In this document: one piece after another, positions 1 through 47,141 of the stretch
How the letters are laid out: each line of letters starts with the position of its first letter
Numbering within the stretch: position 1 is the stretch's first letter
DNA from: Solirubrobacteraceae bacterium
GTDB taxonomy: Bacteria > Actinomycetota > Thermoleophilia > Solirubrobacterales > Solirubrobacteraceae
NCBI GenBank assembly: GCA_024711025.1
Contig: JANJTP010000058.1
Coordinates: 1-47,141, forward strand
Reading direction: 5' to 3'
Length of the DNA: 47,141 nt
Translations under genes and position numbers: made by a program
Notes under the pieces: generated by a model
Databases searched by the model: none
What the model was told of the DNA's origin: nothing
The model's input: the letters and a program-made list of their open reading frames with translations, nothing else

Positions 1-42
1 CTTGTGTGAAGGTTGGCTCCGATCGCTGCTACCGTCCCGCCC

Positions 43-3609
<3,567 letters not shown>

Positions 3610-3712
3610 CGGTCGCCGAGACGCAGGCCGTCACCGCGGACGCCGCACAGCGGTCGCCGAGGCGCAGGCCGTCACCGCGAACGCCGCACAGCGGTCGCCG
3701 AGACGCAGGCCG

Positions 3713-4078
3713 TCACCGCGAACGCCGCACAGCGGTCGTGACCGACGGCCCCGGCGGCGTTCCGGCCCGCGCGACCAGCGCCAGCTTCGCCGCACGCGGC
3801 AGCGCCTTGATCCGCGCCTCCTCGCGCAGCGCGGCAGAGCGGCCGCCCATCTCCCAGGCGGCGGCAAGCGACACCGGCCTGCGGCTTCGCGTGTAGCGGC
3901 TCGCGGAGCCGGCCTGGTGAGCGGCCAGCCGGCGGTCCAGGTCGACGGTCCAGCCGGTGTAGAGGCTGTCGTCGGCGCAGCGCAGCACATAGACCCAGCA
4001 GACGCTCGCCACGCCGGACAGCTTGGCGCGTGCGGCGGACGGGAGCGCGGGGCGGACGGGAGCGCGGGGCGGGTGCAC
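3713..4078 (-). CDS. GIY-YIG nuclease-fold protein, UPF0213/YhbQ-like
   Basis: A small single-domain GIY-YIG protein of up to 121 residues. The core begins with CWVYVLRC, then LYTGWT (the YIG strand), a conserved Arg in DRRLAAHQ, and the RSRRPVSL and EARIKAL segments typical of the UPF0213 group. The family has the fold of homing and repair nucleases, but its cellular role is poorly defined. The GTG start at 4078 precedes a low-complexity Pro/Ala/Arg stretch partly made by a 17-bp duplication. A downstream GTG near 4015, just before the conserved core, is equally plausible. The C-terminal tail is encoded by the end of the 41-bp repeat array shared with the metH side, so the tail is probably unconserved. 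Confidence 0.8.
   Translation of the reverse strand: MHPPRAPVRPALPSAARAKLSGVASVCWVYVLRCADDSLYTGWTVDLDRRLAAHQAGSASRYTRSRRPVSLAAAWEMGGRSAALREEARIKALPRAAKLALVARAGTPPGPSVTTAVRRSR
4035..4068. repeat. Two tandem copies of a 17-bp repeat
   Basis: Identical copies at 4035-4051 and 4052-4068 within the 5' part of the GIY-YIG open frame. They add a Pro/Ala/Arg-rich leader, which supports a later true start for that gene. Confidence 0.75.
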
Positions 4079-4121
4079 GTGGCGAACGCGAGGGCGGCGG
4101 TGCGCCCCGAACGTCCTGCGC

Positions 4122-6476
4122 CTATGCGACGTGGCCGCCGGCAGTGCCGCCGTGCGGCAGCGGCCGCAGCCTCACCGGGGCGGTGCGCATCGTGCGCAGC
4201 CGCACGTCGCGCCAGCTGAGCCCCTCCTTGAGCAGCGCCGGCATCCCCATCACGAGGGCGGTCGCGACCTCGACCGCCTGCAGCACGATCCCGTAGCCCA
4301 GGGCGCCCGCGTCGCTCACGCCGTATGCGCCGGCGAGGACCGCGACGCAGGCCGCCTGGAACACCCCGAGGTTCGACGGCGTCGCCGGCAGCACCGCCGT
4401 GACGTTGACCGCGAGCAGCACCGCGGCGGCGGCGCCGAACCCGGCGCGGCTGTCGAGCCCGAGCGCCACCAGCAGCATCCAGCAGGCGAGCGCCTGCAGC
4501 GCCCAGGCACTGAGCTGGAAGGCGCCGGCGGCCAGGCCGGCCCGCGGCGAGCGGAAGACGCGCAGACCGTCGCGCACCTGGTACGCGGCGCGGCGCACCG
4601 GCCGCGTGACGGCGTCGAGGCGCGTCCAGCGACGGGCGCTGCCGGGCGCCCGCAGGACCCCCGGCAGCGCAAGCACGACGAGCAGCACGACGGCCGGGAG
4701 GATCGCCGCAGCCGCCAGCGCTCCGTGATGGGCGTTGAAGATCCGCACCGTCGAGAAGGCGATCACCCCGAGGATCACCAGCGCCAGCACGTTCAGCAAG
4801 GTCTGCGAGACGAGCGTGCCGACGACCGTCGGCGTCGTCTCGCGGGGGCGCCCGGCGCGGCGCGAGACGATCAGCGCACGGGCCGGCTCCCCGAGGCGCG
4901 CCGGGAGCGTCGCCGACATCAGCACGCCGATCGACGTGCCCTGCAGCGCATCGAAGCGGGTCAGCCTGCGGTCCGGCAGGGCGACGCGCAGGATCTGGTG
5001 CCAGGCGAGCGCACGCAGCACCATCGAGGCGCACATCACGCCGAGCGCGGCGAGGACCCATGTCGGGCTGGAGCGCAGGAGGCTCTCGGCGACGCGGTCG
5101 ACGCCGATCCGCCGCAGCGCGACGAGCGCCAGCACGAGCCCGGCGACGCCCGCCAGCGCCAGCGCGCCGCGCCGGACCGACGCGAGGATCCGCGCGCGCC
5201 GGCCGCGGACCGGTGCGGGGTCGAGGCTCGGCAGGCGACGCGGCGGCGGCGCGGACGCCGGTGATGCGGGCTCCAGCGCGAGCGTGCGTCTGACACGCGC
5301 CGCCCTGCTCGCCGGCACCGCGCGAGCGTGCTCGCGTATCGCCACCGCCTCGGCGTAGACGTCGGTGAGCTCGGCGGTCACCCATGGCCAGGCGAAGCGC
5401 TGCGCGCGCTCCTCGGCGGCCCGCGACATCGCCCGGCGGCGCTCGGGGCTGAGCGCGAGGCCACGCAGCGCCTCGGCGAGCCCGTGCGCATCGCCGCGCG
5501 CGACGAGCAGGCCGTCGACGCCGTCGCGGACGACGTCGCGATAGCCGGCGATGTCGCTCGCGACGACCGGCACTCCCTGGGCGAACGCCTCGGTCAGCAC
5601 CATTCCGAAGCTCTCTCCGCCGAGCGACGGCGCACAGAGGACGTCGGCCTCGCGCAGCACGGCGGTCTTGCGCTCGTCGTCGATCCGGCCGAGCACCCGT
5701 ACGCCGCGAGCATCGAGCAGCAGCGGCTCGACCTCGTCGGTCGTCGCGCCGACGACGACCAGCTCGGCGTCGACGTGCTCACGCAGCCCCTCGAAGGCCG
5801 CGAGCAGCAGCGGCAGGCCCTTGCGCTCGACCGCCTGACCGACGAACGCGATTCGGAGCCGCCCGGGCTCTCCTGGAGCGCGGCGCGGCGGGTCGGCCGG
5901 GATCTCCACGCCGTTCGGCACGATCGCGTAGCGGCCGCCGAAGAAGCGTCGCGCCGTCCACGCCGCGGCCTCCGAGACGGCGACGCGTGCGTGCAGGCGG
6001 CGCATCCGCCGCGCCGCGCCGAGCGCGCGTGCGGCGGAGTGCGGCAGCGGCGCGGTGCCGTAGGTGTGGAACGTCCCGACGAGCGCCGCGCCGTCGAAGT
6101 CCAGCGCGTCCCAGCTCAGCGCCGGCGCGACCGGCTCGTGGACGTGGACGACGTCGAACCGGCCGTCCCCCAGCTCGCGGCGCAGCGCCTGCGCCGACGA
6201 CGGCAGCAGCGACAGGTTGGAGACCGCCCCGTTCGAGCGGATGCCGATCGTACGACCCAGCGGCACCAGGAAGTCGGGCACCGCGCGAACCTGCGGCTCT
6301 GCACCGCGGTGCAACCGGGCGCTGGCTCGGTCTGGGGGGTCGAAGGGCGCAAGCACACGTACGTGATGGCCATCGTCGAGCAGCTGCCCCGCGAGAGCCT
6401 CGATGTGCCGCGTCACGCCCCCCGGATACGTCCATGAATAGGGCGACACCAGGGCGATGCGCATCGCACTGCCCAT
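4122..6476 (-). CDS. Fusion: PimA-like GT4 glycosyltransferase plus UPF0104/YbhN-type flippase-like membrane domain
   Basis: Residues about 1-385 form a GT-B glycosyltransferase of family GT4. They contain the PimA-like opening SPYSWTYPGGVTRHIEAL, the central HVHEP, the nucleotide-side IVPNGVE, and the donor-site signature GGESFGMVLTEAFAQGVPVV. Residues about 430-775 are a multi-helix domain of the lysylphosphatidylglycerol-synthase/UPF0104 type, with segments such as SATLPARLGEPARALIV and TPSNLGVFQAA. Known PimA proteins mannosylate phosphatidylinositol on the inner leaflet. The fused domain family includes lipid translocases and MprF-like flippases, so I infer glycolipid synthesis coupled to membrane movement; the substrate is unknown. 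The ATG at 6476 follows the upstream gene's stop by one base; a second ATG at 6464 (MRIALVSPY) fits the family start better. Confidence 0.9.
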   Translation of the reverse strand: MGSAMRIALVSPYSWTYPGGVTRHIEALAGQLLDDGHHVRVLAPFDPPDRASARLHRGAEPQVRAVPDFLVPLGRTIGIRSNGAVSNLSLLPSSAQALRRELGDGRFDVVHVHEPVAPALSWDALDFDGAALVGTFHTYGTAPLPHSAARALGAARRMRRLHARVAVSEAAAWTARRFFGGRYAIVPNGVEIPADPPRRAPGEPGRLRIAFVGQAVERKGLPLLLAAFEGLREHVDAELVVVGATTDEVEPLLLDARGVRVLGRIDDERKTAVLREADVLCAPSLGGESFGMVLTEAFAQGVPVVASDIAGYRDVVRDGVDGLLVARGDAHGLAEALRGLALSPERRRAMSRAAEERAQRFAWPWVTAELTDVYAEAVAIREHARAVPASRAARVRRTLALEPASPASAPPPRRLPSLDPAPVRGRRARILASVRRGALALAGVAGLVLALVALRRIGVDRVAESLLRSSPTWVLAALGVMCASMVLRALAWHQILRVALPDRRLTRFDALQGTSIGVLMSATLPARLGEPARALIVSRRAGRPRETTPTVVGTLVSQTLLNVLALVILGVIAFSTVRIFNAHHGALAAAAILPAVVLLVVLALPGVLRAPGSARRWTRLDAVTRPVRRAAYQVRDGLRVFRSPRAGLAAGAFQLSAWALQALACWMLLVALGLDSRAGFGAAAAVLLAVNVTAVLPATPSNLGVFQAACVAVLAGAYGVSDAGALGYGIVLQAVEVATALVMGMPALLKEGLSWRDVRLRTMRTAPVRLRPLPHGGTAGGHVA

Positions 6477-6477
6477 G

Positions 6478-8514
6478 CTAGCGCCGTGCGAGGCGCGCGT
6501 CGCCCCTCAGGTAGATCACCAGGCAGGTACCGAGGAACGTCGCGAACAGCAGCAGCACGGGCCCGGAGTCGTTCGTCAGCGCGCCGACGACACCGGCCCC
6601 CACGGCCCCGCCGAGCGCCGCCCGCAGCGCCGGGTCGGCGTCGACCGGCGCGAGCACGAACGCGTGCCGCTTGATGCCGAGGGCGATCGCGAGCAGCGCG
6701 ACCAGGGCCGCAAACGGCATGAAGCCGCGAGTCAGCGCCCGCCCGGCGAGCTCGAAGCGACGCTGGACGACGTCGGCGAGCGCACCGGAGCCGTCGGCGT
6801 GGAGGATCGTGCGCGTGAAGTGAGCGTCGCCGCCGGTCGCCAGATCGACCGCGGCGAGCGCCGCGAGGCCGACGACCGGCGCGACGATCGCGAGCGCCAG
6901 CGCCCTGCGGGTGACGCCCCCCGGCAGCATCAGCAGCGCAGCCGTCGCCGCGCCGCCGGCGACTGTGAAGATGCCGCCGACGTCGGCGCCGAGCCGCCCC
7001 GCTCCCATCACGAGTCCGAGGGCGGCGCCGCCGAGGGCGAAGGCGGCCGCGGCGCCGCGCGAGCGCCCGCGCCCGTAGAGCGCGGCGCCGAGCCCGATCA
7101 CGAGCAGCGCCGTCAGCGACGCCTCGAGCTCGTTTCCGAGCCCATAGAAGCGCGAGCCGTAGAGCGGGTTGGGCCCGAGCAGCGAGCGGATGATCAGCGG
7201 CGAGCCCATCGCGAGGTCCACGGCGTACACGGCCAGCCCGACGAACGCGGGGACCGCCGCGCCGCGCGGCCAGCCGATCAGCCTGTCGGTCAGCACGCCG
7301 AGGGCCATCGCGATCAGCGAGAGGAGCCCCAGCTCGATGCTGCGAGCCGGCGCCAGCGCCGCGGTCGCAAGAAGCGCCGCGGGAGTCCACAGCACGGCGA
7401 GCGATCCGATCCGCATTGCCCAGCGCACGCCGCGCCGATCGGCGACGAGCGCGGCCGCGAGCAGCACCACGACCCACGCGCCGAGCAGCGTCCATAGCGC
7501 CGGGAGTCGACGCGGCAGGACGACGCGCAGCCGATCGGCGAGCGACTCGAGGCCGGCGGCGTCGCGCTGACCCTCGACGCGCACCGGCTGGCCCTTCACG
7601 TCGGCCGGCACGGCCACCCCGATGTGCTCGAGCACCGTCGGCAGGACGTCGATCCCGGCGACGATCCCCCGTAGGTGGGTCGTGCTCGACGTCAGCGCGC
7701 CCGCGCCGCCGCGCAGCCCGTCGACGCCGACCGGCAGCAGCTGCGCCCCGCTCTGGTCGGGCGGCGTCTGCATGACGATCAGCAGGTCGCCGGGTGCGCG
7801 GTCGGCGATCAGCCGATCGAGCGCCCGGTCGCCGCGGGCGCCGAGCGGCAGCCCCGCGACGACCAGGCGATGGCGCCGCAGAAGCTCGCGGGCCCGGCTC
7901 GCGACGTCGCCGGCGCGGCCGATCGAGACCTCGCCGATCCGGCCCGAGCCGTCGGCGGCGACGATCGCCTCGCGCTGCGAGCGTCCGCGAACGCCGGCGT
8001 ACGCCGCGCCGCCCGGCACCAGCGAGCCGAGCAGGCCCGGGCGCAGTCGCGCCGGCACGCGATCGGCCCGCGCGACCTGCTCGAGCCAGCCGCTCAGGAC
8101 GCCGCCGCGCCGACCGTCGCGAACGAGCGCCAGGTCCGGGGGGCGCTTGGGACGGTAGGTCGAGAGCGACACGCGGGTTCCCTGGCCGATGTCGAGCAGC
8201 GCCTGCGTCTGGTCGTACTGCCCCTGCGCCGCGCTGCTCAGCGCGATCGCCAGGCTCGAGCGTGCGTCGAGCCGCTCGAGGATCGGGCGGAATACCAGAG
8301 GCGGCTCGGCCGGCACGTCCTTCGGGACTTCGTCCGGCAGTGGCAGGAACGCGAGCACGACCCGCGGAGCGCCCGCCGGGAGCGCCTCCTCGGCGGTGCC
8401 GATCGCGGCGCGCGCCGACGGCGCGATCGACAGCGCCGCCACGAGGGCGAGCGTCAGCGCCAGCCCCGCGACCGGCGCGAGCAGGCGCGCCGCGGGGCAG
8501 GGCCGGGCGAGCAT
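6478..8514 (-). CDS. Polytopic membrane protein with an exported alkaline-phosphatase-like N-terminal region
   Basis: Protein of about 678 residues. The ATG at 8514 gives a clean signal peptide (Arg/Pro-rich n-region, then a long Leu/Ala/Val core ending at SARA); the open frame extends to 8553. The extracytoplasmic N-terminal half (about 37-330) ends with a pattern seen in alkaline phosphatase/sulfatase-fold proteins: a GIDVLPTVLEHIGV helix, then VPADVKGQPV. The second half has about ten hydrophobic segments and the motif GSRFYGLGNELE. I do not recognise a characterised member. The next gene is a GT4-flippase fusion starting one base after this stop, so the pair is probably an operon in envelope polymer or glycolipid assembly. 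The divergent promoter region shared with hemQ is 8515-8591. Confidence 0.72.
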   Translation of the reverse strand: MLARPCPAARLLAPVAGLALTLALVAALSIAPSARAAIGTAEEALPAGAPRVVLAFLPLPDEVPKDVPAEPPLVFRPILERLDARSSLAIALSSAAQGQYDQTQALLDIGQGTRVSLSTYRPKRPPDLALVRDGRRGGVLSGWLEQVARADRVPARLRPGLLGSLVPGGAAYAGVRGRSQREAIVAADGSGRIGEVSIGRAGDVASRARELLRRHRLVVAGLPLGARGDRALDRLIADRAPGDLLIVMQTPPDQSGAQLLPVGVDGLRGGAGALTSSTTHLRGIVAGIDVLPTVLEHIGVAVPADVKGQPVRVEGQRDAAGLESLADRLRVVLPRRLPALWTLLGAWVVVLLAAALVADRRGVRWAMRIGSLAVLWTPAALLATAALAPARSIELGLLSLIAMALGVLTDRLIGWPRGAAVPAFVGLAVYAVDLAMGSPLIIRSLLGPNPLYGSRFYGLGNELEASLTALLVIGLGAALYGRGRSRGAAAAFALGGAALGLVMGAGRLGADVGGIFTVAGGAATAALLMLPGGVTRRALALAIVAPVVGLAALAAVDLATGGDAHFTRTILHADGSGALADVVQRRFELAGRALTRGFMPFAALVALLAIALGIKRHAFVLAPVDADPALRAALGGAVGAGVVGALTNDSGPVLLLFATFLGTCLVIYLRGDARLARR

Positions 8515-8572
8515 CGCCACTATTCTGACCGCACGCCGATCGTCCACGCGCACGATCGCGCCCGTCCCGCCG

Positions 8573-8580
8573 AAAGGAGG
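8573..8580 (+). promoter_or_regulatory. Strong Shine-Dalgarno site of hemQ
   Basis: The octamer aaaggagg lies 11 bases before the ATG at 8592, a near-perfect anti-16S match. It fixes the hemQ start and suggests the hemQ-FNR-alkA operon is translated efficiently. Confidence 0.8.
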
Positions 8581-8591
8581 CGGCCACGCCG

Positions 8592-9293
8592 ATGGCCGAT
8601 CGTCACTTCGTCACCTACCGGTTCCTCAAGGTCGACCCCGCCTGGCGTCGACTCGATCCGCTTGCCCGAGCCGAGCACAAGCAGGAGTTCCTCGCCGCCT
8701 GCTCGGAGTTCGGGGAGGACCATCTGCTGCAGGCCTTCACGACCGTGGGGATCCGCGGCGACGTCGACCTGGTCCTGTCGCTCGAGGTCGAGAACCTCGA
8801 GCGCATCCACGAGTTCGGCGTCGTGCTCAACCAGAGCGGGCTGATGCGCTGGTGCGAGGTCCCGTACAGCTTCGTCGGCGTCCGCAAGGGCTCGGAGTAC
8901 TCCGATGAGCTGCGGCTCGTCGCCAGGCCGTTCCGCGGCCGCTACGTCTTCATCTACCCGTTCGTCAAGCGCCGCGACTGGTACTCGCTCGAGCGCGACG
9001 AGCGCTGGCGCGTGATGCAGGACCACATCCGCGTCGGCAAGGAGTACCCGACGGTGGACAACCACACGGTCTACTGCTTCGGGATGGACGATCAGGAGTT
9101 CGTCGTCGCCTTCGACACCGACGACGCCGCCGCGTTCATGGACCTCGTCCACCGGCTGCGCGCGACCGAGGCCTCGGCGTACACGGAGCGCGACACACCG
9201 AGCTTCACCTGCATCCGCACGTCCGTCGAGAAGGCGCTCATCGCGCTCGATGGCGAGCCGATCGCCATCCCCACCCCAGCACGCGGAGCATGA
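8592..9293 (+). CDS. hemQ: Chlorite dismutase-family coproheme decarboxylase HemQ
   Basis: Converts coproheme to heme b by two oxidative decarboxylations, the last step of the coproporphyrin-dependent heme pathway used by actinobacteria and firmicutes. The protein has 233 residues and the dimeric alpha/beta-barrel pattern of the family. The YPFVKRRDWYSL block matches the HemQ group; its Tyr and Lys are the residues known to contact the coproheme propionates. The heme-ligand candidate is His158 in DNHTVYCFGMDDQEFVV. The distal Arg that defines true chlorite dismutases is not apparent, supporting HemQ over chlorite removal. The next gene's ATG overlaps this stop (ATGA). Confidence 0.88.
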   Translation: MADRHFVTYRFLKVDPAWRRLDPLARAEHKQEFLAACSEFGEDHLLQAFTTVGIRGDVDLVLSLEVENLERIHEFGVVLNQSGLMRWCEVPYSFVGVRKGSEYSDELRLVARPFRGRYVFIYPFVKRRDWYSLERDERWRVMQDHIRVGKEYPTVDNHTVYCFGMDDQEFVVAFDTDDAAAFMDLVHRLRATEASAYTERDTPSFTCIRTSVEKALIALDGEPIAIPTPARGA

Positions 9294-10354
9294 TCCACCA
9301 CACCTCGCCCCACCAGGACCTCGACGAGGTTCGCGACGTCACGATCGTCGGCGCCGGGCCCGTCGGGCTCGCGGCGGGCTTCTGGGCCGGCATGCGCGAG
9401 GCCAGCTCGCGGATCGTCGACTCGCTTCCGCAGGTCGGTGGTCAGCTGATCACCCTCTACCCCGAGAAGTGGATCTTCGACGTGCCGGGGATCCCCCGGA
9501 TCCTCGCCAAGGATCTCGTCGAGGCGCACCGCCGGCAGACGCTCGAGCAGTTCGACGTTCCGGTCCACCTGGAGACGACCGCGCTGTCGATCTCATGGGA
9601 GGGCGAGGGCTCCGACCGGCTCGTGGTCCTGCACACCGACCGCGGGGATCTGCGCTCGCGCGCACTCCTCGTCGCGGGCGGCCACGGGGCGTTCGAGCCC
9701 AAGCGCCTGCCGGGCTTCGACATGGCTCCCTGGGAAGGCCGAGGCGCCCACTACATCGTCTCCAGCAAGCAGGAGCTCGCGGGGCGCAGCGTGTTGATCG
9801 TCGGCGGCGGCGACAGCGCGCTGGACTGGACGATCAACCTGCTCGACACCGCGGAGCGAGTCGCCCTCGTCCATCGCCGCGAGCGCTTCCGCGCGCACGA
9901 GGCGACGGTCAGCCAGGTGATGAACGCGGTGGGCTCAGGCGATGTCGACCTCCACGTGCCGTTCCAGATCAAGGAGATCGAGGGCTCTTCGGGGATCGAG
10001 CGGGTCACCCTCTACCACTCATCTGACCCTGAAGTAGAGGTCGACATCGAGTGCGATGCCGTGCTCCTGCAGCTCGGCTTCAAGACGGCGCTCGGTCCGC
10101 TTGCCGACTGGGGCTTCGACCTCGAGAAGGGCGCGATCCGCGTCTCGCCGACGTTCGCCACGTCGCTCGAGCGGGTCTGGGCCTGCGGCGACATCACGAC
10201 GTTCGAGGGCAAGCTGAAGCTGATCGCGACCGGCTACGCGGAAGCGGCGATCGCCATGGCGCAGGCCATCCACGAGATCCGTCCCGAGACGAAGATCCAG
10301 CCGAAGTACTCGACGAACACCGGCGTCCCCGGCGCGATCGTCGGTCAGCCCTAG
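9290..10354 (+). CDS. Ferredoxin/flavodoxin-NADP+ reductase, thioredoxin-reductase-like (type 2 FNR)
   Basis: FAD- and NAD(P)H-binding reductase of 354 residues. The FAD dinucleotide motif GAGPVGLAAG lies near residue 20, the NADPH motif GGGDSALDW near residue 170, and the C-terminal FAD motif ACGDITTFEGKLKLIATGY near 305. The CxxC active site of thioredoxin reductase between the two motifs is absent, which places it in the YumC-like FNR group rather than TrxB. It would move electrons between NADPH and ferredoxin or flavodoxin. Its start codon overlaps the hemQ stop, so the two are translationally coupled. A role in supplying reductant to heme or Fe-S assembly is an inference from position. 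Confidence 0.9.
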   Translation: MIHHTSPHQDLDEVRDVTIVGAGPVGLAAGFWAGMREASSRIVDSLPQVGGQLITLYPEKWIFDVPGIPRILAKDLVEAHRRQTLEQFDVPVHLETTALSISWEGEGSDRLVVLHTDRGDLRSRALLVAGGHGAFEPKRLPGFDMAPWEGRGAHYIVSSKQELAGRSVLIVGGGDSALDWTINLLDTAERVALVHRRERFRAHEATVSQVMNAVGSGDVDLHVPFQIKEIEGSSGIERVTLYHSSDPEVEVDIECDAVLLQLGFKTALGPLADWGFDLEKGAIRVSPTFATSLERVWACGDITTFEGKLKLIATGYAEAAIAMAQAIHEIRPETKIQPKYSTNTGVPGAIVGQP

Positions 10355-10996
10355 GTGATGGGCGCCGACCCAACGGCCGCGCTCGCCCATCTGCGCCGCG
10401 TCGATCGCGTGCTCGGCGGACTGATCGAAGCTCACGGCGTGCGGATCGAGAGCGACGCGGACGGCGACCGCGACCACTACGCCGCACTCGTGCGGTCGAT
10501 AGTCGGGCAGCAGCTCTCGACCGGCGTCGCCCGCGTGCTGTGGGGCCGCCTGCTCGAGCGCTTCGACGGCCGCCCGCCGACGCCGGCGGCGATCCTCGCC
10601 GACGACCCCGACGCGCTGCGCACGGCGGTCGGCCTGTCGCGGGCGAAGACGGGCTTCCTACGCTCGCTCGCGGAGCACGTCGAGTCCGGCGAGCTCGACC
10701 TCGACCACGTCGCGACGCTGCCCGACGACGAGCTCGTGCGCGAGCTGACGGCCGTCAAGGGGATCGGCGAGTGGTCGGCCCACATGTTCCTCATGTTCCA
10801 GCTCGGGCGCCCAGACGTCCTGGCCTGGGGCGACCTGGGCATCCGCCGTGCGGCGCAGCGCGCGTATCGGCTGGAGGAGCTCCCCACGCGGGGCGAGCTG
10901 ACCGAGCTGGCCGAGCCGTGGCGGCCCTACAGGAGCGTGGCCTGTCGCGTGCTGTGGAGCTCGCTCGACAACGAGCCGGCGATCAGAGCGCGCTGA
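10355..10996 (+). CDS. DNA-3-methyladenine glycosylase II, AlkA-like (HhH-GPD)
   Basis: Base-excision repair glycosylase that removes alkylated purines. In 213 residues it shows the HhH-GPD fold: IVGQQLSTGVA helices near the N-terminus, the helix-hairpin-helix AVKGIGEWSAHMFLMF, and the catalytic Asp160 in LAWGDLGI. No four-Cys iron-sulfur loop follows, as expected for AlkA and unlike EndoIII or MutY. The GTG at 10355 directly follows the FNR stop; an ATG at 10358 is the next codon, so the start is uncertain by one residue. The 3' end overlaps the convergent Fe-S carrier gene by 14 bases. Its link to hemQ-FNR seems to be operon hitch-hiking. Confidence 0.9.
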   Translation: MMGADPTAALAHLRRVDRVLGGLIEAHGVRIESDADGDRDHYAALVRSIVGQQLSTGVARVLWGRLLERFDGRPPTPAAILADDPDALRTAVGLSRAKTGFLRSLAEHVESGELDLDHVATLPDDELVRELTAVKGIGEWSAHMFLMFQLGRPDVLAWGDLGIRRAAQRAYRLEELPTRGELTELAEPWRPYRSVACRVLWSSLDNEPAIRAR

Positions 10997-11369
10997 CGTC
11001 CTCGTCCTCGTCCTTGACGCGGAACGAGGAGCCGCAACCGCAGGCGGCGGTCACGTTGGGGTTGCTGACCTGGAAGCCCGCGCCGGTCAGCGAGTCGACG
11101 TAGTCGATCTGAGAGCCGTCGACGTACGAGATGCTCTGTGGGTCGACGAGGATCCGCAGGCCGTGATCCTCGAAGACCACGTCGTTGCCGCGCTGCTCGT
11201 CGAACGCGAGCACGTACTGGAACCCGGAGCAGCCGCCGCCCTTCACGCCGACCCGCAGGCCCGCGACGGCGACGTCCGCACCTTGCGCGTCGAGATACTC
11301 ACGGACCTTCTGGGCGCCGACTTCCGAGAACGTGATCCCGTGCGCTCGGTAGGTGATCGCAGTGCTCAT
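10983..11369 (-). CDS. A-type iron-sulfur carrier (HesB/IscA/ErpA family)
   Basis: Carries and inserts Fe-S clusters into apoproteins. The 128-residue protein holds the three family cysteines: Cys47 in GGGCSGFQY, and Cys110 and Cys112 in ACGCGSSF. Actinobacterial members act with the SUF system. ErpA/SufA-type assignment cannot be refined by eye, so I give no symbol. It is divergent from bolA-grxD, whose products form the partner Fe-S trafficking complex in other bacteria. About 37 bases separate the two starts, so promoters must overlap. Confidence 0.93.
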   Translation of the reverse strand: MSTAITYRAHGITFSEVGAQKVREYLDAQGADVAVAGLRVGVKGGGCSGFQYVLAFDEQRGNDVVFEDHGLRILVDPQSISYVDGSQIDYVDSLTGAGFQVSNPNVTAACGCGSSFRVKDEDEDVSAL

Positions 11370-11406
11370 CGCTTCACGAAGTATAGCGGTGCACTACCCT
11401 GAGGGC

Positions 11407-11631
11407 ATGCCCAGCCCGGAAGAGCTTCGCCAGCGGATCGAGAACGGGATCCCGGGCGCCAGCGCCGAGGTGCGCAGCGTCGACGGGGTCCACTTCGACG
11501 CTGTCGTCACCGCCCCGTCATTCGACGGGATGAGTCGCATCGAACGCCATCGGCTCGTGTACGGGCTATTCGAGAACGGCGAGCTGGGCGGCGCGATCCA
11601 CGCACTCAGCCTCAAGACGGAGACCCCATGA
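11407..11631 (+). CDS. BolA family protein
   Basis: A 74-residue stand-alone BolA domain. The family core is visible: an N-terminal helix (EELRQRIENGI), strands around VHFDAVVTAPSFDGMSRIERHRLVY, and the terminal IHALSLKT motif with its conserved His, which ligates an Fe-S cluster in BolA-glutaredoxin complexes. The ATG at 11407 gives the standard BolA length; the open frame continues upstream into the neighbouring gene. Its stop overlaps the start of the CGFS glutaredoxin (ATGA), matching the known physical partnership. Confidence 0.9.
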   Translation: MPSPEELRQRIENGIPGASAEVRSVDGVHFDAVVTAPSFDGMSRIERHRLVYGLFENGELGGAIHALSLKTETP

Positions 11632-12041
11632 GCGAGCAGACCGAGAACACCCTTCGCACGGCGATCGCCGACGCGATCTCCAGCAACGAAGTGATCCTCT
11701 TCATGAAGGGCACGCCCGAGCAGCCGATGTGCGGCTTCTCCGCCCGGACGGTTGCCGCGCTCAACGCGCTCGGCGCCTCCTTTGCCGCGGTCGACGTGCT
11801 GCCCGACCCGCGGATCCGCCAGGAGCTCTCGTCGCTCTCCAACTGGCCGACGATCCCCCAGCTCTTCGTCAAGGGCGACCTGATCGGCGGCTGCGACATC
11901 GTGACGGAGCTGTACGAGAGCGGCGAGCTGGCCGGGACGCTCGGCGTCGAGCAGCCGACCGAGCCGGCGCCCGCGCCCCCCGCGGAAGAGGACGGGTACT
12001 CCTCGCCGCCGCTCGAGATCGAGAACAACCTGAAGGGCTAG
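11628..12041 (+). CDS. grxD: CGFS monothiol glutaredoxin (Grx4/GrxD type)
   Basis: Binds a [2Fe-2S] cluster at a dimer interface and passes it on, typically with BolA. The active site is Cys35 in the diagnostic CGFS tetrad, preceded by VILFMKGTPEQP and followed by the WPTIPQLFVKGDLIGGCDI glutathione-binding segment. The glutaredoxin domain ends near residue 108. A Pro/Ala/Glu-rich tail of about 28 residues follows and is unusual for the family. It is coupled to bolA by a four-base overlap. Confidence 0.93.
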   Translation: MSEQTENTLRTAIADAISSNEVILFMKGTPEQPMCGFSARTVAALNALGASFAAVDVLPDPRIRQELSSLSNWPTIPQLFVKGDLIGGCDIVTELYESGELAGTLGVEQPTEPAPAPPAEEDGYSSPPLEIENNLKG

Positions 12042-12079
12042 CCCTCGCCGGGACGGGCCGGTCACAGGCCGCGGCCGGC

Positions 12080-13141
12080 TCAGCGGATCGCGGCGAGCAT
12101 GTCGCCGGCGCGCCGCGCGCCGTAGCCGGCCAGCCGCAGCCCCCACGGCTGGCGCGCACCCGGTGCGGCGAGCGCGTCGGGCTCCCGCTCGCGATACCAG
12201 GCGATGGTCTCGACCAGCGTGTCCTCGTGGCGCGCCGGCTTCCAGCCCAGGTCGCGTCGCGCCTTCGTCGAGCGGAACGCCCACCAGAGCGACGCCGAGC
12301 GAACCTCGGAAGCCGTCACGAGGGGACGCCCGGGCAGCGCCTCTGCCGCACGCGCCAGCACCAGCGCGGCGTCGAGCGGCAGCCTGAGCGCCGGCGGCTC
12401 GATGCCGGACAGGCGCCCGAGATCGGCGAACAGGCGGTCGAGCGTGAAGTTGCGCCCGCCGAGTATGTAGCGCTCGCCGACGACCCCGAGCTCATCGGCG
12501 AGCAGGTGGCCGCGCGCGACGTCGTCGGCGTCGACGACGTTCAGCGCACCGTCCACGTAGGCCGGGATCTCGCGCCGCAGGAAGCGGCGGACCAGATCGG
12601 TCGACGAGCGGTAGACGTCGCCGCGACCGAGCACGTGCCCAGGATTGACGACGACCAGCGGCAGCCCGCGGGCCGCGATCCGCAGCGCCTCGACCTCGGC
12701 CTCGTGCTTGCTGTTCACGTACGCCAAGCCGAGCGGGCCGGCCGTGAAGAGCTGCGTCTCATCCGCCGTGGTACCGCGCGGAGCGGGCCCGACGGCGGCG
12801 ACCGAGCTCGTCAGGACCACACGCTCGACGCCGGCGCGCAGCGCCTCCTCCAGCACGAGCCTCGCGCCGCCGACGTTCACCCTGAACAGCGCGTCGGAGC
12901 CCGCCCGCAGCGATGTGAGCCCGGCCACGTGGAAGACGCGCGTGACCCCGCGCAGCGCGCGCCGCACGGCCTGGCGGTCGAGGATGTCGGCACGCACGGG
13001 CTCGACGTCGAGCCCTTCGAGCCGCTCGGTCAGCGAGCCGACCCGAACGGTCACCCGAACCCTGTCGCCGCGCTCGACGAGACGGCGGGCGACGTGCGAT
13101 CCCACCAACCCGGTCGCGCCGGTGACCAGTGTCGTCCCCAC
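12080..13141 (-). CDS. NAD(P)-dependent epimerase/dehydratase, HpnA-like extended SDR
   Basis: Extended short-chain dehydrogenase. The GTG at 13141 (VGTTLVTGATGLVGSH) puts the Rossmann motif GATGLVG at the N-terminus and gives about 353 residues; an ATG at 13213 would add 24 unconserved residues. The active-site YVNSK and the SSVA strand are present. Segments such as RALRGVTRVFHVAGL and GERYILGGRNFTL match the hopanoid-associated sugar epimerase (HpnA) and dihydroflavonol reductase groups. The substrate is unknown and no hopanoid genes are nearby. It faces DegV across a roughly 100-base divergent region and converges on grxD. Confidence 0.85.
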   Translation of the reverse strand: MGTTLVTGATGLVGSHVARRLVERGDRVRVTVRVGSLTERLEGLDVEPVRADILDRQAVRRALRGVTRVFHVAGLTSLRAGSDALFRVNVGGARLVLEEALRAGVERVVLTSSVAAVGPAPRGTTADETQLFTAGPLGLAYVNSKHEAEVEALRIAARGLPLVVVNPGHVLGRGDVYRSSTDLVRRFLRREIPAYVDGALNVVDADDVARGHLLADELGVVGERYILGGRNFTLDRLFADLGRLSGIEPPALRLPLDAALVLARAAEALPGRPLVTASEVRSASLWWAFRSTKARRDLGWKPARHEDTLVETIAWYREREPDALAAPGARQPWGLRLAGYGARRAGDMLAAIR

Positions 13142-13239
13142 GTCGGGCAGTCTCGCAGCGCGCACGGCGGCCCGCCACGGCATCGCCACACCCGCGCCCG
13201 TCGCCTGCGGCAACGACCTTCCGGTTAGTGTCTCGCGCG

Positions 13240-14103
13240 ATGCCCGTCGCCGTCGTGACCGACTCCACGCACTACATGCCCGCCGACCTGGTCGCGCGCG
13301 AGGGTCTGCACGTGGTCAGCCTCTACGTCGACCAGGGCGGGACTCTCACGAAGGAGTCGGAGCTCGGCGGCTACGACGACTTCTACGACCGTCTGCGCGC
13401 GGGCGCGAAGCTGCCGACGACGTCGCAGCCGTCGATCGGCGACTTTCTCGAGGTCTACGAGCCGCTCACGGCCTCGGGCCACGACATCGTCTCGATCCAC
13501 ATCTCGGGCGGGATCTCCGGCACCGTCGAGTCGGCACGCCAGGCCGCGGCGGAGCTGGCGAGCGGCAACGGCCAGCGGCGGATCGAGGTCGTCGACTCGC
13601 TCAGCGCCTGCGGCGGCCTCGGGATCGCGTGCCTCGCCGCGACCGCGGCCGCCCGCGGCGGCGGCGACGTCCAGCAGACCGCGGTGCGTGCCAGGCAGGC
13701 GATGGACGCATTCGAGATGTGGTTCGCCGTCGACACGCTCGAGTACCTGCAGCGCGGCGGGCGCATAGGCCGCGCGCAGGCCTGGATCGGCACGGCGCTG
13801 CGCGTCAAGCCGATCCTGACGCTCGCCGAGGGGACGCTGATGCCGATCGAGCGCGTGCGGACCGCCCGGCGCGCCTTCGAGCGGCTGCTCGAGTACCTGC
13901 GCGCGCGCCACGACGACGGTGCCGATGCCTGGGTCGTCCAGCACATCCAGTCGCCGGTCGAGGCCGAGCGCCTCACCGACGCGGGCCGTGAGATCATGGG
14001 CTGCGAGCCGCGCTTCGTCTCGCAGATCGGCCCGGTGATCGGCACCCATGCCGGCCCCGGGCTGCTCGGCGTCGGCAGCGTGGCGCCCGAGCTGCTGCGC
14101 TAG
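13240..14103 (+). CDS. DegV family fatty-acid-binding protein
   Basis: DegV/FakB proteins bind a single fatty acid and in firmicutes present it to the FakA kinase. The 287-residue protein starts with the family signature AVVTDSTHYMP. It has the substrate-loop region KLPTTSQPSIGDF, the ISGGISGT strand-turn, and the TLEYLQRGGRIGRAQAWIG block. The C-terminal GPVIGTHAGPGLLGV contains the conserved His. No FakA homologue is in the window. The ATG at 13240 places the TDST motif at residue 8, as usual. Confidence 0.92.
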   Translation: MPVAVVTDSTHYMPADLVAREGLHVVSLYVDQGGTLTKESELGGYDDFYDRLRAGAKLPTTSQPSIGDFLEVYEPLTASGHDIVSIHISGGISGTVESARQAAAELASGNGQRRIEVVDSLSACGGLGIACLAATAAARGGGDVQQTAVRARQAMDAFEMWFAVDTLEYLQRGGRIGRAQAWIGTALRVKPILTLAEGTLMPIERVRTARRAFERLLEYLRARHDDGADAWVVQHIQSPVEAERLTDAGREIMGCEPRFVSQIGPVIGTHAGPGLLGVGSVAPELLR

Positions 14104-14125
14104 CCGCCCCGGCCGGCGGATCGGC

Positions 14126-14344
14126 TCAGCGCCGTCGGCCGAGGAGCGCGGCGATCCCGCCCCCGACGACGAAGCCGGCCACCGCGGCTCCGATCAGGAC
14201 CTTCGACCGGTTGCGGTTGACGTGCCGGCGCCAGTCGGCGACGGTGACGATCTCGCCGCGCAGCTCCGTCAGCGACGTCGCCAGCTCCACCTGGTTGCGC
14301 GCGATCGACGCGCGGATCTGCTCGGGGGTGCGCTGCGCGCTCAT
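14126..14344 (-). CDS. DUF3618 small membrane protein
   Basis: A 72-residue protein. The N-terminal half has the DUF3618 pattern (RTPEQIRASIARNQVELATS), an amphipathic helix with a charged end. One membrane helix lies at about 50-68 (VLIGAAVAGFVVGGGIAALL), closing with Arg residues. These proteins are common in actinobacteria next to holin-like PF07332 proteins, as here; function is unknown. Its ATG overlaps the upstream stop (ATGA), so it is the last gene of a four-gene coupled operon. Confidence 0.85.
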   Translation of the reverse strand: MSAQRTPEQIRASIARNQVELATSLTELRGEIVTVADWRRHVNRNRSKVLIGAAVAGFVVGGGIAALLGRRR

Positions 14345-14829
14345 CGCTGCTCCTCGGGCTTCACGATCACCTCGCGGACCTGCTCCCTGGCGAGCGAGGT
14401 CTCCTGCCGGATCGCCGCCCGCGTGTCGCGTGCGGCGGCGAGCGCCTGCTCGGGCACAGGAGCCTTCGCCTTGCCGACGAGCTTCGCGGCCGCCAGCCCG
14501 GCGGTCGCGGCGAACACGACGAGGATCAGCGCCTCGAGGAAGAAGCCCCAGAAGAACTGGCCGTCGGGGAAGATCAGGTACCAGAGCAGCCACGCGACCC
14601 CGTGCAGGAGCACCAAGCCGGCGCCGAGCAGGAAAAAGCCGGCTGCGGCACCGATCGCGGCACCGCGCCCGAACGAGACCAGCTTCTGCTGAACCTCGAG
14701 CTTGGCGAGCTCGATCTCGTCGCGCACCAGCGCCTGAGTGCTCGCGGTGACCTTCTGGATCGCCTGCGCGATCGCCGTCTCGTCGCCGCGCCCGGCACCC
14801 GGGCCCCCGAGATGCCCGTCAGCGGCCAC
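14341..14829 (-). CDS. Phage-holin-3_6-like (PF07332) membrane protein
   Basis: A 162-residue protein with an amphipathic N-terminal helix (KVTASTQALVRDEIELAKLE), two adjacent hydrophobic helices at about 55-80 and 92-118, and a charged C-terminal coil. This is the layout of the actinobacterial 'putative holin' family. Despite the name, these chromosomal copies sit with DUF3618 genes and are not phage parts; nothing phage-like is nearby. The GTG at 14829 overlaps the upstream gene's stop by 11 bases. Confidence 0.85.
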   Translation of the reverse strand: MAADGHLGGPGAGRGDETAIAQAIQKVTASTQALVRDEIELAKLEVQQKLVSFGRGAAIGAAAGFFLLGAGLVLLHGVAWLLWYLIFPDGQFFWGFFLEALILVVFAATAGLAAAKLVGKAKAPVPEQALAAARDTRAAIRQETSLAREQVREVIVKPEEQR

Positions 14830-15019
14830 GGAGCCTCCCCAACAGCTTGGCGAGCACGAACCCGCCGGCTGCAGCTGCGGCTATAAGGATCTCGGGCCGG
14901 CTCTCGGTCAGCGGCCGGGGCATCTCCGGCACCTCGAACGCCGGCGACGCCGCTGCGGGCGCAGCCGACCGATCGGGCTCGCCCGCGGCCGTGCCCGGCG
15001 TCTCTGGGTCGTCGGTCAT
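14819..15019 (-). CDS. Small single-helix membrane protein of the DUF3618/holin-like operon
   Basis: 66 residues: an acidic, Pro/Ala-rich N-terminal half, then a membrane helix at about 43-60 (EILIAAAAAGGFVLAKLLGR) with a basic C-terminal end. The ATG at 15019 follows the TGA of the 47-residue upstream gene by two bases (tgagg-ATG). I do not recognise a named family. The topology resembles the DUF3618 protein at the other end of the operon, suggesting a set of small interacting membrane proteins. Confidence 0.65.
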   Translation of the reverse strand: MTDDPETPGTAAGEPDRSAAPAAASPAFEVPEMPRPLTESRPEILIAAAAAGGFVLAKLLGRLRGR

Positions 15020-15021
15020 CC

Positions 15022-15165
15022 TCAGTCCATTCCCGGCGGGTCCTCGCGATAGACGCGCCTCCATGCGAGCATCGCGAAGCGGAGCGCGACGATGCTCGCG
15101 AGCGACTCGGCCGCCGCGACGAAGCCCATCCAGAGCAGGCGCTTGACGAGGTCGTTCTGCGGCAT
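15022..15165 (-). CDS. 47-residue membrane protein, first gene of the small-protein operon
   Basis: Reads MPQNDLVKRLLWMGFVAAAE at the start, continues with a hydrophobic helix to about residue 36, and ends RVYREDPPGMD. An N-terminal basic patch, one membrane helix, and a WRRVYREDPP tail resemble the end of DUF4235 proteins, which accompany DUF3618 and holin-like genes in other actinobacteria; that match is by eye. The stop is two bases before the next ATG, supporting a real coupled gene. The start lies 10 bases from the end of the upstream tetR-type gene on the same strand, so transcription may continue from there. Confidence 0.6.
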   Translation of the reverse strand: MPQNDLVKRLLWMGFVAAAESLASIVALRFAMLAWRRVYREDPPGMD

Positions 15166-15175
15166 CCGCGGCACC

Positions 15176-15793
15176 CTAGCGCACGGCCCGGCGTTCCAGC
15201 CCTCCGCAGATCGTCTCGACGATGAACGTCTTGGCCTGGTCGAAGTCCTCCGGAGCGCCGGGCAGGACGTCGAAGATCCAGCCGGTCAGGACCTGCTCGA
15301 TCGCGCCGTAGAAGGCCATCGCCGCAAAGGCCGGCGTGACCGCGTCGCGGAACTCGCCGCTGCGCTGAGCCGCCGCGACGATCCCGCCGATCAGGTCGTA
15401 CGCCTCGCGGATCTCCGCGAGGTGAGCGCGACCGAAGGAGTTGGCCGCGCGCGTGACCTCGACGATGATGACCTTCATCAGGTCCGGCTCGTGGCGGTAG
15501 GAGTCGACGATGAACGAGGCGATCGCGCGCAGCTTCTCGCGCGCCGGCAGCTGCTCGCGGTCGGTCTCCCGGATCGCGTCGAGCAGCACCCCCCAGCGCT
15601 CGAGGAACAGCGTGTCGAGCACCTCGTCCTTCGAGCGGAAGTAGTGGTAGACGAGGCCGTAGGCGACACCCGCCTCGTCGGCTATGTCAGAGACCCGACA
15701 GGTATGGAAGCCCTGGCGGGCGAACACGTGAACCGCCGCGTCGAGGATCTGCCGGCGGCGCTCGACCGCCTGCTGGGGGTTGCGCGTCGCCAT
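15176..15793 (-). CDS. TetR/AcrR family transcriptional regulator
   Basis: 205 residues. The N-terminal helix-turn-helix is clear: RRRQILDAAVHVFARQGF, then VSDIADEAGVAYGLVYHYF, the TetR recognition helix. The C-terminal ligand domain (about 70-200) resembles the FadR/KstR-type regulators of fatty-acid catabolism (LMKVIIVEVTRAANSF). It is coupled to the nitrilase-superfamily gene by an ATGA overlap. A near-perfect palindrome at 16662-16693, ahead of the operon, is its likely operator, which would give autoregulation and control of the divergent DUF2804 gene. Confidence 0.92.
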   Translation of the reverse strand: MATRNPQQAVERRRQILDAAVHVFARQGFHTCRVSDIADEAGVAYGLVYHYFRSKDEVLDTLFLERWGVLLDAIRETDREQLPAREKLRAIASFIVDSYRHEPDLMKVIIVEVTRAANSFGRAHLAEIREAYDLIGGIVAAAQRSGEFRDAVTPAFAAMAFYGAIEQVLTGWIFDVLPGAPEDFDQAKTFIVETICGGLERRAVR

Positions 15794-16623
15794 CAGGCGA
15801 GCCCCCCGCCCAAGCCGGCGTAGGCCTGCGGGCGGCGGGCGGCGAGCGCGGGGAGCCGCCGGCGCAGCTCGTCCAGGCCGTCCAGCGCGAGATCGGCGAC
15901 GATCACCGCTTCGCGGTCGGGCGCGCGCGCGAGCACCAGGCCCCATGGGTCGACGATCATCGATCGCCCGCCGGAGCGCAGGCCCGGGGCGTGCTCGCCG
16001 ATCTGGTTGGCGGCGATCACGAAGCACTGGTTCTCGATCGCCCGGGCACGCAACAGCACCTCCCAGTGGTCGAGCGTCGTCGGCACCGTGAACGCCGCCG
16101 GGACCAGCAGGATCCGCGCGCCCCGCACCGCGAGCACGCGGTAGAGCTCGGGGAAGCGCACGTCGTAGCAGATGCTCATGCCGATCGGGACGCCGCCGGC
16201 CGTCGTCGTGAGCACCGCCTCGTCCCCGGGCGCCTCGTGCTCGGACTCTCGGTAGCTCACCCCGCCGACGTCGACGTCGAACAGGTGGACCTTGCGGTAG
16301 GTCGCCTTGATCTCGCCGTCGGGGCTCACGTGCACCGACGTGTTGCGCAGCTTTGGCTCGCCGGGCACGCGCTCGGAGATCGATCCGGCGACGAGGTCGA
16401 TCGCGAGGTCGTGCGCAATCTCGCGCGCCCAGCCGATCGCCTCGCCGTCGAGCGGCTGGGCCGCGGCGCGCAGCGTCTCGCCGTGGCCGAGCACGCTCCA
16501 CTTCTCGGGCAGCAGCACGAGGTCGGCGCCGTCGGCGGCAGCACGGCGTACGAGCCTGTCGGCAGCCGCCAGGTTCGCGGCGACGTCGGCGGTGGCGGTT
16601 AGCTGGATGGCGGCGGCGCGCAC
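15793..16623 (-). CDS. Carbon-nitrogen hydrolase (nitrilase superfamily, Nit1/Nit2-like amidase)
   Basis: 276 residues from a GTG at 16623; the open frame continues upstream without conservation. The Glu-Lys-Cys triad is intact: Glu40 in LVLLPEKW, Lys111 in TYRKVHLF, Cys152 in SICYDVRFPELYR. The YRKVHLFDVD and CYDVRFPELYR blocks are those of the Nit branch (omega-amidase or deaminated-glutathione amidase), not true nitrilases. It is the first gene of an operon with a TetR regulator, so the substrate may relate to that regulator's ligand. Confidence 0.88.
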   Translation of the reverse strand: MRAAAIQLTATADVAANLAAADRLVRRAAADGADLVLLPEKWSVLGHGETLRAAAQPLDGEAIGWAREIAHDLAIDLVAGSISERVPGEPKLRNTSVHVSPDGEIKATYRKVHLFDVDVGGVSYRESEHEAPGDEAVLTTTAGGVPIGMSICYDVRFPELYRVLAVRGARILLVPAAFTVPTTLDHWEVLLRARAIENQCFVIAANQIGEHAPGLRSGGRSMIVDPWGLVLARAPDREAVIVADLALDGLDELRRRLPALAARRPQAYAGLGGGLA

Positions 16624-16661
16624 GTCGTTCAGGTCTTCGGGCCGGTCCCTGGCTGGTACCG

Positions 16662-16693
16662 GCGAGTACGTTGACTGGTGGGTCAACACTCGC
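16662..16693. promoter_or_regulatory. Palindromic operator candidate for the TetR regulator
   Basis: Left arm gcgagt-acg-ttgac (16662-16675) and right arm gtcaac-actcgc (16682-16693) form an inverted repeat with only a two-base bulge. The core ttgac-N6-gtcaa is of the type bound by many TetR proteins. It is 39 bases upstream of the nitrilase-superfamily start and 59 bases upstream of the DUF2804 start, so one site can control both directions. Confidence 0.7.
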
Positions 16694-16751
16694 GGAGCCA
16701 ACGATACTGCCCGGGGACGCGCCGGCCCCCGCAGGCACGTAGGCTCGCCCC

Positions 16752-17594
16752 ATGACCCCGCTGCTGCCGCATCGCGGCGACGGGCGTGAGCGTCCCACGG
16801 GCCTACCGCTGCCGCCGCGGCGCATGGCGCCGCTGCGTGGCGGCCGGCCGCTGAAGCGCTGGACGTACGTCGGCGCGTGGGGCCCGGAGCTGATGCTGTG
16901 CGCGGCGCGGGTGCGAATCGCCGGGCTGCCGCAGGCATTCTGGGCGGTCCTCGATCGCTCGAGCGGCGAGCTCGTGCAACGCACCGCCTTCGCCCCCGGG
17001 CTCGTCGCGGTCGGCGACGGCCACCTGTCGGTCCGCGGGCGCGGCGTCGAGATCGAGCTCACGCTGCGCCCGACCGGCGAGCCGGTCGAGGTCGTCAGCC
17101 CCCACGGCGCCTCGTACATCTGGACGCGCAAGCAGCCGGTTCGCGCCGCCGGGCTCGTCGTGGTGGGCGCTCGCACGCGCCGGATCGAGTGCGCCGGCCT
17201 GGTCGACTCGAGCGCCGGCTACCACGCGCGCGAGACCGCCTGGAGCTGGGCGGCCGGGGTCGGCGAGGCGACCGACGGGCGGGCTCTCTGCTGGAACCTC
17301 GTCAGCGGCATCCACGACGCGCCGCAGTCCAGCGAGCGGACCGTGTGGATCGACGGCGAGGCCCGCGAGATCGGGCCGGTCGGCTTCCTCGGTGACCTCG
17401 AGGACGTCGCGTTCTCGGAGGACGGCGCAGCGCTGCGCTTCACGGCGGAGGCACAGCGTGCCCGCCGCGACGACCTGTGGATCTTCGCGAGCGACTACCG
17501 CCAGCCCTTCGGCTCGTTCTCCGGCTCGTTGCCCGGCGGCGTCGAGCTCGCGAGCGGCTGCGGGGTGATGGAGCGCCACGAGGCACGGTGGTGA
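16752..17594 (+). CDS. DUF2804 family protein
   Basis: 280 residues. The family signatures are visible: an early KRWTYVGAW strand, the YIWTRKQP segment, the [19 protein letters not shown] strands, and the ending [14 protein letters not shown] ... [13 protein letters not shown]2804 proteins have a beta-rich lipocalin/CrtC-like appearance, and their biochemical role is unknown. It shares a divergent promoter region and a probable TetR operator with the amidase-TetR operon. Its last 100 bases overlap the 3' end of the convergent nitrilase gene, an unusually long overlap. Confidence 0.85.
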
Positions 17595-18610
17595 TCGACC
17601 GCGGCCGGCTCGGCGTCCTCGCCGTCGACCGGCGCGACGCCGACCGGGACCGAGAGCCGCTCGACGCAGGGCGCGGGCTCGCGGTTCAGCAGCAGCCGCA
17701 CGACGTCGGGCCTCGCGTAGTGACCGGCCGGGTCGGCTGCGGACTTGGCCAGCGCGATCGCCGCCGCGTCGCCGTCCGCGTAGAGGATCCCCTCGGCGTC
17801 CTCGGGCAGGGGCGTGCACATCGGCGACCCGTCGGGGCCGAAGATCATCGAGAAGCCCCCGCCGACCTGGATCAGCTCGCCCTTCTCGGGCGTGTCGCAC
17901 AGCAGGTCGATCATCTCCTGTGACACGACCGCCGTGGAGGCGATCACGAAGCACCCGCCCTCCGCCGCGTAGATCTGGCTCGCGGCGGTGTTCAGCTCGG
18001 GGCCCAGCGAGTAGGCGAGCTTTCGATAGTGGGACAGGCTCGGCCAGGACGCGACGTGCACCTCCTCGCCGGCGCTGTACATCGCGTACTTGCTCAGCGG
18101 CTGGAGGTGCTCCCAGCAGCAGAGGGCGCCGACCCGCCCGACGTCGAGGTCGTGCACGGCCAGGTCGCTGCCGTCGCCCTCGCCGAAGACCGACCGCTCG
18201 ACGTGCGTCGGCTTGAGCTTGCGCCTCGTCGTGACGACCTCGCCGGTCCGCGAGATGAGCACCTGGCCCATGTAGAGGCTGCCGCCGCTGCGCTCACTGA
18301 TGCCCATGACGACGTTGATCGAGCACTCGCGCGCGACTCGTGCGAGTCGGCGGATCTCGACGCCGTCGACGTCGACCGACTCGTCGTGGTAGCGGGGCAC
18401 GAACTGGGCTCCCCAGGCCGGGGAGCCCAGCCAGATCCAGTACGGGTAGCCGGGTATCCAGGTCTCCGGGAAGCCCACCAGGTCGGCCCCGCCCTCCGCG
18501 GCCTCGCGGATCAGGGCGACCCCCTTCTCGGTCGTCGCCTCGCGGTCGAGGAGCACCGGCGCGGCCTGCACCGCCGCCAGTCGAAACCGTCGAGCTTCTC
18601 TTGCACCCAT
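17495..18610 (-). CDS. Nitrilase (aliphatic nitrilase/cyanide hydratase branch)
   Basis: Hydrolyses an organic nitrile to the carboxylic acid and ammonia. The 371-residue length and motifs fit true nitrilases: Glu49 in [11 protein letters not shown], Lys131 in [11 protein letters not shown], Cys165 in [11 protein letters not shown]. The [14 protein letters not shown] segment near 315-328 is the usual nitrilase end. The tail of about 40 residues is encoded opposite the DUF2804 gene and is probably an unconserved read-through. The ATG at 18610 is favoured over one at 18685 because the conserved [11 protein letters not shown] strand starts at residue 9. It lies downstream of the BKACE-CaiB-MerR operon on the same strand, 154 bases away. 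Confidence 0.9.
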
Positions 18611-18668
18611 GTCACACCCCTGTCGCCGTCGTCGAGCCGGACCTGCGGTGGTGGCGCCCTCGCGTCCC

Positions 18669-18683
18669 GTGGGAGCCTCCCAC
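18669..18683. promoter_or_regulatory. Odd-centred palindrome upstream of nitrilase
   Basis: gtgggag-c-ctcccac, perfect 7-bp arms around one base, 59 to 73 bases upstream of the nitrilase ATG. The short centre argues for a dimer-binding operator rather than an RNA hairpin. The protein is unknown; the adjacent MerR-type regulator is the obvious candidate. Confidence 0.4.
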
Positions 18684-18737
18684 AACCAAGCGGCGGGTCG
18701 TGATCGGTGTGGTTCCGTCGTGTCGCGCGCGTCTTGT

Positions 18738-18755
18738 GCCCGCCGGCAAGCGGGC
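18738..18755 (-). terminator. Possible terminator hairpin after the MerR gene
   Basis: On the minus strand, gcccgc-(6-base loop)-gcgggc begins 10 bases after the merR-type stop. There is no U-tract, as is common in GC-rich actinobacteria, so strength is uncertain. Confidence 0.4.
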
Positions 18756-18764
18756 GTCGCTCGC

Positions 18765-19496
18765 TCAGCGGCCGCGACCGGCGCCCTGCCCCCGCTGCCG
18801 GCGCAGCGCGCCGATCAGCAGCTTGCTGTGCAGCGCGCCGATCAGCTCGCGCAGCGGCTCGGCGCCGGCGGCGATGATCTCCGCGGCGCGGTCGACGGGC
18901 ACCTCGCCGGCGAGCCGGTCGAGGAGCGTGCGCACCTCCTCCTCGACGAGCGGCGCGAGCGCATCGCGGTAGCGCAGCGTGTCGAACACCGTGAAGCCGA
19001 GCGCCTCGTCGTAGCCGCTCGCGCGAAAGCGCGAGATCGCCTCGATGATCTGCACGTCGTCCTCGTCGTAGCCGTCGGCGGGCGCCGAGAGGACCTCGAT
19101 CTCGGCCAGCCGTGCGAGCACGTTCTCCGGCACGCCGTAGCGCTCGAGCGCCTCGACCGCGGAGACCCGCTCACCCGGCGCGGCCTCGAGCGCCCGCTCG
19201 AGGATCCGGTCCTCCTGCTCGACGAGCGCGGCGACGCGCTCCGGATCCTGCTCCATCAGCTCGCGGATCACCCGCAGCGGCATGAAGCGCTCCTCCTGCA
19301 GGCGCTTGATGAGCCTGACGCGCTCGACGAAAGCCGGTGGGTAGTAGGCCATGTTGCGCGAGGTGCGCACGACTCCGTCGTCGCCGTCGAGCAACCCCTC
19401 GCGCAGGTAGTGCTTGATCGTCCCGGTGCTGACGCCCGAGCGCTCGGCGAGCTCGCGCATCCGCAGCAGGCCGCTTCTTCCGGGGGCGTCGCTCAC
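18765..19496 (-). CDS. MerR family transcriptional regulator
   Basis: 243 residues from a GTG at 19496 that overlaps the CaiB stop (GTGA). The winged-helix domain opens with [20 protein letters not shown], then [20 protein letters not shown] and the [10 protein letters not shown] helix, the usual MerR DNA-binding layout. A long helical effector region (about 95-235) with no Cys cluster follows, so it is an organic-ligand rather than metal sensor. It is last in the BKACE-CaiB operon and probably regulates it. A long in-frame extension upstream is antisense-like and unconserved. Confidence 0.9.
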
Positions 19497-20722
19497 GACA
19501 GGAACGAGCCGGTCGCCCGGCTTTCGGGACCGCCGACGACGCCCTGCGCGATCAGCGCCGCCACCTGCTCCTCGTCGTAGCCCGCGGCCCGCAGCACCTC
19601 GACCGTGTGCTCGCCGAGCGCTGGGCCGGGCAGGCGGTTCACGTCGGCCGGCGTGCGCGAGAGCCTCACCGGCGACCCGAGCACGCGGACCGGCCGCTCG
19701 GCGCCGGGCTGGTCGAGCTCCACGACCATCCCGCGGGCGCGCACGAGCTCGGAGCCGAGCGCCTCGTCGAGCTCGAGCACCGGCTCCAGGCAGCACTCGC
19801 GCTCGGCGGCGAACGCCTCCCACTCGGCGCGCGTGCGCGAGGCGAACAGCCGCTCGAGCTCGTGGTGCGCGACGCTCCCCGGCGCATCGAACTGGTGCCC
19901 CAGCAGATCCTCGCGCCCGACGCCCTCGCACCAGGCCCGCCAGAACTTCGGCTCCAGCGCGGCGAGCGTCACCCAGCCGTCGGCGCATGCGTATGGCCGG
20001 TAGCAGACGACGCTTCCCGAGAGGGGCTGGTGGCCGCGGCGCGGCGGGACCCCGTCGCACAGGTACTGCCCCGCGGGCATCGCAAGCCAGGAGAGGGCGC
20101 CGTCGGCCATCGACACGTCGACGAGCTGGCCCTCGCCGGAGCGCTCGCGCTCGCGCAGCGCGGCGAGGATCCCGAACGCGGCCATCGCCGCCCCGCCGCC
20201 GAGGTCGGCGATCTGGGCCGCGGCCTGCACGGGCGGCCCGCCGTCCTCCCCGCCGAGCGCGAGCAGGCCGACGCGGCCGAGGTAGTTGAGGTCGTGGCCG
20301 GCGACGTCGCGCAGCGGGCCGTCCTGGCCGTAGCCCGTGATCGCGCAGTAGACGAGCCGCGGGTTGACCGCACGCAGCGCCTCGTAGCCGGCGCCGAGCC
20401 GGTCGAGCACGCCGGGTCGGAACGACTCGAGCAGGACGTCCGCCTCGCGGGCGAGGGCGAGCAGCGCCTCGCGTCCGCCGTCGGTCTTGAGGTCGAGCCG
20501 GATCGAGCGCTTGTTGCGATTCAGGGCGAGGTAGAGAGCCCCGGCCGCGCTCGGCTCGACGCCCTCGTAGCTCGGCGGGGCCCAGCGCACGTAGTCGCCC
20601 GCCCCGAGGTCCTCGACCTTCACCACGTCGGCACCGTGATCGGCGAGCAGCAGCGAGCAGAAGCCTCCCGGCAGCAGCCGGGAGAGATCGAGGACGCGGA
20701 TTCCCTCGAGTGCGAGGCTCAT
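19493..20722 (-). CDS. CaiB/BaiF family III CoA-transferase, alpha-methylacyl-CoA racemase-like
   Basis: 409 residues. The family opening LEGIRVLDLSRLLPGGFCS and the LNRNKRSIRLDLK strand are present. His143 (AGHDLNYL) and Asp173 (IADLGGG) align with the catalytic His-Asp pair of alpha-methylacyl-CoA racemase, so it may epimerise a 2-methylacyl-CoA rather than move CoA between acids. The RPGVLDRLGAGYEAL segment is shared by both activities. Its ATG overlaps the BKACE stop, and its stop overlaps the merR start. In context it handles the CoA ester produced by, or fed to, the BKACE enzyme. Confidence 0.9.
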   Translation of the reverse strand: MSLALEGIRVLDLSRLLPGGFCSLLLADHGADVVKVEDLGAGDYVRWAPPSYEGVEPSAAGALYLALNRNKRSIRLDLKTDGGREALLALAREADVLLESFRPGVLDRLGAGYEALRAVNPRLVYCAITGYGQDGPLRDVAGHDLNYLGRVGLLALGGEDGGPPVQAAAQIADLGGGAAMAAFGILAALRERERSGEGQLVDVSMADGALSWLAMPAGQYLCDGVPPRRGHQPLSGSVVCYRPYACADGWVTLAALEPKFWRAWCEGVGREDLLGHQFDAPGSVAHHELERLFASRTRAEWEAFAAERECCLEPVLELDEALGSELVRARGMVVELDQPGAERPVRVLGSPVRLSRTPADVNRLPGPALGEHTVEVLRAAGYDEEQVAALIAQGVVGGPESRATGSFLS

Positions 20723-21606
20723 GCGCCGAGCACCGCCGCCGGACGCTCGGGCAGGCCCAGCAGCTCGCGCGCCTGGGCGAACGTCGCGGGCCTGCGCCCG
20801 GAGTTGACGACCATCTCGCGTGCCTTCGCGACGAGCTCGCCGTTGGAGCGCGCCATCGCGCCGTCGGGCAGGTAGAAGTTGTCCTCCAGGCCGACGCGGA
20901 TCGAGCCGCCGAGCGCGAGCGCGGCCCCGATCAGCGTCCACTGCGCGCGCGAGATCCCGATCGCCGCCCAGTGGCTGCCGGCCGGGATGTTGTCGACCAT
21001 CGCCGCGAGGTTGCGCGCGGTCGGCGGCGCGCCGCCGACGATGCCCATCACGCAGTCGACGTGGAGCGGCTCGCGCAGCACGCCCATGTGCACGAGCGGC
21101 TCGAGGCTGCCGACGTGACCGAGGTCGAAGCACTCGTGCTCGGGCTTGATGCCCAGCTCGTTCATCGCCTCGAGCAGCTCGACGATCTCGCCGAACGGGT
21201 TGGCGAAGACCGCCTCGAAGACGAACCGCCGGCGCGAGCGCGAGTACTTGGCGTAGTTCATCGAGCCCATGTTCAGCGCGGCGACGTCCGGGCGCAGCTC
21301 GCGCAGGTAGCGCACCCGCCGCTCGACGCTGACGCCGATCGCGCCGGTCGAGTAGTTGACGATCACCTCGTCGCCGGCCTGCTCGCGGATCGCCTCGGTG
21401 ATCGCGCGGAAGTCCTCGACCTCATGCGACGGGGTGCCGTCGGGCCGGCGGGCATGGATGTGGATCATCGCGGCGCCCTCGTCGACGACCCGGCGCGCCT
21501 CCGCGCCGTACTCGGCGGGCGTGTACGGGATCGCCGGGCACTGCTCGCGTCCGGCGATCGCGCCGGAGATGGCGCACGTGATGACGACGGGATCTTCGAG
21601 GCTCAC
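20719..21606 (-). CDS. BKACE family (DUF849) beta-keto acid cleavage enzyme
   Basis: Known members are zinc enzymes that condense a beta-keto acid with acetyl-CoA and cleave it, giving acetoacetate and a new CoA thioester; the prototype is the lysine-fermentation Kce. The 295-residue protein has the zinc motif His49-x-His51 in MIHIHARRPDG, the SMNYAKYSR substrate loop, ECFDLGHVG and GLEDNFYLPDG. I chose the GTG at 21606, which puts the first strand (VVITCAISGAI) at residue 7; the open frame reaches 21639. The substrate of this member is not predictable by eye. It heads a three-gene coupled operon. Confidence 0.9.
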   Translation of the reverse strand: MSLEDPVVITCAISGAIAGREQCPAIPYTPAEYGAEARRVVDEGAAMIHIHARRPDGTPSHEVEDFRAITEAIREQAGDEVIVNYSTGAIGVSVERRVRYLRELRPDVAALNMGSMNYAKYSRSRRRFVFEAVFANPFGEIVELLEAMNELGIKPEHECFDLGHVGSLEPLVHMGVLREPLHVDCVMGIVGGAPPTARNLAAMVDNIPAGSHWAAIGISRAQWTLIGAALALGGSIRVGLEDNFYLPDGAMARSNGELVAKAREMVVNSGRRPATFAQARELLGLPERPAAVLGA

Positions 21607-21644
21607 GGCTCTGGCCGTGCCGGCAGTGGCACGTCTCACTTCTC

Positions 21645-21674
21645 ACCCTGACGGGACGGGCGGCGGCTTGTCAA
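21645..21674 (-). promoter_or_regulatory. Possible promoter of the BKACE operon
   Basis: A perfect -35 hexamer TTGACA (minus strand, 21674-21669) is followed after 18 bases by a poor -10 (CAGGGT), about 40 bases before the GTG. A weak -10 with a long spacer is what MerR-type activators act on. Tentative. Confidence 0.35.
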
Positions 21675-21725
21675 GGCGGACCTCGGTCCGTGCCGGCGCC
21701 GCCGCTCCGCGGGTGCCGAGCCCCA

Positions 21726-21775
21726 TCTAAATACATGAATCTCGACCTGCTTTCTCACATTTACGTGATAGGCTG
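21726..21775 (+). promoter_or_regulatory. AT-rich promoter region of the OsmC gene
   Basis: A rare AT-rich island in the 286-base divergent gap. It holds TCGACC (21742-21747) and TGATAG (21766-21771) at 18-base spacing, plus a small tcac-N6-gtga inverted repeat at about 21755-21768. The leader to the OsmC ATG would be about 115 bases. Tentative. Confidence 0.35.
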
Positions 21776-21892
21776 CCACCCCGCCGCTGCCGAGCGCCGC
21801 GCGGGCCGGCCAGCGCGATGTCCGCTTCCGGCCCGCGTCGGTGCCGGCCGACGGCTCGCAAGAGCGACGAACACGAACCGGAGGATCCCTGG

Positions 21893-22417
21893 ATGAGCAC
21901 GCAACCCGCCACCGTCAACGAGATCGACCTCGCCGTCATCGGCCGGCTCGTCGAGCGCTGTGGCAACGACCCGGAGGCTGCGCAGACGTCCTGGACGGCG
22001 CGCACCCGGTGGACCGGCGGCTTCCGCAGCGCGAGCTACGTCCGTGAGCACGCGCCGATCGTCACCGACGAGCCCAAGGGCCTCGCCGGCAGCGACACCG
22101 CGCCCAACCCCGTCGAGTACGTGCTCGCCGCGCTCGGAAGCTGCCTGACGGTGGGCTACACCGCGGCGGCCGCCACCCAGGGCATCGAGCTGCGCTCGCT
22201 GGAGATCGAGGTCAATGGCAACCTCGACCTGCGCGTCTTCCTCGGCCTCGACCAGGGGCACGCCGGCTACAGCCGGATCGAGGTCACGGCCCACGTCGAC
22301 AGCGACGCCGACGAGGACCAGCTCCAGCGGCTGCACGAGAGCGTCGTCGCGACCTCGCCGGTCGGCCATACGCTCGAGAACCCGATCGCGCTGCAGGCGC
22401 GGCTCGTCAAGGCCTGA
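21893..22417 (+). CDS. OsmC/Ohr-superfamily peroxiredoxin-like protein
   Basis: 174 residues; a GGAGG at 21880-21884 supports the ATG at 21893. OsmC proteins reduce organic hydroperoxides with two cysteines. The canonical one is Cys84 in AALGSCLTVGY, at the start of the central helix. The second family Cys (in a VxCPx motif) is replaced in VVATSPVGHTLENP by Ser, so only one catalytic cysteine remains; Cys23 is outside the core. This single-Cys form occurs in the broader OsmC group, whose substrates are unclear. It has an independent promoter and a possible terminator. Confidence 0.88.
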   Translation: MSTQPATVNEIDLAVIGRLVERCGNDPEAAQTSWTARTRWTGGFRSASYVREHAPIVTDEPKGLAGSDTAPNPVEYVLAALGSCLTVGYTAAAATQGIELRSLEIEVNGNLDLRVFLGLDQGHAGYSRIEVTAHVDSDADEDQLQRLHESVVATSPVGHTLENPIALQARLVKA

Positions 22418-22481
22418 GGTTCCGAGCTGCCCTGCGTAAGTAAGAGGACGACCTCTGACTTGCTGCAGGCGCGGCTCGTCA
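22390..22481. repeat. 20-bp direct repeat, 72 bp apart
   Basis: The last codons of the OsmC gene (22390-22409) recur perfectly at 22462-22481, beyond its stop. This looks like a partial duplication of the gene's 3' end. Confidence 0.8.
22436..22463 (+). terminator. Possible terminator hairpin after the OsmC gene
   Basis: gtaagtaagagg-acga-cctctgacttgc pairs at 10 of 12 positions around a four-base loop, 19 bases after the stop. There is no U-tract. Confidence 0.4.
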
Positions 22482-22612
22482 TGACCTTCCGAGGTAGGGC
22501 CGCGGCGGGGACGGACTCCTCTTCCCGCCGCGGTGCCGTGCGCGACAGCCCCAACCACGGCACCGCTCGCGGCATCGTTCGCCGTGTCGGCGGCGAGCGT
22601 CACACTATCGGC

Positions 22613-22777
22613 ATGCCCGATGGGAACCCTACGCCCGCGGACGAGGACGTCCGTCTCATGCAGCAGGCCGCCGAGGCGCGCAGCCGTGAGATCGCCGCGC
22701 TCACGCCCACCGAGCGGCTGGAGCTGCTCGCCCTGCTGCTGCGCCGAACGAGCATGATCGCCGGCGCGGCGCGGTGA
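22613..22777 (+). CDS. Small hypothetical protein paired with a nucleotidyltransferase
   Basis: 54 residues, acidic N-terminal half, with a helical core (QAAEARSREIAALTPTERLE) and a Leu-rich end. Its stop overlaps the GTG start of the nucleotidyltransferase (GTGA). No clear ribosome site precedes the ATG at 22613. Small proteins placed before MNT/AbiEii-like nucleotidyltransferases are often antitoxins or activity modulators. That role here rests on position alone, as I recognise no family. Confidence 0.55.
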   Translation: MPDGNPTPADEDVRLMQQAAEARSREIAALTPTERLELLALLLRRTSMIAGAAR

Positions 22778-23265
22778 CCAAGTCGCTCGACCTCGAAGGC
22801 ATCCTGCGCGCGCTGAGCGAGGCGGACGTGCGACACGTCGTGATCGGGGGCGTCGCCGTTGTCGCCCATGGCTCGCTGCGCACCACTCAGGACCTTGACC
22901 TCGTGCCGGATCCTGACGCGGACAACCTCCTGCGCCTCGGGAACCTGCTCGCGAGGCTCGGCGCGCGGCTCACCCTGTCCCCCGACCGTACGTTCGGACC
23001 GCGCGAGCACGCCGCGCTCGCCCACGGTCGGAGCCTCAGCCTCGAGACGTCGCTCGGAGCGCTCGACATCGTCCAGCGTCTGCCGGGCACGCCATCGTTC
23101 GCGGAGCTGGACGCCGCCGCCATCGAGGCCAGCCCGGGCGGGATCGCCGTGCGCATCGCGTCGCTCGAGCACCTGCGCGCGATGAAGCGCGCCCGCGCGA
23201 GCGCGCAGGATCTCGCCGACCTGGCGGCGCTCGACGCGCTCGCCGAGCCGTCGGCGGGCGAGTAG
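22774..23265 (+). CDS. Nucleotidyltransferase-fold protein (AbiEii/MNT-like, possible toxin)
   Basis: 163 residues with a minimal Pol-beta-type nucleotidyltransferase core. The strand-turn IGGVAVVAHGS (24-34) is followed by the paired carboxylates Asp40 and Asp42 in RTTQDLDLV; a third acidic residue is probably in LGALDIV near 105. The C-terminal IASLEHLRAMKRARASAQDL is the helical end seen in type IV and MenT-like toxin nucleotidyltransferases and in DUF6036-like proteins. It is coupled to the 54-residue upstream gene. Metabolic or housekeeping roles are possible, since many such genes are uncharacterised. Confidence 0.75.
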   Translation: MTKSLDLEGILRALSEADVRHVVIGGVAVVAHGSLRTTQDLDLVPDPDADNLLRLGNLLARLGARLTLSPDRTFGPREHAALAHGRSLSLETSLGALDIVQRLPGTPSFAELDAAAIEASPGGIAVRIASLEHLRAMKRARASAQDLADLAALDALAEPSAGE

Positions 23266-23268
23266 CAC

Positions 23269-24321
23269 TCAGCTGCGGGGGCCGTCGGCGCTCACGAGCA
23301 CGGCGCGGGCGTCGCGGCGATCGACCGTCGCCCGCCGGTCGCCGAGCGCGATCGTCAGGGCGCGGTCGTCCTCGTCAAGGACCTCGACGGCGGCGCCCGG
23401 CGCGAGCCCCAGCACGGCGAGTCGTTCGAGCTGCGCGACGTCGTGCTCGGGCAGCGCCACGACCACGCCGGCGACCTTCGGGGGCAGTGCCGAGAGGGCG
23501 ACCGCGCCCTCGAGCATCTCCTGCTCCCGCGCGACGTCGAGCGGCCAGCCGTGCGGGCATCGCGCCGGTGGCGCGAGCGTCGACGCGATCCGCTCGATCA
23601 TCGCGTCGTCGAAGCCGGCACGGATCTGCGATGCGCGCGCATACGACTCCTCGGCGCCGTAGCCGAGGACGTCCACGACGAGCCGCTCGAGCACGCGCTG
23701 GCGCCGCACGACGCTCACCGCGGCGGCGTGGCCGGCCGGCGTGAAGACGATCTCCCTGCTCGGTCCGCGCTGGACCAGGCCGTCGTCCTCGAGCCGCGCG
23801 AGCATCGCGCCGGCCGTCGGGCGCGATATCCCCAGGGCACGGGCGACGTGCGCAGCCCGGGTCGGCAGGTCGCTCGCGAGCGCGCCGCAGGTGACGACGG
23901 CGCAGGTCAGCTCATAGGCGATGAGCAGGTAGTCGTCGGTCGTGTGGCCGCGCTCCCCGGGCTCGAGGATCGTGTCGTGCACGGGTCCGAACGGCTCGCG
24001 GGCCCTGGACCGCGAATTCGGCCTCGCGCCGTGCAGCCGTCCCGCGATCCGCTCCAGCAGCAGCCCACGCGCCACGTCGTCGAGCGGCGCTCCGGGCCCG
24101 GCACCGATCTCGTGCAGGCCGACCGCGACGGCATCGACGCCCCGCGCCTCGAGCCCGCGGCTCGCACAGGCGGTCTCGCATCCGTCGACCGCGACGACGC
24201 GCGCCTCGATCGTGCCCGCCGCCTGCTCCTCGAGCTTCGCGGCGGTCTCCTGCGCAAGCCTCGCGGGCACCGTCGCGCCGGAGCAGGGGACGATCCGCAC
24301 GGGGGGGCGACGCTCGCTCAC
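23269..24321 (-). CDS. Feo-locus regulator: DGC Cys-domain fused to a DtxR-like repressor with FeoA/SH3-like C-terminus
   Basis: 350 residues from the GTG at 24321; an ATG at 24396 would add 25 unconserved residues. The N-terminal part (8-75) matches the DGC 'putative zinc-binding' domain, with Cys13 in VPCSGAT and Cys48/Cys52 in VDGCETACA. Residues 130-200 are a DtxR-type winged helix (ARALGISRPTAGAMLARLED). Residues 200-260 are the DtxR dimerisation helices, and 285-345 an SH3/FeoA-like domain. By eye, the usual metal ligands are changed: DtxR His79, His98, Cys102, Glu105 and His106 align with Gln208, Tyr227, Ser231, Arg234 and Ala235; only Glu83 (Glu212) remains. It is divergent from feoB across two DtxR-box-like palindromes, so it most likely controls iron uptake with an altered signal input. 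Confidence 0.85.
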   Translation of the reverse strand: MSERRPPVRIVPCSGATVPARLAQETAAKLEEQAAGTIEARVVAVDGCETACASRGLEARGVDAVAVGLHEIGAGPGAPLDDVARGLLLERIAGRLHGARPNSRSRAREPFGPVHDTILEPGERGHTTDDYLLIAYELTCAVVTCGALASDLPTRAAHVARALGISRPTAGAMLARLEDDGLVQRGPSREIVFTPAGHAAAVSVVRRQRVLERLVVDVLGYGAEESYARASQIRAGFDDAMIERIASTLAPPARCPHGWPLDVAREQEMLEGAVALSALPPKVAGVVVALPEHDVAQLERLAVLGLAPGAAVEVLDEDDRALTIALGDRRATVDRRDARAVLVSADGPRS

Positions 24322-24399
24322 GAGGGCGCCCCGCCGACTGTCCGCCGAGGGTCGGAGCACTCTCGACGGAGCCTCGAAGCCGGCCGCGCGACCCATCTG

Positions 24400-24413
24400 T
24401 AAGGTGCCCCTAA
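24400..24413. promoter_or_regulatory. DtxR/IdeR-box-like site 1
   Basis: taagg-tgcc-cctaa, an inverted repeat related to the DtxR-family consensus ttaggttag-ctaacctaa. It lies 79 bases upstream of the preferred regulator start (24321) and just outside the alternative ATG at 24396. Confidence 0.6.
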
Positions 24414-24423
24414 CATGGTCGTA

Positions 24424-24437
24424 TTAGGCAACCCTAA
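24424..24437. promoter_or_regulatory. DtxR/IdeR-box-like site 2
   Basis: ttagg-caac-cctaa, a perfect 5-bp inverted repeat matching the outer halves of the DtxR/IdeR box. Its centre is 24 bp from that of site 1, just over two helical turns, which favours side-by-side dimers. It is 166 bases upstream of feoB; the 24438-24602 stretch holds nothing else firm. Confidence 0.65.
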
Positions 24438-24602
24438 CACCCCGCTCGATCGTGGGCGATCGTCTCCGTCGCACCGCCCGACGCCACGGCGGCCGGCGGC
24501 CCGGCCCGTGACGACGCTCGCGCGCACGGCGCTCACGCATGTCGCGGCGCTCGAGAGCGAGGCGCTCACGCCCCTCGTACCGATGCTGCGGGCAGGCAGC
24601 CG

Positions 24603-26576
24603 GTGAGCGGATGCCACGCACCCCCCGGGACCTCGATCCCGGAGCGCGGCGGCGTGGCACTTGTGGGGCATCCCAACGTCGGCAAGTCGGTTCTCTTCAA
24701 GCGTCTCACAGGACACTACGCGAACGTCTCGAACTACCCGGGCACGACCGTTCAGGTGACCCGAGCGAGGGCGCGGTTCGCGCCCGACGTCGCCGTCATC
24801 GACACGCCCGGCGTGGTCGGCTTCCCGCCGCGCAGCGAGGACGAGCGGGTGGCCGCGCAGGTGCTGCTCGAGGAGCCGCTCCGGGCCATCGTCCAGGTCG
24901 GGGATGCGAAGAACCTCGAGCGCACGCTGCTGCTGACGCTTCAGCTCGCCGAGCTGGGCCTGCCGATGGTGCTCGCGCTCAACATGATGGACGAGGCACG
25001 CTCGCGGGGGGTCTCGATCGACCGCTCTCGGCTCAGCAGCCTGCTGGACATGCCGATCGAGGCGACCGTCGCGACGCGCGGGACGGGCGTCGACGAGCTG
25101 GTCCGCTCGATCGGCGAGGCGCGCCCGTCGCTGCTCCACACCGCCTACCCGGAGCCGATCGAGCACGCGCTGCGCCGCGTCGTGCCGTCGCTGCCCGAGG
25201 CTCCGGTCGCGCGCCGCGCGCTCGCGCTGCTGTGGCTCAGCGGCGACGAGACGGCCGGCCGGTGGCTCGCCGAGCGACTCGACGGCGACCGACTCGACGC
25301 GCTGTCCGCCATCCGCGACGATGTGCGCGAGGCGCTCGGCGAGCCCGTTTCGGCGGCGATCCAGCGCGTCAGGCTGGCGCGCGCCGCGGAGCTCGTCGCA
25401 GCCCCCGCGGCCGCTCACGGGGTTGCCCGCCGAGGCGGCGTCACCGAGCGCCTCGGCGCGCTGACGACCCACCCGTTCTGGGCCTGGCCGATCCTCGCGG
25501 GCGTCCTCTACGCGATCTACTGGTTCGTCGGGGTGCTCGGAGCCGGGCATCTGGTCGGGCTCGTCGAGGAGCGCCTGTTCGGCGAGGTCGTCAACCCATG
25601 GGTCGCAGGTCGCGCCGCGGCGCTCCTGCCCGGCATCCTCGCCGAGCTGCTGACCGGCGAGTACGGGCTGTGGACGATGGGGATGACGTACGCCCTCGCG
25701 CTCATCCTGCCGATCGTCTCGACCTTCTTCCTGGCGTTCAGCCTGCTCGAGGACAGCGGCTACCTGGCCCGGCTGACCGTCGTCAGCAACCGGGCGTTCC
25801 GGGTGCTCGGGCTCAACGGCAAGGCCGTGCTGCCGATGGTGCTCGGCCTCGGCTGCGTGACGATGGCCACACTGACGACCCGCATCCTCGAGAGCCGGCG
25901 CGACCGGCTGCTGGCGATCCTGCTGCTCGCGCTCGCCGTGCCCTGCTCGGCGCAGCTCGGCGTCGTGCTCGGGATGCTCGGCGGGATCTCCTTCACGGGG
26001 ACGCTGATCTGGGGCGCGGTCGTGCTGGCCGTGCTGTTCGCCGTCGGGGCGCTGGCCGCACGGCTGATCCCCGGGGAGCGCTCGACCCTCGTCGTGGAGC
26101 TGCCGCCGCTGCGCGTCCCCGTCATCTCCAACGTGCTCGTCAAGACCGTCTCGCGGCTCGAGTGGTACCTGAAGGAGGTAGTGCCGCTGTTCCTGCTCGG
26201 AACGGGGGCGCTGTTCGTCCTCGACAAGGTCAGCGCCCTGCCGGCGCTGATCCGCGCCGGCCAGCCGCTCGTGACCGGCTGGCTGGGGCTGCCGTCCGAG
26301 GCGAGCGCCGCGTTCCTGCTCGGCTTCCTGCGACGCGACTTCGGCGCCACCGGGCTGTTCGTGATGCAGTCGGCCGGGGATCTCACGCCGCGCCAGGTCG
26401 TCGTCGCGATGGTGACGATCACGCTCTTCGTGCCGTGCGTCGCGAGTGTGCTGATGATCGCCCGCGAGAGCGGCGTGCGCGTCGCGGTCGGGCTGAGCGC
26501 CATGATCCTGCCGCTCGCGTTCCTCGTCGGCGGCCTGCTCGAACGACTGCTGACCCTCGTCCAGTGGAACGGCTGA
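24603..26576 (+). CDS. feoB: Ferrous iron transporter FeoB
   Basis: Imports Fe(II) across the cytoplasmic membrane. The 657-residue protein starts with a GTPase domain: G1 loop GHPNVGKS (22-29), switch NYPGTTVQ, G3 DTPG, G4 NMMD. A helical spacer to about 275 and two Gate membrane regions follow. The second carries ALAVPCSAQLGVVLGML with the conserved Cys, and the C-terminal region has VPCVASVLMI. The usual Asn of the G1 motif (GNPN) is His here, and the protein is a little shorter than E. coli FeoB (773). The GTG start overlaps the end of a short upstream frame. The operon continues with a Cys-rich protein and feoA. Confidence 0.96.
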   Translation: MSGCHAPPGTSIPERGGVALVGHPNVGKSVLFKRLTGHYANVSNYPGTTVQVTRARARFAPDVAVIDTPGVVGFPPRSEDERVAAQVLLEEPLRAIVQVGDAKNLERTLLLTLQLAELGLPMVLALNMMDEARSRGVSIDRSRLSSLLDMPIEATVATRGTGVDELVRSIGEARPSLLHTAYPEPIEHALRRVVPSLPEAPVARRALALLWLSGDETAGRWLAERLDGDRLDALSAIRDDVREALGEPVSAAIQRVRLARAAELVAAPAAAHGVARRGGVTERLGALTTHPFWAWPILAGVLYAIYWFVGVLGAGHLVGLVEERLFGEVVNPWVAGRAAALLPGILAELLTGEYGLWTMGMTYALALILPIVSTFFLAFSLLEDSGYLARLTVVSNRAFRVLGLNGKAVLPMVLGLGCVTMATLTTRILESRRDRLLAILLLALAVPCSAQLGVVLGMLGGISFTGTLIWGAVVLAVLFAVGALAARLIPGERSTLVVELPPLRVPVISNVLVKTVSRLEWYLKEVVPLFLLGTGALFVLDKVSALPALIRAGQPLVTGWLGLPSEASAAFLLGFLRRDFGATGLFVMQSAGDLTPRQVVVAMVTITLFVPCVASVLMIARESGVRVAVGLSAMILPLAFLVGGLLERLLTLVQWNG

Positions 26577-26839
26577 TGGCGAGCGCCCCGCAGATCGAGG
26601 CCGCCGGCACCGCGCCCACCGTGCGCTGCGGTCTGTGCGGCTGCGCATACGACCCCGCAGAGAGCGCGTCGTGCGTTTCGTGCCCGCTCCACGGCGGCTG
26701 CGGGCTCGTCTGCTGCCCGGCCTGCGGGCTGAGCACGATCGACCCGTCGAGCTCGAGCCTGGTTTCGCTCGGCACGCGGGCTCGGCGACGGCTCGCGGGC
26801 CGGCGAGGTCGCGCGCTGCGGACGGAGGGGCTCGCATGA
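26576..26839 (+). CDS. Feo-associated cysteine-rich protein
   Basis: 87 residues with Cys in CGLCGC, CVSC, GGCGLVCCPACG: ten cysteines between residues 18 and 50, in a pattern fit for two zinc knuckles or an Fe-S site. The C-terminal third is Arg-rich (RARRRLAGRRGRALR). The ATG shares a base with the feoB stop, and its own stop overlaps the feoA start, so it is locked between the two. It does not resemble FeoC winged-helix proteins. Position suggests a FeoB accessory or iron-handling function. Confidence 0.75.
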   Translation: MASAPQIEAAGTAPTVRCGLCGCAYDPAESASCVSCPLHGGCGLVCCPACGLSTIDPSSSSLVSLGTRARRRLAGRRGRALRTEGLA

Positions 26840-27081
26840 CGGGAGCCGGCGAGGAGCCTCGCATCGTGCTGGCCGACATCGCCCCCGGCGCCGACGCCCG
26901 CGTGCGGGCGCTCGACGGGCTCGACGCCGGCCTGCGCGAGCACCTGCAGGCGTACGGCGTGGCCCCCGGCCGCCTCGTGCGGGTCATCCAGCACTCGCCG
27001 GTCACGGTCGTCCAGGTGGAGCACACCGACCTGGCGTTCGAGTCCCACGTCGCGCGCGGCATCGACGTCGAGCTGGCCTAG
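26836..27081 (+). CDS. feoA: FeoA-type SH3-like protein
   Basis: 81 residues forming one FeoA domain: LADIAPGADARVRAL, the loop YGVAPGRLVRVIQHSP, and the terminal strand LAFESHVARGIDVEL, which aligns with the 'aLrr..a..I.v' end of FeoA proteins. FeoA binds FeoB and is needed for Fe(II) uptake. It normally precedes feoB; here it is third, coupled to the Cys-rich gene by ATGA. Confidence 0.88.
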   Translation: MTGAGEEPRIVLADIAPGADARVRALDGLDAGLREHLQAYGVAPGRLVRVIQHSPVTVVQVEHTDLAFESHVARGIDVELA

Positions 27082-27156
27082 GCCGTCCCGCCGCCCGCGA
27101 GCTCCGGCTCGACCGGGAGCCGCCGACGAGCGATCCCGCGATCGCCGGGCACGGGC

Positions 27157-28728
27157 TCAGACGGGTGTCACGCCGCCGCGCTTCCACGGCCGCTCCACGC
27201 GCTTGCCGTCGGCCATCTCGAGCGCCCGACAGATCACGGGACGCGTCTCGCGCGGGTCGATCACGTCGTCGATCATCCCGTTGCGCGCGGCTATGTAGAC
27301 GTCGATGACCCCCTGGTAGGCGGCGATCAGCTCTGCCTTCTTGGCAACGGGATCGTCGGCCTCCTCGACCTGGCGGCGCATGACGATCTCGACCGCGCCC
27401 TCGGCGCCCATGACGCTGATCTCGGCGCTCGGCCAGGCGACGATCAGGTCCGGCTCGTAGGCGCGGCCGTTCATCACGTAGTAGCCGGCGCCGTACGCCT
27501 TGCGCAGCACGATCGTGATCTTGGGAACGGTCGCGCTCGCGACCGCGTAGAGCATCTTCGCGCCGTGGCGGATGATGCCCTGAGCCTCGACCTTCGTACC
27601 GACCATGAAGCCCGGCACGTCGACGAGGAAGACCAGCGGCAGGCCGAACGCGTTGCAGAGGTTGACGAACCGCGCGGCCTTGTCGGCCGAGTCGTTGTCG
27701 AGGATCCCGCCGAGCTGGCGCGGCTGGTTGGCGACGATGCCCACAGGGCGCCCGTCGAAGCGAGCCAGGCAGGTGATGATCGTCTTGGCCCACTGCGCCT
27801 TCATGTCGAACAGCTCGCCGTCGTCGACGATCCTGCGGATTACGTCGTACATGTCGTAGGGCTTGCGGTTCGACTCCGGCAGGACGTCGAGCAGCTCCTC
27901 GTCCATCCGCGAGACCGGATCGAACGTCGCTCGGCGCGGCGGCGGCTCCCCGTTGTGGGAGGGCAGGTAGGAGAGGTACTCGCGAATCCGCTGCAGGCAC
28001 TCCTCGTCGGATGCGACCTCCAGATCGCCGACCCCGCTGTGTCGGCAGTGCACGCGCGAGCCGCCGAGCTCCTCCTGGGTCACGTCCTCGCCTACCGCGG
28101 CGCGGACGAGATGGGGCCCGGCGAGCGCCATCGAGCCGCGCCCCTTGACCATCGGGACGAAGTCAGCCAGGCCGGGGATGTAGGCGGTGCCGGCCGCGCA
28201 CGGGCCCATCAGCGCCGCGACCTGCGGCACGACGCCGCTCATCACGACCTCCTCGCGGAAGAGGTGCCCGGACCCGGCGAACAGCGATCCGACCGCCTCC
28301 TGGATCCTCGCCCCCGCGGAGTCCAGCAGCCAGACGAACGGGATGCGCTTGGTCAGCGCGAGGTCACGCAGCCGCGCGACCTTGATCTCGCCGGTCGTGC
28401 CCATCGACCCGGCCATCACGGTGAAGTCGTACGCGCAGACGGCGACGAGCCGCCCGTCGACCTTGCCGTAGCCGGTGATGACGCCGTCGGCGGGCGCCTC
28501 GCGCCCTTCGAGGCCGCGCACCGAGTGGTGGATGCCGGCGTGGATGCCCAGCTCGGTGAACGTCCCCGCGTCGATCAGCAGGCCGATGCGCTCGCGGGCG
28601 GTCAGCTTGCCCTGCTCGTGCTGGCGCGCGATCCGCTCCGCGCCGCCGCCGAGGCGCGCCTGGGCGCGGCGCGCGTGGAGGTCCTCGACGAGCGGGCGCA
28701 GGATGCTCCGCTCCGCCTCGCCGCTCAT
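27157..28728 (-). CDS. Acyl-CoA carboxylase carboxyltransferase (beta) subunit
   Basis: Transfers CO2 from carboxybiotin to an acyl-CoA such as propionyl- or acetyl-CoA. The 523 residues give the two crotonase-fold halves of the PCC/ACC beta family: GKLTARERIGLL, the oxyanion-hole regions MAGSMGTTGE and MGPCAAGTAYIPG, then VDVPGFMVGTKVEAQGIIRHG and RKAYGAGYYVMNGR. The alpha (biotin carboxylase) subunit is not in the window; an isolated biotin carrier protein lies at 37718-37930. The residue controlling substrate size cannot be assigned by eye. It is downstream of a crotonase gene on the same strand. Confidence 0.95.
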   Translation of the reverse strand: MSGEAERSILRPLVEDLHARRAQARLGGGAERIARQHEQGKLTARERIGLLIDAGTFTELGIHAGIHHSVRGLEGREAPADGVITGYGKVDGRLVAVCAYDFTVMAGSMGTTGEIKVARLRDLALTKRIPFVWLLDSAGARIQEAVGSLFAGSGHLFREEVVMSGVVPQVAALMGPCAAGTAYIPGLADFVPMVKGRGSMALAGPHLVRAAVGEDVTQEELGGSRVHCRHSGVGDLEVASDEECLQRIREYLSYLPSHNGEPPPRRATFDPVSRMDEELLDVLPESNRKPYDMYDVIRRIVDDGELFDMKAQWAKTIITCLARFDGRPVGIVANQPRQLGGILDNDSADKAARFVNLCNAFGLPLVFLVDVPGFMVGTKVEAQGIIRHGAKMLYAVASATVPKITIVLRKAYGAGYYVMNGRAYEPDLIVAWPSAEISVMGAEGAVEIVMRRQVEEADDPVAKKAELIAAYQGVIDVYIAARNGMIDDVIDPRETRPVICRALEMADGKRVERPWKRGGVTPV

Positions 28729-28831
28729 CGGCGCCCGCCCGCGAGCACCGCGCGGGCTCCACGCCCGGCGTCGCTCTCCTCGGCGAAGGCCGCGGCCGTC
28801 CCGGCCGCGCCGGCCACCGCCGTCGCCCGCC

Positions 28832-29617
28832 TCAGCGCCCGGCCCATCGCGGCTCGCGCTTCTCGAAGAACGCCCTGACCCCCTCCTGGATGTCCTCGGT
28901 CGAGAGGGCGAGCGCCAGGTTCGCCCGCAGCAGCTCCAGCGCCTCCATGAGCGGCAGGTCCTGCTGGCGCCACATCGCGTCCTTGCCGAGACGCATCAGC
29001 AGCGGTGACTTGCTCGCCAGCCTCTCCGCCCAGTCGCCGACGGCGGCGTCGAGCTCGTCGTCGGCGACGACGCGATTGACGATCCCGATCCGCTCGGCCT
29101 CGTGCGCATCGATCCGCTCGCCGAGCAGCAGCATCTCGCTCGCCTTCTTGCGCGGCACGTTGCGGTAGATCAGCGCCATGATCATGAAGGGGAAGACGCC
29201 GACGTCGATCTCGGGCGTGCCGAACGTCGCCGACTCCCCGGCGATCACCAGGTCGCAGGCCAGCGCGACGCCGAGCGCGCCGGCGAGCACGTGCCCGCCC
29301 GCCGCGCACAGCGACGGCTTGCCGAGCGTGCCGATCAGCTCGAACAGCTTCGGGAATCGGGCGACCGCCGCGTGCTTGTGGACGATCGGCACGTCGGCGG
29401 CGAACCCGGCCAGGTCGCCGCCGGCGCTGAAGACCCGCTCGTGCGTGCTCGCGAGCACGACCGCGCGCACCGCGGCGTCGTCGCGAGCGCGCTCGAAGGC
29501 GGCGATCAACGCGTCGAGCATCTCGTCGGAGAGCGCGTTGCGGGTCTGCGGCTGATCGAGGCTGATCGTCGCCACGGCGCCTGAGACGTCGTAGCGGACC
29601 GGGGCGCCGTCGGGCAT
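28832..29617 (-). CDS. Enoyl-CoA hydratase/isomerase family protein
   Basis: 261 residues with a crotonase fold. The CoA-binding and first oxyanion-hole segment is FSAGGDLAGF, the second AGGHVLAGALGVALACD. Of the two acid residues in rat crotonase, Glu144 aligns with Gly116 while Glu164 is kept as Glu136 in GTPEIDVG. With one acid it may be an isomerase or another crotonase activity rather than a standard hydratase. It ends EGVRAFFEKREPRW, the common tail. The ATG at 29617 fits the family N-terminus. The carboxylase gene follows after about 100 bases. Confidence 0.9.
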   Translation of the reverse strand: MPDGAPVRYDVSGAVATISLDQPQTRNALSDEMLDALIAAFERARDDAAVRAVVLASTHERVFSAGGDLAGFAADVPIVHKHAAVARFPKLFELIGTLGKPSLCAAGGHVLAGALGVALACDLVIAGESATFGTPEIDVGVFPFMIMALIYRNVPRKKASEMLLLGERIDAHEAERIGIVNRVVADDELDAAVGDWAERLASKSPLLMRLGKDAMWRQQDLPLMEALELLRANLALALSTEDIQEGVRAFFEKREPRWAGR

Positions 29618-29744
29618 CGCGCCTACCCTACCGCGCCCGGGACCGCGGGGAGTGGGAAGCGCCACTGTTCACTTCTGGGTCGCACTTCGCTACGGTCCGC
29701 AGGCGAGCCGGGACACCCGGCCCTATCAGCGGAAGGGCATGCGC

Positions 29745-30935
29745 ATGGCCACCAGCCGGTCCGAGATCGTCAAGCCCGACTTTGCGGCAGGTCGCCGGCA
29801 CTTCATCTTCGGCGACGAGCACGATCAGCTGCGCGAGTCGATCCGCGCGTTCGCCCTCAAGGAGCTGGCGCCGCACGCCGACGAGTGGGAGCGAACCACG
29901 TTCCCCGACTCGGTGTTCCACCGGATGGGCGAGCTCGGCTTCCTGGGGCTCGACAAGCCCGAGCGCTACGGCGGCCAAGGCGGCGACTACTACACCTCGC
30001 TCGTGCTGGCCGAGGAGCTGGTGCACGGCGACTCCGGCGGGCTTGCGATGGGCGTCGCCGTTCACACCGACATGGCGATGCCGCCGATACTCGCGTTCGG
30101 CAGCGAAGAGCAGAAGCGGGAGTGGGTCGTGCCCGCGATCGCCGGGCAGCGGATCCTGTGCCTGGGGATCACCGAGCCCGACGCCGGCTCGGACGTCGCC
30201 GGGATCAAGACCCGCGCGGTGCGCGACGGCGACGAGTACGTCATCAACGGCTCCAAGACCTACATCACGAACGGGCACCGCGCCGACGCGATCGTGCTCG
30301 TGACCAAGACCGACCCGGACGCCGGCTACGACGGCTTCACGCTCTTCCTCGTGCCCATGGACTCACCGGGCGTGACCCGCGAGAAGCGGCTCGAAAAGCT
30401 CGGCATGCACGCCTCGGACACCGCGCTGCTGGCCTTCCAGGACGTGCGGGTCCCGGAGACGGCGGTCCTCGGCGAGGTCGGCAAGGGCTTCTACCACATC
30501 ATGTGGGAGCTCCAGGGCGAGCGTCTGATCGGCGCCGCCGGCTGCGTCGCCGGGGCACAGAAGTGCTTCGACCGCACGCTCCGCTACGCGCTCGAACGCA
30601 AGGCATTCGGCCGCGAGATCGGCCGCTTCCAGGTGATCCGCCACAAGTTCGCCGAGATGGCGACGAAGATCGAGACCGCCCGTCAGCTCGTCTACACGAC
30701 GGCCTGGCGCCACCAGAACGGCGAGTACCCCGTGCGGGAGATCTCGATGGCCAAGCTCCACGCGGCACGCATCGCCGTCGAGGTCGCCGACGAGTGCATC
30801 CAGATCCACGGCGGCGCCGGCTACATGCGCGAGTACGGCGTCGAGCGCGTCTGGCGCGACATGCGCCTGAACCGGATCGGGGCCGGCACCGACGAGATCA
30901 TGCTCGACGTCATCGGGCGCTCGTACGGGCTCTGA
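29745..30935 (+). CDS. Acyl-CoA dehydrogenase, LCAD-like
   Basis: Flavoenzyme making the 2,3-double bond of acyl-CoAs in beta-oxidation. GGAAGGG at 29731-29737 supports the ATG at 29745 (396 residues). FAD/substrate motifs are ITEPDAGSD and YITNG. The catalytic base is probably the Glu of WELQGERL, the position used by long-chain and isovaleryl dehydrogenases, because the usual YEGT site here reads GAGT. The QIHGGAGYMREYGVERVWRD segment is typical. It is divergent from the crotonase-carboxylase pair, sharing a 127-base promoter region. Confidence 0.94.
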   Translation: MATSRSEIVKPDFAAGRRHFIFGDEHDQLRESIRAFALKELAPHADEWERTTFPDSVFHRMGELGFLGLDKPERYGGQGGDYYTSLVLAEELVHGDSGGLAMGVAVHTDMAMPPILAFGSEEQKREWVVPAIAGQRILCLGITEPDAGSDVAGIKTRAVRDGDEYVINGSKTYITNGHRADAIVLVTKTDPDAGYDGFTLFLVPMDSPGVTREKRLEKLGMHASDTALLAFQDVRVPETAVLGEVGKGFYHIMWELQGERLIGAAGCVAGAQKCFDRTLRYALERKAFGREIGRFQVIRHKFAEMATKIETARQLVYTTAWRHQNGEYPVREISMAKLHAARIAVEVADECIQIHGGAGYMREYGVERVWRDMRLNRIGAGTDEIMLDVIGRSYGL

Positions 30936-30983
30936 CGGGCGGCGCCCTGCGGGCCGGCGGCGCGGCGGCGCGCGGCGGAGCGA

Positions 30984-31949
30984 CTATCGCCGGGCGCCGT
31001 TGCCCGACGACGCGCCGGCCGCGGCCGAGGCCGAGGCCGCGTCGGCGCAGCCGGCGGCGCGGGCCCGCAGCCGCTCGACGACCGCCTCGACCGCCGGGGA
31101 CGGGGTGCCGCGCGCCGGCAGCACGAGGATGTAGGCACGCCGGAAGCGCAGCCCCTCGACGGCGACGATCTCGAAGTCGCGGCGATCCTCGAGCAGCCAC
31201 CGCGAGAGCATCAGCGGGGCCCCCCGCTCCAGCGCCTCCCGACGCGCGGCGTGCGGGGTCGAGAGCTCGGCGAGCGGTGGCGCCGAATCGAGATGGCGCG
31301 CGGCCAGCAGCGCGTCGACGGTCGCCCGGGCCGCGGAGCGCGGATCGCGCAGCACCATCGGGGTCGCCAGGAACTCGCGCAGGTCGACCGAGCCGACTCG
31401 CGCCCACGGGTGGCGCAGCGGAACGGCGACGACGACCTCGTCCTCGCACAGCGTCTCCTGGCGGGTTCCCGGGTAGGGCGCGGAGTCGGGGTCGCCGGCG
31501 GCGACCCCGACATCGGCCTTGCCGACCGCCACGCGCATCCGCACGCGCTCGGAGTTCAAGACGACCAGCTCGACCGAGAGCTGCTCGCCCGAGACGCCTG
31601 ATAGCGCCGCGCCCACGAGCGCCTCGGCCGCGCTGTGGCTCGCCGCGACCCTGACGGGCTGGGTGGCGCGGGCCAGCTCGGCGACCGTCTGCTCGACGAT
31701 CGCGGCATGCTCCAGCAGCGGACGGGCCTCCTCGTAGAGCCGCCTGCCGGCCGCGGTCAGGGCGACGCCGCGCGGCGTGCGATCCAGCAGCGGCGTGCCG
31801 GCAAGCGCCTCGAGGCCCGCGATCCGCCTCGACACCGCCGGCTGGCTGAGCCGCAGCCGCTGCGCGGCACGCCCCAGGCTGCCGAGATCGGCCGCGGCGC
31901 ACAAGACGCGAAGCTCGGCGATCTCCGGTGTCCGTAGGGCGCCGGGCAC
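30984..31949 (-). CDS. LysR family transcriptional regulator
   Basis: 321 residues from the GTG at 31949, which puts the helix-turn-helix (LGSLGRAAQRLRLSQPAVSR) at the usual distance; the frame extends to 31991. The effector domain (about 85-285) has the RVAASHSAAEALVGAAL strand-helix, and a DEVVVAVPLRHPW segment is typical. The last 30 residues are Ala-rich. It faces the NirK-like copper protein gene across about 160 bases, the common LysR-target layout, so that gene is its probable target; no clear T-N11-A box was identified. Confidence 0.9.
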   Translation of the reverse strand: MPGALRTPEIAELRVLCAAADLGSLGRAAQRLRLSQPAVSRRIAGLEALAGTPLLDRTPRGVALTAAGRRLYEEARPLLEHAAIVEQTVAELARATQPVRVAASHSAAEALVGAALSGVSGEQLSVELVVLNSERVRMRVAVGKADVGVAAGDPDSAPYPGTRQETLCEDEVVVAVPLRHPWARVGSVDLREFLATPMVLRDPRSAARATVDALLAARHLDSAPPLAELSTPHAARREALERGAPLMLSRWLLEDRRDFEIVAVEGLRFRRAYILVLPARGTPSPAVEAVVERLRARAAGCADAASASAAAGASSGNGARR

Positions 31950-32112
31950 CCGCCCATTGTGCCCATGTCTGCCCGGATCGCGCCTGCTCATGCGTCGCCC
32001 GCATGGGACACCTGAGGATCCGGCATGGCTTTCGCCTGCGTCGAGGCCGAATCACGACGGGCCTCACATAGCGTCACGAGTCACTTGCGAGCGTGAAACC
32101 GGAGGATCCGAA

Positions 32113-33270
32113 ATGGCCACCAACGAGAGCAATCCACCCCAACCCCTGATGCGCCGCCGCGGCGGCCGCGCTAACACTGCACGCCCACCCGACGGACGTG
32201 CCACGACGCTTTACGACATGGCGATCGTGGCCGGTATCGTCGCGATCGTCACGGGCATCGTCCTGGCGACGCTGTTCGTCGCCCGTGGCGGCCTCGACGC
32301 CAACGCGGCGCAGACCGGCGGGCCCGCAGCGGGCCAGCTCGCGCAGGCGCCGACCGCCGACGAGGGACGCGGCATCCCCCACGAGCCCTTCAAGGCCGTC
32401 GACCCGCACCTGCCGGCCGTGCCCGACGGGGCGGTCAAGCACTTCGAGGTGGACGTCTACGAGCACGTGACGAAGGTCTCCGACGACCTCGCGCCGCTGC
32501 AGGTCTGGAGCTACTCGGTCAACGGCGTCGAGCACCGCGGCACCGGCGCGAGCGCGCCGCTCGTCGTCAACCTGGGCGACGACGTGCGCATCGACCTGCT
32601 CAACGGCTCGACGTCGAAGATGCACGTCGCCTTCCCCCACAGCATCGACTTCCACTCGGCCGAGGTCGCCCCCAACAAGGCCTTCGTGACGATCTCCCCG
32701 GGGGAGAAGCACACGCTGCGCTTCAAGGCCAAGCACCCGGGCGTCTTCATGTACCACTGCGCCACCGAGCCGGTCCTGCTGCACACAGGCGCCGGGATGG
32801 TCGGCGTGATGATCGTCAAGCCGCGCAACCTGGCCCCCGTCGACCACGAGCTGTGGATCACCCAGCAGGAGTTCTACTTCGGGCCCGAGCCCGGGGGCAT
32901 GCCCGACCAGTTCAAGATGGAGGCCAAGGAGCCGGACGTGATCGCGTTCAACGGGTACGCCCGCCAGTACGCCAAGGCGCCGATCACTGTCGGCCGCGGC
33001 GAGCGTGTGCGGATGTACGTGCTCAACGCCGGTCCGAGCATCTGGAGCGCCTTCCACGTGATCGGCACCGTCTTCGACAAGACCGTGATCGAGGGCGTGG
33101 TCGGACATCACGCGCAGACCATCAACCTCGCCCCGTCCCAGGGCGGCTGGGTCGAGTTCACGCTCGACCAGGAAGGCAGCTACCCGTTCGTGACGCACGC
33201 ATTCGCCGACATGGTCAAGGGCGCCGCCGGGGTGCTTCGCACCGAGCACGCGGGCGGCCCCGGCGAGTAG
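32113..33270 (+). CDS. Membrane-anchored copper nitrite reductase-like (NirK-type) two-domain cupredoxin
   Basis: 385 residues with a GGAGG at 32101-32105. A single membrane helix (35-57) follows a basic N-terminus, so the enzyme faces outside while tethered. Type 1 copper ligands: His176, Cys216, His224, Met229. Type 2 ligands: His181, His215, His362. The catalytic pair of NirK, Asp and His, align with Asp179 (HSIDFH) and His315 (AFHVIG). The Cys-His loop is one residue shorter than in classic NirK. It therefore has everything for nitrite reduction to NO, though related two-domain oxidases share the fold. No NO reductase is nearby. A strong hairpin follows. Confidence 0.88.
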   Translation: MATNESNPPQPLMRRRGGRANTARPPDGRATTLYDMAIVAGIVAIVTGIVLATLFVARGGLDANAAQTGGPAAGQLAQAPTADEGRGIPHEPFKAVDPHLPAVPDGAVKHFEVDVYEHVTKVSDDLAPLQVWSYSVNGVEHRGTGASAPLVVNLGDDVRIDLLNGSTSKMHVAFPHSIDFHSAEVAPNKAFVTISPGEKHTLRFKAKHPGVFMYHCATEPVLLHTGAGMVGVMIVKPRNLAPVDHELWITQQEFYFGPEPGGMPDQFKMEAKEPDVIAFNGYARQYAKAPITVGRGERVRMYVLNAGPSIWSAFHVIGTVFDKTVIEGVVGHHAQTINLAPSQGGWVEFTLDQEGSYPFVTHAFADMVKGAAGVLRTEHAGGPGE

Positions 33271-33305
33271 GGCCGACGAAGCGAGCGGGCTGAGCGCCGA
33301 TCGCA

Positions 33306-33338
33306 CGAGGGGCCGCGGCACGCCGCCGCGGCCCCTCG
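33306..33338 (+). terminator. Perfect 13-bp hairpin downstream of the NirK-like gene
   Basis: Left arm cgaggggccgcgg (33306-33318), seven-base loop, right arm ccgcggcccctcg. It starts 36 bases after the stop. It is the strongest hairpin I saw in the window and separates this gene from the next transcription unit; there is no U-tract. Confidence 0.7.
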
Positions 33339-33390
33339 CGTCGTAGCATCACGCCTGGTCGGAGGGCAAGCTACGCCTGGAGGGGCGCGG

Positions 33391-34218
33391 ATGGGAGTTC
33401 TCGACGGCAAGGTGGCGATCGTCACGGGCTCGGCGCGCGGCATCGGCCGGGCGACCGCCGAGATCCTCGCCGAGCACGGCGCCAGGATCCTCGTCAGCGA
33501 CCTCGACGGCGACCTCGCCCGCGAGGCGGCCGCGGAGATCGGCGGCGAGACGACGGTGCACGCCGGCGATCTGACGAAGCCGGGCGCGCCGGCGGATCTG
33601 GTCGGCGCCGCGATCGACGCGTGGGGGCGGATCGACATCATCGTCAACAACGCCGGCTACACGCTCGACGCGCCGATCCACAAGCTGAGCGACGACTGGT
33701 TCCAGCGGATGCTCGACATCCACGTGATCGCGCCGTTTCGGATCGTCCGCGAGGCCGCGCCCCACCTGCGGGAGCCGGCGAAGGCGGAGCGCGCGGAGGG
33801 CCGGGAGGTGTTCCGCAAGATCGTCAACGTGTCGTCGATCTCGGGCACGATGGGCAATGCCGGCCAGGCGAACTACGCCGCCGGCAAGGCCGCCGTCGTC
33901 GGGATGACGAAGACGCTCGCCAAGGAATGGGGCCAGTTCAAGGTCAACTGCAACGCCGTCGCCTTCGGGTATGTCGACACTCGGCTGACGGCCTCCAAGG
34001 ACGAGGCGAACACGATGGAGATCGACGGCGAGCGAGTTCGGCTGGGCATCCCGGACGAGCTGCGCGCGATCGTGCCGGCGCTGATCCCGCTGGGGCGCCC
34101 GGCGATTCCCCGCGAGGCGGCCGGCGGGGTCTTCTTCCTGTGCTCGCCGTGGAGCGACTACGTACACGGCCAGGTCCTCAACGTGACGGGCGGCCAGCTC
34201 GGCGGGATGACGTCATGA
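33391..34218 (+). CDS. Short-chain dehydrogenase/reductase (SDR)
   Basis: 275 residues, classical SDR: TGSARGIGRA cofactor loop near 13, NNAG near 87, catalytic Ser in NVSSISG and YAAGK (Tyr-x3-Lys) near 170. The Asp after the second strand (SDLDGDL) favours NAD(H). An insert after position 125 (EPAKAERAEGREVF) is slightly longer than in FabG. GGAGGGG before the ATG supports the start. It is coupled to the following acetyltransferase by ATGA. The substrate is unknown; fatty-acid or steroid-type ketones are possible given the neighbouring genes. Confidence 0.92.
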   Translation: MGVLDGKVAIVTGSARGIGRATAEILAEHGARILVSDLDGDLAREAAAEIGGETTVHAGDLTKPGAPADLVGAAIDAWGRIDIIVNNAGYTLDAPIHKLSDDWFQRMLDIHVIAPFRIVREAAPHLREPAKAERAEGREVFRKIVNVSSISGTMGNAGQANYAAGKAAVVGMTKTLAKEWGQFKVNCNAVAFGYVDTRLTASKDEANTMEIDGERVRLGIPDELRAIVPALIPLGRPAIPREAAGGVFFLCSPWSDYVHGQVLNVTGGQLGGMTS

Positions 34219-34679
34219 CCACGAGCGCAGGCCACGAGATCCGGATCGTGCGCGAGGAGGACCTCGACGACCTCTTGGGGCTGATGCGGGCGTACTGCGA
34301 CTTCTACGAGGTCGCGCCCGCCGACGAGGAGCTGCTGGCGCTGTCGCGAGCGCTGATCGCCGACCCGGAGCGCGATGGCATGCAGCTGATCGCGCGGGCC
34401 GCCGACGGCCGCGCCGTCGGCTTCGCGACGATCTACTGGAGCTGGCAGACGCTCGCCGCCCGGCGGATCGGCGTCATGAACGACCTGTTCGTCGATCCGG
34501 CGGCGCGCGGCAGCGGCCTCGCCGAGGCGCTGATCGACGCCTGCGCGGAGCGCACCCGCGAGCACGGCGGCGGGGCGCTCACCTGGGAGACGGCCCTGGA
34601 CAACCACCGCGCCCAGCGCGTCTACGACCGCGTCGGCGCGCAACAGAGCCGCTGGCTCAGCTACACGCTGTCGCCCTGA
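34215..34679 (+). CDS. GNAT family N-acetyltransferase
   Basis: 154 residues with the GNAT fold: an N-terminal IRIVREEDLDDL, the central strand GFATIYWSW, the acetyl-CoA loop VMNDLFVDPAARGSGLAEALI (R-x-x-G-x-G/A variant), and a final ALDNHRAQRVYDRVGA helix. The substrate cannot be predicted. It overlaps the SDR stop by four bases. Confidence 0.88.
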   Translation: MTTSAGHEIRIVREEDLDDLLGLMRAYCDFYEVAPADEELLALSRALIADPERDGMQLIARAADGRAVGFATIYWSWQTLAARRIGVMNDLFVDPAARGSGLAEALIDACAERTREHGGGALTWETALDNHRAQRVYDRVGAQQSRWLSYTLSP

Positions 34680-34694
34680 TCAGGCGCCCCGAGC

Positions 34695-35450
34695 TCACCG
34701 ACCGAGCTGCGCGTAGAGCGCCTTGATCTCGTCGAAGATCTGCTCGGCGGCCGCGCGCGACTGAGCGTGCGTCGGCTCGGCGACGCGCTCGAAGCGCAGC
34801 GGCTCGCCGTAGAGCACCGAGATCCGTGGGAACTGCAGTCGCTTCCAGTTGCGCACCCGTTGCGAGCCGTGGATCGCCACCGGCATCACCGTCGCGCCGC
34901 TCTGCAGCGCCACCCTGCCGATCCCCGTCTTGGGCCGTGCGGCGAGTTTCCCAGTGCGCGAGCGGCCGCCCTCGCAGTAAAGGCAGATCGCCCCGCCGCG
35001 CTCGAGGATCGAGCCCGCGACCGCGAACGACTGGTCGTCGCCGTGGCCGCGGCGCACCGGGAAGACGCCGCCGTGCTTCATGATCCAGGCGAAGATCCCC
35101 TTGTAGAGCTGGGACTTGGCCATGAACTGGATCTTGCGCCGCGTCGCGCCGCCGAGGAAGAAGTGGTCGATGTTCGAGAAGTGGTTGGGCGCGAAGATCA
35201 CGGGCCCGCTCCCGGGGATCCGCTCCGCGCCGCTCGTCCGGGGCCTGAACAGGGCCCAGGTGAAGAGGCACGCCGGCACCCGCACGGCGTCGTAGACCCA
35301 GTCCGGCCTGTGCGTCATCGGCCAGTCGTAGTAGCGCTGCAGAGCCTGCGGCGGTCGCGGATCGACGTAGACCTGCTCGCGGATCCGCACGAGGGGCTCG
35401 CCTCCGCCCGGCTCGGCCCCCGCACCCTGCTGCTCGCTCGTCACGCCCAC
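34695..35450 (-). CDS. 1-acylglycerol-3-phosphate acyltransferase (PlsC family)
   Basis: Acylates lysophosphatidate in phospholipid synthesis. In 251 residues, the acyltransferase motif I is NHFSNIDHF (His-x4-Asp), motif III CEGGRSRTGK (the Glu-Gly-x-Arg type) and motif IV VMPVAIHGS. There is one hydrophobic stretch near 60-70. Two in-frame GTG codons (35450, 35444) are possible starts. It lies just downstream of glpK, whose product supplies glycerol-3-phosphate, in a GT2-glpK-plsC run. Confidence 0.92.
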   Translation of the reverse strand: MGVTSEQQGAGAEPGGGEPLVRIREQVYVDPRPPQALQRYYDWPMTHRPDWVYDAVRVPACLFTWALFRPRTSGAERIPGSGPVIFAPNHFSNIDHFFLGGATRRKIQFMAKSQLYKGIFAWIMKHGGVFPVRRGHGDDQSFAVAGSILERGGAICLYCEGGRSRTGKLAARPKTGIGRVALQSGATVMPVAIHGSQRVRNWKRLQFPRISVLYGEPLRFERVAEPTHAQSRAAAEQIFDEIKALYAQLGR

Positions 35451-35457
35451 AAGCCTC

Positions 35458-36942
35458 TCATGCCGAAGCCCAGTGTCGCGCTCTGTCGAGCGCGCGGCGC
35501 CAGTCGTCGAGCAGTGCGGCGCGCTCGTCCGCGCCGATCCGCGGCTCGTAGCGGGCTCGCTCGCGCCACAGCTCCCCCACCCGCTGCTGGCTCCACAGGC
35601 CCGCCCCGACCCCGGCGAGCAGCGCGGCGCCGAAGCCGGTCGTCTCGGCGACCTCGGGAACGACGACCGGCACGCCGAGAACGTCCGCCTGGAACTGCAT
35701 CAGCCAGCGGTTCGCACTCGCACCGCCATCGGCGCGCAGCTCGCGCACCTCCCAGCCGCCGGCCGCCTCGATCGCCTGCACGGCGTCGACGGTCTGGTAG
35801 GCGATCGCCTCGAGCGTCGCCCGCGCGAGATGGGCGCGGCCGGTCCCGCGCGTCAGCCCGACGATCGCGCCCCGCGCGTACGGGTCCCAGTGCGGCGAGC
35901 CAAGCCCGGTCAGCGCCGGGACGAAGTACACGCCGTCGTTGCCCGTCAGCGAGGCGGCGAGCGACTCGCTCTCGGCGGCGTCGCCGATGATGCCCAGCCC
36001 GTCGCGCAGCCACTGCACGGCGGCTCCCGTCGTGAAGATCGACGCCTCCAACGCGAACGTCGTGCGCTGCCCGATCGCCCAGGCGACGGTGGCCAGCAGG
36101 CCGCTCGGCGCCTGCGTGGGAGGCGCGTCGCCGACGTTCACGAGAACGAACGAGCCGGTCCCGTACGTGCTCTTCGCCATGCCGGGATCGAGGCATGCCT
36201 GCCCGTAGAGCGCCGCCTGCTGGTCGCCTGCGATGCCGGTGAGCGGCGTGCCACCGTGGCCGGGCAGCGCATCCTCGCGCAGCCGGCCGAGCTCGCCGAT
36301 CGATGCGCGGACCTGCGGCAGCGCCCGCATGGGAACGCCGAACAGCTCGCACAGCTCGGCTGACCAGGACCCCCCGCGCAGGTCGTAGAGCAGGGTGCGC
36401 GACGCGTTGGAGCGGTCGGTGACGTGCTCGCCGGTCAGCCGGAAGGCCAGCCACGCGTCGACGGTCCCGAAGACGGCGCGTCCGGCTTGGGCGCGCTCGC
36501 GCAGCCCGTCGACCTCTCGCAGCAGCCATTCGACCTTGGTCGCCGAGAAGTAGGGGTCGAGCACGAGCCCGGTGCGCTCGCGGACGAGCCTCTCGAAGCC
36601 CTGGGCGCGGAGCTCGTCGCAGCGTTCGGCCGTCCGGCGGTCCTGCCAGACGAGCGCGTCGTGCAGCGGCTCGCCGTCGGCCGGGTCCCAGACGCAGACC
36701 GTCTCGCGCTGGTTGGTGATCCCGACCGCCGCAAGGCCGCCGTCGGGGACCCCTGCGTCGGCGAGCGCCTCGAGGGCGACGGCGCGCGTCGTGGTCCAGA
36801 TCTCGCGCGGGTCGTGCTCCACCCAGCCGGGTCGCGGAAACCGCTGTCGGATCTCGCGCGAGGCGCGGCCGGCGAGCTCGCCGTCGAGGTCGAAGACCAT
36901 GCAGGTCGCCTGCGTGGTCCCCTGGTCGATCGCGAGGATCAT
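35458..36942 (-). CDS. glpK: Glycerol kinase GlpK
   Basis: Phosphorylates glycerol to sn-glycerol-3-phosphate. 494 residues, normal for the FGGY family: the phosphate loop ILAIDQGTT at the N-terminus, the glycerol-site GITNQRETVCVW, SNASRTLLYDL, GIAGDQQAALYGQ and the ADGGASANRWLMQFQADVLG signature. The ATG at 36942 (MILAIDQG) is fixed by the conserved first strand and overlaps the GT2 stop (ATGA). No glycerol facilitator or GlpD is nearby; coupling to GT2 and PlsC suggests a glycerolipid role. Confidence 0.95.
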   Translation of the reverse strand: MILAIDQGTTQATCMVFDLDGELAGRASREIRQRFPRPGWVEHDPREIWTTTRAVALEALADAGVPDGGLAAVGITNQRETVCVWDPADGEPLHDALVWQDRRTAERCDELRAQGFERLVRERTGLVLDPYFSATKVEWLLREVDGLRERAQAGRAVFGTVDAWLAFRLTGEHVTDRSNASRTLLYDLRGGSWSAELCELFGVPMRALPQVRASIGELGRLREDALPGHGGTPLTGIAGDQQAALYGQACLDPGMAKSTYGTGSFVLVNVGDAPPTQAPSGLLATVAWAIGQRTTFALEASIFTTGAAVQWLRDGLGIIGDAAESESLAASLTGNDGVYFVPALTGLGSPHWDPYARGAIVGLTRGTGRAHLARATLEAIAYQTVDAVQAIEAAGGWEVRELRADGGASANRWLMQFQADVLGVPVVVPEVAETTGFGAALLAGVGAGLWSQQRVGELWRERARYEPRIGADERAALLDDWRRALDRARHWASA

Positions 36943-37661
36943 CGTGCGGCCCCCGCCGGGTCGGCGGCGTCGCGGCCCCGCCCACCGCGGCGCCTGCGCC
37001 ACCAGACGGAGACGAAGTCACGCAGCTGGCGGAAGCGGTGGCGGAAGCCGCGCCAGGTCCGACCGGTCGCCCGATGCTCGAGGTCGACCTCCACCTCGAC
37101 CAGGCGCTTGCCCGAGCGGACGGCGTCGACGGTCATGGCGATCTCCATCCCGAAGCGCGGGGCGAACGGCGTCAGACGCTCGAGCAGCTCGCCGCGCATC
37201 GCCCGCTGGCCCGAGATCGGCGCCCGGGTGTCGATCCCGGTGAGGTCCCGGATCGCCCAGTGCGCGAAGCCGATCGCCACTCCGAAGCCGCCGCCGACGC
37301 GCCGCGCGAAGTGCGCAACCGCAAGGTCGCCCGCGCCCGAGCGGACGGCGTCGAGCAGCGGCGCGAGCCGTCCGGCGCTCTCGCCGAGGTCGGCGTCGCA
37401 GAGGAGCACCAGCTCGGGTCGGGCGCCGAGCGCCCGCTCGGCGGCGAGGCTCGCGGCGCCGCCCTTGCCGGCCGGCCGCTCGAGCCTCACGACCTGAGCG
37501 CCCGCGTCCCGCGCCGTCTGGGCGGTCGCGTCGCGTGAGCCGTCGTCGGCGACGACGACGAGCGCTCCCGGGAATGCGTCGAGCACCGCCCTCACGGTGG
37601 CACCGATCCGGTCGGCCTCGTCGCGCGCGGCGATCACGACGGCAAGTGGGCAGGCGTCCAT
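36939..37661 (-). CDS. Family 2 glycosyltransferase (GT-A)
   Basis: 240 residues. The GT-A fold starts with LAVVIAARDEADRIGATV, then VVVADDGSRDATAQ and the metal-binding LLCDADLGES (DxD-type). The C-terminal part has no membrane helix and ends in Arg-rich sequence. GpgS-like, dolichyl-phosphate-type and other GT2 groups share these features, so the product is unknown. It is the first gene of the minus-strand group with glpK. Confidence 0.85.
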   Translation of the reverse strand: MDACPLAVVIAARDEADRIGATVRAVLDAFPGALVVVADDGSRDATAQTARDAGAQVVRLERPAGKGGAASLAAERALGARPELVLLCDADLGESAGRLAPLLDAVRSGAGDLAVAHFARRVGGGFGVAIGFAHWAIRDLTGIDTRAPISGQRAMRGELLERLTPFAPRFGMEIAMTVDAVRSGKRLVEVEVDLEHRATGRTWRGFRHRFRQLRDFVSVWWRRRRGGRGRDAADPAGAAR

Positions 37662-37717
37662 GGCGCGGGCTATCGTGCCAGACCCTCGTCGAGCGTCCCG
37701 CCTGGAGGCAACCGTCA

Positions 37718-37930
37718 GTGCCCGACATCGAAGCGCACATCACCGGCACCGTGTGGAAGATCGAATGCCAGATAGGCGATCAGGTGCAGGAGGGCGACAC
37801 GGTCTTGATCCTCGAGTCGATGAAGATGGAGATGCCGGTCGAGGCCGAGGACGCCGGCACCGTGGCGGAGATCTGCTGCGCGGAGGGCCAGGCGGTGAAA
37901 GAGGGAGAGACGCTGGTCGTCCTGGCCTGA
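37718..37930 (+). CDS. Free-standing biotinyl/lipoyl carrier protein
   Basis: 70 residues: exactly one biotinyl domain, with the attachment site Lys36 in LESMKMEMPVEA and the flanking IGDQVQEGDTV and AEGQAVKEGETL hairpins. GGAGG nine bases before the GTG supports the start. Carriers of this size serve multi-subunit acyl-CoA or other biotin carboxylases. The beta subunit at 27157-28728 is a possible but distant partner; no biotin carboxylase is in the window. A crotonase gene follows after four bases. Confidence 0.92.
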   Translation: MPDIEAHITGTVWKIECQIGDQVQEGDTVLILESMKMEMPVEAEDAGTVAEICCAEGQAVKEGETLVVLA

Positions 37931-37934
37931 GGCC

Positions 37935-38729
37935 ATGTCCGGGGAGCTGCGCCACGACCGGCCGTCGGGCGGGATCCTGCGCCTGACGATCTCGAACCCC
38001 GAGAAGCGCGGTGCGCTCGACCGCCCGATCCTCGACGCGATCGTCGCGGCCGTCGATGGCGCGTCCGCCGACGGGCGCACGCGCTGTCTCGTGCTGACCG
38101 GCGAAGGACGCTTCTTCTCCTCCGGCTACGACATCGGCGACATCCCGGGTGAGTCGTTCGCCGTCGAGGCCGAGCGGATCGTCGCCCACCCGTTCGCCGA
38201 GGCGCTGCGAGTGCTCGACGAGACCGAGCTACCGGTCGTCGCCGCGCTCAACGGTCCGGCGATCGGCGGCGGGCTCGAGCTCGCCCTCGCCTGCGACCTG
38301 CGCATCGCCGCGCACGGCGCGCGGTTCGGCATGCCGCCGGTGAAGCTCGGGCTCGTCTACTCCCACACCGGGATCCGCCGCTTCGTCGACACCGTCGGTG
38401 CACCGCGCACGCGTGAGCTGTTCCTCGTCGGCCGCCGGATCGACGCCGTCACAGCGCTCGCCTGGGGGCTCGTGAACGACGTCGTCGAGCCCCAGGGACT
38501 CGAGGCCGCGGCGCTCGACTGGGCGACGGAGATCGCGGCGAACGCCCCGCTGAGCGTCGCGGGAAACAAGCGGATCTTGCGCGAGATGCTGCGCGCGGAG
38601 GGCGCCGTGAGCCCGGAGGTCGAGCGGGATCTGATGGAGCTGCGAGCCGCGTCGTTCGCCTCCGAGGATCTGCGCGAGGGCGTCCGTGCGTTCTCCGAGA
38701 AGCGCCCACCGCGCTGGCGGGGCCGGTGA
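37935..38729 (+). CDS. Crotonase superfamily protein, possible acyl-CoA decarboxylase or hydratase
   Basis: 264 residues. The oxyanion-hole segments are FSSGYDIGD and GPAIGGGLELALACD. Glu115 aligns with rat crotonase Glu144, but Glu164 is replaced by Pro135 in FGMPPVKLG, so classical hydration is unlikely. The KLGLVYSHTGIRRF region is reminiscent of methylmalonyl-CoA decarboxylase-type members. Being co-transcribed with a biotin carrier makes a carboxy-acyl-CoA substrate plausible, but this is inference. Its stop overlaps the exonuclease start. Confidence 0.85.
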   Translation: MSGELRHDRPSGGILRLTISNPEKRGALDRPILDAIVAAVDGASADGRTRCLVLTGEGRFFSSGYDIGDIPGESFAVEAERIVAHPFAEALRVLDETELPVVAALNGPAIGGGLELALACDLRIAAHGARFGMPPVKLGLVYSHTGIRRFVDTVGAPRTRELFLVGRRIDAVTALAWGLVNDVVEPQGLEAAALDWATEIAANAPLSVAGNKRILREMLRAEGAVSPEVERDLMELRAASFASEDLREGVRAFSEKRPPRWRGR

Positions 38730-39508
38730 AGGTCGCCACCTGGAACGTCAACTCGCTTCGCGCGCGGCTGCCGCGGGTGATCGAGCTGCTGGAGCGCCAT
38801 TCCCCGGACGTCGTGCTGCTGCAGGAGACGAAGTGCGCGGCCGAGGCGTTCCCGGAGGCCGACCTCGCGGCTGCCGGCTACGAGAGCGCTCACCACAGCG
38901 CGGGACGCTGGACCGGCGTCGCGGTGCTGGCTCGCGCGGGGCTCGGCCTTCGGCTCGTAAGGGCCGGCCTGCCCGGCGAGGCTCGCATCGGGGAGGCGCG
39001 CTGGATCGAGGCCGAGATCCCCGGCCTCGGACTGCGCGTCGCGAGCGTCTACGTCGTCAACGGACGCGAGGTCGGCAGCGAGACGTTCGCCGAGAAGCTG
39101 CGCTTCCTCGAGCTGCTCGCCGCCCGCACGAGCGAGCTCGCCGGGACGCCGCTGATCGTCGGCGGCGACGTCAACGTCGCCCCGACCGACGCGGACGTCT
39201 GGGATCCACAGGCGCTCGTCGGCGCCACGCACGTGACAGGGGACGAGCGCACGCGACTTGCCGAGGTGCTGCGTGCCGGGCGACTCGTCGACGCGTACCG
39301 CGCCCTTCACCCGGACGATCCGCAGTTCACCTGGTGGGACTACCGGATGGGTGCCTTCCATCGCGGCATGGGCATGCGGATCGACGTGCTGCTCGTCGCC
39401 GAGAACCTTGTCGCGCGGCTGCGCTCGTGCGGGATCGACCGGGATCTGCGCAAGGGCCCCAAGCCGAGCGACCACGCGCCGCTGCTGGCTGAGCTGACGC
39501 CCTCGTGA
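38726..39508 (+). CDS. xthA: Exodeoxyribonuclease III (ExoIII/AP endonuclease)
   Basis: Base-excision repair nuclease of 260 residues. The metal-dependent EEP fold is complete: TWNVNSLRARL at the start, Glu in LLQETK, GGDVNVAP, TWWDYRMGAF, MRIDVLL and the terminal SDHAPL His. It starts at a GTG overlapping the crotonase stop. AlkA at 10355 belongs to the same repair pathway but is distant. Confidence 0.95.
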   Translation: MKVATWNVNSLRARLPRVIELLERHSPDVVLLQETKCAAEAFPEADLAAAGYESAHHSAGRWTGVAVLARAGLGLRLVRAGLPGEARIGEARWIEAEIPGLGLRVASVYVVNGREVGSETFAEKLRFLELLAARTSELAGTPLIVGGDVNVAPTDADVWDPQALVGATHVTGDERTRLAEVLRAGRLVDAYRALHPDDPQFTWWDYRMGAFHRGMGMRIDVLLVAENLVARLRSCGIDRDLRKGPKPSDHAPLLAELTPS

Positions 39509-39527
39509 GCCCCCGCCTGGTGACCTG

Positions 39528-39556
39528 GGCTCGGGGTCGGCCGCCGGGCCCGAGCC
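39528..39556. terminator. Possible bidirectional terminator
   Basis: ggctcggg-(13 bases)-cccgagcc, an 8-bp stem in the 102-base convergent gap between xthA and the YCII gene. It could serve both strands. Confidence 0.45.
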
Positions 39557-39610
39557 GAGCCGGCGCGCCGCGGCGGGCGCGCGCGCCCGAACGTCTGACG
39601 GGGGTTCGGA

Positions 39611-39922
39611 TCAGCCGCCGAGCAGCGCGGCCAGCTCGGGCGCCAGCGCCCGCGGTGTGAACGTGGCGACGACCTCGTAGCGCGCCACGCCGGCGGCGAC
39701 GTAGGGATCGCCGGCGAACAGCTCGAGCGCGGATTCGGGCGCAGCGTCGCGGAGCAGCACGACCGACCCGCCGGGCGGGCTCGTGCGTCCCGCGGCGACG
39801 ACGCGGCCGGCGGCGATCTGCTCGCCCAGCCACTCCACGTGGGCGGCCCGGTGGGCGTCGACCTCATCGAGCGCCGCGAGGTAGGTGCCGGCGACGACGG
39901 TCAGCGAAGAAGGCTCGGACAC
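39611..39922 (-). CDS. YCII family protein
   Basis: 103 residues with the YciI/YCII alpha/beta ferredoxin-like fold: AHRAAHVEWLGEQIAAGRVV with the conserved His pair, then GGSVVLLR and GDPYVAAGVARYEVV, the family's Asp-Pro-Phe/Tyr turn. The biochemical role of YCII proteins is mostly unknown. The GTG at 39922 lies seven bases after the rubredoxin stop on the same strand, so the two form an operon. Confidence 0.85.
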   Translation of the reverse strand: MSEPSSLTVVAGTYLAALDEVDAHRAAHVEWLGEQIAAGRVVAAGRTSPPGGSVVLLRDAAPESALELFAGDPYVAAGVARYEVVATFTPRALAPELAALLGG

Positions 39923-39929
39923 GGCGACC

Positions 39930-40112
39930 TCAACCCTCGTAGGGGACGAAGTCGCGCTTGCGGGCACCGCAGACCGGGCAGTACCACGTGTCCGGAATGT
40001 CCTCGAACGCGGTCCCGGCCGGAATCCCGCCATCCGGGTCGCCTTCCAGCGGGTCGTAGATGAATCCGCAGGACTCACAGATCCAGCGCGTGATCGTCTC
40101 TGTGCCGGCCAT
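39930..40112 (-). CDS. Rubredoxin
   Basis: 60 residues. Four Cys ligands for one iron: Cys12 and Cys15 in ICESCGF, Cys45 and Cys48 in YCPVCGA, with the aromatic core [22 protein letters not shown]. It carries electrons in alkane oxidation, oxidative-stress or FNR-linked pathways. No rubredoxin reductase or hydroxylase is adjacent. It starts at an ATG and precedes the YCII gene; the divergent 76-base gap leads to the NUDIX gene. Confidence 0.96.
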
Positions 40113-40188
40113 CGGGCTGGAAGGTAGCGCACCCCTCGCTTCGTGACAGCGCGTCACAGACACACGCGGGCAGGGTAGGCTGGAACGC

Positions 40189-40824
40189 GTGCAAGTCGAG
40201 CGACCGGCGCCTGGCGAGCAGATCGCGACGGAAGGCGCCGTCGCGATGCCGCGACAGGCCGCGACGGTGATCGTCGTGCGCGGCGAGGCGACCGGGCTTG
40301 AGCTGCTGCTGGTCCGCCGGACGCCGCACGCGCGGTTCATGGGCGGCATCTGGGTCTTCCCCGGCGGCGCCGTCGACGCTGACGAGGGCGAGGGCGAGGC
40401 GTCGCACCGGCTCGCCGCGGTCCGGGAGCTTCACGAGGAGGCGGGGATCGACGGCGTGGATCCCGCCGCGCTCGTGAGGTTCTCGCGATGGATCACGCCG
40501 CCTCAGATCGCGATCCGCTACGACACGCACTTCTTCGTCGCTCCGCTTCCGGCCGGGGCCTACCCGCGTATCGACGGCTCCGAGATCGTGGACTTCGGCT
40601 GGTACCGACCGGCTGCCGCGCTCGACGCCCATCGTCGCGGCCATCTGCAGCTCGTCTTCCCGACGATCAAGCACCTCGAGCAGCTCGCCGCGTTCCCATC
40701 CGCGAGTGCCCTGCTCGCCCACGCGAAGGCGAGCGAGGTGGTGCCGGTAGAGCCCCGAGTGGTGCTCGAGGGCGAGATCGCGCGGGTGGTGCTGCCCGGC
40801 GAGCCGGGCTACGAAGCGTCCTGA
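40189..40824 (+). CDS. NUDIX hydrolase, NUDT19/acyl-CoA diphosphatase-like
   Basis: 211 residues. The NUDIX box is [19 protein letters not shown] then [12 protein letters not shown], with the REx2EE core intact and a small insertion in the first part, as in the NUDT7/NUDT19-like group that cleaves CoA derivatives. Other NUDIX substrates remain possible. The GTG at 40189 and an ATG at 40246 (MPRQAATV) are alternative starts; the latter begins nearer the domain. Its end overlaps the convergent SCP2-like gene by 16 bases. Confidence 0.88.
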
Positions 40825-41312
40825 GCCGTCGCCCCGGGAGACTCCTCGGCCCGGGGCTCCTCGTCTCCCGCCGGCCCACCCGGCTCGTCGGGCGCGGCGG
40901 ACTCCTTCTCGATCGCGGCCGCCGCGGGCTCCTCAGCCGCCGCCTCCGGCATCCCGATCGCCTTGGCGATCGGGACGAGCGGGACCAGCGCGAGGATCGT
41001 CGCGACCGGGCCCTTCGCACGGATCTGGCCGTTCGCGAGCGCCACGTGGAGCGCCAGCTCGCCGATCCAGAAGCGGCGCACGGTCTCGGTCTCGGCGACG
41101 AGCACGACGTCGGGACGCAGCTCGGTCGCGCCGCACACGACCTCCGCCTCACCATCGGCAGGCAGCTTCAGCGTGATCTGCGCGTCGGGACGGCGCAGCT
41201 GCCACTGCACGGTCGCGCCAAGCGCACGCAGCTTCGGGCCGGCCTTGGCGTCGGCCAACAGGGCGTCGAAGAGCCCGCCCAGCCGGGCGTAGATCTCCTG
41301 ATCGGACGTCAT
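40809..41312 (-). CDS. SCP2 sterol-carrier-like domain protein
   Basis: 167 residues. Residues about 1-110 look like an SCP2 lipid-binding domain (QWQLRRPDAQITLKL, ELALHVALANGQIRAKG). A long acidic, Ala/Pro/Glu tail (about 117-167) is probably disordered. The family binds lipids or acyl chains; the ligand here is unknown. The ATG at 41312 overlaps the stop of a 59-residue Cys-rich frame (ATGA). Confidence 0.72.
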   Translation of the reverse strand: MTSDQEIYARLGGLFDALLADAKAGPKLRALGATVQWQLRRPDAQITLKLPADGEAEVVCGATELRPDVVLVAETETVRRFWIGELALHVALANGQIRAKGPVATILALVPLVPIAKAIGMPEAAAEEPAAAAIEKESAAPDEPGGPAGDEEPRAEESPGATAQDAS

Positions 41313-41488
41313 TCGCGGCACGCGGGCTTGTCCTCGGGGTTGCTGTTCCGGCAGGCCGGCCTGGGGCGGCGGAGCATAGACGGCAAGCCACCGAAGCCGT
41401 CGATCGGGCATCCGACGGGCGCATTCCATCTGCCGCATGGGGCGCCCGCGGCGCATTGGTCGCAGCGGATCGCGGGCCGCTCGAGCAT
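41309..41488 (-). CDS. Small Cys-rich protein coupled to the SCP2-like gene
   Basis: A 59-residue frame with six Cys: Cys9, 12, 18, 27, 45, 57 (RCDQC, PCGRW, VGCPIDG, ACRNS, ACRE). The first four could form a metal knuckle. Its stop overlaps the SCP2-like start exactly (ATGA). Codon third positions are less GC-biased than neighbours, so coding status is uncertain. The gap to the divergent aldehyde dehydrogenase ATG is 67 bases. Confidence 0.45.
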   Translation of the reverse strand: MLERPAIRCDQCAAGAPCGRWNAPVGCPIDGFGGLPSMLRRPRPACRNSNPEDKPACRE

Positions 41489-41555
41489 TGTCCCGACGGG
41501 CACGCGAAGCGGTGGTACGTTGCGAATGAAACCCGGGTAAAAGGAGAGCGATCCC

Positions 41556-42995
41556 ATGGCGACCACGGCGATGCTGCAGAACTTCATCGGCGGCAGGAGC
41601 GTCGCGACGACCGGAGGCGACTCGCACGATGTCAAGAACGCCGCCACCGGCGAGACGATCGCGGCGATGGGCATCTCGAGCGCCGCTGACGTCGACGCGG
41701 CCGTCGAGGCGGCGCGGAAGGGGTTCGCCGAGTGGCGGGCGGCAACACCCTCCGAACGGAGCCTCGCGCTGCTCAACATCGCCGCGGAGATCGAGGAGCG
41801 CGGCGAGGAGCTGGCGCGGATCGAGTCGGAGAACACCGGCAAGCCGCTGGCGCTCACGATCAGCGAGGAGATCCCACCGGCGGTCGATCAGATCCGCTTC
41901 TTCGCCGGTGCGGCGCGGATGCTCGAGGGCCGCGCGACGGCCGAGTACATGGCTGGACACACGTCGTCGATCCGTCGCGAGCCGATCGGCGTGTGCGGCC
42001 AGATCACGCCGTGGAACTATCCGTTCATGATGGCCGTCTGGAAGTTCGGGCCGGCGATCGCCGCCGGCAACGCGGTCATCCTCAAGCCGTCGGAGAACAC
42101 GCCGATCTCGACGCTCTGGATGGCGGAGGTGCTGCAGAAGCACCTGCCCGAGGGCGTGTTCAACGTCGTGCTCGGCAAGGGCGAGGTCGGCGAGATGCTG
42201 GTCCGCCACCCGGGAGTCGACATGGTCTCGCTGACGGGGTCGGTGCGCGCCGGCAAGGCGGTCGCCGCGGCGGCGTCGGAGTCGCTCAAGCGCGTGCATC
42301 TCGAGCTGGGCGGCAAGGCGCCGGTGATCGTCTTCGACGATGCCGACATCGAAGCCGCGGCCGAGGGAATCGCCGGCGCGGGCTACTTCAACGCCGGGCA
42401 GGACTGCACGGCGGCGACCCGCGTGATCGCGGGCCCGGGCGTTTACGGCGACATGGTCGACGCGCTGGCCGAGCAGGCCAAGGGCACCGTGTACGGGAAT
42501 CCGCTGGACGAGAACACGTACATGGGCCCCGTGATCAGCCAGGTCCAGCGCGAGCGCGTGCAGGGCTTCATCGAGCGCGCCCCGGGCCACGCCCGCGTGG
42601 CCGCCGGCGGCGGCGCGCCCACGGACGGCGGCGGCTACTGGTTCGAGCCGACGGTCGTCGCCGACCTGCGCCAGCAGGACGAGATGATCCAGAACGAGAT
42701 CTTCGGCCCGGTGATCACCGTCCAGCAGTTCAGCGACGAGGCGCAGGCCCTGGAATGGGCCAACGGCGTCAAGTACGGCCTGGCCTCGTCGGTCTGGACG
42801 AAGGACCACGGCCGCGCGATGCGCATGGCCAAGGGCCTCGACTTCGGATGCGTGTGGATCAACACGCACATCCCGGTCGTCGCCGAGATGCCGCACGGCG
42901 GCTTCAAGGAGTCGGGCTACGGCAAGGACCTCTCGATGTACGGCTTCGACGACTACACGCGCGTCAAGCACGTGATGCACAACATCGAATCCTGA
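41556..42995 (+). CDS. Aldehyde dehydrogenase, gamma-aminobutyraldehyde/betaine aldehyde type (PatD-like)
   Basis: NAD-dependent oxidation of an aldehyde to its acid. 479 residues with catalytic Cys284 ([10 protein letters not shown]) and Glu250 (LELGGKAP), ITPWNYPF and SLTGSVRAG in the cofactor site. The tail, [20 protein letters not shown] then [10 protein letters not shown], closely follows PatD-type enzymes of putrescine and polyamine breakdown. A strong AAAAGGAGA at 41539-41547 precedes the ATG. No putrescine transaminase or transporter is in the window. Confidence 0.92.
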
Positions 42996-43056
42996 GGGGA
43001 CCGACAGGGAGCGACCGGCGGGCCGTTAGGAGGGGCGGCTCGCCGGAGCTTCGCCG

Positions 43057-43851
43057 CTAGACCTGGCGGAGCAGCCTCGGGAGCCCCGAACGGTCGACTC
43101 CGGTCGGCAGGCGTCCCTCCCCCTCGAGCTTGTCGAGGTGGGCGGCGAGCGTGATCGCCGACGCCGGGCGCAGCACCGCCGGCGCGTCCGACCATGCCCG
43201 GTCGAGGAGCTCGTCGGTGGTCCGCAGGCCCTCGTCCAACGCCTCCAGCAGCCGGCGCTCGCGCTCCAGGCGGTGGGCTCGGTACTCGGCGAGCTTGGTG
43301 GCCGGCTCGACGACGAGCGGCCCGTGCCCCGGGCAGATCACCGCGAGGTCGATCGCCTCGAGCCGCTCGAGCGCCTCGAGATAGCCGCACAGCGCGCCGG
43401 GATCTGGAGCGATGTAGACGCTGCCTCGGCCGAGCACGGCATCGCCGCTGAACAGCGCCCGCCCGGCGAGGTACGCGAGATGGTCGGGCGCATGGCCCGG
43501 CGTGGCGAGCGCCAGCAGCGGCCCCACGCGCTCGCCGTCGGCGAGCATGCGCGTCGCCCCCTCCCATCGTGCCGCGACGACCGGGACGTCCGTGGCCACG
43601 ACCGCTGCGAGCAGTGCTTGGACGGCGCCGACGTGGTCGTCGTGACCGTGCGTGATCGCGATGCCGCCGAGGCCGCCGCGCGCGACGACGTCGGCCGCGA
43701 CCCGCCCGACGTGGGCCGGCAGAGCCGGCCCGGGGTCGACGACCCAGCAGGGCCCGCGCCCGATGAGCCAGGTGTTCGTGCCCTCGAGTGTGAAGGGCCC
43801 GGGGTTGTCCGCGCGCACCAGGCCGATGTCGAGCTCGGCGAGCGGCCGCAT
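43057..43851 (-). CDS. MBL-fold metallo-hydrolase (LACTB2-like)
   Basis: 264 residues. The dinuclear metal motif THGHDDHVGA (HxHxDH), the second His in TPGHAPDHLAYL, Asp in LFSGDAVLG and the last His in ICPGHGP are complete. A C-terminal winged-helix-like segment (DAPAVLRPASAITLAAHLDKLE) marks the LACTB2/hydroxyacylglutathione-hydrolase-like group. Substrate unknown. It is divergent from the WS/DGAT gene, 49 bases apart. Confidence 0.9.
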   Translation of the reverse strand: MRPLAELDIGLVRADNPGPFTLEGTNTWLIGRGPCWVVDPGPALPAHVGRVAADVVARGGLGGIAITHGHDDHVGAVQALLAAVVATDVPVVAARWEGATRMLADGERVGPLLALATPGHAPDHLAYLAGRALFSGDAVLGRGSVYIAPDPGALCGYLEALERLEAIDLAVICPGHGPLVVEPATKLAEYRAHRLERERRLLEALDEGLRTTDELLDRAWSDAPAVLRPASAITLAAHLDKLEGEGRLPTGVDRSGLPRLLRQV

Positions 43852-43900
43852 GCTCGCAGGCTATCGGCGAAGCGAGGTACGGACTGAGAGGATCGCGGCC

Positions 43901-45340
43901 GTGGCGGCGAACCCCGATCGGCTCAGCGCGCTCGACGCCGCGTTCCTCGACCTCGAGACCCCCCTCGCGCCGCTGACCGTCGGCTGGACCCTGCTGTTCG
44001 CAGGTCGCGCGCCGACGCCGGCCGCTCTGCGACGCCACCTCGGTGCGCGGCTCGACGCGCTGCCGCGCCTGCGCCGCCGGCTCGTCGAGCCGGCGCTCGG
44101 CCTCGGCGACCCCCACTGGGTGGACGATGGCGGCTTCGACCTCGCCCGCCACGTCCACGCCATCCGGCTCGCCCCGCCGGCCGGCGCGGAGGCACTACGC
44201 GAGCTCGCCGCGACGCTGCTCGCGGCGCCGCTCGACCGACGCCGCCCGCTGTGGCGAACGACGCTCGTGGAGGGCCTACGGCCGAGCGGCTTCGCACTCG
44301 TCGGCCAGGCTCACCACGCTCTGGTGGACGGCATGGCCGCGCTCGAGCTGGGGACGATGCTCCTCGACGCCCCCGGCGCGTCGGATGCGACGCCGACGCC
44401 CGGCCGATGGGCGCCGGCGAGCCCGCCGAGCGCCGTGCGCGTGAGCGCTGACGCCATCGCCCGCCGCGCGAGGACGATGACCGCGTTCGACGAGGCCACC
44501 GCCCGATCGGCACTGTGCGACGCGGCGCTCGTCGCACAGCGGCTCGCAGCTCCCGTCCGGGAGCGGAGCGCACTCGAGCGCTCGGCGTCGGCCGCTCGGC
44601 GCATCGCCTTCGCGAGCGTCCCGCTCGACGACCTGCGCGTCGCCGCACGCCACCACGGCGCGACGGTCAACGACGCCCTGCTCGCCGCGGTCGCCGTCGC
44701 CATCGGCGCCGCACTTGCGCGTCGCGGCGAGCCGGTCGCGACGGCGCGTGCGCTGGTGCCGGCAAGCACCCGCGCGGCCGACGAGCCGGGGGCGAGCCAC
44801 GCGAACCGGATCTCGTTCCTGACCGTCGACCTGCCGCTCGGCGCGCGCGATCCCGCCGACGCCCTGCGGCTGGTGCGGGGACGAACAAACGCGCGCAAGC
44901 GCTCCGGCGAGTCGGGCGCCGCCGACGTTCTGCTGCGAGCCGCCGACGCCCTGCCACCCGCTGCGCGGTCCCGACTGACGCGCGTCGCGGCGCGGAGAGC
45001 CCGTTACACGCTCGTCGTCTCCAGCCTCGCCGGCCCGCGCGAGGCGCCGACGCTGCTCGGACGCGAGCTCGTGGCCGGATGGCCGGCCGTGCCGCTGACC
45101 GACGGGCATGCGCTGGCGATCGGCGCGCTGTCGCTGGGCGGCCGGCTGCACGTCGGCCTGACCGCCGACGCGGCGCTCGTGCCGGATGTCGCGGACATCG
45201 CGCGGGACGTCGAGCGTGCGCTGGACGCGCTGCGCGCGGCACCCGAGGCTGTGCCCGTCCCGTGGCGCGCACGCGCCCTCACGCGGCGCGCTCAGCGCGG
45301 GGCGAGCCGGTACACCGGACCGCCGAGCGAGACGGCGTAG
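43901..45340 (+). CDS. Wax ester synthase/diacylglycerol acyltransferase (WS/DGAT)
   Basis: Makes wax esters and/or triacylglycerol from acyl-CoA; common in actinobacteria with storage lipid. 479 residues from a GTG at 43901 preceded by GAGAGGA. The active site His138-His139-x3-Asp143-Gly144 (QAHHALVDGMAAL) is intact, after RLSALDAAFLDLET at the N-terminus and RRPLWRTTLVEGL before it. A C-terminal ANRISFLTVDLPLG and TLVVSSLAGP follow the family. Its end overlaps the convergent sugar dehydrogenase gene by 49 bases. Confidence 0.93.
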   Translation: MAANPDRLSALDAAFLDLETPLAPLTVGWTLLFAGRAPTPAALRRHLGARLDALPRLRRRLVEPALGLGDPHWVDDGGFDLARHVHAIRLAPPAGAEALRELAATLLAAPLDRRRPLWRTTLVEGLRPSGFALVGQAHHALVDGMAALELGTMLLDAPGASDATPTPGRWAPASPPSAVRVSADAIARRARTMTAFDEATARSALCDAALVAQRLAAPVRERSALERSASAARRIAFASVPLDDLRVAARHHGATVNDALLAAVAVAIGAALARRGEPVATARALVPASTRAADEPGASHANRISFLTVDLPLGARDPADALRLVRGRTNARKRSGESGAADVLLRAADALPPAARSRLTRVAARRARYTLVVSSLAGPREAPTLLGRELVAGWPAVPLTDGHALAIGALSLGGRLHVGLTADAALVPDVADIARDVERALDALRAAPEAVPVPWRARALTRRAQRGASRYTGPPSETA

Positions 45341-46524
45341 ACCCGCCCGCGCGCGTCCTCGCCGAACGAGGAGAGCTGCTCGACACGCGGCAGCCCCAGC
45401 GAGCGATCGTCGCGCGCTCGGCCGCCGCTCAGCCGCACCGAGCGGATCTGGCCGCGGCAGAAGTCGCCGTACAGGTAGCGCCCTGCGAGCGCGGGAGCTG
45501 CGGGATCGCGGACGACGTAGCCTCCGGTGATCGAGCACCAGCCGTCGGCATGGCGCTTCTCGATGAGCGGGAAGACCGCGTGCGGCGCGGCCTCCGGGAA
45601 GTTGCGCCGGCGGCCCTCCCAGGGGCGCCAGCCGAAGTTGGCGCCCTTCGCGCGCCCGCGCCGGCGGAAGTCGATCTCCTCGACGCGGTCCTGCCCGACG
45701 TCGCCGATCGCGATGTCACCGGTCGCGCGGTCGAACGAGAAGCGCCAGGGGTTTCGCAGTCCGTAGCTGTAGATCTCGCCTCGCGCCCCGCGTCGTCTCG
45801 CGAACGGGTTCGAGCGCGGGATCCGGTACGCGCGCCCGCCCGAGGCGCGGGGGTCGATCCGCAGCAGCTTGCCGAGCGGCGAGGCGAGGCTCTGGGCGTT
45901 GCCGCGCGCGCCCCAGCGATCATTGGCGCCGCCCCCGTCGCCGGTTCCGACGTACAGCAGCCCGTCGGGGCCGAACGCCAGCATGCCGCCGTTGTGGTTT
46001 GGTGCCGGATCGCCCATGACGAGCACCTTGCGCAGCCGGCCGGTGGCGTGCTCGTCGTCGGCTCGTCGCCCCTCGGCGAGCTCCTGGCGCCCGTCGCGCC
46101 GCGTGAAGTAGACGTAGAAGCGCCCGCTGGCGGCGTAGTCGGGGGCAAACGCCAATCCGAGCAGCCCCTGCTCGCCACCGGCCCTCACGCGGCCGGAGAT
46201 GTCGAGGAACGCCCCTGGGCGCCGCTCCCCGTCGCGCACCACGCGGATCGTCCCGCCCTGCTCGACGACGAACAGGCGGCGCTCGTCGCCGGGCGGCGCG
46301 GTCGCGAACAGCGGCGCGTCGAACCGGCCGACGAGCTCGAGCTTCACGACGGCTGCGGCCGCGCGGGCCGCGGGCGCGCCCTCGCCGGTCGCGGGCGCGT
46401 TCGCACCGGTCGTCTGCGCGCCCCCGCCGCTGCAGGCCAGCAGCGTCGCGAGCGTGCCCGCCGACAGCAGAGCCGAGCGCAGCGATCGGGGCCCGCGAGC
46501 GCGCATCGGCAGAGAGCATGCCAT
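45292..46524 (-). CDS. PQQ-type soluble aldose/glucose-sorbosone dehydrogenase family lipoprotein
   Basis: 410 residues from the ATG at 46524 (or 46506). The signal peptide ends LLAC-SGGG, a lipobox, so the mature protein is tethered outside the cell. The six-bladed propeller of the glucose/sorbosone dehydrogenase family follows: EQGLLGLAFAPDY, NHNGGMLAFGPDGLLYVGTGDGG (calcium- and PQQ-near motif), YSYGLRNPWRFSFD, GDVGQDRVEEID, and GANFGWRPWEG. Related proteins oxidise aldoses, but many members have no tested activity. An 11-bp repeat array lies upstream. Confidence 0.9.
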   Translation of the reverse strand: MACSLPMRARGPRSLRSALLSAGTLATLLACSGGGAQTTGANAPATGEGAPAARAAAAVVKLELVGRFDAPLFATAPPGDERRLFVVEQGGTIRVVRDGERRPGAFLDISGRVRAGGEQGLLGLAFAPDYAASGRFYVYFTRRDGRQELAEGRRADDEHATGRLRKVLVMGDPAPNHNGGMLAFGPDGLLYVGTGDGGGANDRWGARGNAQSLASPLGKLLRIDPRASGGRAYRIPRSNPFARRRGARGEIYSYGLRNPWRFSFDRATGDIAIGDVGQDRVEEIDFRRRGRAKGANFGWRPWEGRRRNFPEAAPHAVFPLIEKRHADGWCSITGGYVVRDPAAPALAGRYLYGDFCRGQIRSVRLSGGRARDDRSLGLPRVEQLSSFGEDARGRVYAVSLGGPVYRLAPR

Positions 46525-46554
46525 GCCTTGTCGACGCGGCGCGTGAGGCGGGCC

Positions 46555-46598
46555 GGCGCGGGTCCGGCGCGGGTCCGGCGCGGGTCCGGCGCGGGTCC
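46555..46598. repeat. Four perfect copies of an 11-bp repeat
   Basis: The unit ggcgcgggtcc occurs four times in tandem, followed by a partial copy. It sits in the 137-base divergent region between the sugar dehydrogenase lipoprotein and the GAF kinase, upstream of both starts, so copy-number change could affect promoters. Confidence 0.9.
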
Positions 46599-46661
46599 GG
46601 CGCCAACGTCCTGCCGAGCCGGAGCCCACGGCCACGCGAGGCCCGGTAGCCTCATGGGGTC

Positions 46662-47141
46662 GTGACGACCGGGACGACCACCGATCGCGACCCCGACTGG
46701 CTCGCCGCCGGGGAGCTGGACAGCGATCGCCTGCGCCGACTGATCGAGGTCGGGCGCTCGCTGGTCGCCGAGCTCGAGCTCGACGAAGTGCTCCAGCGGG
46801 TGCTGACCGTCGCGCGCGAGCTGACCGGCGCGCGCTATGCCGCGCTCGGCGTGCTGGACGACGACCGTCGTCAACTCGCGCGTTTCATCACCCAGGGACT
46901 CGACGACGAGTCCGAGCGTCACATCGGGGACAGGCCCCGCGGCCACGGGGTCCTCGGCGAGATCATCCGCCACCCCGAGCCCATGCGCCTGCTCACGGTC
47001 GGCGCGCATCCGCGCTCGTACGGCTTCCCGCCGCACCACCCCCCGATGGACACCTTCCTCGGCGTGCCGATCGTCGTGCGCGGCACCGGGTGGGGAAACA
47101 TCTACCTGACCGACAAGGCCGGCGGCTTCACCGCGGCCGAC
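46662..47141 (+). CDS. GAF-domain sensor histidine kinase, DevS/DosT-like, N-terminal fragment
   Basis: Cut by the window end; 160 codons seen from a GTG at 46662. A helical linker (RLRRLIEVGRSLVAELELDE) leads into a GAF domain (about 45-160) with GARYAALGVLDDD, GHGVLGEIIRHPEPMRL and the marked YGFPPHHPPMDTFLGVPI and GNIYLTDKAGG segments. These are hallmarks of DevS/DosT hypoxia/redox sensors, whose GAF holds heme. The heme-ligand His and the kinase core cannot be checked here. The partner response regulator would lie downstream. Confidence 0.85.
   Translation, partial: MTTGTTTDRDPDWLAAGELDSDRLRRLIEVGRSLVAELELDEVLQRVLTVARELTGARYAALGVLDDDRRQLARFITQGLDDESERHIGDRPRGHGVLGEIIRHPEPMRLLTVGAHPRSYGFPPHHPPMDTFLGVPIVVRGTGWGNIYLTDKAGGFTAAD

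Follow-up and report, generated by a model that had tools for sequence, protein, structure and literature searches.

In Actinobacteria, the textbook sensors of Fe(II) are DtxR and IdeR. What, then, does such a regulator sense when it stands beside feoB, carries an additional N-terminal DGC domain and appears to have lost the residues that bind iron? The question is raised by a gene in a 47,141-nucleotide stretch of DNA from a Solirubrobacteraceae bacterium (the whole stretch is referred to here as the window), for which an earlier note, made by reading the sequence, had proposed that Fe(II) is no longer sensed in the normal site and that sensing may have moved to the cysteines of the DGC domain. 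The gene and its domains are the following:

23269 to 24321, minus strand: gene for the DGC-DtxR-FeoA regulator, 350 aa, GTG start (ORF analysis, orthologues)
24028 to 24321, minus strand: DGC domain, residues 1-98, predicted alpha/beta fold (Pfam and AlphaFold2)
23524 to 23958, minus strand: DtxR winged helix and dimerisation domain, residues 122-266 (fold comparison, alignment)
23284 to 23508, minus strand: SH3-like/FeoA domain, residues 272-346 (Pfam; FeoA 3e19, Z 14.3 for the predicted structure)

The reading frame of the regulator contains no internal stop. An alternative in-frame ATG at 24396 would give a protein of 375 aa, but the GTG start agrees with the orthologues. The order DGC, DtxR, SH3/FeoA, as first read from the sequence, is borne out by Pfam, with scores of 29.6 bits for DGC (PF08859; cut-off 27, and 38-48 bits in relatives), 51 bits for Fe_dep_repr_C (PF02742; cut-off 27) and 38.2 bits for FeoA (PF04023; cut-off 23), while the N-terminal DtxR HTH model falls just under its cut-off (24.2 against 26 bits). 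A frame shift or an assembly error that joined two genes could in principle produce such an order, but eight other genomes encode the same succession of domains within one frame, and we found nothing at this ORF in support of an artefact. Because of these eight genomes, we rule that explanation out, its probability being negligible. The regulator is real and conserved, and it belongs to the DtxR/IdeR/MntR fold family.

The predicted structure agrees with this assignment. In the AlphaFold2 model (mean pLDDT 83.5) the core is a DtxR-type fold, with residues 122-346 matching this fold family at Z 20-24. The closest solved fold is an MntR-type protein with a FeoA-like domain (5zr6; Z 23.9, rmsd 1.7 over 206 residues, for residues 127-346), followed by IdeR at a Z of about 20; with IdeR/DtxR (1fx7, 7b20) the regulator shares the winged helix, the dimerisation domain and the SH3-like/FeoA domain. 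Modelled alone, the DGC part gives an alpha/beta fold (pLDDT 82.5), for which the PDB holds no significant solved relative (best Foldseek E 1.1, best VIA-align Z 5.3) and no sequence match to a solved structure. We likewise found no structure or biochemistry of any DGC protein, and Pfam describes the domain only as putatively zinc-binding.

Nine fusions of this kind were found in all. Besides the one in the window, there is one in the same family, two belong to a different family within the order and five to a third family of the class (f7). The fusion is rare, with 4 cases in 232 genomes of the order and 5 in 103 of f7; two of the fusions come from groundwater Actinomycetota MAGs. No further fusion was found among 396 genomes sampled across the phylum, and the contig pattern scan, which found two loci, has weak coverage outside the class, where absence is only weakly tested because the patterns came from three sequences. 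A core-domain tree was built with eight of the nine fusions, the ninth having been found later. In this tree, the eight form one clade (support 97/95), which lies beside a group of DGC-less sisters (joint support 100/99) and apart from canonical IdeR-like proteins. One member (L061, 521-1516) has a gap of roughly 20 residues in its dimerisation domain, in the region of the CPHGW motif, which may be genuine or due to the assembly. In the open-access papers searched, which provide limited evidence, there was no description of a DGC-DtxR protein or of a relevant atypical DtxR.

Has the metal site really been lost? Aligned to solved IdeR, the regulator has Gln208 for His79, Tyr227 for His98, Ser231 for Cys102, Arg234 for Glu105 and Ala235 for His106, exactly the substitutions first read by eye, and no intact DtxR core site is present. 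The regulator therefore lacks the primary-site ligand set of metal-activated DtxR/IdeR sensors (Met10, Cys102, Glu105, His106, with Asp/Glu variants in MntR), of which it keeps only an Asp at the Met10 position. This Asp is also used by MntR proteins (PMC10317159) and is shared with 5zr6, but the regulator differs from the latter in having none of the remaining metal ligands and in its DGC fusion. The ancillary set (His79, Glu83, His98 and two residues of the SH3 domain) is lacking too: Glu83 is retained as Glu212 next to Gln208 and Tyr227, and the two SH3-domain ligands cannot be reliably aligned.

These losses run through the clade. His98, the ligand at position 102, Glu105 and His106 are gone from all nine fusions and His79 from seven of them, while Glu83 is kept throughout. 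Eight fusions entered the ligand table, all with Asp at position 10; the ninth was read separately against the alignment and has His79, Glu83 and Tyr at 98, while positions 102, 105 and 106 all lack Cys, Glu and His. The DGC-less sisters (for example L038 and L048), which are about 36-41% identical to the regulator, differ from it in keeping most ancillary ligands (His79 in 15 of 18, Glu83 and His98 in 18 of 18), and 15 of the 18 have Asp or Glu at position 102; canonical IdeR-like proteins keep the ligand set, with Glu or Asp replacing Met10 and Cys102. The earlier note was thus right about the ligands; moreover, the loss is a property of the fused clade and coincides with the DGC fusion. As an aside, six of the sisters (L038, L040, L046, L048, L050, L065) combine His79, Glu83 and His98 with Gly at 105, which amounts to another atypical metal site.

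One might argue that a divalent metal is still sensed in a rebuilt site made of Glu212, the Asp that stands in for Met10, and the FeoA-like domain. The constancy of the Glu83 equivalent and of the tabulated Asp, together with the intact FeoA-like domain, fits such a site, but seven of the nine fusions have no acidic, His or Cys residue at 98, 102, 105 or 106, and L060 and the ninth fusion keep only His79 and one Asp, so that we consider this reading improbable.

What the clade gained can be seen in its cysteines:

24283 to 24285, minus strand: codon of Cys13, at the end of the first strand in the model of the DGC part, invariant in all DGC domains aligned
24178 to 24180, minus strand: codon of Cys48 in the DGC motif, at the end of the second strand in that model (alignment)
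24166 to 24168, minus strand: codon of Cys52 (alignment)
23887 to 23889, minus strand: codon of Cys145 in the winged-helix domain; 9 of 9 fusions have Cys here, 18 of 18 sisters Tyr

The first three had been noticed at the outset and are indeed present, but the set is one of four, Cys145 having been overlooked. Across the eight aligned fusions there are exactly four invariant cysteine columns, these four, and the ninth fusion, found after the alignments were built, has all of them. Stand-alone DGC proteins (PF08859) resemble the fusions in that the equivalents of Cys13, Gly15, Gly47, Cys48 and Cys52 are invariant; they differ in having no DNA-binding domain and in holding their fourth cysteine inside the domain, between Cys13 and Cys48, in all nine aligned. 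This middle cysteine is absent from all nine fusions, and the regulator keeps three of the four DGC cysteines within the domain. It looks, then, as if the DNA-binding domain had supplied a substitute for one cysteine of the DGC domain. Because the number of cysteines is conserved while one of them is exchanged between domains, the pattern suggests that the four form one shared centre. The exchange is the strongest sign of such a centre, though an indirect one, and residues 146-150, beside Cys145, are of low confidence in the AlphaFold2 model. A second winged-helix change tracks the fusion at position 158 (codon region 23846-23850), which is His in seven of eight fusions and Arg in 18 of 18 sisters.

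Compared with IdeR and DtxR, then, the regulator has lost the primary-site ligands, has an ancillary site reduced to Glu83, and has added an N-terminal DGC domain and Cys145. As its iron-binding residues are lost and four apparently linked cysteines are gained, the signal it answers is probably not plain Fe(II). The proposal that normal Fe(II) sensing was lost is strengthened in so far as the canonical sites are dismantled across the clade, alongside the DGC fusion and the extra invariant cysteine; a move of sensing to the cysteines would leave such a pattern, which lends partial support to the idea that the sensor was relocated. The cysteines could also form a structural zinc site, in which case the DGC domain would stabilise or oligomerise the protein, and metal-free DNA binding would act as a constitutive brake or in competition with IdeR. 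This would explain the ligand loss without any new sensor and is compatible with the retained recognition residues described below, but an interdomain swap that preserves four cysteines is needless for a structural site, even if it is compatible with one. On present evidence we think a structural role of this kind unlikely.

Which genes might be controlled? Next to the regulator, the window contains the following:

24603 to 26576, plus strand: feoB, the only FeoB_N match in the window genome (Pfam)
26576 to 26839, plus strand: small Cys-rich ORF of 87 aa that overlaps the feoB stop, no Pfam match
26836 to 27081, plus strand: feoA-like gene that overlaps the Cys-rich ORF (Pfam)

The feoB gene is divergent from the regulator across a gap of 281 bp. 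It is single and adjoins the fusion in the window genome, in G066 and in G075, whereas no feoB was detected in the five f7 fusion genomes, and the ninth fusion adjoins an Nramp transporter, with siroheme-decarboxylase and NirJ/AhbC-like genes near. In three f7 genomes, an IlvD/Edd-type dehydratase adjoins the fusion (one confirmed by Pfam, two judged by eye). The domain order thus occurs in eight more genomes, but feoB is the neighbour in only three of the nine, and the description of the protein as a feo-locus repressor suits those three members and not the family; feoB as a general target of the fusions was rejected. Two observations concern the feo genes themselves. The Cys-rich ORF carries the motifs CGLCGC..CVSC..CCPACG and overlaps both feoB and feoA, and L024 has this same Cys-rich part joined to FeoA within a single ORF (13166-13684). 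Furthermore, the FeoB N-termini (L024 11168, L061 1622, window 24603) have a Cys-His motif (CHSAGG, CHAPPG) before the GTPase domain.

The gap between the regulator and feoB contains two IdeR-type boxes:

24400 to 24413, no strand assigned: IdeR-type 14-bp box TAAGGTGCCCCTAA (pattern scan)
24424 to 24437, no strand assigned: IdeR-type 14-bp box TTAGGCAACCCTAA (pattern scan)

These are the only two TWAGGNNNNCCTWA boxes in the window, they lie 24 bp apart, and the chance expectation for the window is 0.11 at up to one mismatch. The pattern is that of the 14-bp TTAGGNNNNCCTAA IdeR half-site, proposed as the single-dimer IdeR consensus (PMC8464063). The 3.1-Mb window genome has six boxes in all and none in a reversed-pattern control. 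The other four (L128-L131) precede an AMP-binding enzyme (C37:11090), a cupin (C41:104748), an FTR1 iron permease (C52:3872) and an iron-type-looking ABC solute-binding protein (C63:41975) and look like a compact putative iron regulon; the AMP-binding enzyme with a box recurs in G075 (L144). A sigma-70 promoter scan of the regulator-feoB intergenic region, uninformative for this group, returned nothing. In the ninth fusion, two boxes 23 bp apart separate the fusion gene from the divergent Nramp gene; L024 and L061 have one box each between regulator and feoB, L060 has one upstream of itself, and the three closely related genomes with an IlvD/Edd neighbour have none near the fusion. The sisters have similar TAAGGNNNNCCTTA boxes upstream, and in the six named above such boxes lie between the sister gene and a ZIP-type transporter.

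The regulator also retains residues with which such boxes could be read. The base-contact residues of IdeR, Ser37, Pro39 and Thr40 (PMC8464063), are kept as Ser166, Pro168 and Thr169. The equivalent of Gln43 is Ala, and the Q43A variant of IdeR still binds.

The same boxes mark iron ABC, ZIP and feoB genes where the fusion is absent, and iron genes of genomes that have neither fusion nor sister. They are thus not specific to the fusion and do not tell which paralogue binds, and we rejected them as proof of DGC-DtxR binding. Two DtxR paralogues whose sites are intact, one of them next to an Nramp gene, occur in the window genome and may use these boxes, and other DtxR-family proteins are present in 8 of 8 fusion genomes tested. 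The spread of the boxes and the company of these proteins also fit the metal-free brake or competitor considered above. Alternatively, the canonical IdeR-like paralogue L001, whose ligands are complete and whose Ser-Pro-Thr contacts are the same, could be the protein that reads the regulator-feoB boxes, with DGC-DtxR acting elsewhere or as its partner. The boxes at iron genes of fusion-free genomes speak for this, but in two different genera the promoter that the fusion gene shares with its neighbour contains paired boxes, 23-24 bp apart, and the sisters too have boxes upstream of their own genes. We therefore judge it somewhat unlikely that L001 is the reader; it is possible that both proteins occupy the boxes.

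The reading that we favour, to which we would give a little less than an even chance, is that the Fe(II) sites were dismantled and replaced by a four-cysteine centre that sets DNA binding at the IdeR-type boxes. Cys13, Cys48 and Cys52 of the DGC domain and Cys145 of the winged helix would meet in space and form one centre tying both domains, whose likeliest content would be an Fe-S cluster or a metal bound through thiolates. Its assembly or loss would follow iron or Fe-S status, NO or an oxidant, and its state would shift the placing of the recognition helices at the 14-bp boxes, whose putative occupancy by the regulator would adjust, through activation or repression, the neighbouring divalent-metal transporter and probably the transcription of the regulator itself. 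The more explicit version, which is possible though on balance doubtful, is that a DtxR-type Fe(II) sensor evolved into a cysteine-cluster sensor, one DGC ligand having moved to the DNA-binding domain, and that the state of the cluster (iron, NO, redox) directly sets DNA binding. Rrf2-family regulators such as IscR, NsrR and RirA use a cysteine-held cluster to switch winged-helix control of iron genes; the likeness is in the proposed logic only, as they are a different protein family. A clade that dropped its metal sites, kept the scaffold together with the IdeR-type contacts and boxes, and gained four cysteines across two domains would show the rewiring of a metalloregulator to a new signal. 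If this is true, a DGC domain would for the first time have a signal-responsive function, and a DtxR scaffold would carry an Fe-S or NO/redox switch. The regulator also offers a first testable handle on a domain for which we found no solved structure.

The neighbours of stand-alone DGC genes also bear on the chemistry of the domain. In two genomes (L115, L116) these genes adjoin nitrate reductase genes, and narHI are among the neighbours; at L115, narK and the RIC Fe-S repair gene also adjoin. Others lie by an arsenic-type cluster, as partly judged by eye, and one lies by feoB in G071, the only adjacent case seen among genomes with both feoB and a stand-alone DGC gene, so that DGC next to feoB was rejected as a general rule. 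We infer from these contexts that iron, Fe-S or NO/redox chemistry is favoured over a purely structural role, and the proximity to Fe-S repair, nitrate and arsenic-type genes, as a hint of chemistry, counts against a structural zinc site in the regulator. The neighbours at L115 and L116 also point to a possible role of stand-alone DGC proteins in nitrate/NO metabolism. Tandem arrays of two or three DGC genes occur at three further loci (L094, L095, L118), some of them near methyltransferase or URO-D-type genes.
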